Made by a program: the position numbers and the translations under genes
Part shown: piece after piece, positions 1 through 64,000 of the stretch
How positions within the stretch are numbered: the first letter of the stretch is position 1
Layout: each line of letters starts with the position of its first letter
Notes under the pieces: model-generated
Seen by the model: only the letters and a program-made list of their open reading frames with translations
Told to the model about the DNA's origin: nothing
The model's database searches: none
Assembly (NCBI GenBank): GCA_030425045.1
Contig: JAUHVL010000001.1
Location: forward strand, 186,001 to 250,000
DNA from: a bacterium
Lineage (GTDB): Bacteria > Bdellovibrionota > Bacteriovoracia > Bacteriovoracales > Bacteriovoracaceae
Reading direction: 5' to 3'
Length of the DNA: 64,000 bases

Positions 1-825
1 TGTGGTGTTTTAGGTGATCCCATGATGCATCCTGAAGTATTAAAAATATCTCAATGGTTTCTCGACAAAAAAGCAAAGCTACATATTTCTACAAACGCTA
101 GCCTTAGAAGTGAAGATTTATGGCGTGAGTTGGGTAGTCTCTCCAAATCATCTGATAACCTCTATATCCAATTTGCTGTCGATGGTCTTGAAGACACGAA
201 TCATCTCTACCGGGTCAATACTGATTTTAAAACAATAATGAGAAATATGGATGCTTATGTGTCAGCAGGCGGCGATGGTGGTTGGATATTTATTGAATTT
301 GATCACAATAGACATCAAATTGAGCAGGCCCGGGAGCTAGCTCGAGAAAGAAATTTAGAATTTTTTGTGAGAAGAGCGGCAAAAAATAATATCCAAGAGT
401 GGAAAGTTAAAAAAGAAAAGAAAAAAGTAGATTATAAAGTGACAAGTACTGGCGGGCAGTCACATCGAGAAGCCGAAACCTATAAGAAAATCAGAGAAGG
501 TGATTTTAAATTTGATCATACACAAGTTAATTGCAAGCTTGTGCATGAGGGAGAATTTTTTATTGCTGCGGACTCAACGGTTTGGCCTTGTTGTTATCTT
601 TGGGATGAATATCAAAAAAACGAAACGACATTATTTGATATTATAAATAAACAGGAGTCAGACTTTAATAGTCTTAAAAAATATTCCCTTGAAGAAATAT
701 TTAATAGTAAATTTTATGAGAAACTCCAGGAATTATGGCACGAAGAATCTTCAATATTTTTAAAACGATGTCATTCTTCTTGTGGAGCGAAAGGGAAGCT
801 TCGAAATAGCTTTTCTAAAAACTGA
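1..825 (+). CDS. Radical SAM/SPASM protein, 5' end cut by window
   Basis: The frame is open from base 1, so the gene starts upstream and the N-terminal CxxxCxxC cluster motif is outside the window. The visible part aligns by eye with the complete radical SAM protein at 5950-7032: both have a GDP motif, then DGLEDTNH followed by YR, and a C-terminal Cys set. Here the SPASM-type Cys are in VNCKL, WPCCYLW and KRCHSSCG. SPASM proteins bind extra Fe-S clusters and usually modify peptides, proteins or carbohydrates; the substrate here is unknown. It is the first visible gene of a run of closely packed genes. The first ATG inside the window (22) should not be taken as the start. Confidence 0.8.
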   Translation, partial: CGVLGDPMMHPEVLKISQWFLDKKAKLHISTNASLRSEDLWRELGSLSKSSDNLYIQFAVDGLEDTNHLYRVNTDFKTIMRNMDAYVSAGGDGGWIFIEFDHNRHQIEQARELARERNLEFFVRRAAKNNIQEWKVKKEKKKVDYKVTSTGGQSHREAETYKKIREGDFKFDHTQVNCKLVHEGEFFIAADSTVWPCCYLWDEYQKNETTLFDIINKQESDFNSLKKYSLEEIFNSKFYEKLQELWHEESSIFLKRCHSSCGAKGKLRNSFSKN

Positions 826-842
826 TTTAATTGGTGAACAAT

Positions 843-2051
843 ATGATTAGAGCAATAGACCCAGTAAATGAAGATCCGATTCACATCTCGTGGGACCTCG
901 GTAGAAGATGTAACTTGGATTGTACATACTGCCCATCTCATCGGCATGATAACTTTAGCCCTCATGCAAGTTTAGATGAACTTAAAAAAACGGCGCAGTT
1001 TTTATTTCGTTATATTAAAGCAATAATTCCTTATAGAACCTCTAAGTATGTAAGTTTGGGTTTAACAGGGGGAGAGCCTACCACTAATCCAAACTTTGTT
1101 GAGTTTGCAAAATGGATGAGAGAGGAACATAAAAACAATTATCTGGATGACTTTTTTATCAGCATTAATGTAACGACAAATGGTGTACTAGGAAAACCCC
1201 TAAGAGACAGCTTGGTGAGATATTATGATTACGTCACGATATCATATCATGCTGAAGCTAATGAGAGGCAAAAACAACTTGTTTTGGAGAGTATAGATCA
1301 CTTCAGAGAAAATGATGTAAAGATGAAAATTAATGTCATGTTTCATGGAGAAGAAACTCTTTTTAATGAGTGTAAAAATCTATGTCGAGATTTATTTAAT
1401 AAAGGTATCGGTTTTATTCCAAGGATGATTGGCGAGCATGGTGATGATAATAAATACCATCATAAATACTCTGCTGAGCAGTTGAAATGGATGTCTTCTT
1501 ACTGGGAAGAAAAAAAGAACGAAAACCTTAACGAATTCTTTAATGGAAAACCTCTTTCTAAAAAAGTTAAAGAATATTTATCTGAAACATTTAAGAGGAA
1601 AGAGTCAGTGCCTGAAAAATTAGAAGAGAACAATGGCGAGAAGAAAGGTGCACGTTCTCTAGGAAGACCATGCTGTGGAAATAGAGAGTTTCAAACTATC
1701 GACTCAAGTGGAAAAGCTGAAAAGACAAAGTTTTTAAAGTCAGCAGACTTTATGAATTGGTACTGCTCTGTTAACTGGTTTTTCTTACATATTGAGCAGC
1801 AAACAGGCCTTGTTTATTATCATCAAACATGCCAAGCAGACTTCAACGGTAATCGAGGTGCTATCGCGAATTTAAATGATACGGAAACGTTTTTAAGTAA
1901 AATTGAAAACGATATTAAAAATGGATCTCTTCCTATTATTCAGTGTCCGAATAAAATTTGCGGTTGCGGTCTGTGTACGCCAAAGGCTGAGAATTTGGAT
2001 GAGTTTAAAAAAATCATTAAGAGGCATATTAATGAGGATGTGTTTGCGTAA
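843..2051 (+). CDS. Radical SAM protein with Cys-rich C-terminus
   Basis: The protein has 402 residues from the ATG at 843; a TTG 12 bases upstream is in frame but less likely. The radical SAM core is clear: C23-x3-C27-x2-C30 binds the 4Fe-4S cluster, and GGEPT at about 76-80 is the SAM-contacting motif. The C-terminal third has eight more Cys (about 277, 278, 308, 330, 368, 373, 375, 378), with the last four clustered as CPNKICGCGLC, so one or more auxiliary Fe-S clusters are likely. It follows a radical SAM gene and overlaps the next by one base, which indicates translational coupling. The reaction is not identifiable; a role in sugar or glycan modification is inferred only from neighbours. 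Confidence 0.85.
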   Translation: MIRAIDPVNEDPIHISWDLGRRCNLDCTYCPSHRHDNFSPHASLDELKKTAQFLFRYIKAIIPYRTSKYVSLGLTGGEPTTNPNFVEFAKWMREEHKNNYLDDFFISINVTTNGVLGKPLRDSLVRYYDYVTISYHAEANERQKQLVLESIDHFRENDVKMKINVMFHGEETLFNECKNLCRDLFNKGIGFIPRMIGEHGDDNKYHHKYSAEQLKWMSSYWEEKKNENLNEFFNGKPLSKKVKEYLSETFKRKESVPEKLEENNGEKKGARSLGRPCCGNREFQTIDSSGKAEKTKFLKSADFMNWYCSVNWFFLHIEQQTGLVYYHQTCQADFNGNRGAIANLNDTETFLSKIENDIKNGSLPIIQCPNKICGCGLCTPKAENLDEFKKIIKRHINEDVFA

Positions 2052-3367
2052 TGAGTGAAAATGTTTTTTGTCCTATTCCATGGAACTTCTTGGCCATTAG
2101 ATCTAACGGAGATTTAAGGGTTTGTTGTCAGGCGAACCAATCAAAAAGTAGAGGTATTATTCGTAATGAAGATAATTCTGCAGCGAACGCATCGAATACA
2201 TCACTAATAGCTTCAAGAAATTTTGAGTTAATGAAAAATGTCAGGTCAAAAATGCTTCAAAATGAGTGGCCTGAAGAGTGTATTCGTTGTCAAACAGAAG
2301 AAAAAACAGGCTTAAGAAGCCGAAGAGAGTACGAAAGAGAAAATTGGTTTATAGATAATGAGTACGTCAAAGAAAATACAAAAGAAGACGGTACAATTGT
2401 TATAGAAGACTTTCCTCTCCAGTATTTAGATTTAAGATTTGGTAATAACTGCAATTTATCCTGTCGTATGTGTGGACCTTCAGATAGTTCGAGTTGGTAT
2501 GAAGATCATGTAAAGCTGACGGGAAAAACAGAGTACTGGGATACTCACGGAAAAGTTGAATTAAAAAAGAATGCCGCAGGAAAGTTTTCAACGACTGATT
2601 ACGATTGGTATAACTCTGAATCTTTTTGGAAAGAAATGAATGAAATGGGTTCAGGTGTAAGGCATATCTACATGGCAGGTGGAGAACCCCTTCTCATCGA
2701 AAAACATTTCAGTTTTTTAAATGATTGTATAGGAAAGGGCTTCGCTAAAAATATCATCCTTGAATATAATACAAACCTTTCTTTTTTAAACGAAAAGATC
2801 ATAAACCTATGGGAACAGTTTAAACAGGTAAGAGTTGGAGCATCTATTGACGGTATGGGGGATGTTCTTGAGTATCAAAGACATCCTATCAAATGGGATT
2901 CTACCTTAAAAAACCTGCAGATACTTGATGGATTAAAAGAGAATATATTTTCATGGTTGGCCCTTACCATTACGAATTATAATGTCTTTCACGTACCTGA
3001 GTTTATTAAATGGAAGCTAAAAGAAAGTAACTTTAAAAGAATTAATAGCTCTAAGAAAAAACCCATTATTACTCATCATATGTGTCATTCTCCCCTTCAT
3101 TTGAACATCAGGTCTCTTCCTCCTGAGTTAAAAGAATTGGTTACTAACAAGTACAAAGACTTAATTGCTTGGGGTAATGAGCAAGATTTAACTGACTATC
3201 AAAAAAAGGCATTAGAAAATATTGTTGATGGTGTATTAACCTATATGGAGGCTGAGTCTTATAAGGACTGGGATTACTTCATCGAGTATACTGCTAAGCT
3301 TGACCGTATAAGAAATCAAAATATCCTCAATATAGTTCCAGAGTACGCCCCTTACTTTCAAAAATGA
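2051..3367 (+). CDS. Twitch-domain radical SAM protein
   Basis: This 438-residue protein begins with an extra Cys module before the radical SAM core: C7 in FCPIPW, C25-C26 in DLRVCCQAN and C77-x2-C80. This arrangement matches the N-terminal twitch radical SAM family. The core motif is C134-x3-C138-x2-C141 in NNCNLSCRMCG, followed by a GGEP motif near residue 212. The N-terminal Cys probably hold an auxiliary Fe-S cluster. Members I recall occur in bacterial surface-glycan clusters and some phages, mostly without known substrate. The start overlaps the previous stop by one base and the end overlaps the next gene by four. Family assignment is good; function is open. Confidence 0.87.
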   Translation: MSENVFCPIPWNFLAIRSNGDLRVCCQANQSKSRGIIRNEDNSAANASNTSLIASRNFELMKNVRSKMLQNEWPEECIRCQTEEKTGLRSRREYERENWFIDNEYVKENTKEDGTIVIEDFPLQYLDLRFGNNCNLSCRMCGPSDSSSWYEDHVKLTGKTEYWDTHGKVELKKNAAGKFSTTDYDWYNSESFWKEMNEMGSGVRHIYMAGGEPLLIEKHFSFLNDCIGKGFAKNIILEYNTNLSFLNEKIINLWEQFKQVRVGASIDGMGDVLEYQRHPIKWDSTLKNLQILDGLKENIFSWLALTITNYNVFHVPEFIKWKLKESNFKRINSSKKKPIITHHMCHSPLHLNIRSLPPELKELVTNKYKDLIAWGNEQDLTDYQKKALENIVDGVLTYMEAESYKDWDYFIEYTAKLDRIRNQNILNIVPEYAPYFQK

Positions 3368-4791
3368 TACAAGAAAACTCTTTGCTTATTATCGTAGATC
3401 CCTTTAAACACCTTGAGCCAGAGGACTTTGCAAGATTTCCTGATCATGAAAAAGAGTGTTATGAGTTTGCAAAGAATAACATTTTTCCAATGTCGGTTAA
3501 TTTTAAAAATGTAGTTGTTGCCACTTGGGGAGAGAGAGAGATTTATTCTTTTTTTCAAAATTATAAAAGAGTTTATAGGTTAGATGAAATTGAAAATATT
3601 GAAAACTATGAAGATATTTATTTTTGTGGATTCCATTATGGTCGCTGTATTTTGAATATGCCTATTGGTGTTAGAGCAATGCTACTCCAAGGTAAAAGAT
3701 GTAATGTTCTTGAGACCTTCTCCATGCTATTCCCTGCAGATTCTTTAGAGGCGTGTAGAGAAAAAACAAAAAATGAAGGTGCACTTATTTGTAAGAGTGC
3801 ATTTTCTTTTATTAATGATGGTATAGACTTAAAAAGTTATGACGGTAGTTGCTTAGATGTCTACATATATAGACTTAAATTCGACCAAACCTTAACTCCA
3901 GAAAAATGGCCTAAAAATCTAAAAAAAATTGTTTTAGACTTTAGTCTAGAAAGTTGTTTTAGGTTCTTAGAGAAAAATTCTAAAGAAAGATCGAACTTGT
4001 TCTTTTCATTATTGCCAGAAGTGGAAATTATTTTAAGAACATGTGATACGAATATTAGGTATGTTGAGAATATTTTAAAGAAAATTCCTAATTTGAAAAA
4101 GAGAGTAACAAAACTAGAGCTTTACCCTCTTTTTAGTCTCTATAGAGTAGGCAATAAGAAGAAGGAGTGTCGAAAAGAGTATAAGAACTTTAGATATAAT
4201 AAAATAAATAAAGCATTCATTTTTTTAAATAGAACAACAAATTACTCACGAAATCTCTTATTTCAAAAGATACTATATAGAGAAGATATAAAAAAAAGCA
4301 CTTATACAAGTTGGCTAAATAGGTATAATTCATACTCAATATATGATGGTACTTTAAAGCTTGATGACGATACCGCAGACAAGGTTCAACACTTTTTTCC
4401 AAAGGAATATACTAAAGCTTTGTGTGATATATATTGTGAGACTAATGCTGTAGAAGGTGGTTTTGATCCACCTATGATTACTGAAAAAACTTGGCGACCC
4501 TTGTTGTGTGGTCATCTTTTTTTAGGTTTCGGTTATCAAAATATGTATAGTTATCTGCAAACTCTTGGTTTCAAGTTGTATGATGAAGTACTAGATTATA
4601 CTTTTGACGAGATTAGTTGTATTGATAGTAGAATGGATGCATATTTCAATAGTATTGATAATTTCTTTATTAGTTTTAATAGTGTTGGCCCAGAAGAAAT
4701 TTTTAAAAAAGTGAATAAGAAAATTAGTTTCAATAAGGCTCATGCTCAAGAGCTAGCAAAACATGCTCTCAATTATAGGATCACGAAATGA
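3364..4791 (+). CDS. Unknown protein with glycosyltransferase-like C-terminus
   Basis: I do not recognise the 475-residue protein as a whole. It has no signal peptide or clear membrane segment and is rich in Lys, Phe, Tyr and Asn. Near residues 375-400 it carries ITEKTWRPLLCGHLFLGFG followed by a YLQTLGFKLYDE stretch. That resembles the C-terminal donor-binding region of a set of poorly studied glycosyltransferases in which a Glu-Lys-Thr-(Phe/Trp)-(Lys/Arg)-Pro motif precedes a small hydrophobic strand and a GF pair. The ATG overlaps the previous stop, and its own stop overlaps the next start by four bases. Position between radical SAM genes and a nucleotide-sugar dehydrogenase fits a glycan role, but this is inference. 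Confidence 0.6.
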   Translation: MIQENSLLIIVDPFKHLEPEDFARFPDHEKECYEFAKNNIFPMSVNFKNVVVATWGEREIYSFFQNYKRVYRLDEIENIENYEDIYFCGFHYGRCILNMPIGVRAMLLQGKRCNVLETFSMLFPADSLEACREKTKNEGALICKSAFSFINDGIDLKSYDGSCLDVYIYRLKFDQTLTPEKWPKNLKKIVLDFSLESCFRFLEKNSKERSNLFFSLLPEVEIILRTCDTNIRYVENILKKIPNLKKRVTKLELYPLFSLYRVGNKKKECRKEYKNFRYNKINKAFIFLNRTTNYSRNLLFQKILYREDIKKSTYTSWLNRYNSYSIYDGTLKLDDDTADKVQHFFPKEYTKALCDIYCETNAVEGGFDPPMITEKTWRPLLCGHLFLGFGYQNMYSYLQTLGFKLYDEVLDYTFDEISCIDSRMDAYFNSIDNFFISFNSVGPEEIFKKVNKKISFNKAHAQELAKHALNYRITK

Positions 4792-5960
4792 ACATAGGCT
4801 TTATAGGCTTGGGAAAATTGGGTTTACCATGTGCTGAAGAGTTTTCTCGTCATTTTGATACTTATGGTTATGACGTCGCTAACATTGAAAGTGATTTAGT
4901 CGGTGTAAAGTGGACACGAAGTATTGAGGAGCTAACGAGAAGCTCAGAAGTAATCTTCATAGCCGTGCAAACACCACATGATAAAAACTACGATGGCTCC
5001 AAGCCTACCTCTGAATTAGAGGTTAAAGATTTCGATTATTCTTATGTTCAAAATGTTCTAACAGAGCTATCTGGTTTTGATCTAGAAGATAAAACAATTG
5101 TTTTGATTAGTACTGTTTTACCTGGAACAATTAGAAATATTTTAAAAGCTCCTAAAAAAATACAAGAAAGACTGGTTTATAATCCCTATCTTATAGCGAT
5201 GGGAACAGAAGTAGAGGATCTAATTAATCCTGAAATGCTTATCGTCGGCAATGAGAGTGGAGAAAGAGATCATCACATAGAGAGACTTGAAAACATCTAT
5301 AAAAAAGTAATCAATAAAGACTTTAAAAAAATGTTTGGGACATGGGAAGAAGCAGAATCTACAAAAATCTTCTATAATACTTTTATTTCTACAAAAATTT
5401 CTTTAGTTAATATGATTCAAGATGTTGCCATGAAAATTGGAAATATCAACTGCGATAAAGTGACAGATGCACTGTCAGAAAGCTCCATGAGAATTATTAG
5501 CCCGATGTATATGAAAGCAGGAATGGGAGACGGAGGACCTTGCCACCCAAGAGATAATATTGCTTTAAGCTCTTTAGCTAAGAGGTTGGAGCTAGGTTAT
5601 GACTTATTTGGCAGTATTATGCACTCACGTGAACAACAAGCAAAAAACCTAGCTTGCTTTGTTTTCTCTCACGGTAAAAAGATTTGCATATTAGGCGAGA
5701 GTTTTAAGCCAAATTCAAAAATTAAAACAGGAAGCTCTAGTTTATTAGTTGCCTACTATTTAAAAGAATTAGGTGCTGAAGTATGTTTTGATAAGCATGA
5801 TGAAAAAAGTGATCATAATACTTTTCTTGTTGCCCATAGAGGATGCTTCTATGATTATACATTCCCTGAAAATTCGATCATTATTGATCCTTGGAGAGAA
5901 TTCCCTGATATAGAGAACTCTAAAGTAATACACTACGGAAATACGACAAATGTTTTATAG
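4788..5960 (+). CDS. UDP-glucose/GDP-mannose dehydrogenase family protein
   Basis: Cytosolic NAD-dependent enzyme that would oxidise the C6 hydroxyl of a nucleotide sugar to a uronate in two steps. The 390-residue protein starts with a Rossmann motif GFIGLGKLGLP (residues 4-14). The central domain holds EAESTKIFYNTF and STK with conserved Lys (about 193 and 203), and the likely catalytic Cys is C252 in GDGGPCHPRDN, which replaces the more usual GFGGSCFPKD. The C-terminal nucleotide-binding domain is short compared with typical UDP-glucose dehydrogenases (about 420-450 residues). ATGA overlap with the preceding gene and an 11-base overlap with the next show one operon. The exact sugar is unknown. 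Confidence 0.82.
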   Translation: MNIGFIGLGKLGLPCAEEFSRHFDTYGYDVANIESDLVGVKWTRSIEELTRSSEVIFIAVQTPHDKNYDGSKPTSELEVKDFDYSYVQNVLTELSGFDLEDKTIVLISTVLPGTIRNILKAPKKIQERLVYNPYLIAMGTEVEDLINPEMLIVGNESGERDHHIERLENIYKKVINKDFKKMFGTWEEAESTKIFYNTFISTKISLVNMIQDVAMKIGNINCDKVTDALSESSMRIISPMYMKAGMGDGGPCHPRDNIALSSLAKRLELGYDLFGSIMHSREQQAKNLACFVFSHGKKICILGESFKPNSKIKTGSSSLLVAYYLKELGAEVCFDKHDEKSDHNTFLVAHRGCFYDYTFPENSIIIDPWREFPDIENSKVIHYGNTTNVL

Positions 5961-7032
5961 TGAAAGTATAAAAGCAGTACATATTGAACTCACCGACAAT
6001 TGTAATGTTTCATGTCCTCAGTGTGGAAGAAATAAATTAGGTGGAAGTGATAATCAACATTTACCAAAAAAAGAAATCAGCCTTGAAGACTTCAAAAGGA
6101 TATTCAAAAAAGATTTTATTCTAAATTTAAATAGGATCTATGCTTGTGGGAATTTTGGTGACCCTGTCGTTGCTAAAGATACTTTAGAAATTTTTGAGTA
6201 CCTACGAGAAACCAACCCCGAAATTAGATTGGGAATGAACACAAATGGTTCTGCAAGAGATCGAAAATGGTGGTCACGTATGGGTGAAATTTTCTCCAAT
6301 CTTGGAGAAATTAAGTTTGGGATCGATGGTCTAGAAGATACAAATCACATCTACCGCAAAGGTGCAAATTTTGAAAAAGTCATAGAGAATGCAGCAGCAT
6401 TCATCGAAGCCGGTGGAAAAGCTCAATGGGAATATATAGTTTTTAAACATAATGAGCATGAAGTAGAAAAAGCAAAAGAGCTTAGCGAGAAGATGGGTTT
6501 TGATAAATTTACACTAAAGAAAACAGGGAGATTTTTTTCAAACACGAAAGTGAAAACAAATGAATTTCAGCAAGTTTTAAGAAAAGATGGAACGTTAGAT
6601 TACATAATAGAAAAGCCTACTCTTGAAAAGTATCAAAATAAAAGCTTACAAAAAGAACTGGATATTATTAACCAGTTTGGAAGCATGGATAATTACCTCG
6701 ATCAAACGGATATTGATTGTAAAGTAATGAAAGAACGAAGTGTGTATGTTAGCTCTGAAGGTCTAGTTTTTCCATGTTGCTGGACTGCAAACCAGCTATA
6801 CCTATGGTATATGCCGGAAAAAAGTGGCCAAGTCTGGAATCTTTTAAGCAAAAATGGTGGAAAAGAAATTCTTTCAGCTTATCAACATGATATCGACGAA
6901 ATAATTAAAGGCCCATTCTTTAACTCTTTAAAAGAATTATGGAGTTGTAATTCTGTTAAAAGTGGAAAACCAAAAGTTTGTGCTAAAACGTGCGGAACTT
7001 TGTTTGATCAATTTAGAGATCAATATAAGTAA
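5950..7032 (+). CDS. Radical SAM/SPASM domain protein
   Basis: Complete 360-residue paralogue of the truncated gene at the window start. The radical SAM cluster is C18-x3-C22-x2-C25 (NCNVSCPQCG). Residues 65-72 (ACGNFGDP) and 127-136 (DGLEDTNHIY) are shared with the paralogue. SPASM-like Cys follow at 257, 276, 277, 333, 344 and 348, enough for auxiliary Fe-S clusters. SPASM enzymes commonly modify peptides or sugars by radical chemistry. The ATG lies within the end of the dehydrogenase gene and the stop overlaps the next start by one base, so it is co-translated with glycan genes. No substrate can be named. Confidence 0.87.
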   Translation: MFYSESIKAVHIELTDNCNVSCPQCGRNKLGGSDNQHLPKKEISLEDFKRIFKKDFILNLNRIYACGNFGDPVVAKDTLEIFEYLRETNPEIRLGMNTNGSARDRKWWSRMGEIFSNLGEIKFGIDGLEDTNHIYRKGANFEKVIENAAAFIEAGGKAQWEYIVFKHNEHEVEKAKELSEKMGFDKFTLKKTGRFFSNTKVKTNEFQQVLRKDGTLDYIIEKPTLEKYQNKSLQKELDIINQFGSMDNYLDQTDIDCKVMKERSVYVSSEGLVFPCCWTANQLYLWYMPEKSGQVWNLLSKNGGKEILSAYQHDIDEIIKGPFFNSLKELWSCNSVKSGKPKVCAKTCGTLFDQFRDQYK

Positions 7033-7973
7033 TGAAAGTATCTTGTATTATTCCTTTATATAATTGTGAGAATATTCAAAGGCTGTTGGACTCTATTGAG
7101 AGAAATTCAATAAAACCGTATGAAATAATAATTGTAGATGATAACTCGTCTTTAGATTACGGTTTTCACGATATGAATATTAAGTTTATTAAAATCGATG
7201 AAAATTACGGGCCATCAAAGGCAAGAAATATTGGTGCAAAAGAAGCACGTGGAGAAGTGCTATTATTTCTAGATTCAGATGTAGAAATTGAAGATAATCT
7301 TTTACAGAAGATTATTAAATTCTTTTCAGATAAAAACACATATCAAGTATATAGCGGTAGCTACTCTAGCTTTATTCCAGATGACAATACTTTTACAAAA
7401 TATAAAACGGCTTATATGAAGTATATTCACGAAAATGCTCCATCAGAATCAAATTTTGTATTAGGTGCATGTACCGCCATACTCAAAAAAGACTTTATAG
7501 AGTGGAATGAAAACTATCGATATGCTGAAGATACGTACTGGGGTCATGAACTTTTTTATAAGTACAATAAAAAAATCTTTTTTGATAGAAATGCACAAGT
7601 TAAACATCATAAAAGATATAATTTTTTTAACTGGTTGAGAAACGACTTTAATATCGCATCAGGCATGGTATCTTCTTATCTGATTTTTTTTCCAAATAGA
7701 AATAAGCAGTCTTTTTCACACGTATCACATAATCAAATTTTAGGGCTTATTCTATCTTGTCTCGCAATTATTACCTTCTTACTTAATTCAAAGTTACTTG
7801 CTTTGCTTTGTTTGATAACTTGGTTTGTATTATCAAAAAATTTAGTGAAAAGTATTCAGCAAAAATCAGAGTTAAACTTCATTCTTGTTATAATTTTGGC
7901 ATTTATAAATTCTGTTACACACTTCGCGGGTGTTTCTTATGGTTTTCTGAAGTTTTTAGTCTCTTTAAAATAG
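7032..7973 (+). CDS. Family 2 glycosyltransferase
   Basis: The 313-residue protein has a GT-A fold of the GT2 type: VSCIIPLYN at the start, IIIVDDNSS (residues 32-40) for nucleotide binding, and the DSD metal motif at 81-83 (LLFLDSDVEI). A later ED pair in YAEDTYWGHE (about 169-178) could be the catalytic base region. Residues about 235-310 contain two to three hydrophobic segments, so the enzyme is anchored in the inner membrane with the catalytic domain in the cytosol. It probably adds a sugar to a lipid-linked or surface glycan. It overlaps the preceding radical SAM gene by one base, and the GT-C gene follows after 20 bases. Confidence 0.88.
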   Translation: MKVSCIIPLYNCENIQRLLDSIERNSIKPYEIIIVDDNSSLDYGFHDMNIKFIKIDENYGPSKARNIGAKEARGEVLLFLDSDVEIEDNLLQKIIKFFSDKNTYQVYSGSYSSFIPDDNTFTKYKTAYMKYIHENAPSESNFVLGACTAILKKDFIEWNENYRYAEDTYWGHELFYKYNKKIFFDRNAQVKHHKRYNFFNWLRNDFNIASGMVSSYLIFFPNRNKQSFSHVSHNQILGLILSCLAIITFLLNSKLLALLCLITWFVLSKNLVKSIQQKSELNFILVIILAFINSVTHFAGVSYGFLKFLVSLK

Positions 7974-7993
7974 TTTTTTGATTATAATAAATT

Positions 7994-9325
7994 ATGTTTT
8001 CAAATAAGCTATTCCCAATCATTTTGATTGGTTTTGTTGTTAGATTAATTTTTATCTTAATACAACCATTAAGTCTTGATGAATTACTAACATACGAAGT
8101 CCTTAGAGTTGAAAATATTTCTAATCTTTTTAATCATATTTTAAAAAATGATCTACAACTTCCTTCATTTTATCTATTTTTGTATTCAATAAAAAATCTC
8201 TTTATTGAAAATCATTTCATTTATAGACTCTCATTAGGCTTATTGAGTTTATGCGGAATTTATTTTTCTTACAGAACTGCAAAATCAATAATAAATAAGC
8301 AGGCAGCTAATTTAGCAGCTTTAATTTACTCTCTTTCTTTTTCACTAGTTCTCTTTGGTGTTGAGTTTCGGCCTTATTCAATTTTGCTAGTTTTTTCTTC
8401 ACTTATGAACATGATTTATTTTGAAAAAAAAGAGGGTTATCTTTTAAAACTTGTCATTGTAGGCTTACTTGCTTCAACATTTCACTACTATGGTATTCTT
8501 TTAATCGTTCCTTTTTTGCTTCTTGAATATGATCGATTTACAAGATTTTTTAAGAATAACCCTTTCAAAACATTTTTTTCGTTTGGATTTTTCTTTTTAG
8601 CATTGATTCCAGTTATACCGACTATTATTAGAAACTATAATATAGGTCATACCTATAGAGAAAAAACACTAAGTTACCTTGGGTTAGATCACATCTTAAA
8701 CTTTTTAAGCTTATTTTTTTGGGGTCCAGTAGGTTTTATAATATTTTTGGTAATATTGTTTTTCTTTTTATCGAAAAACAATATTACCAAAATAAATAGA
8801 AAAGTATTTGAGTTAATATTTATTGGCCTTCTTCCCATGTTTCTTGTCTTCATTAAAAGCTTCACGAGCACTCCAACTTTAGAGCCGAGATACTTTATTG
8901 CTTATTTTCCACCATTCGTCGTTTGCTCAGCAGTTATACTTTTCACACTCGAAAGCAAAATAAAAAAAATTATACAACCACTTTTTATCGTCGTTATTTT
9001 CTTTGACCTTTTCGTTTATCGAAACATACTTGTAAGTTTCAGGGAAGATATCAAAGCTAAATATAAATTTAGTGCAAGTGTTGCCAAAGAAATGTCTCTT
9101 CCTATCATCAGTTGTGGGGGATGCTTTTGGCCATATGTGTCATCAGGGGATGACTATACATGCCTCAATGGAAAAAATGCTGGAAATGAGATGCGTGGCG
9201 TTAAAAGGGCCATTGTGGTGCAGTTTCGCGCTGGAGATGCGTCGTGTCGCGACTTATACCCTGAAATGACGAAGTTAAAGTCGATCAAAAACTATAATAC
9301 GTTTCTATATACTGCGTCACAGTAA
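7994..9325 (+). CDS. GT-C family membrane glycosyltransferase (GT39/ArnT-like)
   Basis: The protein has 443 residues and roughly ten hydrophobic segments. The first loop after the N-terminal helix carries SLDELLTYE, matching the acidic Asp-Glu motif that GT-C enzymes use at the membrane face. The segment LAALIYSLSFSL and FRPYSILLVF are typical of GT39/PMT and ArnT relatives, which transfer sugars from polyprenyl phosphate donors on the periplasmic side. The soluble C-terminus is short (about 80 residues) with Cys in SCGGCFW and DYTCLNG. It is the last gene of the accessory cluster; 112 bases separate it from secE. The exact donor and acceptor are unknown. Confidence 0.72.
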   Translation: MFSNKLFPIILIGFVVRLIFILIQPLSLDELLTYEVLRVENISNLFNHILKNDLQLPSFYLFLYSIKNLFIENHFIYRLSLGLLSLCGIYFSYRTAKSIINKQAANLAALIYSLSFSLVLFGVEFRPYSILLVFSSLMNMIYFEKKEGYLLKLVIVGLLASTFHYYGILLIVPFLLLEYDRFTRFFKNNPFKTFFSFGFFFLALIPVIPTIIRNYNIGHTYREKTLSYLGLDHILNFLSLFFWGPVGFIIFLVILFFFLSKNNITKINRKVFELIFIGLLPMFLVFIKSFTSTPTLEPRYFIAYFPPFVVCSAVILFTLESKIKKIIQPLFIVVIFFDLFVYRNILVSFREDIKAKYKFSASVAKEMSLPIISCGGCFWPYVSSGDDYTCLNGKNAGNEMRGVKRAIVVQFRAGDASCRDLYPEMTKLKSIKNYNTFLYTASQ

Positions 9326-9437
9326 ATAAACAATTGGACATTCTTGAATTTTTGTCGCATATATGAACGACTTGGCACAGGTAAATTATTGAAGTTTCAT
9401 CCTAGTGGATAGTTAAATCTTTGTAAAAGGAAATGCG

Positions 9438-9824
9438 ATGTCTTTGGTAAAAAGTGAAGACAATAAAAAGTGGATAAATACGTTCTCAGCAATTTGTTCA
9501 ATTATTGTTGGATACGTTCTTATTCAGTTTCTTCAACAGATGGGGGAGTGGTTCGATTTAGAAGCAAGAGTTCCTCATTTTCTAATGATCTCTCAAGGAC
9601 TTGGAATTGTTTCAGGTTTAATAACTTTCATAATTATTACACGAAATAGAAACTCTTCTACTCACCTTAATGAAGTGTTCGCTGAATTAGTAAAAGTGAT
9701 TTGGCCTAAAAGTGATGACGTAATTAAGTCTACAGTTGTTATCATTATAGGTCTTTCTCTTATGAGTGGATTATTCGTTGGTGTTGATTTTACGTTTCAG
9801 AAACTTTTGGAACTTCTCTACTAA
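9438..9824 (+). CDS. secE: Preprotein translocase subunit SecE
   Basis: Essential inner-membrane clamp of the SecYEG channel. The 128-residue protein has three hydrophobic helices (about 15-34, 48-68 and 97-118), the longer enterobacterial-like form rather than the minimal single-helix form. The signature amphipathic stretch before the last helix is ELVKVIWPKSDD (83-94). It starts at ATG after AAAGGAAATGCG and is followed 22 bases later by nusG, the standard secE-nusG order. It is first in the superoperon; the promoter must lie in or before 9326-9437, where I see only weak candidates. Confidence 0.96.
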   Translation: MSLVKSEDNKKWINTFSAICSIIVGYVLIQFLQQMGEWFDLEARVPHFLMISQGLGIVSGLITFIIITRNRNSSTHLNEVFAELVKVIWPKSDDVIKSTVVIIIGLSLMSGLFVGVDFTFQKLLELLY

Positions 9825-9846
9825 TAAGCTACTAAGGATTTAATAA

Positions 9847-10527
9847 ATGAGTATCGAAGACGAAGTAAATAACTCTGAGGAAATTGTTGAAAGTTCAGAA
9901 GAAACTTCAGCTGAGCAAGTCGAAGCAACTGAGGAGTCTGATGATGAGCCTACATCAACAAATAGAGATCCTGACTTAGCCTCGGGAGATAGTCCTGAGT
10001 TTAAATGGTATATTGCTAAGACACTTACCGGTCAAGAAAACAAGGTATCTAAAGCTCTTAAAGAGAGAATTGTTAATCTTAAGAAAGCGGAATACTTTGC
10101 AGAAATCTTAGTACCTGAAGAAACAGTCGTTTCAAATGCTGGTGGTAAGAAGAGAACAATTAAAAAGAAATTTTTTCCAGGTTATGTTTTGATCAAAATG
10201 ATTATGAATGACAGTACCTGGCACCTTGTGAAAGACACAGATAAGGTTTCTGGTTTTGTTGGTGGAACTCCAACGAGTCCTCAGCCAATCTCTGATGATG
10301 AAGCCGCATACATGACTAATAAGTCTGATGAGGGAATCAGAAAAACAAAAAGTTCTGTTAGTTTTACAGAAGGTGAAACAGTTAAAGTTATCGAAGGACC
10401 TTTTGCTTCTTTTGTCGGAACAGTTGAAGCTGTTAGTGACAAAGGTAAGGTAAAAGTAAACGTTTCAATTTTTGGTAGACCAACACCTGTTGAGTTGGAC
10501 TTTTCTCAAGTCGAGAAAGTCTCTTAA
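9847..10527 (+). CDS. nusG: Transcription termination/antitermination factor NusG
   Basis: Binds RNA polymerase and links it to Rho or ribosomes. The NGN domain starts near residue 52 (FKWYIAKTLTGQENKV) with FFPGYVLIKM in its core, and the KOW domain is FTEGETVKVIEGPFASFVG near the C-terminus. The length of 226 is above the usual 175-185 because residues 1-50 form an acidic Glu/Ser/Asp-rich extension with no predicted fold. There is no ATG just before the NGN domain, so the long start is the natural choice. rplK follows after 39 bases. Confidence 0.96.
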   Translation: MSIEDEVNNSEEIVESSEETSAEQVEATEESDDEPTSTNRDPDLASGDSPEFKWYIAKTLTGQENKVSKALKERIVNLKKAEYFAEILVPEETVVSNAGGKKRTIKKKFFPGYVLIKMIMNDSTWHLVKDTDKVSGFVGGTPTSPQPISDDEAAYMTNKSDEGIRKTKSSVSFTEGETVKVIEGPFASFVGTVEAVSDKGKVKVNVSIFGRPTPVELDFSQVEKVS

Positions 10528-10566
10528 TAAAGTTGGGAGATCTTTTTTAAGGTCGAGGAGTAAAAA

Positions 10567-10995
10567 ATGGCAAAGAAAATTACAGGATTTATCAAATTGC
10601 AAATTGCAGCTGGTAAAGCAAACCCTTCACCGCCGGTTGGGCCAGCATTAGGTCAAAAAGGTGTGAACATCATGGAGTTTTGTAAGGCATTCAATGCAAA
10701 AACTCAGAAGCAAATTGGACAGATTCTACCAACAATTATCACGGTCTACTCTGACAGGTCGTTTTCATTTGTTTGTAAAACACCTCCAACAACATGGTTC
10801 CTTAAAGACAAGCTAAAGCTTAAGTCTGGTGCTAACAAGCCTGGACATGAAGTTGCTGGTACCGTTCCAGAAAAAGTTGTTAAGGAAATTGTTGAAGCTA
10901 AAAAACCAGATCTAACCGCAGGTTCAGAAGAAGCCGGTATGAGAATCGTCGAAGGTTCGATTAGGTCAATGGGATTAAAGCTAGATTATAAATAA
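10567..10995 (+). CDS. rplK: 50S ribosomal protein L11
   Basis: Part of the GTPase-associated centre, binding 23S rRNA helices 43-44. The 142-residue length is normal. The N-terminal domain shows the Pro-rich hinge region [20 protein letters not shown] that contacts the factors, and the C-terminal rRNA-binding domain contains [27 protein letters not shown]-like Shine-Dalgarno lies just before the ATG. It is followed by rplA after 44 bases, the usual pair; L1 normally represses this pair by binding its mRNA leader. Confidence 0.98.
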
Positions 10996-11039
10996 TTAAG
11001 TCACGGGAGGCGCAAGCCGTTATTACCGGGAGGAATAAA

Positions 11040-11744
11040 ATGAAAAAGAAATCAAAAAAGTTTTTAGAAGCACTTTCTAAAGTAGATCAAGATAAATTTT
11101 ATGATATCGACGAAGCTATTGAGCTTTGCAAGACATCATCTTTTGTGAAATTTGACGAGTCAGTTGATCTGGCGTTCAGACTTGGTGTTGACCCAAGACA
11201 CGCTGACCAAATGATCAGAGGGGCAATCGCAATGCCAGCTGGTACTGGTAAAACAATCAGAGTTTGTGTGATCACAAGTGGTGACAAAATTAAAGCTGCT
11301 GAAGATGCAGGAGCTGACTTTGTTGGTGGCGATGAGCTTGTCGCTAAAATTGCTGGCGGTTGGCTAGAGTTTGATAGAGTGATCGCTTCACCTGATATGA
11401 TGGGTAAGCTTGGCCGGATCGGTCGTGTTCTTGGACCTAGAGGTTTAATGCCTAACCCTAAGTTGGGAACAGTAACACCTGACGTTGCCAAAGCTGTTTC
11501 AGAGCAAAAAGCTGGTAAGGTTGAATATAGAACTGAAAAGAACGGTATTATTCATGTTCCAATTGGAAAAGTGTCATTCTCAAAAGAAGATTTAAGAAAA
11601 AACCTAGATGCTATTGTTTCAGCTGTTATTAAAGCAAAGCCTGCTAGTGCTAAGGGTACTTACCTAAAGTCGTTAACAGTGAGCTCAACAATGGGTCCTG
11701 GTGTAAAAATTGATACAATGGAAGCTTTAAATATTGCTAACTAA
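11040..11744 (+). CDS. rplA: 50S ribosomal protein L1
   Basis: Forms the L1 stalk at the E site; in other bacteria it also represses translation of rplK-rplA. The protein is 234 residues, the usual length. Recognisable parts are [11 protein letters not shown], the [14 protein letters not shown] motif in domain II and [14 protein letters not shown] near the end. A perfect GGGAGG Shine-Dalgarno lies six bases before the ATG, in a short 44-base gap that also holds a second GGGAGG. The downstream gap to rplJ holds a structured leader. Confidence 0.98.
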
Positions 11745-11823
11745 CCGAGGTTGATGATGGTCGGTTGGAAATGATTTCCTATAAAGCCTGCCTGAAACTC
11801 CCTCCAAAATAAGGAGGTCGTTT
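11745..11823 (+). promoter_or_regulatory. Candidate L10-type leader before rplJ
   Basis: This 79-base gap contains three self-complementary parts: CCGA with TCGG near the 5' end, a perfect hairpin GGAAA-TGA-TTTCC at 11767-11779, and CCTCC (11801-11805) facing GGAGG (11813-11817) across a seven-base loop. GGAGG is the rplJ Shine-Dalgarno, six bases before its ATG. The position matches that of known L10 leaders, where L10-L7/L12 represses its own translation. Assignment to that RNA family is inferred from position and foldability; I could not run a covariance model. Confidence 0.5.
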
Positions 11824-12369
11824 ATGTTAAAACGAGCTGAGAAAGACGAAATTATTGCGGGATTAAAAACGGACATTGAATCCGCAAAAGCCGTTTTTCT
11901 GACAAACGTTATTGGTGTTGGCGCCAATGACACTGTGGCACTCCGAAAAAAAATTCGTGATGCCAATGGGAAGTTGGTAGTTACTCGTAACACTCTTTTT
12001 AGAAAAGGTTCTGCTGGAACTGCTGCTGAGAATATGCTTGCTCAGTTAAAAGGTCCACACGCATTAGCTTTTGCTTTTGAAGATGCTGTTGGTGTAGCTA
12101 AGGCCCTAAAAGAAACCAACAAAGAGTTTGAAATTGTTGAACTACTTGGTGGAGTTCTTGATGGTAAGGAATTGAGTGTTCCTGAAATTAAGCAACTTGC
12201 TGATCTACCATCTCGCGAAGAAATGCTTGGTACATTACTCGCAACTATGATGGCGCCTACTTCTGCTATGGCTAGATTGATGAATGCAATCAAAGACAAG
12301 TGTGAAGAGCAAGGTGTTGAGTCACCAGGAAAGTTAACAGTAGAAGCTGCAGCTGAAACTGCAGAGTAA
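11824..12369 (+). CDS. rplJ: 50S ribosomal protein L10
   Basis: Base of the L7/L12 stalk: the N-terminal domain binds 23S rRNA and L11, and the C-terminal helix holds L12 dimers. The 181 residues include KLVVTRNTLFRKG and KGPHALAF, typical of L10, and the Glu/Ala-rich C-terminal helix. It starts at ATG after AGGAGG, which can be masked by an upstream CCTCC. It is followed by rplL after 29 bases. L10 with L12 is the likely autorepressor of this pair, by analogy with other bacteria. Confidence 0.97.
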   Translation: MLKRAEKDEIIAGLKTDIESAKAVFLTNVIGVGANDTVALRKKIRDANGKLVVTRNTLFRKGSAGTAAENMLAQLKGPHALAFAFEDAVGVAKALKETNKEFEIVELLGGVLDGKELSVPEIKQLADLPSREEMLGTLLATMMAPTSAMARLMNAIKDKCEEQGVESPGKLTVEAAAETAE

Positions 12370-12398
12370 TAAAAATTTAAAATTTAAGGAGAACTAAT

Positions 12399-12767
12399 AT
12401 GTCTATTACAAATGAACAATTAATCGAACACATCTCAAACATGACTGTACTTGATATGGCCAACCTCGTTAAAGAGATGGAAGAAAAATTTGGTGTATCT
12501 GCTGCTCCCGTTGCTGTAGCTGGTGCTGCTGCCGGTGGTGAAGCTGCTGAAGAAAAAACAGAATTTGACGTAGTACTTGCTGAAGCTGGTGCTAAGAAAA
12601 TTAACGTTATTAAAGAAGTTAGAGCAATCACAGGTCTTGGTCTTAAAGAAGCTAAGGAAATGGTTGAAGGTGCTCCAAAAACTCTTAAAGAGGGTGTTGA
12701 TAAAGCAGAAGCTGAAGAGCTCAAGAAAAAACTTGAAGCTGCAGGCGCTAAGGTTGAGATTAAGTAA
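12399..12767 (+). CDS. rplL: 50S ribosomal protein L7/L12
   Basis: Stalk protein that recruits and stimulates translation GTPases. At 122 residues it has normal length: an N-terminal dimerisation helix pair (to about 32), an Ala/Gly-rich hinge (about 35-50), and the C-terminal factor-binding domain with [25 protein letters not shown] Shine-Dalgarno lies before the ATG. A stable hairpin lies between it and rpoB, which would allow L12 mRNA to be made in excess of rpoB. Confidence 0.98.
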
Positions 12768-12798
12768 TTCAATTAATACTTATATTTGACTTATTAAT

Positions 12799-12826
12799 AT
12801 TAGCGGGGAGCTGTCTCTCCGCTAAT
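12799..12826 (+). other. Stable hairpin between rplL and rpoB
   Basis: ATTAGCGGGGAG (12799-12810), loop CTGT, and CTCTCCGCTAAT (12815-12826) form a 12-pair stem with a single G-U pair. No run of T follows, so it is not a canonical intrinsic terminator. In E. coli the same gap holds an attenuator and an RNase III cut site that lower rpoBC relative to rplJL; the same role is plausible here but unproven. Confidence 0.7.
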
Positions 12827-12861
12827 GTATATTGTGGGCATGTGCTCACGGGAGATCTAAA

Positions 12862-15800
12862 ATGACTCAGGCTTTTAAACCGAACGAATGGTACAGAAAA
12901 GATTTTTCTACTGTAAAAACCATTATCGACACTCCACCATTAATGAAACTGCAGACAAATTCTTATGATGAGTTTTTGCAAAAAGATGTTCCAATAGCAA
13001 AAAGAGAAAATATTGGTCTACAGGCGGTTTTTAACTCTGTTTTTCCTATCTTTGATTTTAATAAAACTGTTTCTCTCGAGTTCGTTAGTTATGCGCTAGA
13101 GGAACCAAAGTATACTGTCAAAGAATGTCGTCAAAGAGGACTTTCTTACGAGGCACCTTTAAAAGTTGTTGTAAGGTTAGTTTTTTACGATGTGAATGTA
13201 GATAAAGATGGAAATGAGCAAAAGACTGTTTCATCAATTAAAGAACAGGAAGTTTACTTAGGTAATATTCCTCTAATGGCAGAAACTGGGTCATTTGTTT
13301 ATAACGGTACTGAAAGAGTTATTGTTTCTCAGCTTCATAGATCTCCAGGTATTATTTTTGAACACGATAGTGGAAAAAAGCATAGTAGTGGTAAATTACT
13401 TTATTCCGCTAGAATTATACCTCACAGAGGTTCATGGTTAGACTTTGAGTTTGATCATAAGAACGTTCTTTTTGCTAGAATCGATAGAAAAAGAAAGTTG
13501 CATGCAACCGTCGTTTTAAAAGCAATGGGATATTCTACTCCACAGCTTTTAGATATGTTCTACCATAAAGAGGTTATAACTCTTGCAAAAGACGGTAACT
13601 TTAAAAGAAATTTAGATATGAGTCTCTTGGTTGGTACAAGACCATCTCAAGACTTAATCGATCCAAAGTCTGGAAAAGTAATTGTTAAAAAAGGTAAAAA
13701 ATTCACAAAAATGAGTTTGAAAAAACTCAGTGAAGCTAAGATAGAGTCACTCGATGCAACTCTTGAAGAAGTTGTTGGGAAAGTTGCTGCAGAAGATATC
13801 TTTGATGAGAACACTGGTGAAGTTCTTTGTTTGGCAAATGAAGCTTTAAGTGAATCGAAGATTCAAGAACTGATGACAGCTGGAGTGAAAGAAGTAAAAG
13901 TTCTTTATATTGATATGATCAATTTTGGTGATCAGATCAGAAATACATTGCTTCTTGATAAAACTGATACAAAAGAAGATGCACTAATTAAGATCTTTGA
14001 AAGGTTAAGACCAGGCGAGCCTCCAACTGTTGAAGCTGCTGAGATGCTTTTCGATAATCTATTCTTTAATGCAGAAAAATATGACCTTTCGAAAGTTGGT
14101 CGTATGAAAATTAATTATAAATTTGGTACTGATTTAGATGTAGAGAACACTGTTCTAAATCATGATGATATTTTAAACACTGTCACTTACCTCGTTGAAC
14201 TGAATAACGGCAAGGGTAAGGTTGATGATATCGATCACCTAGGTAACAGAAGAGTAAGAGCCGTTGGTGAACTTCTTGAAAACCAGTTTAGAGTTGGTTT
14301 AGTTAGAATGGAAAGAGCTGTTAAAGAAAGAATGGCCATCCAAGAAATCGATACGATGATGCCTTACGATCTAGTAAATCAAAAACCAGTCGCGGCAGCA
14401 GTTAAAGAATTTTTTGGTTCATCTCAGCTGTCACAGTTTATGGACCAAACGAATCCTCTATCTGAAGTTACTCACAAAAGAAGACTTTCTGCTCTTGGGC
14501 CAGGTGGTTTAACGAGAGAAAGAGCTGGTTTTGAGGTTCGAGACGTTCACAGTACTCACTATGGAAGAATGTGTCCGGTGGAAACACCTGAAGGACCAAA
14601 TATTGGTCTTATTACATCACTTGCTACATACGCTAGAGTTTCAGAGTATGGATTTATCGAAACTCCATATCGTGTTGTTGATGAAAATCAAAAACTAGGT
14701 GATCCAAAGTATTTTACAGCTTTCCAAGAAGAAGGGAAAAACATTGCCCAGATAGAAGAAAAATATATCGAAGATGGTAAAGTCGTTGGTGATCACGTTC
14801 CTTCTCGTGCTTCTGGTGAATTCTCACTAATGAAGGCTGAAGACGTTGACCTTATGGACGTTTCACCATCGCAGATGATTTCAATTGCTACATCACTTAT
14901 CCCATTCCTTGAGCACGACGATGCTAACCGTGCACTCATGGGATCAAACATGATGAGACAAGCTGTACCTGTTGTTCGTACAGATGCTCCATTTGTCGGA
15001 ACCGGTGTAGAAAAAATTGTCGCCAATGACTCTGGTGCGATTTTGACAGCTAAGGCTGATGGTAAAGTTATCTTTGTTGACTCTAACAGAATCGTTATTC
15101 AGAGAGATAAGTTTGATCAAGGTAAGTCTGGTGTTGATATCTACAAACTAATCAAATACCAAAGAACTAACCAAAATACATGTAACAACCAAAAGGCACT
15201 TGTAAAAGAAGGTGATGTAGTTAAAAAAGGTATGGTTATTGCTGATGGTCCAGGAACTCACTTGGGTGACTTGGCCTTGGGTCAAAACGTACTTGTCGCT
15301 TTCATGCCTTGGGGTGGCTATAACTACGAAGACTCGATCCTAATATCAGAATCAATGCTAGCTAGAGATGTTTTTACATCAATTCACATTGAATCTTTTG
15401 AAATTGAAGCTCGTGATACAAAACTAGGTAAAGAAGAAATCACTAGAGATATTCCTAACGTTTCTGAAGAAGCTTTAGGTGATCTTGATGAAGCTGGTAT
15501 TATTAGAGTTGGTGCGATCGTAAGATCTGGAGATATTCTTGTTGGTAAGATTACTCCTAAGGGTGAGAGTCAGCTTTCTCCTGAAGAAAAACTACTGAAA
15601 GCAATCTTTGGTGATAAAGCTGGTGATGTAAAGGATACCTCGTTAAGAGTTCCGTCATCGGTTCAAGGAACGGTTATTGATGCTAAAGTTTATACTCGTG
15701 AAGGAGTTGAGCTAGACGTACGTTCTAAGGAGATCATCGATCAAGAAACAACTTTGATTAGAAGAGATGAAAGAATTGAAATCCAAGCGATTCAAAGATC

Positions 15801-16992
15801 GGCCCTCATTCACATCGCTGAAATGCTGAAGGGACAAACAACTACTGACAAACTTGTTTCAGAAGATGGATCAACAGATCTTCTCGCTAAGGGTGCTGAA
15901 ATTACTTATGATTCGCTAGCAAATATTCCTTTTGAATTAATTGGCTACTTGCCATTAGTTCCTGAAATGGAAGAAAAGCTCGGAGAGTATTTTGCTGATA
16001 TAAGAAACCGTATCAACAGAGTTCGTACTAGAGCGAATGATGAAATTGCTATTCTTCATAGAGGTGACGAGTTGCCTCCAGGAGTTATTAAGAAAGTTAC
16101 AGTTTATGTTGCCATTAAAAGAAAGCTTCAGCCTGGTGATAAAATGGCTGGACGTCACGGTAACAAAGGTGTGATTTCAAACGTACTTCCTCAAGAAGAT
16201 ATGCCTTATCTTGCAGATGGGTCACAGGTAGATATTGTTCTTAATCCACTAGGTGTTCCATCTCGTATGAATATTGGACAGCTTTTAGAGCTTCACCTTG
16301 GTTGGGCTGGTCGTGGACTTGCTGAAAAAATGAAGTCGATGCTTGAAGAGCAAAAAGAAATGCACGCTATTAAAGATTATATTTACGATATCTATAAAAC
16401 TGAAGAAGTTAAAAAGTGGTTACAAAAAGCGAGTGATAAAAGAGTTCGTGAAGTAGCTGCTCAGCTTGGAACAGGTATTAGATTTTCGACTGCAGTGTTT
16501 GATGGTGCAAAAGAAAAAGATATTAGAGATATGTTAAGCCTTGCGGATTTAGACCCTTCTGGTAAGACAACTCTTTTTGATGGCCTAACTGGTGATGCGT
16601 TCGCGGAAGATGTAACTGTTGGTATTATGTACATGCTTAAGCTACACCACCTTGTTGATGAAAAGATTCACGCTAGATCAACAGGACCCTACTCTCTCGT
16701 AACTCAACAACCACTCGGTGGTAAAGCACAGTTTGGTGGTCAGAGACTTGGGGAAATGGAAGTTTGGGCACTTGAAGCATACGGTGCAGCCTACACATTA
16801 CAAGAATTCTTAACCGTAAAATCTGATGATGTGATTGGTAGAACGAGAATGTATGAGTCAATCGTTAAGGGTGAGCAAGTGCTTGAACCTGGATTGCCAG
16901 AGTCATTCAACGTTCTTATCCGTGAACTACAAGCGCTATGTCTTGATGTTAAATTAGAAGAAGTATCAGATGAGGAAAGCCTCACTAATTAA
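12862..16992 (+). CDS. rpoB: DNA-directed RNA polymerase subunit beta
   Basis: Catalytic core subunit of RNA polymerase, 1376 residues. I chose the ATG at 12862 because GGGAG lies eight bases before it; an in-frame TTG 30 bases upstream would add an unfamiliar tail. The rifampicin-pocket region is intact: [20 protein letters not shown], then [18 protein letters not shown]. Other hallmarks are [35 protein letters not shown] and the C-terminal [18 protein letters not shown]. Pocket residues look wild type for rifampicin sensitivity by eye. rpoC follows after 24 bases. Confidence 0.98.
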
Positions 16993-17016
16993 TAAGTGAA
17001 TTTGGAGTAATTATTT

Positions 17017-20000
17017 ATGAAAGATCTATTAAACTTTTTTGACAAACCGAAGGATCCTATTAGTGTTGAGGCCGTTGCTATTAGCATGGCATCTCCTGAT
17101 ACAATTCGTGAGTGGTCTTTTGGTGAAGTAAAAAAGCCAGAGACAATTAACTACCGTACATTCAAGCCTGAAAGAGACGGTCTCTTTTGTGCGAAAATCT
17201 TTGGTCCTATTAAAGATTATGAATGTATTTGTGGAAAATATAAGAGGATGAAGCACAGAGGTGTTGTCTGTGAGAAATGTGGTGTTGAAGTAACACTCTC
17301 AAAGGTTAGAAGAGAGCGTTGTGGACATATCGAGCTTGCCTCTCCTGTGGCACATATCTGGTTTTTAAGATCGCTACCTTCTCGATTAGGTGCACTTTTA
17401 AACCTGACGTTGAAAGAACTTGAAAAAGTACTTTACTACGAAGCCTTTATCGTAACGGAGTCAGCTTCAGATGACCTTGAAGGTGGCTTGAAAATTGGTC
17501 AAGTTATTACCGAGCAGCAATATTATGAACTTAAAGAACAAAATATTGAATTTGAAGCTGGAATGGGTGGAGAAGTCATTAAGTCACTTCTTAAAAAAGT
17601 TGACCTTGATTTAGAGAATAAAGAACTTCGTCGTGGTCTTAGAGCCGCTACAACAGAAATGGCGAAGACAAAAATCATTAAGAGATTAAAAGTTGTTGAG
17701 TCAATTCTTAAGTCAACGAATAACCCTGAGTGGTTTATGATGGAAGTGATTCCTGTTCTTCCACCAGACTTAAGACCTCTTGTTCCACTTGAAGCAGGAC
17801 GTTTTGCAACTTCTGATCTGAACGATCTTTATAGAAGGGTTATTAACAGAAATAATCGTCTAAAAAGACTGAAAGAGTTAAATGCTCCTGAAATTATTAT
17901 TCGTAACGAAAAGAGAATGCTTCAGGAAGCAGTAGATGCTCTTTTCGATAACGGTCGTAGAGGCAAAGTATTTACTGGTGCTAACAAGAGACCTCTAAGA
18001 TCGCTTTCGGATATGTTAAAAGGTAAGCAAGGTCGTTTCAGACAAAACCTACTAGGTAAGCGTGTGGACTACTCTGGTCGTTCGGTTATCGTAGTTGGTC
18101 CGACTTTAAGACTTCATCAATGTGGTCTTCCGAAACTTATGGCCTTAGAGCTTTTCAAGCCATTTATTTACAATAAGCTAATTGAGAAAGGTCACTGTAC
18201 AACTATTAAAGTTGCCAAGAGAATGGTTGATCTTCAAAAAGAAGAAGTTTGGAGTATTTTAGAAGAGGTTGTTCAAGAACACCCTGTGCTTCTAAACCGT
18301 GCACCAACTCTTCACCGTTTAGGTATTCAAGGTTTTGAACCTATTCTTATTGAAGGTAAAGCAATCCGTCTTCACCCACTCGTGTGTACAGCCTTTAACG
18401 CTGACTTCGACGGTGACCAAATGGCGGTTCACGTTCCACTTTCTATTGAAGCACAAATTGAATGTCGTGTTCTTGCAATGTCGACAAACAATATCCTTTC
18501 TCCAAAAGATGGTACGCCAATTATTGTTCCATCTCAGGATATCGTACTTGGTCTATACTATATGAGTAGAATTAGACCATTTGCTCGTGGTTATGGACAA
18601 GTTTTCTCTTCTAAAGAAGAAGCTCAATTTGCTTATTATTCTGGAAAACTTCACCTTCAAGCCCCAGTTAAAATTAGGGTTAAGGGTGAGTTAGCAGAGT
18701 CAACTGTTGGTAGAACTTTTGTTTATGATGTTGTTCCAGAATGTTTAACATTTGCAGATGTAAACAAAGTTTTAGATAAAAAATCTCTACTTAAACTAAT
18801 TGATACTGCTTATAGAAGAGGTACTGAAAAGGATACTGTTCTTCTTGCTGATGCTCTTATGAGACTTGGTTATGAGAATGCAACTAAAGCAGGTATTTCG
18901 ATTAACGTTAATGATATGACTATTCCAGAAGAGAAGAAAACTATTCTTGGAGAGGCATATGCTGAAGTTGACGGTATTGCAGAAGAGTATAACGAAGGTT
19001 CGATTACAAACGGTGAAAGATATAATAAAGTTGTAGATGTTTGGTCACAAGTAAACGAAAAACTTACGAAAGTTATGCTTGAGAGAATTTCACAAGATGA
19101 ATTCGTTAACGAAAAAGGTGAAAAAGAAGTAGCTCCTTCGTTTAACGCTATTTATATGATGGCCGATTCAGGAGCAAGGGGTTCAACAACTCAGATGAGG
19201 CAGTTAGCAGGTATGCGTGGTCTAATGGCTAAGCCTTCTGGTGAAATTATTGAGACTCCAATTACTTCAAACTTCCGTGAAGGGTTATCAGTTCTTCAAT
19301 ATTTCTCTTCTACTCACGGTGCACGTAAAGGTCTAGCTGATACGGCACTTAAAACAGCCAACTCTGGTTATTTAACGCGAAGGCTTGTTGACGTTGCTCA
19401 AGACGGTATTATCAGAGAAGAGGATTGTGGCACAACAGATGGTATTATTCTGACTTCGAGAATTGAAGCAGGTGAAGTTGTTGAAAGTGTTATTGAAAGA
19501 GCTATGGGGCGTGTAACTGCGGCTCCTATCCTAGATGCAGAAAGAAATGAAATCTTACCAAAGAACCACCTATTAACTGAAGTTGATATCCCTCGCCTGA
19601 CAGAGCATGAAGTTGACCAGATTAAAGTAAGATCAGTTCTTACTTGTAATCAAAGAAATGGCTTCTGTGCGATGTGTTTCGGTCGTGACCTTGCTAGAGG
19701 AACTCTTGTTAATCAAGGTGAAACAGTTGGTATTATTGCAGCACAATCAATTGGTGAGCCTGGTACACAGCTAACGATGAGAACATTCCACGTTGGTGGT
19801 ACTGCAACAGCTGGTGCTCAAGTTAACAAGATTGAAGTGCGTACAGCTGGTGTTGTTCACTATGACAATATGAAAGTTGTAACCAATGTAGCTAACGAAC
19901 TCATTGTTATGAGTAAGTCTGGTGAGGTTGTTGTAAAAGATAAAGGTGGGGTAGAGAAGGAAAGATATCCGGCGACTTACGGTGCGAAGCTTCTTTATAA

Positions 20001-21150
20001 AGAAGGTGATGAAATTCAAGTTGGTGAAAAAATTCTTGAATGGGACCCGTTTGCTATTCCAATTCTTACAGAAGTATCTGGTAAAATTAAATACGAAGAT
20101 ATTGTTATCGGCCAAACTGTTACAGAGCATGCAGATGCTGTAACTGGAATGGTTTCACGTGTTGTAACAGAATCAAAAGATCCGAATCTTCAGCCAAGAA
20201 TCAGTATTGTTGATGATAATGGTGAGCCAATTATTGTTCCTGGAACAAAAAGAAATGCCACTTATCGTCTCCAGACTGGTGCAACAATCATGGTTCAAGA
20301 AGGTGATTCAATTGATGTTGGTATGCCAATTTCTAAACTTTCTCGTGAAACTACTAAAACAAAAGATATTACCGGTGGTCTTCCAAGAGTTGCAGAACTT
20401 TTTGAAGCAAGAAAGCCTGGAAACGCTGCTCAGATCGCAGACTTCAATGGAACAATTGAATTTGGTCCAGAGCTTAGAGGTAATAGAAGAATTATATTAA
20501 AACCTGAAGACGGAGGAGATCCGGTCACATACTCAGTTCCTAAGGGACGTTTCGTTGTTGTGAACGAAGGAGATTATGTGCGTGCTGGCGATCCAATTAT
20601 GGATGGACCGGTTAATCCACACGACTTATTGAGAGTTAAGGGTATAAAAGAGTTATCTCGTTATATCGTTGATGAGATTCAAGAAGTTTACCGCCTCCAG
20701 GGTGTGAAAATTGATGATAAGCACATTGAGGTGATTGTTGGTCAAATGTTGAAGAAAGTAGAAATTATTGACTCTGGAGACACAAGTTTTGTTTCTGGTG
20801 ATTCGATTACAAAAGGAGAGTTCCTTGACGTAAACGAAGAAATGAAAGCTCAAGATTACGAACCTGCACAGGCTAGACCTATGCTGCTTGGTATTACTAA
20901 AGCTTCATTAACAACAGATTCATTTATTTCTGCAGCTTCATTCCAAGAGACAACAAAAGTGCTGACCCAAGCTACCCTAGAAGGTAAGCGAGATGTCCTC
21001 AATGGCTTGAAAGAAAATGTGATTATGGGACGTTTAATTCCTGCAGGAACCGGTATATCGAGATATCGCGATTTTGACGCGGTGGTCGACGAAGGTGAAA
21101 TGGTCGATACCATGACTGATGAAGGTGATAGCGTTTCATTAATGCTTTAA
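17017..21150 (+). CDS. rpoC: DNA-directed RNA polymerase subunit beta'
   Basis: Carries the catalytic magnesium loop [15 protein letters not shown]. The 1377-residue protein starts with the zinc-ribbon Cys in [20 protein letters not shown] and has the second Cys set in the region of [24 protein letters not shown]. The bridge-helix and trigger-loop region is recognisable by [20 protein letters not shown] and [18 protein letters not shown]. No large lineage insertions are evident compared with the E. coli protein (1407). It is followed by a 69-base gap with a weak hairpin and then rpsL. Confidence 0.98.
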
Positions 21151-21160
21151 AAGGACTTGT

Positions 21161-21196
21161 CCAGGTTTGTATAGTGTGTTATCACTTGCAGCCTGG
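21161..21196 (+). other. Hairpin before rpsL
   Basis: CCAGG (21161-21165) pairs with CCTGG (21192-21196) around an inner AGTG/CACT stem (21173-21176 with 21183-21186). It sits in the rpoC-rpsL gap, upstream of the rpsL Shine-Dalgarno AAGGAG. It might be an mRNA processing site or a ribosomal-protein target. Pairing is short and interrupted, so this is tentative. Confidence 0.35.
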
Positions 21197-21219
21197 GTTT
21201 AATTTAAGGAGCGGTTTTA

Positions 21220-21594
21220 ATGCCAACTATTAACCAGCTTATCCGTAAGGGAAGAAGCGATAAATTTACAAAAACAAAGTCTCCAGCGCTGAAGGCTTGT
21301 CCTCAAAGACGTGGTGTTTGTACAAGAGTTTATACAACCACACCTAAGAAGCCTAACTCTGCCATGAGAAAGGTATGTAGGGTTCGTCTTACTTCAGGTT
21401 TTGAAGTTACATCATATATTGGTGGAGAAGGGCATAATCTTCAAGAACACTCTATTGTTATGATTAGAGGTGGAAGGGTTAAAGATCTTCCAGGTGTTCG
21501 TTATCACACTATTAGGGGAGCGCTAGACGCAACCGGTGTTGATAAAAGAAGACAGAGACGTTCAAAGTATGGAGCTAAAAGACCTAAGAAGTAA
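21220..21594 (+). CDS. rpsL: 30S ribosomal protein S12
   Basis: Decoding-centre protein, 124 residues. The loops that contact the decoding site are [16 protein letters not shown] and [13 protein letters not shown]. The Lys in PKKPNSA that mutates in streptomycin resistance is present as in sensitive strains, and the Asp in VKDLPG is the residue methylthiolated by RimO in many bacteria. It is preceded by AAGGAGCGG and followed by rpsG after 27 bases, the start of the classic str order. Confidence 0.98.
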
Positions 21595-21621
21595 TTCTTA
21601 GTCTTTTAATGGAGAAATCAA

Positions 21622-22092
21622 ATGAGTAGAAAACATAAAGCAGAACAAAGAGAAGTTCTTCCTGATCCGAGATACCAAGATATCGTAGTAACGAAATTTG
21701 TTAATGCGCTTATGATGGGTGGAAAGAAATCTACAGCTGAAAAAATCTTCTATGGTGCTCTTGAAATTGTAGAAGGTAAACTTCAAGAAGAGCCTCTAAA
21801 GATTTTTAAGAAAGCTCTTTCGAATGTGAAGCCAGCTGTTGAGGTAAAATCAAGAAGAATTGGTGGTGCTACTTACCAAATTCCTGTTGAAGTTAGACCA
21901 GCTAGGAGGCAGTCACTTGCGATTCGTTGGTTAAGAGACTACGCAAGAGGAAGAAACAGAAAAACTATGATGGAAAAGCTTGCTGAAGAAATTATGGATG
22001 CAGCAGAAAATCGTGGTGGCGCTGTTAAGAAAAGAGAAGATGTTTATAAGATGGCCGAAGCTAACAAGGCTTTTGCTCACTTAAAGTGGTAA
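21622..22092 (+). CDS. rpsG: 30S ribosomal protein S7
   Basis: Primary 16S-binding protein that nucleates the 30S head and contacts E-site tRNA. The 156-residue length is normal. Recognisable stretches are VLPDPRYQD-like [16 protein letters not shown] at the start, [16 protein letters not shown], and [11 protein letters not shown]7 represses the str operon in E. coli. Unlike in E. coli, a terminator-like hairpin follows instead of direct continuation into fusA. Confidence 0.98.
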
Positions 22093-22122
22093 TATAACTT
22101 AACATTTCTAGCATATAAGATT

Positions 22123-22161
22123 AGGCTTCTATTGTTTTATAACGTAGAAGCCTTTTTTTTT
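22123..22161 (+). terminator. Intrinsic terminator or attenuator between rpsG and fusA
   Basis: AGGCTTCTA (22123-22131) and TAGAAGCCT (22145-22153) form a nine-pair stem around a 13-base loop, directly followed by a run of T to 22161. This is a textbook rho-independent shape. fusA begins only 21 bases after the last T, leaving no room for a full promoter downstream. It therefore may act as an attenuator read through by some transcripts, or fusA may use a promoter upstream of it. Confidence 0.85.
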
Positions 22162-22182
22162 GTCCACAGTTGAGGTTAGCTC

Positions 22183-24267
22183 ATGTCTAAAAAAGATTTA
22201 TCATCATTAAGAAATATTGGAATTATGGCCCATATCGATGCTGGTAAAACGACGACCACAGAAAGAATTCTATATTACACGGGTAAAAATTATAAAATAG
22301 GTGAAGTTCATGATGGTGCCGCTACCATGGATTGGATGGTTCAGGAGCAAGAAAGAGGAATAACCATTACTTCGGCTGCAACTACATGTGAGTGGAATGG
22401 AATTGTCATTAATATTATCGATACTCCCGGACATGTTGATTTCACCATTGAGGTTGAAAGAGCGTTGAGGGTTCTTGATGGGGCAGTGGGAGTTTTCGAC
22501 GCTGTTTCGGGTGTAGAGCCTCAGTCGGAAACAGTTTGGGGCCAGGCAGATAAATATGGCGTACCAAGAATAGCTTACGTTAATAAAATGGATCGAATGG
22601 GTGCAGACTTTGATAATTGTGTAACCGAGATTCGAGAGAAATTAGATAAAGTAGCGGCAGCGATTCAGTATCCTATTGGAAGCGAAGATAATTTCAAGGG
22701 AATAATTGACCTTGTTAAACTTAAAGCTCTTTATTTTAAAGAAGATGATTTAGGTGCAACGGTTACAGAAGAAGAAATACCTGAAGAATTAAGTGAAGAA
22801 GCTCAATTAAAAAGAGAAGAATTAATAGAGACTCTTGCAGATTTTAACGATGAGTTCGCAGAAAAATATTTAAATGGTGAAGACATTTCTAATGATGAAA
22901 TTAAATCGTTAGTGAGAGAAGCTGTTATTCACAAAAACTTTATACCTGTTTTTTGTGGTTCTTCCTTTAAGAATAAAGGTGTTCAACCTCTCTTGGATGC
23001 TGTTGTCGATTATTTACCGTCACCTCTTGATAGAGGAGAAGTGAAGGGATTTAGCGCTAAAGATAATGAGAAAGAAGATAGCCGAAAGCCAGATCTCGCT
23101 GAACCATTTTCTGCTCTAGCATTTAAAATAATGTCAGATCCTTTTGTCGGTTCATTAACATTTATTAGAATTTATTCTGGAGAAATAAAAGCCGGACAGG
23201 CAATTTTAAATCCACATAAAAAGAAAAAAGAAAGAGTAAATAAAATTGTTCAAATGCACGCAGATAAAAGGACAGAACTCGCTACAGCTGGTGCTGGAGA
23301 CATTGTTGCTTTATCTGGATTAAAGTTTTCAACTACTGGAGAAACACTCTGTACCGATCATAAGCCAATAATTTATGACTTGATGGATTTTCCCGAAACA
23401 GTTATTTCAGTTGCTATTGAGCCGAAGACAACTGCAGATGAAAAAAAGTTAATGGAAACTTTGGATCAACTTAAAATTGAAGATCCTTCTTTTCAATATA
23501 ATCACAATAAAGAAACGGGCCAATTATTAATTTATGGGATGGGGGAACTCCATCTAGAAATTATTGCTGACAGACTTCAAAGAGAGTTTAAAGTTGGAGT
23601 GCGTGTAGGCCAGCCACAAGTTTCTTATAGGGAAAGTATATCGGTTGTTAAGGAAATGGATGCAACTTTTAATAAAGAACAAGCTGGCAAAGTGCAGTTT
23701 GGACAAGTTAAATTGCGAGTAGAGCCTTGGGATTACCAAGCGGGAGTTCTCTTTGAATCCGAGATCACTAAGCGAGATTTACCTCAAGAATTTATAGACT
23801 CAATAGAAAATAGTATTATGAATACTGCTCCTGGTGGGGCTCTTGCCGGTTATCCATTTTTAAATATGAAAGTAACGCTAGTAAGTGCTGAATTTAGAGA
23901 AGAAGAGTCTAGTGAGGTTGCTTACGCGATTGCGGCATCTCAAGCTTTTGTAAATGCCTGCAGAGAGGCTAGTTTACAGCTACTTGAACCAATTATGACC
24001 TTAGAGGTCGTTTCTCCAGCAGAGTACACAGGTGATATCATTTCTGATATTAACGCCAAAAGAGGCAAGATTATGGGTATGGGAAGCAAGCAAAATAAAG
24101 AGGTTTTAAATGCTGAAGTACCTCTTGCAGAATTATTTGGATATAGTACAGACCTTAGGTCTAAATCTCAGGGGCGGGCTAGCTTCACGATGACGTTTCT
24201 TAAATATCAAGATATCCCACGTGATATGGCTAAACAGCTATTAGAGAAAAAAGGTATATATATTTAA
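22183..24267 (+). CDS. fusA: Elongation factor G
   Basis: Translocation GTPase, 694 residues. The G domain shows [19 protein letters not shown] (P-loop), [11 protein letters not shown] (switch I end), DTPGHVDFT (G3) and NKMDR (G4). The C-terminal domain IV/V ends with [14 protein letters not shown] and [11 protein letters not shown]-like motifs. Codon use looks slightly less uniform than that of its ribosomal neighbours. A GAGG Shine-Dalgarno lies eight bases before ATG. No tuf gene follows; the next gene is rpsJ. Confidence 0.97.
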
Positions 24268-24334
24268 TGCAGAGCGTTGTCAATGTGTTGTGAAAATTAT
24301 GTCAATAAATAATCAAATACATTTCAAATATTGT

Positions 24335-24363
24335 TTGACATATGGCCACATAACTTTTAAAAG
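24335..24363 (+). promoter_or_regulatory. Candidate promoter for the rpsJ operon
   Basis: A perfect -35 TTGACA at 24335-24340 is separated by 17 bases from TAAAAG at 24358-24363, a four-of-six match to the -10 consensus. It lies in the 129-base gap between fusA and rpsJ, with about 27 bases of leader to the rpsJ ATG. The position fits independent transcription of the long S10-spc-alpha block. Confidence 0.6.
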
Positions 24364-24396
24364 TGACTTTCTGTAAATTAGAAGGATAAGGGTGTA

Positions 24397-24702
24397 ATGA
24401 AAGCATCAAGGGTACGTATTAAATTAAGAGCATATGATCATAAAATTTTAGATAGATCTGTCGATGAAATCGTGCAGACTGCAAAAGAGACAGGTGCTCG
24501 TGTAGCTGGGCCAATCCCCCTTCCTACAGAAATAAATAAATTTACTGTGCTGAGAGGACCTCACGTTAATAAGAAGTCTAGAGAGCAGTTCGAAATGAGA
24601 ACTCATAAAAGGCTTGTTGATATCATAGATCCAACTCAGCAAACTATTGATAGTTTGATGAAATTAGACCTTTCATCAGGTGTAGACGTAGAAATTAAGT
24701 AA
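24397..24702 (+). CDS. rpsJ: 30S ribosomal protein S10
   Basis: Head protein of the 30S subunit that also partners NusB/NusG in antitermination. The 101 residues contain [14 protein letters not shown] and the loop [31 protein letters not shown], all typical. AGAAGGATAAGGGTGTAATG precedes the gene with AAGGA as ribosome site. It opens the S10 block; rplC follows after 64 bases containing a hairpin. Confidence 0.98.
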
Positions 24703-24730
24703 AAATATACATTTTAATTAACCCATGTAG

Positions 24731-24754
24731 GCATCCCTGAAGTCAGGGTGATGC
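24731..24754 (+). other. Hairpin before rplC
   Basis: GCAT-CCCTG, loop AAGT, then CAGGG-TG-ATGC form a nine-pair stem with a two-base bulge. It ends four bases before GGAGG, the rplC Shine-Dalgarno at 24758-24762. It could control rplC translation or mark an RNA processing site. No T run follows, so it is not a terminator. Confidence 0.5.
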
Positions 24755-24766
24755 TGTGGAGGCTAG

Positions 24767-25474
24767 ATGACCGAAGAAGTTAATAACGGCGGCCAAGAAG
24801 CTGCTGCTCAAGAAGAAGTAAAAGAAGTTTCAACATCAGTTGCTCTTCCCTCTTTCTATGGTGTGAAAGAAGGAATGACTAGAATCTTTGACGACGAAGG
24901 AAATCATGTTCCTGTAACCGTAATCCGTCTTGTTCCTAATGTAATTACACAAGTTAAAACAGCAGAGAATGACGGGTATGAAGCTTATCAGGTTGGTTAT
25001 TATGAAAAGAGACCAAAGCTGTTAAATAAGCCGATTAAGGGACACCTTTCAAAAGCTAAAGTTGATAAAAATCTAACAAGATTTGCTGAAATTAGAATTG
25101 ATGGAGTTGATAGCTCTAATGTTGGAAAAGAGGTTTCTTTAGAATCTTTCACTCCCTCTACATATATTGATGTAACTGGAACCAGTAAAGGTAAAGGTTT
25201 TCAGGGTGTTATTAAGAGATATGGTTTTGCATGTGGTCCAATGAGTCACGGTTCAAAATTTCATAGAACAGGTGGTTCAATTGGTAACAGAGCTACACCA
25301 GGTAGAGTTTGGAAGAATAAGAAAATGCCTGGTCATATGGGTGCAAAGAAAAGAACAGTCCAAAATCTACAAATTGTAGAGATCAATACAGAGAAGGGAT
25401 ATGCATTAGTTAGAGGTGCTGTTCCTGGTGCAAAGAATAGCTTTGTGAAAATCTCTAAAGCAGTAAAGAAATAA
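24767..25474 (+). CDS. rplC: 50S ribosomal protein L3
   Basis: Early-assembly 23S-binding protein whose loop reaches toward the peptidyl transferase centre. The core begins near residue 31 (FYGVKEGMTRIFDDEG) and includes GTSKGKGFQGVIKRYGF, MSHGSKFHR and GSIGNRATPGRVWKNKKMPGH. It is 235 residues, longer than the usual 205-215, because of a Glu/Ala/Gln-rich N-terminal tail of about 28 residues. The Shine-Dalgarno GGAGG precedes the ATG, so the tail is probably real. Confidence 0.97.
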   Translation: MTEEVNNGGQEAAAQEEVKEVSTSVALPSFYGVKEGMTRIFDDEGNHVPVTVIRLVPNVITQVKTAENDGYEAYQVGYYEKRPKLLNKPIKGHLSKAKVDKNLTRFAEIRIDGVDSSNVGKEVSLESFTPSTYIDVTGTSKGKGFQGVIKRYGFACGPMSHGSKFHRTGGSIGNRATPGRVWKNKKMPGHMGAKKRTVQNLQIVEINTEKGYALVRGAVPGAKNSFVKISKAVKK

Positions 25475-25485
25475 GGTAGGAAGAA

Positions 25486-26103
25486 ATGACTGATATTAAA
25501 GTATTAGATAGTTCATTTACAGATAAGGGCACTTTAGCTTCACCTGTTGATCTTTCTCCTGAAATGATTAAAGAAGCAACAGTCCATCAGATAGTTAAGG
25601 CAACATTAGCAAGTAGAAGACAGGGAACTGCTTCTACAAAAAATAGGTCAGAAGTTCGTGGTGGTGGTGCTAAGCCTTTTAAGCAAAAGGGTACCGGTCG
25701 TGCACGTCAAGGTTCAACAAGATCTCCTTTGCAAGTTGGTGGTGGAACTACTTTTGGGCCTACTCCAAGAGATTATACTCAGAAGGTTAATAAGAAGATT
25801 GCTTTGAAAGCAATTCATTCGATAATCGCTGATAAATTTCAGGCTGGTAAATTAACAGTTCTTGAGTCTTTTAACTCTTCTGGAAAGACAAACGAATTAT
25901 ATAAAGATTTAAATGGTAGAGGACTTCTTCCAGCATTGATTGTAACAGATCAAGAAGATGATTTAGCTTTAAGAGCTGCAAAAAATCTTCAGTGGGGAAA
26001 AGGGGTTCCAGTTAAAGGTTTTAGTGTCTATGAAGCTGTTCGATACGAGAATCTTGTAATTGAAAAAGCTGCTTTAGAAAAACTATTAAATAGATTGGTG
26101 TAA
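25486..26103 (+). CDS. rplD: 50S ribosomal protein L4
   Basis: Lines the exit tunnel through its extended loop and in E. coli represses the S10 operon. The 205 residues include the loop region ASTKNRSEVRGGGAKPFKQ, GTGRARQGSTRSP and GGGTTFGPTPRDY. An AGGAAG Shine-Dalgarno precedes the ATG, 11 bases after rplC. Spacing to rplW is two bases. No fused or missing domain is seen. Confidence 0.97.
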   Translation: MTDIKVLDSSFTDKGTLASPVDLSPEMIKEATVHQIVKATLASRRQGTASTKNRSEVRGGGAKPFKQKGTGRARQGSTRSPLQVGGGTTFGPTPRDYTQKVNKKIALKAIHSIIADKFQAGKLTVLESFNSSGKTNELYKDLNGRGLLPALIVTDQEDDLALRAAKNLQWGKGVPVKGFSVYEAVRYENLVIEKAALEKLLNRLV

Positions 26104-26105
26104 GT

Positions 26106-26396
26106 ATGGCGATTTTAGAAAGTATTATTAAGAAACCATTAGTGACAGAAAAATCTTCTACTCAGACTGAAGTTGCTAATCGTTATGGATTTATAGTTGA
26201 TACAAAAGCTAATAAGTATCAAATCAAAAATGCTGTTGAAGAGTTGTATGATGTTAAAGTTTTGAATGTTAGAACGAGCATCATTCCTGGTAAGTTAAAA
26301 AGATCAGGGAAATCAATCAAGAAGACACCTAAATATAAGAAAGCTTATGTCCAACTTGGTGAAGGACAAAAGATAGAATTCTTCAAAGGAATTTAA
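26106..26396 (+). CDS. rplW: 50S ribosomal protein L23
   Basis: Surface protein at the tunnel exit and docking site for trigger factor and SRP. The 96 residues contain [12 protein letters not shown] at the start and [26 protein letters not shown] in slightly broken form. It sits two bases after rplD, so translation is coupled. Length and order are standard for the S10 operon. Confidence 0.97.
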
Positions 26397-26406
26397 GGAA
26401 GTTAAA

Positions 26407-27231
26407 ATGGGAATTAAAAAATTTAAGCCAACTACACCTTCTTTAAGAACTATGCAAAGGCTTGATAGTGAGGGATTAACAAAAGATGTTAAGCCATTAC
26501 GTTCAGCAATTAAGGCTAAATCAAGAACTGCTGGTAGAAATAATAATGGACGTATTACATGTCGTCACAGAGGTGGTGGTGTAAAACGTAGATATCGTGT
26601 AATCGACTTCAAGAGAAATAAAGAAGAAATTCCAGCTAAAGTTCAAGCTATTCATTATGATCCGAATAGAACTTGTAACCTTGCTTTAATTGCATATGCT
26701 GACGGTCAGAGAAATTACATTTTAGCCCCCCAGGGCCTTAATGTAGGTGACACAATTATTTCATCTGCTACTGCTGATATTAAAGTTGGAAACGCAAAGA
26801 AACTAAAAGATATCCCAGTCGGTACTTTAGTACATAACGTTGAAATGAACCCAGGTGCTGGTGGACAAATGGCTAGATCTGCAGGTTCTTATGTTCAGGT
26901 TATGGCGAAAGAAGGTAACGAAGTTTTAATGAAAATGCCTTCTGGTGAATTAAGAAAAGTAAAAAACGAATGTCGTGCAACTATTGGCCAGGTTGGTAAT
27001 GTTGACCACGAAAAGAGAAATTTAGGTAAAGCGGGTAACAAAAGAAAGCTTGGTATCAGGCCTACAGTTAGAGGTGTGGCCATGAACCCAATTGATCACC
27101 CACATGGTGGTGGTGAAGGACGTACTTCAGGTGGTAGACATCCTGTAAGTCCATGGGGAACTCTTACAAAAGGCTTTAAGACTAGAAAGAATAAGAGAAC
27201 TAATCGTTTCATCGTTAAGAGACGTAAGTAA
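26407..27231 (+). CDS. rplB: 50S ribosomal protein L2
   Basis: Core protein needed for subunit joining and peptidyl transferase activity. The 274 residues show [20 protein letters not shown] near the N-terminus and the essential C-terminal loop [20 protein letters not shown] with its conserved His. AAGGAAG precedes the ATG, 10 bases after rplW. The gene is full length and follows standard order. Confidence 0.98.
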
Positions 27232-27244
27232 GGAGTATATTTAA

Positions 27245-27523
27245 ATGGCACGTTCACTTAAAAAAGGACCATATGTTGCTGAATCTTTGCTTAAAAAAGC
27301 AATGGCATTACAAAATGACTCAGCAAAATCGAGCAAAGTGATTAAGACTTGGTCAAGAAGCTCCACAATTATTCCAGAATTTATTGGTTTAACTTTTGCG
27401 GTTCATAACGGTAAGAAATTTATTCCAGTTTATGTAACTGATAATATGATCGGTCATAAGTTAGGAGAGTTCTCGTTGACTAGAACATTTCATGGTCACG
27501 GTGCGGATAAAAAGAAAAAGTAA
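27245..27523 (+). CDS. rpsS: 30S ribosomal protein S19
   Basis: Head protein that pairs with S13 and contacts the bridge to the 50S subunit. The 92 residues start with [15 protein letters not shown] and include [20 protein letters not shown] and [15 protein letters not shown], all diagnostic. Shine-Dalgarno AAGGAG lies nine bases before the ATG. It follows rplB by 13 bases. Confidence 0.98.
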
Positions 27524-27549
27524 TTAGCTAAATTAAGGAGAGGGTCATC

Positions 27550-27885
27550 ATGGCCATAACAGTAAAAAATAGTAGAGTCGGTGTTTCACCTCAAAAAGTT
27601 CGTCAGGTTTGTGACTTGATTAGAAATAAAAGAGCTTCTGAGGCGTTAAAAGTTTTACGTTTCTGCGATAAAAAAGAAATTGCTTTAACACTAACTAAGT
27701 TGATTAATAGTGGTCTTGCGATTGCTTCAGATAGTGGTAAGTACGACCTTGATAACTTGGTTGTGTCTACACTTTACGCAAATGAAGGACCAACTCTTAA
27801 GAGAATCATGCCAAGAGCTCAAGGGCGTGCATTTAGAATTAGAAAAAGAACTAGTCATATAACTTTAGAACTTAAGGAACAGTAA
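27550..27885 (+). CDS. rplV: 50S ribosomal protein L22
   Basis: Exit-tunnel protein; its hairpin loop is where macrolide-resistance changes occur in other bacteria. The 111 residues contain VGVSPQKVRQVCDLIR at the N-terminus and the hairpin region GPTLKRIMPRAQGRAFRIRK. AAGGAGAGG precedes the start. rpsC follows after two bases, so the pair is coupled. Confidence 0.97.
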   Translation: MAITVKNSRVGVSPQKVRQVCDLIRNKRASEALKVLRFCDKKEIALTLTKLINSGLAIASDSGKYDLDNLVVSTLYANEGPTLKRIMPRAQGRAFRIRKRTSHITLELKEQ

Positions 27886-27887
27886 AT

Positions 27888-28517
27888 ATGGGACAGAAGG
27901 TACATCCATACGGCTTTAGATTAGGATACATTAAAGATTGGCAATCAAACTGGTATGCCGACAAAAGTACTTATGCTGAAACTCTTCAGGAAGACTTGAG
28001 AATTAGAGAATATATCAAGAAGAACATGAAGAATGCTGCTGTTTCTAAAGTGGATATTGCAAGAACATCTGATCAGGTAAAAGTTACAGTTAACACTGCA
28101 AAGCCTGGGATCGCAATTGGTAAAAAAGGCGCAGGGATCGATAAAATTCGTGCAGACCTAAAGAAGTTAACTAAGGGAACATTAATTTTTAATATTGCCG
28201 AAGTTAAGCGTCCAGATGCAGATGCTCAGTTAATTGCTGATAATATTGCTAGCCAGCTTGAGAAAAGGGTGGCTTTTAGAAGAGCGATGAAAAAAGTTAT
28301 TCAGTCTGCATTTAGAGCAGGTGTGAAGGGCATTAGAGTTCGTACTGCTGGACGTCTTGGTGGAGCTGAGATGGCAAGAGCTGAAGGTTACTCTGAAAGA
28401 AAAGTACCTCTACATACATTAAGAGCGGATGTTGACTACAGTACATCTGAGGCACACACAACATATGGTGTAATTGGTGTAAAAGTTTGGGTTTATCGTG
28501 GAGAAATCTTTAAGTAA
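27888..28517 (+). CDS. rpsC: 30S ribosomal protein S3
   Basis: Forms part of the mRNA entry channel and its helicase activity. The 209 residues start with GQKVHPYGFRLGYIKDWQS, carry the KH domain loop AIGKKGAGIDKIRADL, and the C-terminal RTAGRLGGAEMARAEGYSE. The protein is of standard bacterial length without the long C-terminal tail seen in some groups. Its start is coupled to rplV. Confidence 0.98.
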   Translation: MGQKVHPYGFRLGYIKDWQSNWYADKSTYAETLQEDLRIREYIKKNMKNAAVSKVDIARTSDQVKVTVNTAKPGIAIGKKGAGIDKIRADLKKLTKGTLIFNIAEVKRPDADAQLIADNIASQLEKRVAFRRAMKKVIQSAFRAGVKGIRVRTAGRLGGAEMARAEGYSERKVPLHTLRADVDYSTSEAHTTYGVIGVKVWVYRGEIFK

Positions 28518-28551
28518 GAATTTCACGGTTAAGGATATATAAGGGAAAAAT

Positions 28552-28968
28552 ATGTTAAGTCCAAAGAAAGTAAAATGGCGTAAGCAGCAAAAAGGAAGAA
28601 TGAAAGGTAAGGCGAACAGAGGTAATAAAATTACTTTTGGTGAGCTAGCTATTCAGGCGACTTCTTGCGGTTATATTACAAATAGACAAATTGAAGCTGC
28701 CCGTATTGCGATGACAAGAAAGATCAAAAGGGGTGGTAATGTTTGGATTAAGATTTTTCCAGATAAGGTTTTAACTAAAAAGCCAGCCGAAGTGAGAATG
28801 GGTAAAGGTAAAGGTTCACCAGATTCATGGGTTGCTGTTGTTAAGCCAGGAAGAATTCTTTTTGAAATTGAGCATATTGATAAAGAGTTAGCTAAAGATG
28901 CACTCAAGCTTGCTTGTTATAAATTGCCTGTGAAGACAAAAATTGTTTCAAAAGAGGCTATGGAGTAG
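28552..28968 (+). CDS. rplP: 50S ribosomal protein L16
   Basis: Helps organise the A-site tRNA elbow in the 50S subunit. The 138 residues include [39 protein letters not shown] and [20 protein letters not shown]. All are conserved family stretches. The gap to rpsC is 34 bases with a weak AAGG site; rpmC follows after three bases. Confidence 0.98.
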
Positions 28969-28971
28969 AAA

Positions 28972-29172
28972 ATGAGTGAAGTATTAAAGTATGAAGATAT
29001 TAAAGACTGGGATGCTGCAACTATTGATTCAAAAGTTTCAGAGCTTAGAAAAAATCTATTTTCTTTAAATATGAAAAAGACAACAGTTGGTTTAGATACT
29101 CCACACGTCTTAAAAGTAATTAAGAAAAATATTGCTCGCTTGTTAACTGCAAAGAGCATGAAGGTTAAGTAG
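28972..29172 (+). CDS. rpmC: 50S ribosomal protein L29
   Basis: Small helical protein near the tunnel exit. The 66 residues contain KVSELRKNLFSLNMKKTTVG, matching the family core (ELrkeLfnLr), and end with a basic helix. It is three bases after rplP and ten before rpsQ, the fixed order L16-L29-S17. It is recognised as much by position as by sequence. Confidence 0.94.
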   Translation: MSEVLKYEDIKDWDAATIDSKVSELRKNLFSLNMKKTTVGLDTPHVLKVIKKNIARLLTAKSMKVK

Positions 29173-29182
29173 GAATTAGGTT

Positions 29183-29425
29183 ATGACAACAGAGCAAAAG
29201 TTTAAAAGAAGACTTGAAGGTGTAGTTGTTAGCGATAAAAACAAAGACACAATTGTGGTAAATGTTGAACGTCGTTTAAAGCACCCAACTTATAATAAGT
29301 TCGTTTCACGTACAAAGAAATATCATGTACATGATGAAGGCAACTCAGCAAAGGTTGGCGACAAAGTAACGATTATGGAATCAAGACCTTACTCAAAATT
29401 AAAGAAATGGGTCTTAGTTAAATAG
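29183..29425 (+). CDS. rpsQ: 30S ribosomal protein S17
   Basis: Primary 16S-binding OB-fold protein. The 80 residues include [20 protein letters not shown] and [19 protein letters not shown], closely matching the family. The Shine-Dalgarno is AGGAATTAGG upstream of the ATG. Standard position between rpmC and rplN. Confidence 0.97.
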
Positions 29426-29440
29426 GATTGGAGAATAGCA

Positions 29441-29809
29441 ATGATACAAATGCAAACCAAATTAGATGTTGCAGATAATTCAGGTGCAAAACTTGTTAAA
29501 TGTGTAAAGGTTCTCGGTGGTTCAAAAAGAATGATTGCCGGCCTTGGTGACATCATTGTTGTTGCCGTTCAACAAGCATTACCTGGTGGGAAAATTAAAA
29601 AAGGTGATGTGAGAAAAGCTGTTATCGTAAGAACTGCTTACCCTTTAAGAAGAGAAGACGGTTCTTATATTAGATTTGATAATAATAGTGTTGTTATCTT
29701 AAATAATAATATGGAGCCTGTTGGTACCAGGATTTTTGGACCAGTTGCTCGTGAACTACGTGGTAAAAACTTTACTAAGATTTGTTCACTTGCACCTGAG
29801 GTTTTATAG
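29441..29809 (+). CDS. rplN: 50S ribosomal protein L14
   Basis: Intersubunit-bridge protein and binding site of RsfS silencing factor. The 122 residues begin [19 protein letters not shown] and contain [20 protein letters not shown] and [20 protein letters not shown]. All are diagnostic. GGAG precedes the ATG. It starts the spc part of the block. Confidence 0.98.
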
Positions 29810-29818
29810 GAACTTGTT

Positions 29819-30130
29819 ATGCAGAAATTAAAAATTGATGATGAAGTAATTGTACTAGCTGGTAAAGATAAAGGGAAAACAGGAAAGCTTGTTTCCATTA
29901 ACAGCAAGAAGAAGAAAGTATTAGTTCAGGGTGTGAACGTTATTAAGAAATCCATGAAACCTACTCAGGAAAATCCAGACGGTGGTTTTATTGAAGTCGA
30001 AAGACCTCTTGATATAAGTAATATTGCTATAGTTAGCCCAAAAACAAATAAGGCTACTAGAGTTAGAATTGAAGAAAAAGACGGTAAGAAAGTCCGTGTT
30101 GCTACCAAGTGTGGAAGCGTACTTTCATAG
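29819..30130 (+). CDS. rplX: 50S ribosomal protein L24
   Basis: Assembly initiator of the 50S subunit with a KOW motif: DEVIVLAGKDKGKTGKLVSI near the N-terminus. The 103 residues then show VNVIKKSMKPTQENPDGGFI. It lies nine bases after rplN, with AGGAA as ribosome site. Normal length and order. Confidence 0.97.
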   Translation: MQKLKIDDEVIVLAGKDKGKTGKLVSINSKKKKVLVQGVNVIKKSMKPTQENPDGGFIEVERPLDISNIAIVSPKTNKATRVRIEEKDGKKVRVATKCGSVLS

Positions 30131-30145
30131 TAAGGAATATATAAG

Positions 30146-30685
30146 ATGAGTAGATTAAAAGATCTTTACAATAGCCAAGTCAAAGACGAAATGAAAAAGA
30201 AATTTGAGTATGGCAATGTAAATCAAATTCCAAAAATTGAAAAAATTGTTGTGAATAGCATGACAAGAGATTCTGTAAGTAACTCTAAAGTTGTAGAAAG
30301 CATTAAGGCTGATCTTGCTGCGATTACTGGACAAAAGCCAGTAACAGCTAGAGCTAGAAAGTCTATTGCATCTTTTAAGGTTCGTCAGGGGATGGCTTTG
30401 GGTGCATCAGTAACTCTTCGTGGTGAAAAGATGTACGAATTTTTGGATAGATTAATTTCAATTTCTTTACCAAGAGTTAGAGACTTTAGAGGTGTTTCTT
30501 CAAAAGGTTTCGATGGTAGAGGAAATTATACTATGGGTCTTAAAGAACAAATTCTATTCCCTGAAATTAACTACGATAAAATTGATAAAGTTAGAGGTAT
30601 GGGAATCTCAATTGTAACAACTGCAAACTCAGATGAAGAAGGGCGTGAGCTATTGGCTCAGTTTGGAATGCCCTTTCAAAAATAG
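30146..30685 (+). CDS. rplE: 50S ribosomal protein L5
   Basis: 5S rRNA-binding protein of the central protuberance. The 179 residues contain [33 protein letters not shown] and [19 protein letters not shown]. These match L5 throughout. It follows rplX by 15 bases with an AAGGA site. Confidence 0.97.
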
Positions 30686-30693
30686 GTGAAGAT

Positions 30694-30999
30694 ATGGCCA
30701 GAAGAGCAATGATTGAAAAAAATAATAGAAGAAGAAAGTTAGCTGAAAAAACTTTATCTCTTCGTAAAGAACTTCGTAAAAAAGTAAGAGATGAAAGTCT
30801 TTCTGAAGATGAAAGATATGAAGCTCAGTTGAAGCTACAAAGGCTTCCACGTAATACTTCTGAAATTCGTGTAAGAAATCGTTGTGAGGTAAGTGGTAGA
30901 CCTCGTGGCTACTATAGAACATTTAGACTCTCTAGAATTAAATTTAGAGAATTAGCACACCAAGGGATGATTCCAGGTGTTACAAAGTCAAGTTGGTAG
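30694..30999 (+). CDS. rpsN: 30S ribosomal protein S14, zinc-free form
   Basis: Head protein near the decoding site. At 101 residues it is the long form without a Cys4 zinc ribbon; only one Cys is present ([12 protein letters not shown]). The C-terminal [20 protein letters not shown] and PGVTKSSW are typical. It sits in the main ribosomal block, so it is the primary and not a stress-induced copy. Eight bases follow rplE. Confidence 0.97.
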
Positions 31000-31011
31000 G
31001 AGAATAGGCAT

Positions 31012-31395
31012 ATGATGACAGATCCAATTGCAGATATGTTGACAAGAATTAGAAACGGCATTCAAGCAGGTCATGATAGAGTAGATTTTCCTGCAAGTAG
31101 GCTTAAGGCTAATATATGTAAAGTTTTAAAAGATGAAGGATATATTAAATCTTTTAAAATTATCGCAAAAACTAAATCGGATATTAATATTAGAGTAGTT
31201 TTTAAAGAAGGTGCTATTGTTGGGCTTAAAAGGTTTTCAAGACCAGGTTTAAGACAATATAGAAAATATACAGAGATTCCAAGAGTTCTAAGTGGACTTG
31301 GTACTTCTGTCGTTTCAACTTCACAGGGTGTTCTTTCTACAAGAGAAGCAAAGAAAAGAAAGCTTGGTGGGGAAGTTTTATTTAACGTTTGGTAG
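31012..31395 (+). CDS. rpsH: 30S ribosomal protein S8
   Basis: Central-domain 16S-binding protein and, in E. coli, repressor of the spc operon. The 127 residues start with DPIADMLTRIRNGIQAGHD and end with STREAKKRKLGGEVLFNVW. Two ATG codons stand in tandem (31012 and 31015); either could be used. The preceding AGGAG site is closer to ideal for the first. rplF follows closely. Confidence 0.97.
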   Translation: MMTDPIADMLTRIRNGIQAGHDRVDFPASRLKANICKVLKDEGYIKSFKIIAKTKSDINIRVVFKEGAIVGLKRFSRPGLRQYRKYTEIPRVLSGLGTSVVSTSQGVLSTREAKKRKLGGEVLFNVW

Positions 31396-31412
31396 ATTTT
31401 AAGGAAATAGTT

Positions 31413-31952
31413 ATGTCAAGAATTGGAAAGTTACCCGTCGTTTTACCAGAAAAGGTCGATGTAAAAATTGATGGCCAAAAAGTATCGGTAAAAGGTGCAA
31501 ATGGACAGCTAGAATATGAGTTTACAAACCTAGTTGATATTTCAAACGATGGAAAAGAAATTGTAGTTAAGCCAATTAATGAGTCTAAAGAAGCTCGATC
31601 TCTTTGGGGAACAACAAGAACACTAATTAACAATATGGTAATTGGAGTTACTGAAGGTTTTACAAAGTCATTAGAGTTTGAAGGTGTCGGTTATAAGGCC
31701 GCCGTTAAGGGTGATACTTTAACATTAAACTTGGGTTACTCACATCCAATTGATTTTAAACTTCCTGAGGGAATTTCTGCTAAAGTAACAAAAAACTTAA
31801 TCGATATTTCAGGATCAAATAAAGAACTTGTTGGATTTGTTGCAGCTAAGGTTAGATCATTTAGACCACCAGAGCCTTACAAGGGTAAAGGTGTTCGTTA
31901 TAAAGGTGAAGTAATCCTTAGAAAAGCTGGTAAATCTGGTGGTAAAAAATAA
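31413..31952 (+). CDS. rplF: 50S ribosomal protein L6
   Basis: Binds the sarcin-ricin loop region of 23S rRNA near the factor site. I chose ATG 31413, giving 179 residues beginning MSRIGKLPVVLPEKVDV, because AAGGAAAT lies just before it; an in-frame TTG inside the end of rpsH would add eight foreign residues. The C-terminal PPEPYKGKGVRYKGEVILRK is diagnostic. It is separated from rpsH by 17 bases. Confidence 0.97.
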   Translation: MSRIGKLPVVLPEKVDVKIDGQKVSVKGANGQLEYEFTNLVDISNDGKEIVVKPINESKEARSLWGTTRTLINNMVIGVTEGFTKSLEFEGVGYKAAVKGDTLTLNLGYSHPIDFKLPEGISAKVTKNLIDISGSNKELVGFVAAKVRSFRPPEPYKGKGVRYKGEVILRKAGKSGGKK

Positions 31953-31962
31953 GTAAGGTAAT

Positions 31963-32340
31963 ATGATGAGAAAGTTAATTGGAAAACTAAATAATCCATC
32001 TGAAGTTAAGAGACAAAGAAGAAAGCTCTCAATTAGAAAAAAAATTAATGGTACTGGTGAAGTTCCAAGAGTTTGTGTGAAAAGATCTGACAAAAACTTG
32101 AGCGTTCAGGTTGTTGATGACTCTTCTATGAAGACTCTTTTTTCAGTAAGTACTTTTGGTAAGAATAAGGTTGATGCTAAGGCAAATAAAGAAGGTGCAA
32201 AGCAAGTCGGTGCCAAAGTTGCTGAAGGTCTTAAAACAAGAAATATCGAAAGCATTGTTTTTGATAGATCGGGTTATGTTTATCATGGGGTAATTGCTTC
32301 TTTGGCAGACTCAATGAGAGAAAACGGAATTAAATTTTAA
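31963..32340 (+). CDS. rplR: 50S ribosomal protein L18
   Basis: Binds 5S rRNA with L5. The 125 residues include VKRQRRKLSIRKKINGTG, RVCVKRSDKNLSVQVVDD and the C-terminal FDRSGYVYHGVIASLADSMR. Two ATG codons stand in tandem at the start; the longer version is given. Ten bases separate it from rplF and 17 from rpsE. Confidence 0.96.
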   Translation: MMRKLIGKLNNPSEVKRQRRKLSIRKKINGTGEVPRVCVKRSDKNLSVQVVDDSSMKTLFSVSTFGKNKVDAKANKEGAKQVGAKVAEGLKTRNIESIVFDRSGYVYHGVIASLADSMRENGIKF

Positions 32341-32357
32341 TTAAATAGGGTTTTATA

Positions 32358-32981
32358 ATGAGTGATGAAAAAACAACCATAGAAGAAACAACTGAAACTG
32401 TAGAGGCAGCAGCTCCAGCCGAGGCTAAAGAAGAGAAGAAGAGAGGCGGGAGAAGAGATCAGGGCGGTCGTAATAAGAAACAGGCTGCTCCTCAAGCTGG
32501 TCAAGAGTTTGAAGAAAGAATTGTTGCGGTTAACAGAGTTGCTAAGGTTGTGAAGGGTGGTCGTAGATTTTCCTTCTCAGCACTCATGATTGTTGGAGAT
32601 AAAAAAGGGCAAGTAGGTTATGGCCTTGGGAAAGCAAAAGAAGTTCCTGAAGCAATTAGAAAAGCTACTCAGTCTGCTCATAAAAACTTGATTAAAGTTC
32701 CTGTCGATAAGGGAACGATTCCTCATCAAATTTTAGGTGAGTTTGATGCTGGGAAAATCTTATTTAAGCCTGCTGCAGAGGGTACTGGTGTTAAGGCTGC
32801 TGGTGCTTGTCGTTCTATTTTAGAACTTGCTGGAGTAAGAAACGTTCTTACAAAATCATTAAGAGGTAATAACCCACATAATATTGTTAAAGCAACTTTT
32901 AAAGCTCTGAGCGATCTTCGTTCAGCTGAAGAAATTGCAAAAGTTCGTGGTAAGGAAAGTAAGTCGATTAGAGTTAAGTAA
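32358..32981 (+). CDS. rpsE: 30S ribosomal protein S5
   Basis: Lines the mRNA entry channel and affects decoding accuracy. The double-stranded RNA binding part begins near residue 52 with [20 protein letters not shown], followed by [19 protein letters not shown]. It has 207 residues, longer than the usual 165, owing to an N-terminal Glu/Ala then Arg/Gly-rich tail (about 1-48). The start follows a TAATAGGG-like site and is the only suitable ATG. Confidence 0.97.
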
Positions 32982-32998
32982 TCGATATAGAGGTTAAA

Positions 32999-33184
32999 AT
33001 GGCTAGCAATACAATAACTGTAAAACTAAAGAAAAGTGTAATTGGCTGTACTGACAAGCAAAAAGCATGTGTTAAAGGTCTAGGTTTGAGAAAAACTGGA
33101 TCTGTTAAGACATTGGAGAATACTCCAGCAGTACGTGGAATGATAAAAAAGGTTATTCACCTTTTAGAGTTTTGTGAGCAATAG
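32999..33184 (+). CDS. rpmD: 50S ribosomal protein L30
   Basis: Small 23S-binding protein that some bacteria lack. The 61 residues contain ITVKLKKSVIGCTDKQKACV and LGLRKTGSVKTLENTPAVRG, which match L30 closely. It lies between rpsE and rplO as in E. coli, with a weak AGAGG site. Confidence 0.95.
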   Translation: MASNTITVKLKKSVIGCTDKQKACVKGLGLRKTGSVKTLENTPAVRGMIKKVIHLLEFCEQ

Positions 33185-33195
33185 AAGAGGTAGAT

Positions 33196-33666
33196 ATGTT
33201 GACTTTAAATAATATCAAAAGTCCAAAAGGTGCACATCGTAATATTAAGAGAATCGGTCGTGGACAAGCTTCAGGACAAGGAACTCAGGCTGGTAAAGGT
33301 CACAAAGGGCAAAAGGCTCGAAGTGGTGGCGGTGTAAGAACTGGTTTTGAAGGTGGGGCAATGCCTCTCTATATGAGATTACCTAAAAAAGGTTTCTCGA
33401 ATGCTAAATTTAAGAAGATCTATGCAATTGTTAATTTAAATCAATTAGAAAGCGCTTATGATTCTGAAGAAGTTAACAGAGAAACTTTGATTGAAAAAGG
33501 AATCCTAAAGGGTCAAAATAAGAGGCTACCTATTAAGGTTCTTTCTAATGGTTCAATTTCTAAGAAGTTGAGTTTCTCAGGAATTGAGAAATTTTCAAAG
33601 TCTGCGCTTGAAGCTATTGAGAAAGCTGGTGGGCAAATTAGTCAAACAGAAAAAAAGAACGATTAA
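33196..33666 (+). CDS. rplO: 50S ribosomal protein L15
   Basis: Late-assembly protein of the 50S subunit. The 156 residues begin with the typical glycine-rich arm RIGRGQASGQGTQAGKGHKG followed by GFEGGAMPLYMRLPKKGF. The C-terminal domain contains KVLSNGSISKKLSFSGIEKFSK. AAGAGG precedes the ATG. secY follows after 26 bases. Confidence 0.97.
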   Translation: MLTLNNIKSPKGAHRNIKRIGRGQASGQGTQAGKGHKGQKARSGGGVRTGFEGGAMPLYMRLPKKGFSNAKFKKIYAIVNLNQLESAYDSEEVNRETLIEKGILKGQNKRLPIKVLSNGSISKKLSFSGIEKFSKSALEAIEKAGGQISQTEKKND

Positions 33667-33692
33667 TTTATAAATCATAAGGATATGTCGGT

Positions 33693-35003
33693 ATGGCCGT
33701 TTCTCAAAGCAAGATCGAAGAGTTAAAGAAAAAGATTTTATTCACACTCCTTCTTCTTTTTGTTTATAGAATGGCTGCTCAAATACCTGTACCAGGTGTT
33801 GATGGAGCTGCATTACAATCTTATTTCGCAAATGCTGGTGCTAGTATTTTTGACCTTATTAACACCTTCTCCGGTGGTGCATTTAAAAGGTTTTCAATTT
33901 TGGCATTAGGGATTATGCCCTATATTACGACTTCGATTATCTTTAGTCTTTTAGGAGAGGTAATACCTCAACTTCAAGAACTGCAGAACGATGCAGACGG
34001 CCATAAAAAAATTCAAAAATGGACAAGGTATGCAACAGTTCTTCTCTGTTGTGTTCAAGGTTACTCACTATCTGTCATGTTCGAAAGCTTAAAGAGTACT
34101 GGGAACATACCAGTTATTCCTGAGCCAGGTATGCTCTTTAGATTTACAACGACAATTACACTTGCTGGTGGAACCATGTTCTTACTTTGGCTTGGTGAAA
34201 GAATAACTGAATTTGGGTTAGAGAATGGTGTTTCACTTATTATTTTTGCAGGTATTGCAGTTGAATTGCCTGCTGAAATTCTTCAGAAAATAACACTTTT
34301 TAGAAACGGTGAAGTTAGCGGTATCAGCATTTTAATCTTTGTCGCTGTCATCTTAGTTTCATTTTTCTTTGTTGCTTTTATTGAAAGATCTTTTAGAGGG
34401 ATTCCTGTTCAGTATGCAAAGAAAATCGTTCACAATAGAGCTTATGGTGGAAACCAAACGTTGCCTATGAGAGTCGATACTGGTGGTGTTATGCCTCCTA
34501 TTTTGGCTTCGTCTTTATTAGCCGCACCAGCAACTTTTGCAAGCTTTGTCTCTGCTGATAGTCCTTTTAAGCCTTACTTGGATACCATCCAGCAATCTCT
34601 ATATCCTGGTCAGCTGCTATTTAATATCTTTTTTGGTTTATTAATTGTTTATATGGCGTATTTCTATGCACCAATTCAGTTTAAAACTAAAAAAGTAGCT
34701 GAGATGCTTCAAAAGAATAATGCATTTATTCCTGGCTTTCGCCCTGGTGCTCAAACTCAAGAGTATTTAGATTTCTTATTGAATAGGCTTACGTTTTTTG
34801 GATCAATTTATTTAATTATTATATGTATTACCCCTTCTCTCATTACGGGAACGCAAACTAGGTTTGGTGGAACGGCCATGCTCATTTTGGTAAGTGTTTC
34901 GATCAGGGTCATGATGAATATTCAATCATTCATGTACGCTGACAAGTATGAAACTTCTTATAAGTCTAAAGGGAAGTACAAAGGTGCAAATAGAAGGTTT
35001 TAA
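33693..35003 (+). CDS. secY: Preprotein translocase subunit SecY
   Basis: Pore subunit of the Sec translocon in the inner membrane. The 436 residues contain ten hydrophobic segments; hallmarks are RMAAQIPVPGVD near helix 1, IMPYITTSIIFSLLGEVIPQL in helix 2, and the loop GGNQTLPMRVDTGGVMPPIL. The C-terminal part holds QKNNAFIPGFRPGAQTQEYL, which faces the ribosome and SecA. Its stop overlaps the adk start by one base. Confidence 0.98.
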   Translation: MAVSQSKIEELKKKILFTLLLLFVYRMAAQIPVPGVDGAALQSYFANAGASIFDLINTFSGGAFKRFSILALGIMPYITTSIIFSLLGEVIPQLQELQNDADGHKKIQKWTRYATVLLCCVQGYSLSVMFESLKSTGNIPVIPEPGMLFRFTTTITLAGGTMFLLWLGERITEFGLENGVSLIIFAGIAVELPAEILQKITLFRNGEVSGISILIFVAVILVSFFFVAFIERSFRGIPVQYAKKIVHNRAYGGNQTLPMRVDTGGVMPPILASSLLAAPATFASFVSADSPFKPYLDTIQQSLYPGQLLFNIFFGLLIVYMAYFYAPIQFKTKKVAEMLQKNNAFIPGFRPGAQTQEYLDFLLNRLTFFGSIYLIIICITPSLITGTQTRFGGTAMLILVSVSIRVMMNIQSFMYADKYETSYKSKGKYKGANRRF

Positions 35004-35650
35004 TGTCTAATCGACCTCAATTGATATTACTTGGAGCTCCTGGCTCTGGTAAGGGTACTCAGGCGGCTAAGTTGGTTGAAGAGCTTACTTATCAGCATAT
35101 TTCGACTGGAGACTTATTGAGAAATGAAGTTGCCTCAGGTTCTGAGCTTGGAAATAGAGTTAAGGCAATTATGGACTCGGGAGATCTTGTTGATGACGGG
35201 ACAGTGCTAGAGTTACTTCAAAAAAACTGTGATTTGGCTAATAGCCAGTATATTTTTGACGGATTTCCTCGAAACGAGGTTCAAGCAAAAGCTCTCGATG
35301 AGCATGTTTTAAAAGATGTTGCTTCTACAGCTATATATTTTGATATCGATTTGGGCGTACTCGAGCAGAGAATTGTAAACCGTAGAGTTTGCAAAGGTTG
35401 TGGTGAAATCTACAACCTATTATTTAAAAAGCCTCAAAGTGATGGAGTTTGTGACAAGTGTGGATCTACTGATTTGCAACTAAGAAAAGACGACAATCCT
35501 GAGACTGTGAAGAATAGACTCAAGATTTATAAGGAAAGTACGGAACCAGTACTTAAATATTATGAAGGACAGGGAAGGCTTAGTCGGGTTGATGCCTCTA
35601 AGGGTTCTGAAGAAGTTTTAAAAGAATTAATTAATGTAATTAATAATTAG
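35003..35650 (+). CDS. adk: Adenylate kinase, zinc-lid type
   Basis: Interconverts ATP + AMP and 2 ADP. The 215-residue protein has the P-loop GAPGSGKGTQ (11-20), the AMP-binding STGDLLR and DGFPRNEVQAKAL. The lid domain carries four Cys (130, 133, 150, 153), which bind structural zinc in many bacterial enzymes outside the enterics. The one-base overlap with secY indicates coupling, the standard secY-adk order. Confidence 0.97.
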   Translation: MSNRPQLILLGAPGSGKGTQAAKLVEELTYQHISTGDLLRNEVASGSELGNRVKAIMDSGDLVDDGTVLELLQKNCDLANSQYIFDGFPRNEVQAKALDEHVLKDVASTAIYFDIDLGVLEQRIVNRRVCKGCGEIYNLLFKKPQSDGVCDKCGSTDLQLRKDDNPETVKNRLKIYKESTEPVLKYYEGQGRLSRVDASKGSEEVLKELINVINN

Positions 35651-35662
35651 AATTTAATTATT

Positions 35663-35696
35663 TTGACTTGCATTAATGATTTTAAGTGGATATATA
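35663..35696 (+). promoter_or_regulatory. Possible internal promoter before infA
   Basis: In the adk-infA gap, TTGACT (35663-35668) overlaps TTGCAT (35668-35673); the latter stands 17 bases from TATATA (35691-35696). The -35 match is poor and the -10 match moderate. infA has its own promoter in E. coli, which makes this plausible but unproven. Confidence 0.3.
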
Positions 35697-35723
35697 TGCG
35701 AAACGGTAAAATGGGCAATACTA

Positions 35724-35951
35724 ATGGCTGGTAGTGACACGATTGAAGTAGAAGGTGAGGTTCTAGAGCTTCTGCCTAATACGAAATTTAAGGTTAAGTT
35801 ACCGAATGGACACGATATTATTGCTCATATTAGCGGAAAAATGCGAATGCACTTTATTAAAATATTACCTGGAGACAAGGTCCTTGTGGAAATAAGTAAG
35901 TACGACCTTTCTAAAGGAAGAATTACTTATAGAAGTAAGGGTAATAAATAA
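35724..35951 (+). CDS. infA: Translation initiation factor IF-1
   Basis: OB-fold factor that occupies the A site during initiation. I chose ATG 35724, giving 75 residues starting [20 protein letters not shown]; an in-frame ATG 48 bases upstream would add 16 residues unlike any IF-1. Hallmarks are [20 protein letters not shown] and [20 protein letters not shown]. No good Shine-Dalgarno is seen close to this ATG, which is unusual for the region. Confidence 0.95.
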
Positions 35952-35974
35952 AGACTTCGCTTTAAGGAATTATT

Positions 35975-36091
35975 ATGAAAGTTAGAGCTTCAGTAAAAAA
36001 AATTTGTAAAGATTGTAAAGTAATCAAAAGAAAGGGTGTCTTGCGTATTGTTTGTAAAAGTAACCCCAAACATAAGCAGAGACAAGGTTAG
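35975..36091 (+). CDS. rpmJ: 50S ribosomal protein L36, zinc form
   Basis: The 38-residue protein [20 protein letters not shown], continuing to a stop at 36089-36091, is a clear L36. It has the zinc ribbon C11-x2-C14-x12-C27-x5-H33. AAGGAA lies seven bases before the ATG. The position between infA and rpsM is the standard one. Confidence 0.96.
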
Positions 36092-36122
36092 TATTAACCT
36101 AACTAGGTAACGAGGTAATAAA

Positions 36123-36506
36123 ATGGCAAGGATTTTAGGTGTAGATATTCCAAGAGACAAGGTAATGAGAGTTGCTTTGAGATCTCTTTATGGTGTTGGA
36201 CCAAAAGTAGCAATGGAAGTTTTAGTAAAAGCTAATATCAATCCAGAGCTTAACTCAAATGAGTTATCAGAAGAAGAAGCAGGTACAATCAGAAAAATTT
36301 TAGAAGACGATTATACTGTTGAAGGTGACTTAAGAAGAGAAGTTGGTCTTAACATTAAAAGACTAAAAGATATGGGTTGCTATCGTGGTATCCGTCATAG
36401 AAAAGGGCTTCCTGTTAGAGGTCAAAGAACTAGTACAAATGCTAGAACAAGAAAAGGACCTGCCAAGGCAATTGCTGGTAAGAAGTCTGTTAAATCAATG
36501 AAGTAA
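36123..36506 (+). CDS. rpsM: 30S ribosomal protein S13
   Basis: Head protein forming intersubunit bridges and touching P-site tRNA with its tail. The 127 residues start with [20 protein letters not shown] and contain [20 protein letters not shown] followed by a basic tail. It opens the alpha part of the block, with rpsK following after 12 bases. Confidence 0.98.
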
Positions 36507-36518
36507 TAGGTAAAGATA

Positions 36519-36905
36519 ATGGCAAAGAGAACGACGACAAAGAAAAAAGTAAAAAAGAATATCACCAATGGTGTTTGTCATATTCAAGCATCATTTAATA
36601 ACACTATTGTTACTTTGACAGATACTGCTGGTAACGCTTTAGCGTGGGCTAGTGCTGGTCAGTTAGGATTTAGAGGCTCTAAAAAGTCGACTCCTTTTGC
36701 TGCTCAGTCTGCATCTCAAGAAGCTGCTAAAAAAGCTATGGAACATGGTCTTACTACTGTTGAAGTAAGAGTTCGTGGACCAGGAGCTGGACGTGAAAAT
36801 GCAATCAGAGGATTGGTTCAGGCAGGATTGAAAATTACTGCTGTTTGTGATCAAAGTCCGATTCCTCACAATGGTTGTAGAGCGCCAAAAAGAAGAAGAG
36901 TATAA
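36519..36905 (+). CDS. rpsK: 30S ribosomal protein S11
   Basis: Platform protein next to the E site. The 128 residues contain [37 protein letters not shown] and the C-terminal [14 protein letters not shown]. The expected next gene, rpsD (S4), is absent: after 37 bases comes rpoA. There is no remnant of S4 in the gap. Confidence 0.98.
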
Positions 36906-36942
36906 TTTAATTTTTTAGATAGCTTTAAGGAGTTTGTCTCAT

Positions 36943-37965
36943 ATGAACACTTTTGTAGAAAAAAACTGGAATAGCCTAATTAGACCTGTGAATCTTGAAT
37001 GTGAAAGTGACCCAGGTAAAGATAATTATGGTAAATTTGTTGCTCGTCCTCTTGAAAGAGGTTACGGACAAACTCTTGGTAACTCTCTAAGAAGAGTATT
37101 ACTTTCTTCACTTCAGGGAGCTGGTATTGCAGCTATTAGAATTGAAGGTGTTGATCATGAATTTGGTACGATCAACAATGTTAAAGAAGAAGTTTCTGAA
37201 ATTATTCTTAATTTAAAAGAAGTTGCGTTTAAGCTTGTTGGAAAAGAAGATGTTGTTCTTGTTTTAGAAAAAACTGGTGAAGGCGTTGTTAAGGCTGGAG
37301 ACATTACTGATAACGCTAATGTTGTTATTTTAAATCCAGACCATACTATCTGTAACATTTCTTCTGGTGGATCAATCAGAATGGAATTAAAAGTTGTTCG
37401 TGGTAAGGGTTATGTTTCTGCCATTGATAACAAAGAAGAGCATGATCTGCCTGTTGGTTGGATTTACTTAGATACACTATTTTCTCCAGTTCAAAGGGTT
37501 AACTATACTGTTACTAACTCAAGGGTTGGTAAAAGAACTGACTTTGATAAATTAACTTTAGAAGTTTGGACTAACAGTGGTGTTGAGCCAGCTGAAGCAG
37601 TTGCTTATTCGGCTAAGATTCTAAGAGATCAGTTAGTTGTATTCTTAAACTTTGAAGATAAAGATGAAGTTGTTTTAGTTGAGTCTAGTAAGCCACAGCA
37701 AGAGCAGTCTCAAGATAATAATGCATTATTAAAGCCTGTTTCTGAACTAGAGCTCTCTGTTCGTTCAGCCAACTGTCTACAGAATGCAAATATTAAATAC
37801 ATCTATGAGCTTGTTTCGAAGACAGAAGGTGAAATGTTAAGAACTAAAAACTTCGGAAGAAAGTCGTTAAATGAAATTAAAGAAATCCTTTCACAAATGG
37901 GCCTTGGTCTTGGAATGAAAGTTGATCATATATTAAAGGATATCGAGGCTCAAAAAGGTAACTAA
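36943..37965 (+). CDS. rpoA: DNA-directed RNA polymerase subunit alpha
   Basis: Scaffold for RNA polymerase assembly and target of activators and UP elements. ATG 36943 is chosen after TAAGGAG; the in-frame TTG nine bases earlier is less likely. The 340 residues begin with the N-terminal domain hallmark [20 protein letters not shown]. The C-terminal domain (about 255-325) includes [19 protein letters not shown] and [18 protein letters not shown]. Length is slightly above the usual 329. Confidence 0.98.
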
Positions 37966-37991
37966 TCTTAGTTGAGCTCGTTGGAGTTATT

Positions 37992-38348
37992 ATGAGACAT
38001 CAAAGAAAAAAATATAGTATTGGTTCATCACCTTCTCATAGAAAATCATTAATGAAGAACCTAATTGGTGATTTAATTGAGCATGGGAAAATTAAAACTA
38101 CTCATGCAAAATGTAAGGCTATTAAGCCATACGCTGAGAAGCTTATTACATTAGCTAAAAACGATACTGTAGCTAATAGAAGAACTGCTTTTAGAAAGTT
38201 AAACAATAAAAATGCAGTGACTAAATTATTTACAGAAGTTGCTCCAAAGTTTAACGAAAGACCTGGTGGCTATACCAGAATCGTTAAGCTTGCAGATGGT
38301 CGTGTGGGTGACAATGCTAAAATGAGCTATATTGCTCTTGTAGATTAA
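37992..38348 (+). CDS. rplQ: 50S ribosomal protein L17
   Basis: Tunnel-exit protein and last gene of the block. The 118 residues start MRHQRKKYSIGSSPSHRKSL, a lineage variant of the usual MRHRKAGRKLGRTSSHR, and end with RPGGYTRIVKLADGRVGDNA. GGAG precedes the ATG. A strong terminator follows after 30 bases. Confidence 0.97.
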   Translation: MRHQRKKYSIGSSPSHRKSLMKNLIGDLIEHGKIKTTHAKCKAIKPYAEKLITLAKNDTVANRRTAFRKLNNKNAVTKLFTEVAPKFNERPGGYTRIVKLADGRVGDNAKMSYIALVD

Positions 38349-38378
38349 TAAAGAAACAAATTATTTATTAAATACATT

Positions 38379-38406
38379 AAGCCCGCACATAGATGCGGGC
38401 TTTTTT
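38379..38406 (+). terminator. Intrinsic terminator after rplQ
   Basis: AAGCCCGCA (38379-38387) and TGCGGGCTT (38394-38402) form a GC-rich nine-pair stem with a six-base loop, followed by TTTT and a G. It ends the ribosomal superoperon. The next gene starts just 15 bases later. Confidence 0.93.
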
Positions 38407-38421
38407 GTTTAGAAATTAGTT

Positions 38422-39027
38422 ATGAATACAGCTGTTAAAAATAATCCATTACCGTTTTCTGCTAAAATGATGATCATAACGATGATTATGGCCGCGATAT
38501 TAGGCTTTTCCGTTGTTAAGAAAAGGTATGTTGAAGACTTAACTGGTAACCCTGGTCTTATCTTAAAAGAGTTTCCTGAATTTGAAGCAAAGTTAATTGG
38601 ATCTGATACGAAGCTGACAAAGGCCGATTTTGTTAATGCTGAATCTGAGTTGGTTATGGTTCATTTTTGGGGAACATGGTGTGCTCCATGTGAGGTTGAA
38701 TTGCCGGAGTATGTGGATTTCATCAAAAAATTCGATAAAAGTAAGCTGAAAGTTTTGATCATGGCCGTGAATGATGAAGAGAAAAAAGTTCGAAAGTTTA
38801 TGAAAAGATTAGGAACTCTTCCCGATAATATTGTTATGGGGATAGAGAACAGTAATAAAATGCTCGCACAGTTTGGTACAGTAAAAGTACCAGAAACCTA
38901 CCTTTTTAGTAGGTCGGGTAAAAACTTATACAAGTACATTGGTCCTCAAGATTGGAAGAATTCTGGTCAATTTGATCGAATTATCTTCTACTTAAACAAT
39001 GTTCGAACAGGTGATTCACCAAAATAG
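38422..39027 (+). CDS. TlpA-like membrane-anchored thioredoxin-fold protein
   Basis: The 201-residue protein has a hydrophobic N-terminal anchor (about 14-31) and a thioredoxin domain with HFWGTWCAPCEVELPEY, in which Cys87 and Cys90 form the redox pair. A cis-Pro is present in VKVPETYLF. Such TlpA/ResA-type proteins reduce periplasmic disulfides, for example in cytochrome c maturation or general thiol homeostasis; the specific client is not evident. It starts right after the rplQ terminator, with no clear Shine-Dalgarno or promoter, so expression may depend on read-through or an internal promoter. Confidence 0.85.
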   Translation: MNTAVKNNPLPFSAKMMIITMIMAAILGFSVVKKRYVEDLTGNPGLILKEFPEFEAKLIGSDTKLTKADFVNAESELVMVHFWGTWCAPCEVELPEYVDFIKKFDKSKLKVLIMAVNDEEKKVRKFMKRLGTLPDNIVMGIENSNKMLAQFGTVKVPETYLFSRSGKNLYKYIGPQDWKNSGQFDRIIFYLNNVRTGDSPK

Positions 39028-39129
39028 TAAAATCTTTTTCCATCTCTTTGACTAAATTTTTTTCAAAATGAGCTTTATTTCATAAAGATCGATCATAAAA
39101 ATGCCGAAAAGTTTTACAAGTATGAACTT

Positions 39130-39150
39130 AATGTTTCGTACATAAACATT
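39130..39150. repeat. Inverted repeat upstream of sigma-54 activator
   Basis: AATGTTT (39130-39136), seven-base spacer, AAACATT (39144-39150). It lies 15 bases before the activator ATG, so it is either an operator or a short leader hairpin near the ribosome site. A seven-base repeat in AT-rich DNA can occur by chance. Confidence 0.35.
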
Positions 39151-39165
39151 TTCTAGGATGAAGTT

Positions 39166-40752
39166 ATGATTAACTGGAAAGAAATGAAAGAGCTCCATGT
39201 AATTGCTAAATTGGAGCAGATTTTGAATAAGTGGTATGGCGTGGAACTAATCTTTGCCGATGGACATAATAAAATTCAAAGTAGCCATCTTGAAAGAGAA
39301 TATGGTTTTAAAAATCATTTTTTAAAAATCCAGATGGGAATGAATATGGGGCATGAGTTTATGTCTCAGGATATTGAAAAAGCGTCTGAGAACTTAAAAG
39401 AATCTAGTGATCAGAGTTGGTCTTTTGAAAGTTACTTTAAAAATATTAGAGGAACTGCAACAAAGATTTCAGTTGATGGAGAATATATTGGAACAGCGAT
39501 GGTTTATCCTTATATCTCTGAAGAGATTACTGAGGATGAGAAAGAAGCGATTGTAAAACAAATGGTCGAATCTGGGGCGTCGGAAGCTGATGCGAGATCA
39601 GCTGTAAAGAATTTGAAGGCGTTATCATCTGACGCTATTGAAAACTTATGGGACTTAACGGAGCTCGTTTCTCATGAAATTGTAGAGTTCCATGAAGAAA
39701 TCGCTAAGAGAGATCAGAGAATTAAAGAGTTAAACTCTGAACTTGGTGATAAATATCGATATCACTCGATGATTGGTAAATCGAAAAAAATGCAGACGAT
39801 TTATCGTTTATTGGAAAAAGTATCAAGCTCTGAAGCAAGTGTTTTTGTTCAAGGTGAAAATGGAACAGGTAAAGAGCTTGTTGCAAAGGCCATTCACTAT
39901 CATTCAAATAGAAAAGATAGAACATTTTTAGCGGTAAACTGTTCAGCATTTAATGATAACCTTTTAGATTCTGAATTATTTGGACATGTTAAAGGGGCAT
40001 TTACTGGTGCACTTAAAGATAAAAAAGGTCTTTTTGAAACGGCGAATGGCGGAACATTATTTTTAGATGAAATTGGAGACACCAGTTTATCGATGCAAGT
40101 AAAGTTGCTAAGAGTTCTTCAAGAAGGGACTTTCCTTCCAGTGGGAGCAACTAGTCCAAAAAGAACAGACGTTAGAATTATTGCTGCAACCAATAAGAAT
40201 ATTAAGTTAATGATGGAAAAAGAAGAGTTCCGTGAGGACCTTTATTACAGAATTAATGTTATCAATGTTCAATTACCACCGCTTAGAGAAAGGTCTGAGG
40301 ATATCCCTATTTTAATGGATCACTTTTTAAAGAAAAGATGTGATGAGCAGGGTGTTCCGATGAAGTCGGTCTCAAAAAAGTGTAAAGAAAAGTTACTAGA
40401 TTATAACTGGCCAGGAAACGTAAGAGAGCTTGAAAACGAGATACAAAGACTTGTTGTTCTCGCAGGTGACGATAAAATTATTACTCCAGATCTATTAAGC
40501 GCACGTATCCTTGATGCTGTTGGTGGACCAAGGCAAGGTGTAGCTGGTGGAACGAGTATCGGCATTAATACAAATGGAACATTAAAGGCTGCATTGGAAG
40601 AGTTAGAAATTCTTATGATCAGAGAAGGCCTTAAAAGATGTGCTTTTAATAAGTCGAAACTTTCAAAAGAACTTGGAATTAGTCGTGCGTCATTAATCAT
40701 GAAAGTTGATAAGTACGGGCTTGATAAAAGAAAGAAAGCTGCTAACGAGTAA
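39166..40752 (+). CDS. Sigma-54-dependent transcriptional activator with unknown sensor
   Basis: This 528-residue regulator has three parts. Residues 1-160 form a sensor region that I cannot assign to a receiver, GAF or PAS domain; a ligand-binding domain is likely, and a helix at about 160-195 links it to the ATPase. The AAA+ domain has Walker A GENGTGKE (230-237), the sigma-54 contact loop GAFTGA (277-282), Walker B GTLFLDE (296-302) and REDLYYRINV. The C-terminus (about 475-520) is a Fis-type helix-turn-helix with NKSKLSKELGISRASL. All catalytic parts are intact. The gene ends with a terminator and has no operon partner, so its targets are elsewhere or unknown. Confidence 0.92.
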   Translation: MINWKEMKELHVIAKLEQILNKWYGVELIFADGHNKIQSSHLEREYGFKNHFLKIQMGMNMGHEFMSQDIEKASENLKESSDQSWSFESYFKNIRGTATKISVDGEYIGTAMVYPYISEEITEDEKEAIVKQMVESGASEADARSAVKNLKALSSDAIENLWDLTELVSHEIVEFHEEIAKRDQRIKELNSELGDKYRYHSMIGKSKKMQTIYRLLEKVSSSEASVFVQGENGTGKELVAKAIHYHSNRKDRTFLAVNCSAFNDNLLDSELFGHVKGAFTGALKDKKGLFETANGGTLFLDEIGDTSLSMQVKLLRVLQEGTFLPVGATSPKRTDVRIIAATNKNIKLMMEKEEFREDLYYRINVINVQLPPLRERSEDIPILMDHFLKKRCDEQGVPMKSVSKKCKEKLLDYNWPGNVRELENEIQRLVVLAGDDKIITPDLLSARILDAVGGPRQGVAGGTSIGINTNGTLKAALEELEILMIREGLKRCAFNKSKLSKELGISRASLIMKVDKYGLDKRKKAANE

Positions 40753-40778
40753 AATTAAGAAAAAAATTCATAAACTTG

Positions 40779-40804
40779 AAAGGCTCCTATCTGGAGCCTT
40801 TTTT
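40779..40804 (+). terminator. Intrinsic terminator after sigma-54 activator
   Basis: AAAGGCTCC (40779-40787), loop TATCT, GGAGCCTTT (40793-40801) and a T run to 40804. Compact, GC-rich stem directly followed by T residues. Confidence 0.92.
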
Positions 40805-40917
40805 AATTTTTATATGCTTGGTGTTAACTCTTTGGAAACTTGCTTCTTTTAACGCAAAGAAATACCTCACAAAAGTACTCTGGTGTATATTAGGGGGCAC
40901 TTTTGGGAGGCATTTTT

Positions 40918-42480
40918 ATGACTGATATTTTAGAGCAAAAACGCTCAGAGCTACTTGAACGTCGAACCTTAGCTGAGCAAGGTGGTGGTGAAAAAAGAAT
41001 TCAAAAACAACATGATCAAGGAAAATATACGGCACGAGAAAGAATCGATCGTTTAGTTGATCCAGGTTCTTTCATTGAGTTTGATCGGTTTGTAACTCAT
41101 CGTTGTCACTCCTTTGGAAGGGAAAAAAATAAATACTTAGGTGATGGGGTCATAACTGGGTTTGCTCAGATTAATGGTCAAAAGGTTGCCATATACTCAC
41201 AAGATTTTACTTGCTGGGGGGGCGCACTTGGTGCTGCTCATGCAAAAAAAATATGTAAGATAATGGACTTCGCTCTTGAAAATAGAATCCCCATTATTGG
41301 AATCAATGATTCTGGTGGGGCAAGAATTCAAGAAGGTGTCGAGTCTCTTGGTGGATATGCCGAAATTTTTTATCGAAACACTTTGTGTTCCGGTGTTATC
41401 CCTCAAATCTCTCTAATTATGGGGCCTTGTGCTGGTGGTGCTGTTTATTCACCTGCGATAACTGATTTTATTTTTATGGTTGATAAAACATCGTATATGT
41501 TTGTCACAGGACCTGATGTTATTAAAACGGTTACCCACGAAGAAGTAACAAAAGAAGAGCTTGGTGGGGCTCAGACTCATAATGAAAAATCTGGCGTTGC
41601 CCAATTTATTTGTCCCAATGAAGATGATTGTTTTGAAAGAGTAAGAGAGCTTCTTTCTTTTATCCCACCTTCAAACTATCGAGAGCAGTCAGCGAAAGAG
41701 ACAGCTGATCCTGTTTATCGAGATAATAATAAAATTAAAACAACTGTGCCTGCCAATCCTAAGAAACCATATGATATGAAAGAAATTATTCTCGATATTG
41801 TCGATGATAATCAGTTTCTAGAAGTTCACAAAGATTACGCTAAAAATATTATTGTTGGTTATGCTTCTGTTGGTGGAATTAAAATTGGTATTATTGCAAA
41901 CCAGCCTCAAGTACTTGCCGGTGTTTTAGATATTGATTCTTCTCGAAAAGCAGCAAGGTTTGTTCGCTTTTGTGACGCTTTTGATATTCCAATCTTAACA
42001 CTTGTCGATGTTCCTGGATTTCTACCTGGAACAGTTCAAGAGTATGGTGGGATTATTACACATGGATCAAAACTTCTTTACGCCTTTTCAGAAGCTACTG
42101 TTCCAATGGTTACGCTTATTACAAGAAAAGCTTATGGGGGGGCGTACGACGTTATGGCCTCAAAGCATATTCGTGCAGATGTTAACCTTGCCTATCCTAC
42201 TGCGGAGATCGCAGTGATGGGGGCTGATGGTGCTGTAAATATTATTTTTAGAAATGAGCTTAAAGGTCTTGAGGGAGAAGCTTTTGATAAAAAGAAAGCA
42301 GAGCTAGTTGCAAATTATGAAAAAGAATTTGCAAACCCCTATAAAGCAGCAGAGCTTGGATATGTAGATGCAGTCATCCTGCCTGAAGAGTCTAGAAAAA
42401 GAATTTATGAATACTTTTCTGTATTGAAGAATAAGAAAGTTTCTACTCCAAAGAAAAAACACGGGAATATTCAATTATGA
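40918..42480 (+). CDS. pccB: Acyl-CoA carboxylase carboxyltransferase subunit, probably propionyl-CoA
   Basis: Transfers the carboxyl group from biotin to an acyl-CoA. ATG 40918 follows TGGGAGG, giving 520 residues; a TTG 15 bases upstream is in frame but lies on the ribosome site. Both crotonase-like halves are present: [20 protein letters not shown] and [12 protein letters not shown] in the first, [20 protein letters not shown] and [11 protein letters not shown] in the second. Length and motifs match propionyl-CoA carboxylase beta. The mutase and MeaB genes about 11 kb away support propionyl-CoA as substrate, though acetyl-CoA or methylcrotonyl-CoA cannot be excluded. It overlaps the next gene by four bases. 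Confidence 0.9.
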
Positions 42481-43928
42481 CATTTAGATTAAAAGAAAAT
42501 AAGCCAAAGAGAATTCTTATTGCTAACCGTGGTGAGATTGCAACTCGAGTAGCACGTGCATGTCGAGAGCTTGGCCATACTGCTGTTGGTTTTTATACTG
42601 ACAATGAGCCAAATGCTGCTCACTTAACTTTTTGTGATGAGTGGGTTCATCTAGAAGGTCATACGAATGCTGAAACATATCTAAATATAGAGAAGATTGT
42701 TGCTATAGCAAAAGAAGAGAACATTGACGGAGTCCATCCTGGGTATGGTTTTCTTTCAGAAAATACAAACTTTGCAAGAAGGCTCGAAGAGGAAAAGATT
42801 GTTTTTATTGGTCCTCACTATAAAGCGATTGAGCAACTAGGTGATAAGGCAACGTCAAAGCAGATTGCAAAAAAAGCAGGCGTTCCAACTGTTCCCGGTA
42901 GTACAGGAGCGGTTCCAACAATTGAAGAAGCTCTAAAGATATCTAAAGAGATCGGTTATCCTGTACTTTTGAAAGCTGTCGCTGGTGGTGGTGGACGTGG
43001 AATGAGAGTTTGTCTTAACGATGATGATGTTAAGAAAAACTTTGAGGCTGTTCAACGAGAGTCTAAATCTTCTTTTGGTAATGAGGATTTGTTGGTTGAG
43101 AAATTTATTTTAAATCCTCATCATATCGAAGTGCAGATCTTGGCAGATAAGAAAGGAAATACATTTCACTTCTTTGAAAGAGAATGTTCTGTACAGAGAC
43201 GTCATCAGAAAATTATTGAAGAGGCACCTTCTCCGTTTATTGGTGAGGATGAAGAATTGAGGCAGAATGTATGTCAAACGGCCGTTAAGTTATCTCAAGC
43301 AGTAAATTATGATAGTGCTGGAACGGTCGAATTTATTATGGGTGAAGATAAGGAATTTTATTTTCTTGAGATGAACACAAGAATCCAAGTTGAGCATCCG
43401 ATTACGGAAGAGATCACAGGAATAGATTTAATAGTTTGTATGATTCAGGCTGCCTTCGAAGAGGACTTACAGATTCCAAGTCAGGAGTGGATTGGAAGAA
43501 CGGGACATGCTATTGAATGTCGTATTTGCGCTGAAGATCCTATAACCATGCTTCCCGCTCCAGGTGAAGTTACGGGTTTTGAGACGAACTTTCCACAAGG
43601 TATAAGATTTGATCACTGCCTTTACAGAGGACTTGAAGTTACCCCAGACTTTGACCCTATGGTGGGAAAACTAATTGCGAAGGGACAAGTTCGAGATGTG
43701 GCCATAAGAAAAATGAGAAGTGCACTTGATGCTCTTTATATCGAAGGCCTGAAAAATAATATCCCATTACATAAGGTAATTATGGATGAGGAGAGTTTTA
43801 AGAACGGTAACTACGATACAAATTATATTAAAAATGTAGCTCCTCAGGAAAAGATTGATACAAAAGTTGACTACAAAAATGTTTATCGTAAATTAGCTGC
43901 TGCTGAAGCGCGAATATTAGGAATGTAA
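42477..43928 (+). CDS. Biotin carboxylase subunit of acyl-CoA carboxylase
   Basis: ATP-grasp enzyme that carboxylates biotin using bicarbonate. The 483-residue protein starts with [20 protein letters not shown], has [11 protein letters not shown], the glycine-rich ATP loop [13 protein letters not shown], and [20 protein letters not shown]. The C-terminal domain ends near residue 450 with a tail of about 30 residues that lacks the biotin site; biotin is carried by the separate next gene. The ATGA overlap with pccB and zero-base gap to the carrier gene show one operon. Confidence 0.93.
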
Positions 43929-44435
43929 ATGAGAACGTACTTAGTAGACCAGGATAAAAATGAAGTTGTTATTGATTTAACAAAAACAATTAAAAGAGAT
44001 AGTAACTTAGTAGAATTCCATTTTCAGGCGGTTGAAGAAAACGAAATCGTCGATCGCTCGATTGTCTATATCAGAAAACTAGCTGGTGCCTTTTTCTATT
44101 CAGAGGATCAGAAAAGTTGGAGAAAGTTGGCAAGACAAAAACTTCCCAAAAAGTTTTTAAATGTTGATCGTATCTTTGGAGTTTATAGAGGCTATAAACC
44201 TTCGGGGCTAACTGACGGCGCTGAAGGAGAACTTAAAACTGCTATGCCAGGTAAGGTTATTAAGTTGAATGTAAAAGAAGGTGATACCGTCAATCAGGGA
44301 GATACTTTGTTAATTCTTGAGGCCATGAAAATGGAGAATGAAATTAAGGCAAGTATAAGTGGAACAATAAAATCAATAATGGTCGAAGAGGGACAGGCTT
44401 TAGAGTCGGGTGTCCTTATGATTGAAATTGAATAG
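43929..44435 (+). CDS. Biotin carboxyl carrier protein of acyl-CoA carboxylase
   Basis: The 168-residue protein carries the biotinylation motif EAMKMEN with Lys134 as the acceptor, inside a C-terminal lipoyl/biotinyl domain (about 98-168) that starts at GELKTAMPGKVIKLNVKEGD. Residues 1-90 form an extra N-terminal domain, probably the BT-like linker that docks the carrier to the carboxylase in split propionyl-CoA carboxylases. It directly follows the biotin carboxylase gene and precedes hflK by eight bases. Confidence 0.92.
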   Translation: MRTYLVDQDKNEVVIDLTKTIKRDSNLVEFHFQAVEENEIVDRSIVYIRKLAGAFFYSEDQKSWRKLARQKLPKKFLNVDRIFGVYRGYKPSGLTDGAEGELKTAMPGKVIKLNVKEGDTVNQGDTLLILEAMKMENEIKASISGTIKSIMVEEGQALESGVLMIEIE

Positions 44436-44443
44436 GAAAGTTT

Positions 44444-45418
44444 ATGAGTAATAATACATTAGAAGAAGTTAAGAGACATTTACGGTCATTTATGTTGGTT
44501 GTGTTGGTTCTTTTGGGAATTGTCTTTGTTCAGTCGGGTTACTATACGGTTGAGCCAGATGAAGAAGCGGTGATTATAAGACTTGGGAAGTATATAGGTA
44601 CTTACCCTCCAGGGTTGCATTTTAAACTTCCTTTTGGCGTTGATAGAGTTATCCATGTAAAAACAAAACGAATACTTCAATTAGAGTTTGGGTTTAGAAC
44701 TCAAGACTTATCAAGCAGAAGAACAAAGTACTCTAGTAAAAGTTATGACAATGAATCGTTGATGCTAACGGGAGACTTGAACGTTGCTGATGTTGAGTGG
44801 GTTGTTCAGTACCAAATCTCAGATCCTTTTAAGCTTTTGTTTCAAATTGCAGAAGCAGAGCAAACCATAAAAGACGTTTCAGAATCTATTATGAGAAGGG
44901 TTGTGGGTGACCGCTTGGTGACAGAAGTTCTAACTACAGGACGTGTTGAAATATCGACTGAAGCGAAGGATCTGATGCAGCAGGTATTAGACAAATATGA
45001 CATGGGGATAAAGGTAGTTACGGTTAAGCTGCAAGATGTGAACCCTCCTGAGAAAGTTAAAGAAAGTTTTAATGAAGTTAACTCCGCAAAACAAGAGCAG
45101 GAAAAGGTGATTAACCAAGCTGAAGAAGCATACAACAGAGTCATTCCTGCTGCGAGAGGTGAGGCTGAAAAGAAAATTTCTGAGGCTGAAGGTTACGCTA
45201 AGGCACTCGTTGATAGGGCTGAAGGTGATGCTTCAAAATTTGAAGCAGTTCTTAAAGAATTTAACCGTGCTCCTCAGATAACAAAGAAAAGAATTTATTT
45301 GGAAACTATGGGGACGATCTTTAAAAAGATGAATGATCTAACGATTGTTGACCCTAAGGTACAAGGTTTGCTTCCTGTATATGGAACAAAGAAACTAAAT
45401 TTATCACAAGGTAATTAA
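44444..45418 (+). CDS. hflK: FtsH modulator HflK
   Basis: SPFH/prohibitin membrane protein that, with HflC, forms a cage around the FtsH protease. The 324 residues begin with a membrane helix (about 16-35) followed by YTVEPDEEAVIIRLGKYIGT, the band-7 start. The coiled-coil part shows EAYNRVIPAARGEAEKKISE and AEGYAKALVDRAEGDASKF. It lies eight bases after the carboxylase carrier gene and one base before hflC; association with the carboxylase genes is probably transcriptional only. Confidence 0.93.
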   Translation: MSNNTLEEVKRHLRSFMLVVLVLLGIVFVQSGYYTVEPDEEAVIIRLGKYIGTYPPGLHFKLPFGVDRVIHVKTKRILQLEFGFRTQDLSSRRTKYSSKSYDNESLMLTGDLNVADVEWVVQYQISDPFKLLFQIAEAEQTIKDVSESIMRRVVGDRLVTEVLTTGRVEISTEAKDLMQQVLDKYDMGIKVVTVKLQDVNPPEKVKESFNEVNSAKQEQEKVINQAEEAYNRVIPAARGEAEKKISEAEGYAKALVDRAEGDASKFEAVLKEFNRAPQITKKRIYLETMGTIFKKMNDLTIVDPKVQGLLPVYGTKKLNLSQGN

Positions 45419-45419
45419 T

Positions 45420-46385
45420 ATGAAGTTTTTAGCAGGTATTTTGATAATTGGTGCTATCGTTGCAAAGATGTGTTTGTTTGTCGTATCTGAAGGTGAGCAG
45501 GCCATTATAACTCAATTCGGTGATCCCATTGGGGACCCTATTACTGAGGCCGGTCTTCATTTTAAAGTTCCGTTTTTACATGAAGCTCGTTATGTCGATA
45601 AGCGTATTTTGTCGTGGGATGGATTTCCTAATCAAATTCCTACAAAAGATAAAAAGTATATCTCGGTTGATACGACAGCGAGATGGAGAATTGTTGACGC
45701 TCTAAAATTTATTCAAACGGTTCGAAATGAGACTGGGGCGAAAACAAGATTAGATGCTATTTTGGACTCAGCTACACGAGATGTTGTTTCGAATCACAAT
45801 TTAGTTGAAGCTGTTAGAAATTCGAATTCAATTTTTAAAAGTATTGAAGAGAAAAAGAAGAAAGTAGAGGAAGACAAAAAAGCAGGGAATGCTGAAGTAG
45901 AAGAGGATACAACTGGAGAAATTGAATCGATTACAAAGGGTAGAGAATCTTTAAGTGATATGATTTCTGCAGCAGCTGATAAAGAGTTAAAAGCTTTTGG
46001 AATTAAGTTGATCGATGTTCAGTTGAGACGTATTAGTTATGAGAGAACAGTTGAAGCAAAGGTATATGATAGAATGATCTCTGAAAGGCAGAGGGTTGCT
46101 CAAAAAATTAGATCTATTGGTCAAGGTGAGAAAGCGAAGATTGAAGGTCGAATGGAAAGAGATCTTCAGAAGATTAAGTCTGAATCTTATAAGCAAGTTC
46201 AAATGATTAAAGGTCAGGGAGAGGCCAAAGCTGCTGCCATTTATGCGAAGTCTTTGTCAAAGTCGCCGAAGTTTTATGAATTTATTCAGACGATGGATCT
46301 CTATAAAGATATTTTTAATGAAGATACAAAGTTTCTTTTAACTTCAGATAGTGAGTTACTTAAATATCTTAAATCTGGAAACTAG
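45420..46385 (+). CDS. hflC: FtsH modulator HflC
   Basis: Partner of HflK in the FtsH-regulating complex. The 321 residues have an N-terminal membrane helix, the band-7 domain FVVSEGEQAIITQFGDPIGD and the coiled coil IRSIGQGEKAKIEGRMERDL. A charged insert rich in Lys and Glu (about 140-170) is present, at the site where E. coli HflC has a shorter loop. It ends three bases before the stop of the convergent speA gene, with no terminator between. Confidence 0.93.
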   Translation: MKFLAGILIIGAIVAKMCLFVVSEGEQAIITQFGDPIGDPITEAGLHFKVPFLHEARYVDKRILSWDGFPNQIPTKDKKYISVDTTARWRIVDALKFIQTVRNETGAKTRLDAILDSATRDVVSNHNLVEAVRNSNSIFKSIEEKKKKVEEDKKAGNAEVEEDTTGEIESITKGRESLSDMISAAADKELKAFGIKLIDVQLRRISYERTVEAKVYDRMISERQRVAQKIRSIGQGEKAKIEGRMERDLQKIKSESYKQVQMIKGQGEAKAAAIYAKSLSKSPKFYEFIQTMDLYKDIFNEDTKFLLTSDSELLKYLKSGN

Positions 46386-46388
46386 TAT

Positions 46389-48338
46389 TTATTGCAGATT
46401 TTGATAGATATCTTGCTCTTTTTGTGGCTTGTGGTTTTCGTTAGCAAGATAGGTGTAGTTACTTAAGCAGTCGTCATAAAAGTTTGAATATTTAAAGCCA
46501 TCTCTTGGTGCAATTTTTCCGTGAGCAACTCTTTGATTGATCATCCTTTTAATTTTTAAATCCATATATTCAGGGTTGTATTGCATTGTCGATAAAACAT
46601 GAGAGCAAGAGCTTCCTCTGATAACTTCTTCGATATAGAAACCTGATGGATCTTCAGGGTCACAAAAGACATGGATTTCGTTTAATCGACCAAATAGATT
46701 ATGCATATCGCCCATAACATCTTGATAGGCACCGGTAAGAAACAACCCTATAAGATAATCTTCGTTGTCCCGAAGTTCATGAAGTGGAACAAGAGACCCA
46801 ATGCCATCAGCATTTATAAATTGATCAATTTTTCCATCACTATCACAAGTAATATCAACAATTGTTCCTAGGTTTTGAGGTTTTTCATTTAAACGTGTAA
46901 GTGGGACTACTGGTAAAATTTGGTCTATGGCCCATAGGTCAGCAGCCGATTGGAAAACGGAAAAATTACATAAGTACTGAGGAGCCATTTTCTCTTGGAG
47001 AACTTTTAAGTCTTCTGGAATATCTTCTACATCTGATAAGATGACTTTAATCTTATTCATAATTTGCCAATAGAGAGTTTCAATCTTGGCTTTTTCGTCA
47101 AGGCCTAATATTCCTAATCTAAACGCATTAAGTGAGTCTTCTTTGAGTTGGTCTGCTTCGTTAAAAGCTACCTGATAGTTGTCTAACGTAATGGCTTCAT
47201 CCGTTAATGCCCTCATATTACTTACTAAAATATGTTCACCTGTAGTTTTTTTGGTTGGATAATAAGCTTTGGTAGAATCAATTGTTCCTACAACATTAGT
47301 GATGACACATGAATGATGAGCTGTAATGGCCCTTCCACTTTCGGTTACGATATTAGGATGAGGGACACCTTCAAGGTTACAAATTTGTTTTAAGCCGTAG
47401 ACGATATCTTCGACATATTCCTCTAGTGAGTAGTTCATAGAAGAGTCGCCTGCAGAGCGTGAGCCATCATAGTCAATCGCAAGACCACCACCAGCGTCGA
47501 AGTATTCTAGCTTGCAGCCAATGTTGACGAGCTTGGCATACATCCTTCCACCTTCATTAATGGCATCTTTAATGGTTTTTATATCTGAGATTTGACTTCC
47601 AATATGGAAATGAAAAAGCTTTAGACAATCTTTCATATCAGCTTCTTCTAGGAGTTCTACAGCATTGAGGATTTCAGGAATGGTTAAGCCAAATTTAGCT
47701 TTTTCTCCTGAGCTGTGTGCCCAGCGGCCAATTCCTTCAATAGACATTTTAGAGCGAATGCCAAGCATGGGTTTTACATTCATTTCTTTTGCAAGCTCTA
47801 TGACTTTAGCGACTTCTGAAAACTTCTCAAGAACAATAACAATTTTTTTCCCTAATTGTGTTCCGATCATGGCGAGCTTTAAGTATTCGCTATCTTTGTA
47901 TCCATTGAGAATAGTTAGTGAGTTTGGATTTTTGTTATAGGCTAAGACGGCAAGTAACTCAGGTTTTGATCCAGCCTCAAGACCATAGTCATATTTTGAT
48001 CCAGCATCAATAACTTCTTCAACAACCTCTCGCATCTGATTAACTTTTATGGGGTAGACTCCGAAAAATCTTCCTTCATATTCTGCTTCATCAATGACGG
48101 AACGGAAGGTTCTATTTAATATTTTTACTTTTGATCTTAAAATATCATGGAAGCGGATCACACATGGCATATTGATATTCATCGACCTAATTTCATCAAT
48201 GATATTTATTAAGGGAACATCTTTCTTTCCATTATTTGTGTGAATGACAAGATTGCCTTCTTCGTTAATATCAAAAAAACCATCACTCCACTTTTTTACA
48301 TGATAAGTTTTTTCAGCATCCTCTCTTGTCCAGGTCAT
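46389..48338 (-). CDS. speA: Biosynthetic arginine decarboxylase
   Basis: PLP enzyme of the alanine racemase fold that converts arginine to agmatine. The 649-residue length matches SpeA. Lys98 in FFGVYPIKVNQ is the Schiff-base residue. Other motifs are FHFHIGSQISDIKTIK, YFDAGGGLAIDYDGS and NFSVFQSAADLWAIDQILP with the substrate-site segment near the C-terminus. It is read after speB, with the start overlapping the speB stop by four bases (ATGA), so decarboxylase and ureohydrolase are made together. Confidence 0.97.
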   Translation of the reverse strand: MTWTREDAEKTYHVKKWSDGFFDINEEGNLVIHTNNGKKDVPLINIIDEIRSMNINMPCVIRFHDILRSKVKILNRTFRSVIDEAEYEGRFFGVYPIKVNQMREVVEEVIDAGSKYDYGLEAGSKPELLAVLAYNKNPNSLTILNGYKDSEYLKLAMIGTQLGKKIVIVLEKFSEVAKVIELAKEMNVKPMLGIRSKMSIEGIGRWAHSSGEKAKFGLTIPEILNAVELLEEADMKDCLKLFHFHIGSQISDIKTIKDAINEGGRMYAKLVNIGCKLEYFDAGGGLAIDYDGSRSAGDSSMNYSLEEYVEDIVYGLKQICNLEGVPHPNIVTESGRAITAHHSCVITNVVGTIDSTKAYYPTKKTTGEHILVSNMRALTDEAITLDNYQVAFNEADQLKEDSLNAFRLGILGLDEKAKIETLYWQIMNKIKVILSDVEDIPEDLKVLQEKMAPQYLCNFSVFQSAADLWAIDQILPVVPLTRLNEKPQNLGTIVDITCDSDGKIDQFINADGIGSLVPLHELRDNEDYLIGLFLTGAYQDVMGDMHNLFGRLNEIHVFCDPEDPSGFYIEEVIRGSSCSHVLSTMQYNPEYMDLKIKRMINQRVAHGKIAPRDGFKYSNFYDDCLSNYTYLANENHKPQKEQDIYQNLQ

Positions 48339-49183
48339 TTTAAGCTCCTGTTCATAGCAATTAATATTTCACGAACAACTTTTGTAGCAAAGACGGAGCT
48401 ATTCCCAGTTGAATCTATTTTTGGTGAGAGTTCAACTACGTCTGCACCAACGAGATTCTTTTTAGAAAGCACCTTCATTGTTTTAATAAAACAATGGAAA
48501 TCCTCACCTCCCGGTTCAGGTGTGCCTGTTCCTGGAAGGTAGGAGGGATCAAAGAAGTCTAGATCTAATGTTAAGTACACAGGAGTATCAATAGACATAA
48601 TCTTTTCGATGAATTCATTTTGTGACCTACATAAAGTGTTTTTTTCGTTCATCCATTTATATTCTTCTTTTGTCCCAGAGCGAATTCCATATTGAATAAG
48701 TTTATGGTTCTCACTGAAGTGGTCAAAAGCCCTTCTTATGATAGAAGCATGAGAGTAGTGGAATCCTTCATAACCATCTCGTAAATCGGCATGAGCATCT
48801 AAGTGAACAAGAGTTAAGTCCTCAAAGGATTGCAGATAATGTTTTATTGGAGTGTAAGAGATACTATGCTCGCCTCCAAGAGTTAAAATCTTTATACCTT
48901 CATTATTAAGTGATCGGCCTTTTAGTAATCTTTCGTAATTTGAATTTAATTCATCCCAGTTACCTCTGCCGGGTAAATTTCCGAGATCAAAGAAATGAGG
49001 TAATTCCTCGTCAAAATAGGGAGAGTAGACTTCAATTCCAGGTGAAACTTCTCTAATGGCATCTGGACCATCGATTGTACCTTTTCGAAAACATGCAGTT
49101 CCATCGAACTCAAAGCCAATCATATTAATAGAGTTCGCCACAAGCGAATCACTATATTTTGCCTCTTCGTAAAGAACATTCAT
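48335..49183 (-). CDS. speB: Agmatinase
   Basis: Dimanganese ureohydrolase that splits agmatine to putrescine and urea. The 282 residues contain all family metal ligands: H106 in LGGEHSIS, D129, H131 and D133 in VHLDAHADLRDGY, D207 and D209 in LTLDLDFFDPS, with TPEPGG following. An AGGAAG Shine-Dalgarno lies eight bases before the ATG. Together with speA it forms the arginine route to putrescine. Arginase or formiminoglutamase is a less likely reading. Confidence 0.93.
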   Translation of the reverse strand: MNVLYEEAKYSDSLVANSINMIGFEFDGTACFRKGTIDGPDAIREVSPGIEVYSPYFDEELPHFFDLGNLPGRGNWDELNSNYERLLKGRSLNNEGIKILTLGGEHSISYTPIKHYLQSFEDLTLVHLDAHADLRDGYEGFHYSHASIIRRAFDHFSENHKLIQYGIRSGTKEEYKWMNEKNTLCRSQNEFIEKIMSIDTPVYLTLDLDFFDPSYLPGTGTPEPGGEDFHCFIKTMKVLSKKNLVGADVVELSPKIDSTGNSSVFATKVVREILIAMNRSLK

Positions 49184-49366
49184 TCTGAGCTTCCTAAGAT
49201 ACCGTAATTAATGAGGCAACTTAGCATTTTTTTAGTTTGCTTAATAGCGAAGTTTGCTAGTTATTAATATTTTACATGGTCTAGTCTTTCAAAAACTTAC
49301 ATCACTATAGATCACTGGAAGAGTGAAGTTCCATATGGCAAATTACTGAAAATTTAGGGGGATTAC

Positions 49367-50677
49367 GTGAAGTTAAATCTATTATTACTTGCTTTTATGG
49401 TCATTCTTACAGTTTCGGCTGAGGCTAGAACAGACTTTTCTAAAACAATTCAGTATGTCCAAGAGAAGTACGCTAACCAGTTTGAAGAGTATCCCATTTT
49501 GATTTTTGATAAGGATGAGCTTTCCTATCGTTATCTACAAAAAAATGCCTTTGGTAAGTCTAAAGAAAAAGAAGTCGAGCGTGCCAATATTATTGTTGAA
49601 TATGTAAAAGAAAAAACTGGGGTTGAGATAACAATGCCTGAGGCCATGGGTTATGAGCCTTATACAACAGTACTTAAAGGGAGTGCGGTTGCCTTGCCGG
49701 TATTGGGACGAACAAGTAAAGATAAGGCCAACTATGTTATGTGTGCTGTATTTCCAGCATCACCTAATAGTAACCAGAAGCTTGAGACTCATAGAATTTT
49801 ACAATTAGATACACCTGATAGTTATGAGAATGTTAATTTTGAAGGGCTACAAGAGAAATTTACGTACGAAGAAATGAAGATGTTTTCTCTATATCATGAG
49901 CTTGGCCATTGTATGGATAGGACATTTATGCCTGAGATGTATTTAACTTATGAGGCCACACCACATGATGTACACCTTGGGGAGTCTTTTGCTGAAGTAT
50001 TCGGCTTACTACTTCTTGAGATGGAAGGTTATAAAAACCTTGGTTTAAAAAGGGCTTTGTATAGAAACTTATACTCGACTGTTATGGGTAAATGGTTTGT
50101 TGATAATCCTCAAAATGGTTTTGGTAATCCATTATATAAATCAGGTGGGCCAATTTATTATTTAGTACCTTCTATTCTTGAAGCGAGAAAAAGGTTAGAG
50201 AAGAGAAAGAACCCTCTTGTTGTGACATCACTAGAAGATATAAAGATTGCAGCTAAAGACATTGTTGAAACTGCTGCTTACTCAAGTAGATCTTTCTCTG
50301 CAGTAAATTATTGGTTTTTTGAAGGGCAAGAGAAAGCTTTAGATATGTATCAAGAATATCATATCAAAATGCCAGAACTATTTGATGGTGTTTTGGGAGA
50401 ACTTTCTGAGTTTATTTTTCAACACGAATACCTCTATGAAAAATTAGCAGGGTTTGAAGAGTCAAAAAATAGTGTAATGATGGAACTTCCTACTCTTGGT
50501 TTAGCAGATTTTTGTATTGCTAAAAATGATAAAGAAGAGCTCTTTAAACTTATTCAATCAGAAAGAACACAGCTACTAAGTTGGGTCGGGCCTTATGAAG
50601 ATCAGCTAGAAAGAAAAGATTCGCTTGATAGTCTTTTTGAAGACTTACAAGAATGTGGGAACGCCGTAATGTTCTAA
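49367..50677 (+). CDS. Secreted HExxH metallopeptidase-like protein
   Basis: The 436-residue protein starts at GTG (49367) after AGGGGGA. Residues 1-20 form a signal peptide (MKLNLLLLAFMVILTVSAEA), so it is exported. The zinc motif is H177-E-L-G-H181, and the third ligand is probably Glu206 or Glu210 in HLGESFAEVFG, a gluzincin-like arrangement. I do not recognise the family. Export and a zinc site suggest an extracellular or periplasmic protease, which in a predator could act on prey protein, but that is inference. It is divergent from speB and followed by a 37-residue secreted peptide gene. Confidence 0.72.
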   Translation: MKLNLLLLAFMVILTVSAEARTDFSKTIQYVQEKYANQFEEYPILIFDKDELSYRYLQKNAFGKSKEKEVERANIIVEYVKEKTGVEITMPEAMGYEPYTTVLKGSAVALPVLGRTSKDKANYVMCAVFPASPNSNQKLETHRILQLDTPDSYENVNFEGLQEKFTYEEMKMFSLYHELGHCMDRTFMPEMYLTYEATPHDVHLGESFAEVFGLLLLEMEGYKNLGLKRALYRNLYSTVMGKWFVDNPQNGFGNPLYKSGGPIYYLVPSILEARKRLEKRKNPLVVTSLEDIKIAAKDIVETAAYSSRSFSAVNYWFFEGQEKALDMYQEYHIKMPELFDGVLGELSEFIFQHEYLYEKLAGFEESKNSVMMELPTLGLADFCIAKNDKEELFKLIQSERTQLLSWVGPYEDQLERKDSLDSLFEDLQECGNAVMF

Positions 50678-50818
50678 TTTTTTCTTACTATGTTTTCTGT
50701 CGTTTAAGTATTGATAATTACAGAACAATAACCCTTGAAAAAATTACGTATCAGTTTTTTCTCATCTCTTTGAAATGGTAAAAAGAATTCACTCTATGAC
50801 GTAATTAGAGAGGTATTT

Positions 50819-50932
50819 ATGAAAATTATTATTATCGCATCATTAGTAATTTTGGGAATTCAAAGTACTGTTCAAGGAAAAGAGACTCAAATTAACGATG
50901 TAAAATCAATTACAACTTCACTAGAGAAGTAG
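50819..50932 (+). CDS. Small secreted peptide, unknown
   Basis: A 37-residue open frame with ATG six bases after AGAGAGG. The first 20 residues are a signal-like hydrophobic run (MKIIIIASLVILGIQSTVQG) followed by a short polar tail KETQINDVKSITTSLEK. No known peptide family. It stands alone in the 346-base gap between the metallopeptidase and the lipoprotein gene, in which I otherwise see no feature. A good ribosome site and signal peptide argue for a real gene, but its size allows chance. Confidence 0.45.
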   Translation: MKIIIIASLVILGIQSTVQGKETQINDVKSITTSLEK

Positions 50933-51023
50933 TCCAATCTCACTTTCTATTGTAATTATTGCAAAGTAGTTCACTTGATTTCGAATCATGTATATAAGTG
51001 GTTTTTATCTGGGGGAAATTCAA

Positions 51024-51836
51024 ATGAAGTTATTTTCAATATTATTGTTAGCCGTTTGTTTAAGTGTTTCATGTAGTAAAGAAGATGATCCAAAAGTGCC
51101 AGGAGCTGGTGCTGGTGGAGCTGGTGGCGGCGGTGCTGGCGGTGCTGGAGCTGGTGGTCTAGGAAACCCTATAATAATCACGGCAAATGAAATAAATGAT
51201 AATGAAAGAGAGTTTTTATTATTGATTGAAGACTCACTTAATTCAAGAGAGCCTATTGAGGTAGGTATGCAAAAAGTAGTGCATAATTCATTTCCATACT
51301 CTTCATATTTTGAAGATGCTTCGGGAAATAAAACTCTTGATTTAGAATGTGTTATTAATCAAGTAGAAAAACATACTGTTGTCTCTCTTGATAATAATGA
51401 ATCAAGAACACTTATCGAAACCCTTTCTTTTTCTGCCGTAGATGGTTCTGAAGTGGATAGATGTGAGGAAGCAGCATCAAACTTTTCTTCTGACTCATAT
51501 ATTGAAGTTGCTCGATATGAGGGGACATCAACTATTTATAGTGAAATTGAAGAAACTTTCTTGGGTTCAGAAATAGTTATTACTGAACTTAAAAACATAG
51601 TAGACGATATTTATGAAATTAAATTAATTGCTGCTGAAAATGGTTTTGAAAAGTTTGCTATCGTATCACAATTTGATATGTCGGAGCCGTACTTTTTTAG
51701 TCATTTGAATAATATTATGAACGAGTTACCAACAGGGAAACTTGTAAACTCTGATCTAATTGTAGAAACAGAATATGACGTTGATGTAACGAGCTTTGAT
51801 CTTAATGGACTTGAAGAAGTTAATTTAGACGAGTAA
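51024..51836 (+). CDS. Lipoprotein with Gly/Ala-rich linker, unknown function
   Basis: ATG 51024 follows GGGGGAAA; an in-frame ATG 36 bases upstream would place extra residues before the signal peptide. The 270 residues begin with a lipoprotein signal ending in LSVSC, Cys17 being the lipidated residue. Residues about 27-47 are almost pure Gly and Ala in short GAGG repeats, a flexible tether that carries the C-terminal domain (about 50-270). That domain is acidic, with two or three Cys, and is unfamiliar. Asp at position +4 rather than +2 of the mature protein gives no clear sorting signal. The stop directly abuts the convergent cdd stop. Confidence 0.75.
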   Translation: MKLFSILLLAVCLSVSCSKEDDPKVPGAGAGGAGGGGAGGAGAGGLGNPIIITANEINDNEREFLLLIEDSLNSREPIEVGMQKVVHNSFPYSSYFEDASGNKTLDLECVINQVEKHTVVSLDNNESRTLIETLSFSAVDGSEVDRCEEAASNFSSDSYIEVARYEGTSTIYSEIEETFLGSEIVITELKNIVDDIYEIKLIAAENGFEKFAIVSQFDMSEPYFFSHLNNIMNELPTGKLVNSDLIVETEYDVDVTSFDLNGLEEVNLDE

Positions 51837-52253
51837 TTATTCGCCGGGAGTGAATGACGTAAAAGGATTGGGTAATAATTCATTTAGTTTTATTACCCTT
51901 GTTACCTCTTTTGAGTTCCCAACATAGATATCAATATCATCGCTAGCAAATTCTTTTATTACTTGTAGGCACATCCCACAAGGAGTAACAGGGGGGTCGT
52001 TTTCTGAAACGACGACCACAAATTCAATTTCTTGTTTTTTAAGCTTTGCAACAGAATTTAAAATAGCATTTCGTTCAGCACAGATCGTAGCACCAAAGCT
52101 GATATTTTCAACATTACAACCCACAAAGATTTCGTCATGCTCTTTGAATTTTATCGCAGAACCCACTTTGAATTTTGAGTAAGGAGCGTAGGCATTTTCA
52201 CGGACATTAGTAGCGAGCTCATGTGCTTTTTTGACAAGTGTGGATACGTTCAT
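51837..52253 (-). CDS. cdd: Cytidine deaminase
   Basis: Zinc enzyme converting cytidine and deoxycytidine to the uridine forms. The 138 residues hold GCNVENISFGATICAERNAI, with Cys58 and Glu60 as ligand and proton shuttle, and PCGMCLQVI with Cys92 and Cys95 as ligands: the homotetrameric all-Cys type. The start overlaps the end of meaB by four bases, so it is co-transcribed with the mutase genes, an unusual partner. The gene is full length. Confidence 0.94.
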   Translation of the reverse strand: MNVSTLVKKAHELATNVRENAYAPYSKFKVGSAIKFKEHDEIFVGCNVENISFGATICAERNAILNSVAKLKKQEIEFVVVVSENDPPVTPCGMCLQVIKEFASDDIDIYVGNSKEVTRVIKLNELLPNPFTSFTPGE

Positions 52254-53200
52254 TTTTTTCCTTTTTTACTATAAAGGGCATCAAAGAGTTTTAAAGATGC
52301 AAGTTGTGGTGTAATAATACCAGATAAGACATCTGTTCTTAGGTTTTCCCACTCCGGTAAACTTTTGATGTCGGTGATCATTTTGTGATTAACTATTTGT
52401 TCAAACCAAAATTGATTGTTTTTTAACCTTTTGTTTTTAAATTCACCGTTATCTTTCGTGATTTTTTCAAACTCTTTTATTTTATTCCAAATATCCTCTA
52501 TTCCAATACTTTTTAAAGCTGAGCAAGAAAGTACAGGTGGGGTCCAGTGAGGTTTGTGTTCTAAAATATGTAGGGCGTTTTGGTAATGTTGACACGCTAC
52601 TTTTGCTTGAGTTTGGTTATCATCTTCAGCTTTATTTACGGCAATTGCATCGACTATTTCTAAAATTCCTTTCTTAATGCCTTGTAGCTCATCTCCGGCA
52701 CCGGGAAGCATGAGCATAAGAAAAAAATCACTCATCGAGTGGACTTCTATTTCTGATTGGCCAACCCCAACAGTTTCAATAAGGATGATATCATAGCCAG
52801 CAGCTTCACAAAGCAAGATGATTTCTCTTGTCTTTTTACCAACTCCACCAAGTGTACCTTTTGTTGGACTTGGCCTTATATAAGCATTGTCTTGGCTTGA
52901 TAGCTTTTCCATTCTTGTTTTATCGCCAAGAATACTTCCTCCATGTATTGGAGAGCTTGGATCTACAGCAAGCACAGCAACTTTGTGCCGTTTATTGATG
53001 AGATACATTCCCAAACTTTCAATAAAGGTAGACTTACCAACACCAGGAACTCCAGATATTCCAATCCTGAGGCTGTCTCCCGTATTGGGCATAATTTTTT
53101 CAATTAATTCAGAAGCTTTTTCTTGATCTTTAACAAGTGAAGATTCAATTAATGTAATTGCTTTTGATAGTGATCTTCTATCTTTTAAAAATTCGTTCAT
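52250..53200 (-). CDS. meaB: Methylmalonyl-CoA mutase-associated GTPase MeaB
   Basis: G3E-family chaperone that loads and protects the B12-dependent mutase. The 316 residues show the Walker A motif [33 protein letters not shown] and [12 protein letters not shown], then NKAEDDN for guanine recognition. It overlaps the mutase gene by four bases at the start and cdd by four at the end. Older names are ArgK or YgfD. Confidence 0.94.
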
Positions 53201-55332
53201 TCTTTGTTGGCCTGAAGGATATGCTTAATCACTCTGTCTGTTGATTCTTGTATTGGAGTACCAGGACCAAAAATATCTTTTACACCAGAGTCGAGTAAGA
53301 ATTGATAATCTTGTTTGGGGATAACGCCACCAATGACGACAATAATATCTTCTGCATTAAGCTTTTTTAGTTCAGATAATAATAAGGGAATTAATGTTTT
53401 GTGGCCGGCAGCCTGAGAGGAAACACCAATGACATGAACATCGTTTTCGATAGCTTGTTTAGCGACTTCTTCCGGGGTTGAAAATAGTGGAGCAAGATCT
53501 ATGTCGAAGCCTGCATCAGCAAAAGCTGATGCTATAACTTTTGCACCTCTATCATGACCGTCTTGTCCCATTTTTGCTACGAGCATTCGAGGTCTTCTTC
53601 CTTGGTTTTTCTCAAAGGTTTTAACTTGTTCCATTACTCCCATCCATGTTTCATTCTTTTCTAGGTTCTTTCCATAAACTCCAGATACGGTTTGTGATGT
53701 TGCTTGATATCTTCCCCAACTTTTTTCTAGAGCTTGAGTTATTTCACCCACGGTACATCTTACTCTTGCTGCGTTTACTGCAAGTTCGAGAGTGTTTCCT
53801 TCCATTGTTTCCGCACTCTTTTCAAGAGCCTTGAGAGCTTTTTCTACTTCAGCATTATTTCGCTGTGACTTTATTTTCTCAAGTTGTTGAACTTGATGTG
53901 TTCTTACTTTTTCATTGTCAATTTCTAGTACATCAACAGGATCTTCTTTATCATTTATGTATTTATTAACGCCAACAATCACTTCTGCACCTGAATCTAT
54001 TTTTGCTTGTTTGAGAGCGGCGGCTTTTTCGATCCTTAATTTAGGTAGTCCTTTTTCTATCGCGCTTGCCATGCCTCCATTTTCATCGACTTCACTCATG
54101 ATCTCTCTTGCTTTGTTAGCAATTTCATTTGTAAGAGACTCCATAAAGTATGATCCACCCCAGGGGTCGACGGTATTGGTGATACCACTTTCTTCTTGCA
54201 ATATAAGTTGAGTGTTTCTTGCAATTTTTGCAGAGAACTCTGTTGGTAGGGCTATGGCCTCATCGAAAGAATTTGTATGCAGTGACTGAGTTCCACCAAA
54301 GACTGCGGCCATCGCCTCAACGGTCGTTCTGATAATATTGTTATACGGATCTTGTTCTGTTAAAGACCATCCACTTGTTTGGCAATGAGTTCTTAGCATT
54401 TTAGATTTAATATTAGATGGGTTATACTTGCTCACAACCTCTGACCATAAAAGCCTCGCTGCTCTAAGCTTTGCTATCTCCATATAAAAATTCATTCCGA
54501 TACCAAAGAAGAACGAAAGCCTGGGGGCAAAGTCATCAATTTTTAAGCCTGCACCGATTGCTGTTTCAATATACTCTTTTCCGTCTGCAATTGTGTATGC
54601 AAGCTCTAACGCAGCATCTGCTCCAGCTTCTTGCATGTGATAACCAGAAATTGAGATAGAGTTAAATAAAGGCATCTTCTTTGAAGTGTATTCAAAAATA
54701 TCAGCGATGATTTTCATAGAAGGTTTCGGTGGGTAAATATAAGTGTTTCTCACCATAAACTCTTTTAGAATATCATTTTGAATAGTACCTCTAAGTTTTT
54801 CTGAAGGGACACCTTGCTCTTCTGCGGCCACGATATAGTTGGCAAGGATAGGTAGAACAGCGCCGTTCATTGTCATCGATACAGATACTTTATCGAGCGG
54901 AATTTGGTCGAAGAGAACTTTCGTATCTTCAACACTATCAATGGCGACACCAGCTTTACCGACGTCTCCTGTAACTCTTGGGTGATCGGAGTCATATCCT
55001 CTATGGGTGGCAAGGTCAAAGGCAACGGAGACACCTTGTCCTCCGCCAGCTAAAGTTTTTTTGTAAAAAGCATTTGATTCTTCTGCAGTAGAAAAACCAG
55101 CGTATTGTCTAATGGTCCAAGGCCTTCCTGTATACATCGTTGCTCGAGGTCCTCTAATAAAGGGGTCGATACCAGGTAGGTTATCAAGGTAATCTAAATT
55201 CTTGAGGTCCTCTTGAGTGTAAAGAGGCTTTATCTTTATATTTTCTAATGTATCTTTGCTTAGTTTCTCAATCGGAGTATCTGACTTTGACTCTTTTGCT
55301 GCTAGCTTTTTCCATTCTTCTAAATTACTCAT
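53197..55332 (-). CDS. Methylmalonyl-CoA mutase
   Basis: B12-dependent isomerase converting (R)-methylmalonyl-CoA to succinyl-CoA. The 711-residue chain has both domains: the TIM barrel with [35 protein letters not shown] and [20 protein letters not shown], and the C-terminal cobalamin domain with [20 protein letters not shown] in which His is the cobalt ligand. The length and active-site residues suggest the catalytic large subunit (ScpA/MutB type); no small subunit is adjacent, so it may be a homodimer. With pccB and meaB it carries propionyl-CoA to succinyl-CoA. No cobalamin riboswitch is apparent upstream. Confidence 0.95.
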
Positions 55333-55439
55333 AATGTTTGAAACCTTAAGTTTTGTGCGATGTGTTTTTAATCTTATTTCTTACTATTAAATATAATAAA
55401 ATCTGTGAAAAAACCATTATTGAACTTAGGGGGAGATAG

Positions 55440-55503
55440 GGGGCAATTGCCATGAAAAAATGGCTAGTTTTTGAGGGTTTTTGGGTAAATTCTGCCCCTT
55501 TTT
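55440..55503. other. Long imperfect hairpin in the mcm/55536 divergent gap
   Basis: On the plus strand GGGGCA (55440-55445) pairs with TGCCCC (55493-55498), followed by a T run to 55503. Between them GCCAT (55449-55453) pairs with ATGGC (55460-55464). The shape could end transcription on the plus strand or be a leader or small RNA; the long loop makes a terminator uncertain. It is in a 203-base gap between divergent genes. Confidence 0.4.
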
Positions 55504-55523
55504 AGTCTACTTAAGCACTGAGA

Positions 55524-55529
55524 TATAAT
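55524..55529 (+). promoter_or_regulatory. Perfect -10 element very close to ATG
   Basis: TATAAT stands six bases before the ATG at 55536, with TTTAGT at 55501-55506 as a poor -35 at 17-base spacing. If used, transcription would begin at or next to the ATG, making a leaderless mRNA. No strong Shine-Dalgarno is present except AGGG two bases before ATG. Confidence 0.4.
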
Positions 55530-55535
55530 AGGGAT

Positions 55536-56060
55536 ATGAGTGAACTAATCCTTGAAAATAGTTTGCAGTGTTTCTTTTATGATGAGTTAAGTAGGGTCAA
55601 CAAAAAGTCTGCTAATCCCCTTTCCAATGAAACCATTTATTACTCCAGTCTTGTTATGGATAAATATGGTAGTTCCAACGAATACTTCGAAATTATTGAT
55701 GGTAAAGTTAAAGAAAAAAAGCTTGGTTTAAAACTTCTTGAAGTAAGTCAACTTCCTAAAGAAACACAAAAAAGAACATTGAAAGATATTGGTGATTGTT
55801 CACTATTTCTGTGTGGGTTTTTCTCTGATTACTTAAATCGTCAACTTGTAGATGAGACTTATTATCAAAATATTGGAAAGCAAGCGTATAAAAGTTTAAA
55901 TTCAATCGTTCCAGACTTTTATGAAGTGCCGAGCTTTTATAAGCGGCTTTCTAAAAAGTTTCCTGAAGTTTGTATGATGGTTTCACTTGTCGCTGAAAAA
56001 CTCAATGTCGATTCAGACTGTAGTGATTATCTATTATTTGTTAATAAAAAAGCTTCTTAA
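55536..56060 (+). CDS. Conserved-looking protein of unknown function
   Basis: The 174-residue protein lacks a signal peptide and membrane helices, so it is probably cytosolic. The core LKDIGDCSLFLCGFFSDYLN followed by VDETYYQNIGKQAYKSL resembles a proteobacterial family of unknown function that I recall from its GD..LF..GFF and YY..G..AY patterns. It contains six Cys. It is a single gene, convergent with the wall hydrolase with two bases between stops. No function can be proposed. Confidence 0.75.
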   Translation: MSELILENSLQCFFYDELSRVNKKSANPLSNETIYYSSLVMDKYGSSNEYFEIIDGKVKEKKLGLKLLEVSQLPKETQKRTLKDIGDCSLFLCGFFSDYLNRQLVDETYYQNIGKQAYKSLNSIVPDFYEVPSFYKRLSKKFPEVCMMVSLVAEKLNVDSDCSDYLLFVNKKAS

Positions 56061-56062
56061 TT

Positions 56063-56866
56063 TTACTTTAAAATTGTAATTCGACCTCTAACTACTTTTG
56101 CTTTCTTTTTCTTTCTTCCAATAAAGACAAGTTGTTTTTTAAGACTCTCATCAATATCGTTTTTTCCAACGATAAAAATGTGTCCACCAAAGCCAATGGC
56201 ATATCGTCCTTTGGCCCAGTCTGGAATTCTATAGCGTGGAACCATGTTCCTTGGGGCGAAATAATGAGTTGATCCTAGTAAAGTATCTTCTTTGTCAAAA
56301 TATTCATAAGCAACATCAACAGATTTTCTCCAAAGCTTATTAAACTCTTTTCCCGGACATAATAAAGTGACATTGTCCCATTGATTTTTGTAATACCAAG
56401 CAGAGAACTGAGCAAGCTCTGTTGTTGTATCTCTGTAGCTTCTTCCTTCTCTTCTGTTGTTGATGACTCTTGCAACCATGGCCATATCTTCTTTACTTAG
56501 ATTTCTTGCCTCAGCAAAAAGAGTCATGGCCAAAAAGGCAAAATCAATTTCTTTCCAAGTATATCCTCTGTGACGTAAATATTTTATAACAACCCATTTT
56601 GGTGATCCATGAAGTGTTGCTTGATTTTCTTTCTTTTTATTTTTTCTAAAGTCTCTTGTTTTTCTACTGATTTTTCTTTGATATCTCTTGAGAGTTTTTA
56701 GTTTGTGTTTAAAAGATTGGTTTTGTTTACCATTACCGATCATACAAAAAGGTTTATAAAATCTTTTCTTGTTAACTTTCGTAGGGTGGTGATTCTTAGC
56801 CGCTTGAGCACTCGATAAAAGTGTTAACGTTAAAAAAATGGTTTTTATAAAATTTTTGGTCCACAT
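56063..56866 (-). CDS. SleB-like cell wall hydrolase, exported
   Basis: ATG at 56866 follows GGAGAGGG and gives 267 residues; an in-frame TTG 18 bases upstream is less likely. Residues 1-23 form a signal peptide ending SAQAA. A very basic Lys/Arg-rich stretch (about 30-85) precedes the catalytic domain, which has LFAEARNLSKEDMAMVARVI, NNRREG, STHYFAPRNMVP and GGHIFIVG, matching the SleB/CwlJ lytic transglycosylase fold with Glu in AEARN as probable catalytic acid. In a predatory host it could act on its own or prey peptidoglycan. Confidence 0.85.
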   Translation of the reverse strand: MWTKNFIKTIFLTLTLLSSAQAAKNHHPTKVNKKRFYKPFCMIGNGKQNQSFKHKLKTLKRYQRKISRKTRDFRKNKKKENQATLHGSPKWVVIKYLRHRGYTWKEIDFAFLAMTLFAEARNLSKEDMAMVARVINNRREGRSYRDTTTELAQFSAWYYKNQWDNVTLLCPGKEFNKLWRKSVDVAYEYFDKEDTLLGSTHYFAPRNMVPRYRIPDWAKGRYAIGFGGHIFIVGKNDIDESLKKQLVFIGRKKKKAKVVRGRITILK

Positions 56867-57114
56867 AAGCCCTCTCCTCACCAATATTTATTCAAGTTAT
56901 GTGCCAAATTTAAAAGGATAACGTGTTGAAACTATAGGGAAGTTGGCGATGTTTACCTGTGACATCTGTTTAAAAATTAAACACCCCCTAGGATCAAAGT
57001 GACTAAACTTTGGCAAGGGGCTTGTAAATAATTCAATTTCATCCAAAAAAAATCTGTATCTATTATCTTAGATATTGAGACGAAAAAAAGGATAGCTAAC
57101 AAGAAGAGTAACTT

Positions 57115-59034
57115 ATGAAAAAAACAATTTCATTCCTTCTGATTTTATTATCAGTGTCGTCTCACGCTTTTAATGACGTAGACAAACCTTTAAAAACATC
57201 TATTCTTCAGAGAAAAATTGTAGAAGAAATAGCAAAACTTAAAGTCGATTTAGACATCCCTCTACTCGGAGGAGAGGTCATTGATGGTATCAATATCTCG
57301 ACGAACTATAGTTACGAAATGTATCCGAGCTTTATGGATAATATGTACACTCGTGTTGATGGCTGGGAGTTTGATGTTAATGTTTCACCTGGCGATATTG
57401 TACAAAGTGAGATGTCGACTCCTTTTGGCTTTTCAATATATAGAGGATCTAAAGTATATTTTATTCGTCACTTCGAGAAACAAAAAGATGCTTTATTAGC
57501 AAGACCTTATGGCCTTGGAAAAATACCATTATCGGCAAAAATCCTAAAAGATAAACTTCAGCCTGGTGACATGGTTAGCATGCCGGCAGAGCTTACACTC
57601 TCTCTTGGAGCGTCGGTATCTGAGATAGGAGGAGTTGAAAGTCTGTTCAGCACTAGCTCAGCAAGAGTAGGAGTATATCTTACAGGAAAGTTCATCGTTC
57701 AGGTTATGAAAATGAAAGACAATAAGGCTAGAATGAGATTAATAACTGATGCTTCAAGAGGTGCAAGTCTTGGCTTAAGTCATCGAATAGGCGCTAGCTT
57801 TTTTGGAATTGAATTTATTGATAATAAAATAAACCAAGTTCACCCACTTGCTCTTGTAGAGGCTGGTATTTCTGGTAGTAGAGGCAAGCAGTTTATCATT
57901 GATTATGTTTTTGATTTAAACTCAAATATTGCAGCGAGGGCGTATAATAATATTATTAACTCAAGAAAGAGGTTTAAGGATATTACTGCTGCCAGGGCGA
58001 TGCTTGAAAGAGGACAAATCGCTGGCGAGAAAATAGCTTCAACAGAACTCGCAGATAAAGTATTTTCTGAAGATAGAGAACTTTTGAGAAGGGGCGTTTC
58101 TGATAGCTATAGAGTGCAGAGATTGTTCAAAGGATCAAATATTTATCGCAGAACAGAAGGTAATATTAAGTTAAATCTTATTTTTATTGAGCATGAAGGG
58201 CGTTCGTCTTTTACCAAAAATAATATCGTTAGAATTAATGGTAGTGGTGAGGAATCTGAATTTAGTTATCAAATTAAAAGAAACTTCTCTGAGAGATCTA
58301 GAGGTCTTGGCTATAATGGTTTTGTACAGAGGCAGGAAAAAACAATGTTCTCTCTTCTAAAGAAAGAAGACTTTGATTCGACAGAAGAATTTCCAGACAT
58401 TGGTATTAGTGTAACAAAAAGAGAAAGAGTCTTTAGAAAATCTGAACAGGGATCGTTCTATCGACAGCTGGGCAAGGTTCTTCCGCGAGGTGTTTTTAGT
58501 CGACTCGGATGGGACAGACCGGAAGAAAAGCAAATAAATGCAGCTGCAAATTATAAATTAATTATCAAAGGTGAGCTTTTTAAAAAGATTCCAAGATTAG
58601 CTTCAGGGAATAGACAAAATAAGCATAGGCTATTTCAAAACTATTTAGACTATCTTGAAGATTTAAAACGTAGAAATATTATTTTTACTAATGAAGTTGA
58701 TATTCCTGTTACCTATGGAGATGTTAGCTTCTTTCATAAACTCTATAACGTTATCTATAATGATGAGTGGACTGCTGAGAAAAAACAAAGAAAGTTGATG
58801 ACCTTAAGAAACAATAAAGAGTTTTGTGATTTTGGAATTGGCTTTATTTTATACTTGGTTTCTTACTCTGATATGGTGCCTAATATTTCTTTTGAGTTCT
58901 CACATGAGGCAGATAACTTTGAGAAGCTTGAATTAGATGAAGGTGATCAAAGTATAAATGGTCTCTATAATCAAATTTATAGTATTCAAAACTCGCTACA
59001 AGATAGAGGGTATGATCTGAGACTCGCTCAATAA
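57115..59034 (+). CDS. Large exported protein of unknown function
   Basis: The 639-residue protein starts with a signal peptide (about 1-18, ending SSHA). No transmembrane helix follows and only one Cys is seen (KEFCDFG), so it is probably periplasmic or outer-membrane associated. Residues 60-260 alternate polar and hydrophobic residues as in beta-rich proteins; residues 270-420 are basic and helical with many Arg. I know no family for it. The 248-base gap upstream, shared with the divergent wall hydrolase, probably holds both promoters, and the gene is convergent with the next with three bases between stops. Confidence 0.75.
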   Translation: MKKTISFLLILLSVSSHAFNDVDKPLKTSILQRKIVEEIAKLKVDLDIPLLGGEVIDGINISTNYSYEMYPSFMDNMYTRVDGWEFDVNVSPGDIVQSEMSTPFGFSIYRGSKVYFIRHFEKQKDALLARPYGLGKIPLSAKILKDKLQPGDMVSMPAELTLSLGASVSEIGGVESLFSTSSARVGVYLTGKFIVQVMKMKDNKARMRLITDASRGASLGLSHRIGASFFGIEFIDNKINQVHPLALVEAGISGSRGKQFIIDYVFDLNSNIAARAYNNIINSRKRFKDITAARAMLERGQIAGEKIASTELADKVFSEDRELLRRGVSDSYRVQRLFKGSNIYRRTEGNIKLNLIFIEHEGRSSFTKNNIVRINGSGEESEFSYQIKRNFSERSRGLGYNGFVQRQEKTMFSLLKKEDFDSTEEFPDIGISVTKRERVFRKSEQGSFYRQLGKVLPRGVFSRLGWDRPEEKQINAAANYKLIIKGELFKKIPRLASGNRQNKHRLFQNYLDYLEDLKRRNIIFTNEVDIPVTYGDVSFFHKLYNVIYNDEWTAEKKQRKLMTLRNNKEFCDFGIGFILYLVSYSDMVPNISFEFSHEADNFEKLELDEGDQSINGLYNQIYSIQNSLQDRGYDLRLAQ

Positions 59035-59037
59035 ATA

Positions 59038-59451
59038 CTAGTCGAGTATAAAGCAGTCCATATCGATATATTCATAGCGATATTGCCAAGACTCGCAAGT
59101 GTATTGGATTGATCCAGCAAAGTTTCTCGTTCTTCTCGCAAAGTTCTTGGGTAAAAGTACATTAAACCAACACCAAGCATCTTCAAGAACACCAAATCGG
59201 ACTCTTTTATATTTTCGGCTGTCTTCATCAATCTCAGCTTGTAAATCTCTATTGTCTGTCATGAAAGCGCCAGAAACTTCTGCACTTTCAAGCTCAGTTT
59301 CACTTCTTATATAAGAGGTAAACTTTACTTTATCGAATGTAGAGCTACCGTTCCAACCTTCAACTTTCTTTTGAGAGTGGCAAATTAAGGTGGCCTTACT
59401 AAAAGAGTTAAGTGAAAAAAGTAATGATGTTGTGAGAAGGAGAGCTTTCAT
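59038..59451 (-). CDS. Small exported four-Cys protein A, unknown
   Basis: The 137 residues begin with a signal peptide (about 1-18, LLFSLNSFS then KA). The mature part has four Cys (TLICHSQ, DAWCWFN, YTCESWQ, MDCFILD), so two disulfides are likely after export. The middle is rich in charged residues and the end in aromatic residues. It starts two bases after the stop of the next gene on this strand, so the two form an operon. No family recognised. Confidence 0.7.
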   Translation of the reverse strand: MKALLLTTSLLFSLNSFSKATLICHSQKKVEGWNGSSTFDKVKFTSYIRSETELESAEVSGAFMTDNRDLQAEIDEDSRKYKRVRFGVLEDAWCWFNVLLPKNFARRTRNFAGSIQYTCESWQYRYEYIDMDCFILD

Positions 59452-59453
59452 AA

Positions 59454-59822
59454 TTAAAGCTCGTCGATAAGAATTGGGTTAAGGACCTCTTCAATATCTG
59501 CTGAACATAAGACATCTGTAAACGTTGGATAAAAAGAACTTTTTTGATCTGCTGAAGTATCAACCCAAACATATTCACAATGCTCAATTTGTTCACAAGC
59601 ATCAGCTTCACCGAAAGGAGCACATTCACCTTCAACGAGGTAAGTAACCTTGTAAAGGTCTTCTTGTTGAATATCGTCACTGAAAACTCTGTCAGCTTCT
59701 AGTACCCAGTTGTATCTAAACTGTGACATGTTTCTAAAATCAGTTACTGTTAATAAGCTGTCTGTATTGGCCAAAGAAAGTGAAGATAGAAAAAGTGTCG
59801 ATAGAATAATGAAAGTTCTCAT
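59454..59822 (-). CDS. Small exported four-Cys protein B, unknown
   Basis: The 122 residues start with a signal peptide (MRTFIILSTLFLSSLSLA). Four Cys follow: GECAPF, ADACEQIEHCEY and VLCSADI. The mature protein is acidic, in contrast to its partner. Its gene precedes the other four-Cys protein with a two-base gap, and a GGAGAAACAAATG ribosome site is seen. No similarity to known families; the shared size, export and Cys count suggest partners acting together. Confidence 0.7.
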   Translation of the reverse strand: MRTFIILSTLFLSSLSLANTDSLLTVTDFRNMSQFRYNWVLEADRVFSDDIQQEDLYKVTYLVEGECAPFGEADACEQIEHCEYVWVDTSADQKSSFYPTFTDVLCSADIEEVLNPILIDEL

Positions 59823-59917
59823 TTGTTTCTCCTGTTTATAACACTACATATAAAAATGTTTTGAGAAAGGCAAATGGTTAAGTGGTTGATAATTTGTAGT
59901 TTGCCGTCAGATTTATA

Positions 59918-62473
59918 TTAAGAATAATTACCGACAGTAATTGTGTTCCACTTTCTCTTCAAAATTCGTTTAATTCCAGCTTGAAACTCCTCATAGGAGA
60001 GGTCATGAATTTTCTGGTTGGTTATGAAGTAATGATCAAGGTCTAGCCCGTGTAAAGTAGGAACAGAGAAGCTATTGGCATAGTCATCATTAGTTTGAAG
60101 AGAAAGGAGTTCTCGTCCTTCTAGCATAATTTTGATTCTCTCGAATTGCGCTTTCTCTAGGCCTTTTTCTCTATACTTATTAACGAGCTTTCGAATTTCA
60201 GCTAGGGCCCTTGGCACTTTATCATTTCCAGAGGCCATATAAATTCCCCAGTAACCAGCTTCAAGTGCTGCAAAGTGAATTGGTTGGGCAGTATAACAGA
60301 GGCCTTGGCGGTCTCTCATCTCAACAAAAAGCTCTGATGATTGACCTGATAAATGGGAAGTAAAGATTTTTAAATAAAGATAGTCTTTGTGTGTAAAGCC
60401 AGTGGCTTGAGTTGAAACAAGAATATGAACTTGCTCTCTATCAAAAGGTATTTGAATATCTTTTCCTAGTACGTATTTAGGAGTTTTCTTTTTTACAGGG
60501 GACTTTTTTCTTGTTTTTAAAGAAGAGATGTTTTTTTCAAGAAGACTTTTGATTTCTTCAAAAGGTCGATCTCCACAATACGTAAAAAGTATTTCTTTAT
60601 TTTTGAGGTTCTTCGAATGATAAGCAAGTAAATCTTTTTGACGTAACTCTTTCAAACTTGTCTTTGTTCCCAAAATTGGTAAAGAGTATGAGTGGCCTTT
60701 AAAGTGGTTGAGAGAGGCTTGTTCAAAGCAGGCGTGAGTTGGGTTTTCAACTTGATTTTCAAGTGTCCTTAATACGAGCTTCTTTTCATGGCTTAAAACT
60801 TTAGCTTTAAAGTTAGGGGAGAGTAAACTTCCCAGTGCATGTTGAAATGAGATATCTTGATGCTCACTTTGAGCATGGACAATTAACCCATAGGCATTCT
60901 TGCCAGCAAAGCCACTTAATTGAATAGACTTATTTTCTAAATCTTCTTTGAGCGTTGTTTGGTCGTACTTGCCATAACCTTTGGTGAGAGATCGGCCAAT
61001 TAAATTGTGAATACCATTGTTTTTTTTGTTCTCGGCACTCAATCCACTTTTAATATAGGCATGGAGGACAAAAGTTGGACTTGCCGTATTTTGTTTGTAA
61101 AGAAGTCTAATCCCGTCTTTAATCGTTGTGAGACTTAAAGATGGGTCGAACTTAGAAACTTTTGTTTTGGAGTTCAAATCAGCTTTTGATTTGAACTTTT
61201 TCTTATCAAGTCTATTAAGAAACGAGTTGAGAGTTTTTTGAGCTTCTTCGATATTAGAGTCTTTGGGAAGTTGTAAACTCAGATGTTTTGGTCGATTGAA
61301 AACATTAACAAGTGAATAATTGACTCCTAAAGTAGAAGCAGATTTTACTTTATCTAGAAATTTATTATCAGCCTCAAGGTCTCCCGTCAGAGTTAGGTTG
61401 TGACCTAGTGAAAAAGCATATGACTCAAGAGACTCTTTTTCAAAAACTTTTGAAGCGATGTACTGATTTTTAATTTTATCAAGTTCTTTATCATTAAGAG
61501 TATTGATTGTTTTTGAGATACAAGATTCAAGGTTGTTGAGAACTTTTTTAAGATTTTCTGGCGGGAATGAAAGTGAAATAAAATGGATTCCACCATCTCT
61601 CATAAACATAGTGCTGGCATCAACAGAGTTAGCAAGAGTATTTTCAGAGACAAGCGCTTGATATAGTCTTGAGGTTTCTCCATGGCCGAGGCAGTTCATG
61701 GCCAAGTCTTCTAGCACAGCTTCGCGATCATTAAAATGTGGTGCTTTAATAGCAAAATAAAGCTGTGCCATTCTCGTTTCTTTATTGTGTATAGATAGAG
61801 ATGATGAATTTTTCAATTGAAACTTGGGAAAAGTTGCTTGGTTTCCGCTTGGAAGTTTATAGCTTTCAATTGTTTCTATTATTTTTTCTTTATCTTTTAA
61901 GTCTCCAGCAACAACCAAGGTGCAATTATCAGAGTTATAAAAACTATTTCTAAAGTGGTTTAGCTGCTCACGTGAAAAATTATTTATATGTTCTTCAGAG
62001 CCTAAAATAGGATGCCCGTAACCATCGGTGAAGCAACTTTCTTGTAACTTTAAAAAAGAGTATTGCTGTGGAGAATCCATCGACCTTCTGTATTCTTCAA
62101 GAACGACACCTCTTTCAGGTATAAGGTCCTCTTCATTAAAAGTAGGATTTGCAACCATGTCTAATAAAATATCCACGGCTTTATTAAGGTGAATATTCGG
62201 CATATTAATGTAATAACAGGTGTAGTCAAAAGAGGTGAAGGCATTGAATTCACCACCAAGACTTTCCACATCGTCAGCTAACTTTGCTCCAGGCCTAGTA
62301 GGAGTTCCTTTAAAAAACATATGTTCGAGAAAATGGGCTATTCCCCAATTATCTGCTTTTTCAAGTGCAGATCCAGCGTTGAACCAAATCTGAATAGTAC
62401 TTGCTGTTCTTCCTGGTGAGTTGACAAAAATAGTATTTAAATTGTTTTTTAGTGTTATTAATTCATATTGCAT
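59918..62473 (-). CDS. M16 family zinc peptidase, double-domain
   Basis: The 851-residue protein (ATG 62473; upstream TTG and GTG in frame are less likely) has two M16 halves. The N-terminal half bears the inverted zinc motif HFLEH in GIAHFLEHMFFKGTPTR and the distal ligand Glu in ERGVVLEEYRRSMDSP. It continues with TRLYQALVSENTLANSVD. The C-terminal half includes GKNAYGLIVHAQSEHQ and RDRQGLCYTAQPIHF, the usual R/Y substrate-side motif. No signal peptide is seen, so it is probably cytosolic like PqqL/YmxG-type or insulinase relatives. No good Shine-Dalgarno precedes the ATG. Confidence 0.9.
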   Translation of the reverse strand: MQYELITLKNNLNTIFVNSPGRTASTIQIWFNAGSALEKADNWGIAHFLEHMFFKGTPTRPGAKLADDVESLGGEFNAFTSFDYTCYYINMPNIHLNKAVDILLDMVANPTFNEEDLIPERGVVLEEYRRSMDSPQQYSFLKLQESCFTDGYGHPILGSEEHINNFSREQLNHFRNSFYNSDNCTLVVAGDLKDKEKIIETIESYKLPSGNQATFPKFQLKNSSSLSIHNKETRMAQLYFAIKAPHFNDREAVLEDLAMNCLGHGETSRLYQALVSENTLANSVDASTMFMRDGGIHFISLSFPPENLKKVLNNLESCISKTINTLNDKELDKIKNQYIASKVFEKESLESYAFSLGHNLTLTGDLEADNKFLDKVKSASTLGVNYSLVNVFNRPKHLSLQLPKDSNIEEAQKTLNSFLNRLDKKKFKSKADLNSKTKVSKFDPSLSLTTIKDGIRLLYKQNTASPTFVLHAYIKSGLSAENKKNNGIHNLIGRSLTKGYGKYDQTTLKEDLENKSIQLSGFAGKNAYGLIVHAQSEHQDISFQHALGSLLSPNFKAKVLSHEKKLVLRTLENQVENPTHACFEQASLNHFKGHSYSLPILGTKTSLKELRQKDLLAYHSKNLKNKEILFTYCGDRPFEEIKSLLEKNISSLKTRKKSPVKKKTPKYVLGKDIQIPFDREQVHILVSTQATGFTHKDYLYLKIFTSHLSGQSSELFVEMRDRQGLCYTAQPIHFAALEAGYWGIYMASGNDKVPRALAEIRKLVNKYREKGLEKAQFERIKIMLEGRELLSLQTNDDYANSFSVPTLHGLDLDHYFITNQKIHDLSYEEFQAGIKRILKRKWNTITVGNYS

Positions 62474-62539
62474 AAACGCTAGTGTATACACGTTGAGCAA
62501 GCTCTACAAGCCTAGAGATGGTAGTTTTAGAAGATAAAA

Positions 62540-63628
62540 ATGAGACAAATAAAATCTTTATATATGCATTTTCCTTTTTGTAAACATCTTTGCAATTATT
62601 GTGACTTTTACAAATTTGTTCCCAACTCTTTTGAGGATATTGAAAAACATCAAAAAAATTTGCAACTTAATTATGAAGTGGTTTCAAAACTCCATAGTGA
62701 TAATGGATATACGTGGGGCGAACTTGATACTCTTTTTTTAGGAGGTGGAACACCTTCTCTATGGGGAGTCGAAGGGGCACGTTATTTAAAAAATAAATTT
62801 GAGGATTGGAATATCTCTTTAAAGTCTTCTGGAGAAAACACTGTTGAATTTAATCCGGGTTCTCTTGATGATAAGACGTTACAAAGTTTTCTTGATTCTG
62901 GATTTAATAGATTTTCTATAGGAATGCAGTCTCTTAACCCTACTTTTTTGAAGATCCTTGATCGAATTCATTCTTTGGAAGATTGTTTTGAAATTTTAAA
63001 ACTAATGAAAAAAGCTAACGTAAATTATTCAATTGATTTAATGATTGGTCTTCCTTATGGGCATGAAAAGAAGAGAGACGTTATAGATGAATTAAAAAGA
63101 GCTATGGTCTATGACCCTTCTCACTTTAGTGTTTATATTTTAACGGTAAAAGAGAATTATCTTCACCCAATTCCTGATGAAGACTATATTGCTGATGAGT
63201 ACTTGAAAGTATCAGAATTTTTAAATACTCATGGCTTTAATCAATATGAAGTTTCGAATTTTTCAAAAGTTGGTTTTGAGTCTCAGCATAATTTAAAATA
63301 TTGGGACTCAGAATCTGTTGCCGCGCTAGGGCCTTCAGCAACCGGCTTTCTTGTAGAAAAGAGAAAGCGGTACAAATGTGGTCCGAATTATCAGCACATT
63401 AAAATAGAAAACTTAACGAAAAAAGAATTCACCTTAGAGAAAATATATATGAAGTTGAGAACCAAGACGGGCATCTCAATTGAAACATTAGAGGATCGTT
63501 CAAAGGCCATGGCCTTGCGAAAAAAATGGAACTCTTTAGGGCTATTAAATGAAACCTCTCCAGAGATAATTTCGTTAAATGCAAATGGCTTTCTGCTAAT
63601 AGACTCATTAATTAATGAATTAATTTAG
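62540..63628 (+). CDS. hemW: Heme chaperone HemW, radical SAM
   Basis: The 362-residue protein carries C14-x3-C18-x2-C21-x-F (FCKHLCNYCDFYKF), and GGGTPSLW, as in HemW, the heme-trafficking relative of oxygen-independent coproporphyrinogen oxidase HemN. The segment SIDLMIGLPYGHE and FNQYEVSNFSK also fit. Genuine HemN has a different N-terminal arm, so HemW is preferred. It is divergent from the M16 gene. Confidence 0.9.
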   Translation: MRQIKSLYMHFPFCKHLCNYCDFYKFVPNSFEDIEKHQKNLQLNYEVVSKLHSDNGYTWGELDTLFLGGGTPSLWGVEGARYLKNKFEDWNISLKSSGENTVEFNPGSLDDKTLQSFLDSGFNRFSIGMQSLNPTFLKILDRIHSLEDCFEILKLMKKANVNYSIDLMIGLPYGHEKKRDVIDELKRAMVYDPSHFSVYILTVKENYLHPIPDEDYIADEYLKVSEFLNTHGFNQYEVSNFSKVGFESQHNLKYWDSESVAALGPSATGFLVEKRKRYKCGPNYQHIKIENLTKKEFTLEKIYMKLRTKTGISIETLEDRSKAMALRKKWNSLGLLNETSPEIISLNANGFLLIDSLINELI

Positions 63629-63657
63629 CATGTAATTACAGTGAGATAGGCGTTTTT

Positions 63658-63686
63658 TTGCTTTTTGGTATACATATGGGTATACT
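63658..63686 (+). promoter_or_regulatory. Candidate promoter of the XRE regulator
   Basis: TTGCTT (63658-63663), a 17-base spacer and TATACT (63681-63686), five of six to the -10 consensus. The transcript would start near 63693, about 28 bases before ATG 63721. GGAG at 63701-63704 is a distant ribosome site. Confidence 0.55.
63668..63685. promoter_or_regulatory. Two GTATAC palindromes over the XRE promoter
   Basis: GTATAC at 63668-63673 and again at 63680-63685, six bases apart, so their centres are 12 bases apart on the same side of about one helical turn. One copy covers most of the -10 hexamer and the other lies in the spacer. This is the layout expected of an autorepressor operator for the HTH gene that follows. 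Confidence 0.5.
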
Positions 63687-63720
63687 TTATTCAGTTATTT
63701 GGAGCTATAGAGTATCATAT

Positions 63721-64000
63721 ATGTATATTAATAATTTAAAACGGTATCGCGAACTAGCCGGGTTAACTCAAAAAGATGTTGAAGAAACTTTGGGTTTAAG
63801 AAGGCTTTTAATGCGTGACTATGAGAGCGAAAGGCTAAAGCTGCCGGCCCAAACTGCAGTGGAATTAGCACGACTTTATGGTGTTAGTGTTGATGAGTTA
63901 TTAAGCTCTGAGCTTACAAATCAAAAGGGACAGCTTGATAATTTTAATGAGTTTCTTTATGGAAATAGTTTTTTTGTCATCTATTCAGATGCGATTATAA
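63721..64000 (+). CDS. XRE-family helix-turn-helix regulator, 3' end cut
   Basis: The frame runs from ATG 63721 past the window end. About 93 residues are visible: a Cro/CI-type HTH with LKRYRELAGLTQKDVEETLG and MRDYESERLKLPAQTAVELA, ending LYGVSVDELL. After it comes a second part starting near residue 68 that may be a sensor, metallopeptidase or dimerisation domain, mostly out of view. The first HTH helix and turn are intact. The promoter bears paired GTATAC sites, pointing to autoregulation. Confidence 0.85.
   Translation, partial: MYINNLKRYRELAGLTQKDVEETLGLRRLLMRDYESERLKLPAQTAVELARLYGVSVDELLSSELTNQKGQLDNFNEFLYGNSFFVIYSDAII

Follow-up and report, generated by a model that had tools for sequence, protein, structure and literature searches.

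A radical SAM-rich gene cluster in a Bdellovibrionota chromosomal island, a likely counterpart of aquatic phage cassettes and a candidate for unusual sugar chemistry

We analyzed a cluster of eight co-oriented genes on the + strand at the left edge of the window, the 64,000-nucleotide stretch of DNA under study. The cluster is the right end of an island of ~47 kb in a Bdellovibrionota (Bacteriovoracaceae-like) genome. With modest confidence, we favor the reading that it corresponds, on the bacterial side, to cassettes of aquatic T4-like phages and that it most likely makes an unusual sugar, probably derived from uronic acid, and attaches it to a surface glycan or protein. The first-pass annotation had described eight mostly overlapping genes, four of them encoding radical SAM (rSAM) proteins, and the coordinates, motifs, families, and junctions bore this out. 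The successive junctions measure +5, -1, -4, -4, -11, -1, and +20 bases, so that genes overlap by 1 to 11 bases at five of seven. Genes 1 to 4 constitute module B, and gene 6 belongs to a core module A, comprising this SPASM-type protein, an N-twitch rSAM, a third rSAM, a GT-A-fold transferase, and a methyltransferase-like protein. Other module A genes lie at C34:170823 and C34:169733. Module B is the rarer of the two. The cluster joins module B, the single module A member, and genes 5, 7, and 8, as follows.

Gene 1 (3' part), 1..825, + strand: SPASM-type rSAM, module B; PF13186, 28.6 bits (cut-off, 21.5)
Gene 2 (W2_rSAM186), 831..2051, + strand: rSAM with Cys-rich C terminus, module B; PF04055, 46 bits
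Gene 3 (twi188), 2051..3367, + strand: N-twitch rSAM, module B; NF033640
Gene 4 (GTx), 3364..4791, + strand: fusion of two proteins (residues ~5-142 and ~156-467), module B
Gene 5, 4788..5960, + strand: UDP-hexose dehydrogenase (UGDH), marine-phage type; PF00984, 65 bits; PF03721, 60 bits
Gene 6 (W6), 5950..7032, + strand: SPASM-type rSAM, core of module A; PF04055, 48.8 bits
Gene 7, 7032..7973, + strand: GT2 with hydrophobic C-terminal segments; PF00535, 92 bits
Gene 8, 7994..9325, + strand: membrane GT-C/PMT_2-like protein, right end of the island; PF13231, 26.5 bits (marginal; cut-off, 26.1)
secE, 9438..9824, + strand: right border of the island, followed by nusG, rplK, and further genes

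Gene 1 is truncated by the window edge; the complete gene starts 174 bases to the left, at C34:185827, and encodes 332 amino acids. Its upstream part carries CNAECPGC and a PF04055 match (C34:185857-186294; 30.9 bits), and counterparts occur in G222 (39%) and G247 (48%). CxxxCxxC was found in genes 2 (CNLDCTYC at residue 27), 3, and 6. Two assignments of rSAM kind made earlier stood, namely, SPASM for gene 1 (PF13186) and twitch for gene 3 (NF033640); the SPASM domain proposed for gene 6 was not called by Pfam (PF13186), and its C-terminal cysteines C257, C276, C277, C344, and C348 are invariant. Orthologues of gene 2 (47 to 50%) are present in 3 of 369 genomes of the phylum. Gene 3 is a member of NF033640 (376 bits against a cut-off of 170; residues 4-435 aligned to profile positions 2-397 of 398), a sequence family to which no reaction is assigned. 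At least 10 other proteins of the same genome exceed this cut-off, and homologues occur in five related genomes (45 to 49%; G082, G222, G247, G257, and G259) and in phage contigs L287 and L371 (41 to 42%). More generally, the rSAM proteins matched profiles of MoaA, NifB, viperin, SkfB, and cytosylglucuronate decarboxylase among solved structures, all of these matches being generic.

The N and C parts of gene 4 are separate genes in G222/L074, G247, and phage contig L281. The protein fell into no family in Pfam, NCBIfam, or PHROG; its C part carries a TEKTWRP motif that may be glycosyltransferase-like. A low-confidence structure model (pLDDT 48.6) was set aside. A viral scan with gene 4 as the sole query returned nothing, in part because the N and C parts are split genes. 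Gene 5 encodes a UDP-Glc/GDP-Man dehydrogenase, with the N-terminal (PF03721) and central (PF00984) domains above cut-off; it scored below the cut-off of the broad TIGR03026 model (155.9 versus 189.8) and reached 282 bits against phrog_9148. It is 46 to 48% identical to the proteins of Pelagibacter phage HTVC008M and Synechococcus phage Bellamy and mostly 44 to 51% identical to the UGDH of phage cassettes. Gene 7 scored only marginally against the ArnC model.

Retrieval of the upstream sequence, as had been proposed, revealed that the left limit of the cluster was merely the window edge, and the feature runs 38 kb further. The island separates tRNA-Trp from secE. These two neighbors adjoin in 20 of 29 relatives, where tRNA-Trp is just upstream of secE (≤400 bp away in 19); in this genome tRNA-Trp lies at C34:148045-148120, 47 kb from secE. 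The island contains 14 rSAM genes, and 14 of the 50 PF04055 matches of the genome fall within this 1.2% of its length, where ~0.6 would be expected, an enrichment far beyond chance. Called open reading frames cover 99% of the island, the largest gaps being 125, 98, 76, and 65 bases. Since genes occupy both strands and form at least three modules, we rejected a single operon; the island is an accretion of modules. An integrative element at tRNA-Trp was likewise rejected, because no copy of the tRNA-Trp 3' end is present at the right end; scanned island genes included no integrase. We noticed no phage structural genes in the island, which is itself bacterial. The name HTTM for the membrane-protein pairs found no Pfam support and was dropped.

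Orthologues of gene 6 occur in 20 to 21 of the 369 phylum genomes. Gene 6 and its twitch partner were found together in 19 genomes, gene 6 alone in 2, and the twitch protein alone in 1 (Fisher P = 1.4e-28 across the 369 genomes, uncorrected for relatedness), and in 15 of ~21 loci gene 6, the twitch protein, and the third rSAM lie ≤20 kb apart. The conserved transferase is a GT-A-fold protein, YDEP, encoded outside the window; its GT-A fold is predicted, with a DGDN motif, and the match is one of fold class only (TM about 0.4). Genes 5, 7, and 8 are not conserved with genes 1 to 4 and 6 in related bacteria. None of the related bacterial loci that we examined contained UGDH, and genes 7 and 8 lie outside the conserved set, the sole exception being a gene 7 homologue (31%) in G014. 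The proposal that the eight genes act as one system was thus not supported, as they bring together module B, one gene of module A (gene 6), and three further genes (5, 7, and 8). Of the suggested link between rSAMs and transferases, the part that survived is that the rSAMs recur together with a transferase-type partner in distant genomes and phages; GT2 and GT-C are not that partner.

Hundreds of IMG/VR phage contigs carry the module families, UGDH, and further families of the island, and a T4 Gp23 capsid protein was detected on 11 of 40 contigs tested. Homologues of gene 6 were found on at least 476 viral contigs. Among viral loci longer than 8 kb seeded on gene 6, 49 of 53 contained SPASM, twitch, and third rSAM genes. 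Loci seeded on YDEP (n = 80) contained twitch (60), SPASM (49), MT173 (41), and UGDH (18) genes, and those seeded on rSAM169 (n = 80) contained twitch (62) and SPASM (60) genes. The recurrent order in phages is UGDH, YDEP, rSAM169/MT173/SPASM, and twitch, with UGDH present in only some cassettes. The rSAM cysteines are invariant from phage to bacterium. We looked at the tail-fiber neighborhood in contig L283, where a tail-fiber protein is encoded a few kilobases upstream of the cassette, and in Pelagibacter phage Mosig, in which the AspHyd, TauD, AT156, desaturase, SPASM, rSAM, and MT173 families adjoin annotated tail-fiber genes. The linkage of cassette families in phage genomes fits an rSAM cassette of a phage host-recognition cluster. 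The gene 6 tree places the Bdellovibrionota orthologues in a separate group adjacent to the viral one; in the rSAM169 and twitch-partner trees, a viral group is nested within the bacterial one, next to sequences of this family. A single bacterial clade of the twitch partner was not rejected by the AU test (P = 0.157). We did not retain a recent import from phage; transfer may have run in either direction.

Gene content, insertion site, co-occurrence of the rSAM set, sharing with phages, and the GT-A fold class were computed; from these we infer substrate, order of steps, product, and acceptor. According to our model, the gene 5 dehydrogenase would convert a UDP-hexose to a UDP-hexuronate. Sets of three [4Fe-4S] rSAMs (SPASM type, N-twitch type, and third) could carry out C-H-based steps on the nucleotide sugar or glycan, candidate reactions being epimerization, dehydration, decarboxylation, or a C-C change. 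The GT-A-fold and GTx transferases would place the sugar, and the methyltransferase-like protein might cap it. In this bacterium, GT2 and GT-C could load a lipid carrier and pass the sugar to an acceptor outside the membrane. The sugar reading follows from UGDH and from the predicted GT-A fold of YDEP with its DGDN motif, conserved partners that point to sugars, as first suggested for the cluster. PP-loop ATPases, desaturases, and 2OG oxygenases belong to the same gene pool, with which lipid, amino-acid, and nucleic-acid chemistry would also fit.

That the SPASM and twitch rSAMs instead act on a small peptide (a RiPP) or a protein, for example a tail fiber, with the transferases glycosylating that peptide, appears unlikely. 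Peptide maturation is the role for which such rSAMs are best known, and genes 2, 3, and 6 match such enzymes weakly in NCBIfam; the island holds 2OG Asp/Asn hydroxylase families, tail-fiber genes can neighbor the phage cassettes, and the peptide S-glycosyltransferases SunS/ThuS rank first in the fold search with YDEP. However, the scanned island genes yielded neither a precursor gene nor an RRE, peptidase, or exporter, called open reading frames leave little of the island uncovered, and the peptide alternative raised earlier found no backing. Pfam scans contained no RRE/PqqD, and the window operon leaves no intergenic room (open reading frames of <70 amino acids elsewhere were covered in part); a RiPP system was rejected for want of both precursor and RRE. 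It is improbable that rSAMs, PP-loop ATPases, transferase, and methyltransferase-like proteins hypermodify phage DNA or tRNA. QueC-like PP-loop and methyltransferase-like proteins do co-occur in the phage cassettes, and glycosyltransferases are known in phage base modification, but SPASM/twitch rSAMs, a UDP-hexose dehydrogenase, TauD, and desaturases are atypical of it, cassettes lie near tail fibers, and the families are common to a bacterial chromosomal island.

Aminoglycoside-type gene sets combine SPASM/twitch rSAMs, PLP enzymes, an amidinotransferase, 2OG oxygenases, and methyltransferases, which the genes described here recall. We nevertheless give little credence to an aminocyclitol- or nucleoside-like small molecule in place of glycan decoration, since whole pathways of this kind are rare in phages, we noticed no export or resistance gene, and membrane GT-C and GT2 enzymes are better suited to glycan transfer. 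An amidinotransferase is encoded in the Campylobacter phage modules (PMC2853527). Accumulation at a hot spot of unrelated genes gained by horizontal transfer, with no joint function, would account for the use of both strands, the three or more modules, the sporadic distribution, and the unlinked genes 5, 7, and 8, yet we regard it as very improbable, as independent seeds recovered the same partners both in distant bacteria and in phages. It holds for the island as a whole, not for modules A to C.

Several known systems resemble the cluster in part. In the Arn (Ugd-ArnA-ArnB-ArnC-ArnT) and Gtr systems, a UDP-sugar is oxidized, a lipid carrier is loaded, and transfer takes place outside. A UDP-hexose dehydrogenase, a GT2, and a membrane GT-C adjoin here too, but ArnA, ArnB, and a flippase were not found and rSAMs stand in their place, which places the cluster outside the Arn/Gtr definition. 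Antibiotic pathways include rSAM enzymes acting on sugars or cyclitols, such as BtrN, NeoN, AviX12, and BlsE, to which similarity here is generic (BlsE profile match, E = 1.9e-4). Pfam scans of the window and upstream island proteins, several of which are membrane proteins with no family, contained no flippase, polymerase, or exporter of a Wzx/Wzy or ABC-exported capsule or O-antigen, and a classical polysaccharide locus was rejected on this basis.

The cluster had been proposed as a candidate undescribed system. Multi-rSAM phage modules were already in print (PMC2853527, PMC7029224), with no function, and what is absent from the papers found on them is a bacterial counterpart. The T4-related Campylobacter phages CP220 and CPt10 encode 11 to 12 rSAM proteins per genome (Timms et al. 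2010, PMC2853527) and share an interchangeable module of 10 to 12 genes, published without function, with five rSAMs, nucleotide-diphospho-sugar transferase-like genes, and a tail fiber annotated downstream (PMC2853527). CP220 genes match the SPASM and third-rSAM profiles, but the stretch examined has no UGDH, YDEP, or MT173 match and contains a glycine amidinotransferase. The pelagimyophage host-recognition cluster is a hypervariable region of tail fibers, glycosyltransferases, and rSAM cassettes, in which neither an rSAM module nor a bacterial counterpart was defined (PMC7029224). Mosig has the seven families listed above in common with the island; tblastn searches with YDEP, rSAM169, and the twitch protein of module A as queries gave no match in this or other isolate phages.

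More broadly, it is possible, although we hold this tentatively, that the conserved three-rSAM unit with its dedicated GT-A-fold transferase and methyltransferase-like protein represents a new class of radical glycochemistry, passes between aquatic T4-like phages and Bdellovibrionota, and remodels virion or cell-surface sugars so as to alter phage recognition. These rSAM genes are present by the hundreds in phage genomes from lakes and seas. With a core now defined and matched in a bacterium, this unexplained pool of phage genes becomes a pathway that can be tested, with the prediction of unusual radical reactions on sugars that bear on phage-host recognition. A survey of Baltic Sea viruses listed 261 "ahbD" genes (PMC9301287) whose function is doubtful, and some of them may be members of these rSAM families.

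The first-pass annotation had described the first eight genes of the window as a radical SAM (rSAM)-rich, glycan-type cluster and candidate undescribed system, and their gene content matched that description.

Window genes 1 to 8
gene 1, SPASM rSAM, truncated by the window edge
gene 2, Cys-rich rSAM
gene 3, N-twitch rSAM
gene 4 (GTx), window positions 3364-4791, unnamed protein
gene 5, UDP-hexose dehydrogenase (UGDH)
gene 6 (W6), second SPASM-type rSAM
gene 7, GT2
gene 8, GT-C-like membrane protein

Overlaps of 1 to 11 bases were found at five of the seven junctions between these genes. The genes are the right end of a larger island, which extends upstream of the window and is bounded by positions 148124 and 195325 of the same contig (C34). 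The window itself spans C34:186001-250000. The source genome, probably from a Bacteriovoracaceae-like member of the Bdellovibrionota, is a 3.97-Mb draft assembly in 91 contigs, and genes were called as mechanical ORFs; the island has 48 of these (coding fraction, 99%), 14 with a CxxxCxxC motif, and holds 14 of the genome's 50 rSAM matches. Its GC content is 33.0%, compared with 34.8 to 36.6% in the flanks. The island also encodes three TauD-type and two Asp/Arg-hydroxylase-type oxygenases, two desaturases, a SET/GNAT protein, PP-loop ATPase-like proteins, a PLP-type protein, two "YDEP" proteins, and paired membrane proteins. Tat-like N termini (DRRKLILKG and TRRSIIKK) are present in two small proteins (C34:153237-153635 and 160430-161017, or 4237-4635 and 11430-12017 of extracted locus L005), each directly followed by a TauD-family oxygenase gene; these proteins are possibly exported substrates.

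The island lies between tRNA-Trp and secE. In 20 of 29 relatives, tRNA-Trp directly precedes secE, at a distance of 400 bp or less in 19 of those 20. Neither a duplicated tRNA 3' end nor an integrase was found at or in the island, respectively. The same translation gene region (C34:140384-148120) contains more insertions: one of about 4 kb separates tRNA-Gly from tRNA-Thr, and two extra genes, one a twitch rSAM, lie between tuf and tRNA-Trp.

Locus comparison across the phylum separated recurring gene sets, which we refer to as modules.

Modules of the island
module A, gene 6; twitch rSAM, C34:170823; third rSAM (rSAM169), C34:169733; YDEP, C34:168932 and 172283; methyltransferase-like MT173, C34:173219
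module B, window genes 1 to 4; present in genomes G222 (locus L074) and G247, partly in G259
module C, twitch rSAM, C34:174417; B12-type rSAM, C34:175596; PP-loop, C34:181864; SPASM, C34:178109; present in G247 and, without SPASM, in G222

W6 was detected in 21 of 369 genomes and its twitch partner in 20, with both in 19 (Fisher P = 1.4e-28, uncorrected for relatedness, which inflates the counts). In 15 of about 21 loci, all three module A rSAMs are found within 20 kb of sequence, and the twitch protein is 50 to 78% identical to the window genome's copy; genome G082 is a member of that genome's family. Since the two halves of gene 4 are encoded separately in G222 and G247, gene 4 is a fusion here. 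Both parts are also separate genes in phage contig L281. The fusion of proteins that have their own genes elsewhere suggests that the halves work together. Genes 7 and 8 were not conserved with any module, except for weak homologues in G014, and UGDH was not seen in related bacterial loci.

Cysteines are invariant in all three module A rSAMs, which at the sequence level implies that these would be working radical enzymes with auxiliary clusters; their solved-structure profile matches were generic only. The confidently predicted YDEP structure (pLDDT, 82.6) resembled the PDB entries of the GT-A transferases SunS/ThuS, WrtF, and the PBCV-1 capsid GT (E, 1e-4 to 1e-3; TM, 0.3 to 0.45), and a DGDN/DxD-like motif is conserved. 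By this model YDEP would have a GT-A fold, an assignment of fold class and not of specificity. We infer that UGDH and the GT-A fold point to a uronate-type sugar route.

Module A has counterparts in phages. At least 476 IMG/VR contigs carried gene 6 relatives, and the viral loci examined were the best matches of seeded scans. Among the best 80 with the gene 6 seed, SPASM, twitch, and third rSAM occurred together in 49 of the 53 loci longer than 8 kb, MT173 in 74 of 80, and median identities to core island genes were 36 to 46%. YDEP- and rSAM169-seeded scans gave the same partners among the matches listed. The order UGDH - YDEP - rSAM169/MT173/SPASM - twitch recurs, with UGDH mostly 44 to 51% identical to gene 5. 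As a control, the same profiles applied to about 295 kb of C34 outside the island gave only three weak generic rSAM matches, in two genes. T4 Gp23 capsid protein was found in 11 of 40 viral contigs tested, those without it being mostly fragments; therefore, these are at least partly true T4-like phages. Contig L283 has a 1,057-amino-acid tail-fibre protein upstream of the cassette. In pelagiphage Mosig, eight genes from island families, including an MT173 homologue annotated as a methyltransferase, are clustered in 14 kb adjoining tail-fibre genes. SPASM and rSAM matches were obtained in Campylobacter phage CP220, and four twitch matches in Vibrio phage K566; isolate phages searched with module A twitch, rSAM169, and YDEP gave none.

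In CP220/CPt10, five rSAMs and an amidinotransferase belong to an interchangeable module without assigned function (Timms et al. 2010, PMC2853527), the host-recognition cluster of pelagimyophages contains rSAM cassettes (PMC7029224), and 261 viral "ahbD" calls are of doubtful function (PMC9301287). Neither the module nor a bacterial counterpart was described in the open-licence literature searched.

In the W6 tree, Bdellovibrionota orthologues are separate from the viral group. In the rSAM169 and twitch trees, one viral group is nested in the bacterial group, beside sequences of the window genome's family; for twitch, bacterial monophyly was not rejected by the AU test. Exchange of module genes between phages and bacteria, in either direction, is plausible.

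Gene 6 relatives (30 to 34%) also occur in Alphaproteobacteria, e.g., Limibaculum (loci L077, L078, L080-L083, and L085); the four gene maps examined (L077, L081, L082, and L085) contained no module partner. Elsewhere in the window's genome, at least five rSAM genes, mostly without a close match to island families, are grouped at C66:6126-18265 (L440). In the relative G014, rSAM and glycan genes form several groups scattered over C2:100001-190000 (L051-L055), where an amidinotransferase-like gene adjoins a twitch and a B12-type rSAM. In several Bdellovibrionota loci (L084, L052, and L445), a neighbour of the SPASM or rSAM169 gene encodes a small Rossmann-like protein (starting GNPEYGLA/GNGEYGLA), which is possibly an extra module member.

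Follow-up and report, generated by a model that had tools for sequence, protein, structure and literature searches.

The gene at positions 49367-50677 of the window (the whole stretch of DNA that was analysed, 64,000 nucleotides) encodes a protein which, as its sequence and predicted fold support well, is exported, resembles the Glu-zincins and belongs to a family that has no name; it is likely to be a peptidase. The reading that we prefer, with a probability of about 0.65, is that of a stand-alone, exported and disulphide-stabilised metalloenzyme of the Glu-zincin class (clan MA(E)-type), most likely a peptidase. The features of the gene and its product are as follows; the counts refer to the 36 distinct family sequences described below.

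49356-49361, forward strand: Shine-Dalgarno-like AGGGGG, read directly, 5 bases 5' of the GTG.
49367-50677, forward strand: the gene itself, from the GTG start to the stop codon, for the probably exported Glu-zincin-like protein of 436 aa.
49367-49429, forward strand: predicted signal peptide, residues 1-21, with probable cleavage after VSAEA, placed by eye.
49436-50452, forward strand: catalytic core, residues 24-362, mostly helical and DPP III upper-domain-like in the AlphaFold2 model and its VIA-align matches.
49742-49744, forward strand: C126, invariant (36/36), the probable disulphide partner of C182.
49895-49909, forward strand: HELGH, residues 177-181, on a helix in the model; H177 and H181 are predicted zinc ligands and E178 the predicted general base (H, E and H in 36/36).
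49910-49918, forward strand: C182 and D184, directly 3' of HELGH (each 36/36).
49973-49996, forward strand: H203 (35/36), followed by E206-S-F-A-E210 on helix 199-219; E206 is the predicted third zinc ligand and E210 a supporting residue (E206, A209 and E210 in 36/36).
50051-50065, forward strand: R229 (35/36) and R233 (36/36), candidate substrate-binding or structural residues.
50156-50158, forward strand: Y264 (36/36), candidate transition-state stabiliser.
50453-50674, forward strand: residues 363-436, a helical extension at the C-terminus that includes the cysteine pair C383/C430; such an extension is found in 25/36 sequences.

The open reading frame on the forward strand, its GTG start and the AGGGGG ahead of it are as an earlier note on this DNA had described them, and the signal peptide proposed there holds by hydropathy and the AxA pattern. 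The N-terminus of the 436-aa protein has a best 10-residue Kyte-Doolittle mean of 3.42, followed by an AxA-like site; across the family, a hydropathy of at least 1.8 was found in 35 of the 36 sequences, an AxA-like site (under a lax pattern) in 35, and both in 34. The protein is probably exported. Its own genome contains one match to the gene, and promoter- and terminator-like matches scored below the shuffle means.

The earlier note had recognised no known family, in agreement with the library searches: Pfam and the PDB sequences returned nothing above noise for the single protein or for the 8-row and 36-row alignments, NCBIfam nothing above noise for the single protein or the 36-row alignment, and PHROGs no match to the single protein. 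A match to DUF1015 (Pfam E 0.046 and 0.032) lay below the cut-off of that family, involved one of 36 members and was regarded as noise, as were the other library matches of one to three members, the best of which, CAMSAP_CC1 (0.00042), came from one of eight members and was absent with the core alone. Two weak matches to PDB sequences, 7exm and 4f61, lay outside the motif and vanished with the 36-row profile. An origin in a mobile element is unsupported, since phage, plasmid and viral-contig searches gave no match. No paper on the family was found in the incomplete literature collection that was searched.

At E <= 0.001, the 36-row profile detected family members in 37 of the 368 phylum genomes, including the genome itself and G138, which has a C-terminal piece only; with the 8-row profile, matches were found in 38 of 368 at E <= 0.01. 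At the level of the family Bacteriovoracaceae the latter profile gave 27 of 129 genomes (20 of the 73 good ones), spread over 12 of 48 genera, the genome itself and one fragment included. No gene of this kind was found in the 14 genomes listed for genus g15, in a table that leaves 82 negative genomes unlisted. The 69 ORF matches that were kept collapsed into 36 distinct sequences, the 436-aa protein among them; left out of this count were G138, with nothing but C-terminal pieces, and G147 (E 0.0039), both weaker than 1e-10. The full profile was run within the phylum. In the species collection, a single strict motif served as the probe and yielded 26 stretches and 16 confirmed relatives, whereas the single protein as query had at first confirmed none. 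The named relatives belong to Bacteriovorax sp. BSW11_IV and to several Bacteriovoracaceae and Halobacteriovorax metagenome genomes, and the titles of some others read only Bdellovibrionales, Deltaproteobacteria or Proteobacteria. By sequence, the family has so far been found in Bdellovibrio-type bacteria.

The HELGH motif and the downstream GESFAE (residues 205-210), which the earlier note had singled out, are at the centre of what is conserved: H177, E178, H181 and E206 are identical in all 36 distinct sequences. Fourteen columns of the alignment show no change (I44, C126, R143, H177, E178, H181, C182, D184, E206, A209, E210, R233, G261 and Y264), which is only 14 of 339 core positions, and the post hoc chance that the four named residues would all be among them is 1.9e-6. 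The patterns HExxH-C-x-D and E-x2-A-E are kept in every member, down to 19% identity. The second motif reads E-[SATV]-[FY]-A-E in 35 sequences and ELKAE in one, and the distance from histidine to glutamate is 21-23 residues in 22 sequences, 24-25 in 13 (24 in the 436-aa protein) and 28 in one. The dN/dS ratios of two close pairs of relatives are 0.076 and 0.080, rough values that could be estimated for two of eight pairs, with synonymous sites near or at saturation. Judged by this conservation, the family is under strong selection, with the motif at its centre.

Two length classes occur in the family: 25 sequences are long and carry the C-terminal extension, and 11 are short and lack it. The cysteine pair of the extension is present in 23 of the 25 long forms and in none of the 11 short ones. 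Together with the invariant C126 and C182 this pair suggests disulphides, which would fit export, and a C126-C182 link is probable.

The AlphaFold2 model of the full protein (8-row alignment) has a pLDDT of 82.9 and a pTM of 0.84, with three strands in all, and that of the core, residues 24-362 (36-row alignment), a pLDDT of 93.5 and a pTM of 0.92. In the numbering of the core model, helix 144-160 holds HELGH at 154-158 and helix 176-196 holds E206 at 183. By sequence and predicted secondary structure, the protein has both features of a Glu-zincin, HExxH on one helix and a glutamate on a following helix, and the residues concerned are invariant in the family.

Foldseek gave no match to the PDB at E <= 0.001 for either model, and its listed rows, with query TM-scores of 0.08-0.17, were taken as chance. 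The top chains from Foldseek were re-scored with VIA-align. For the full model, the DPP III of Corallococcus (5zum) came first (Z 8.0, 219 residues aligned, rmsd 4.9), the designed protein 8tno second (Z 7.2), and then BepA, another DPP III and PolE. For the core model, the DPP III family member 5yfd led the list (Z 7.3, 207 aligned, rmsd 4.9); next came another entry under its title and then BepA, CaDPP III, IRAP, a DUF885 protein and collagenase G. Among the first 12 rows for the core, ten are of the metallopeptidase type (DPP III four times, three of them under one title, BepA, IRAP, the DUF885 protein, collagenase G, an M61 aminopeptidase and ERAP1), and all ten presumably belong to the Glu-zincin class. 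Transporter proteins occupy ranks 8 and 10, unrelated helical proteins dominate further down, and one solved DPP III, 5na7, scores only Z 3.2 against the core model. A Z of 7-8 is middling for helical proteins, whose folds can reach such values by chance. The alignment to 5zum begins at its residue 266, which is the reported start of the zinc-binding upper domain (266-303 and 345-546) of that enzyme (PMC9820243). The modest scores weigh more because the leaders are nearly all HExxH metallopeptidases, although the aligner is a structural one, and because the 5zum match starts at that residue.

The core rows of BepA (M48), the M1 aminopeptidases, collagenase G (M9) and M61 have Z values of 4.0-6.1 among the first 12, but these proteins differ from the HELGH protein in architecture and show no sequence match to it. 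Membership of M1, M48, M9, M61 or DUF885 was rejected, and the structural rows are read as a sign of a common class, not of a family.

The closest comparison in structure is that with DPP III (family M49). In pentapeptide-type DPP III, zinc is held by the two histidines of HExxH and by the glutamate of EExxA, and pentapeptide M49 enzymes with HEISH and HELMH have been described (PMC5805324, PMC9820243). The distance between histidine and glutamate in DPP III is 28-29, as taken from the residue numbers given in these papers, and its size is about 550 aa or more (PMC5805324). The HELGH family has in common with these enzymes the pentapeptide HExxH and a predicted third ligand in an E-x2-A-E/D stretch, and DPP III stands first in both VIA-align runs, with CaDPP III (6eom) at Z 5.0 and 5.9. 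It differs from them in its conserved cysteine pairs, in a shorter gap in 35 of 36 members and in the lack of the lower five-stranded beta-barrel domain, the protein having 436 aa and three strands in the full model.

It is conceivable from these likenesses that the protein is a divergent true M49 dipeptidyl peptidase, which has lost the lower domain and still removes dipeptides. The leading rank of DPP III in both runs would agree with this, as would the E-x2-A-E that it has in common with the M49 motif EExR(K)AE(D), and one pentapeptide M49 enzyme, from Corallococcus, carries a predicted signal peptide (PMC9820243). One member of the family (L057) also has the M49-like ELKAE and the 28-residue gap. 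We nevertheless regard such an origin as unlikely: PF03571 (M49) was not matched at E <= 1 by any of the 36 members, nor in the genome itself, nor by L057; the first glutamate of EExR(K)AE(D) is absent in 36/36 and its Arg/Lys in 35/36; and hhalign with two M49 sequences left the motifs unaligned and gave E 0.72, a value that each of the 8 unrelated controls bettered. The HELGH protein is not filed under M49, because there is no profile match, the second motif is of another form and the lower domain is missing.

L057 (positions 4834-6336) is the most divergent member of the family; it keeps HExxHC-D and E-x2-A-E and is without H203. Over its 458 aa no Pfam family, PF03571 included, was matched. 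As a bridge to M49 it was rejected, as its use as a query returned 25 of 368 genomes, consisting of itself and sites of members of the HELGH family.

A second use of the same scaffold is that of PolE (DUF6421), a non-peptidase which is reported to be structurally homologous to DPP III and to have the motif HE/DxxHx(21-23)E (PMC12614342). The HELGH protein might, by analogy with this Fe/pterin-dependent oxidase, carry an iron site that oxidises a small molecule. PolE appears among the structural matches (9j3g, Z 5.0, full model; 9j30, Z 3.9, core), and the gap in the family, 21-23 residues in 22 of 36 members with 13 more within two residues, is nearer to that of PolE than to the 28-29 of DPP III. 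Because the motif spacing of PolE fits equally well, it has to be taken seriously as a rival, but export speaks against it: 35 of 36 sequences have a signal-like N-terminus, and an enzyme outside the cytoplasm is unlikely to use a cofactor such as a pterin or alpha-ketoglutarate. DPP III also scores above PolE in both VIA-align runs, and the 24 Pfam families to which the 36 members had matches at E <= 1 do not include DUF6421, a negative that counts only if this Pfam copy contains that family. Taken together, an oxidase of this kind appears quite unlikely.

A relationship to M90/MtfA would place the protein among enzymes with HExxHxxD and a glutamate in the second helix, and this spacing is identical. 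A single M90 sequence was the best of 18 hhalign comparisons (E 0.0089, with the HExxH regions aligned), but at a probability of only 4.5%, with other HExxH proteins next (E 0.021-0.046) and a control at 0.06. As PF06167 was matched neither in the genome itself nor by the 36 members at E <= 1, membership of M90 is very unlikely. The motif layout also recalls what we take to be that of M34, a likeness of layout only.

Eight other proteins of 544-855 aa from related genomes (L083-L086 and L088-L091) have HExxH and a weak match to M90, below its cut-off and over the second half of the profile; by sequence they are another set of unassigned zincin-like proteins. In L078-L082 and L087, open frames of 146-208 codons score above the cut-off of the M90 profile, with a match confined to its first 90-117 positions.

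A zinc peptidase, as the earlier note had proposed, is the likeliest function, because the whole Glu-zincin motif is strictly kept and Glu-zincins lead the core structural list (10 of the first 12 rows). PolE, which is no peptidase, nevertheless belongs to the same structural superfamily. For the preferred metallopeptidase, we infer the zinc, the disulphides, the catalysis, the substrate and the place of action as follows. A Sec-type signal peptide would export the protein, which would fold in an oxidising compartment, either the periplasm of the predator or beyond it, and one or two disulphides (C126-C182 and, in the C-terminal extension, C383-C430) would hold the fold. The catalytic body may correspond to the upper zinc-binding domain of DPP III without the lower beta-barrel. 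One zinc ion might be bound by H177 and H181 of one helix and E206 of the next, with E210 keeping a ligand in place; E178 would activate the zinc-bound water for the attack on the peptide bond, a mechanism put forward because it is standard for the class. R233 and Y264 are candidates for the binding of the substrate or of the transition state. The likeliest substrates would be short peptides or loosened proteins and, as the lower domain is absent, strict dipeptidyl cleavage is not expected.

The protein might instead be catalytically idle, an exported chaperone or structural protein in which the motif serves metal binding only. The patchy presence of the gene, the lack of widely common neighbours and the lack of a known substrate would be compatible with such a role, which the invariance of E178 in 36/36 makes highly improbable, as a metal-only site would not need this residue.

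No pointer to a substrate came from the neighbouring genes, operon structure or expression. The neighbours in the window, which we take to be hflK, hflC, an arginine decarboxylase, an agmatinase-like protein, a lipoprotein, a cytidine deaminase, meaB and a methylmalonyl-CoA mutase, were not found by tblastn in the 33 stretches around relatives (some overlapping, some short). In 31 stretches, besides the gene itself, no neighbour family occurred in more than 5, and several of these occurrences were within one genus group. Between the HExxH gene and the lipoprotein gene lies an ORF of 37 codons (50819-50932, ATG at 50819) with a hydrophobic start, which had no relative by in-frame tblastn in the 33 stretches around family members. 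The product of the frame at 50988-51836 is probably a lipoprotein; it has SVSC as a lipobox-like site and a linker rich in Gly, and no Pfam match. The in-frame ATG at 51024 is a better start for it than the listed 50988. In five stretches (L009-L013), genes for an IMS-type DNA polymerase and for a second DNA polymerase III alpha lie close to the relative and form an apparent imuB-dnaE2-like pair (Pfam was run on L009 only).

The exported hydrolases with which predatory bacteria digest their prey form large, uncharacterised sets. The earlier note had suggested a prey-digesting enzyme, but no result of the analysis ties the gene to that role. The family might be a new peptidase family, so far known only from Bdellovibrionota-type bacteria, in which a DPP III-like domain was freed, exported and locked by disulphides and, in some lineages, breaks prey peptides in the prey periplasm; we regard this extension of the preferred reading as speculative and doubtful. 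That the gene was detected in 27 of 129 Bacteriovoracaceae genomes argues against a core role in predation. A comparative genomics study of Bdellovibrionota describes many peptidase clusters, and its main text contains neither 'metallo' nor 'zinc' (PMC11656739); for Bacteriovorax sp. HI3, a metallopeptidase is reported in a strain-specific region (PMC12827227).

The find is a modest one, one more zincin family and not a new kind of system. It consists of one coherent, probably exported family, absent from the libraries searched, for which there are 36 distinct sequences with an intact catalytic motif and a confident model, and it makes the HELGH gene a defined candidate for knockout in a predator. 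If the protein is active, the zinc-binding half of DPP III would be able to work alone outside the cytoplasm.
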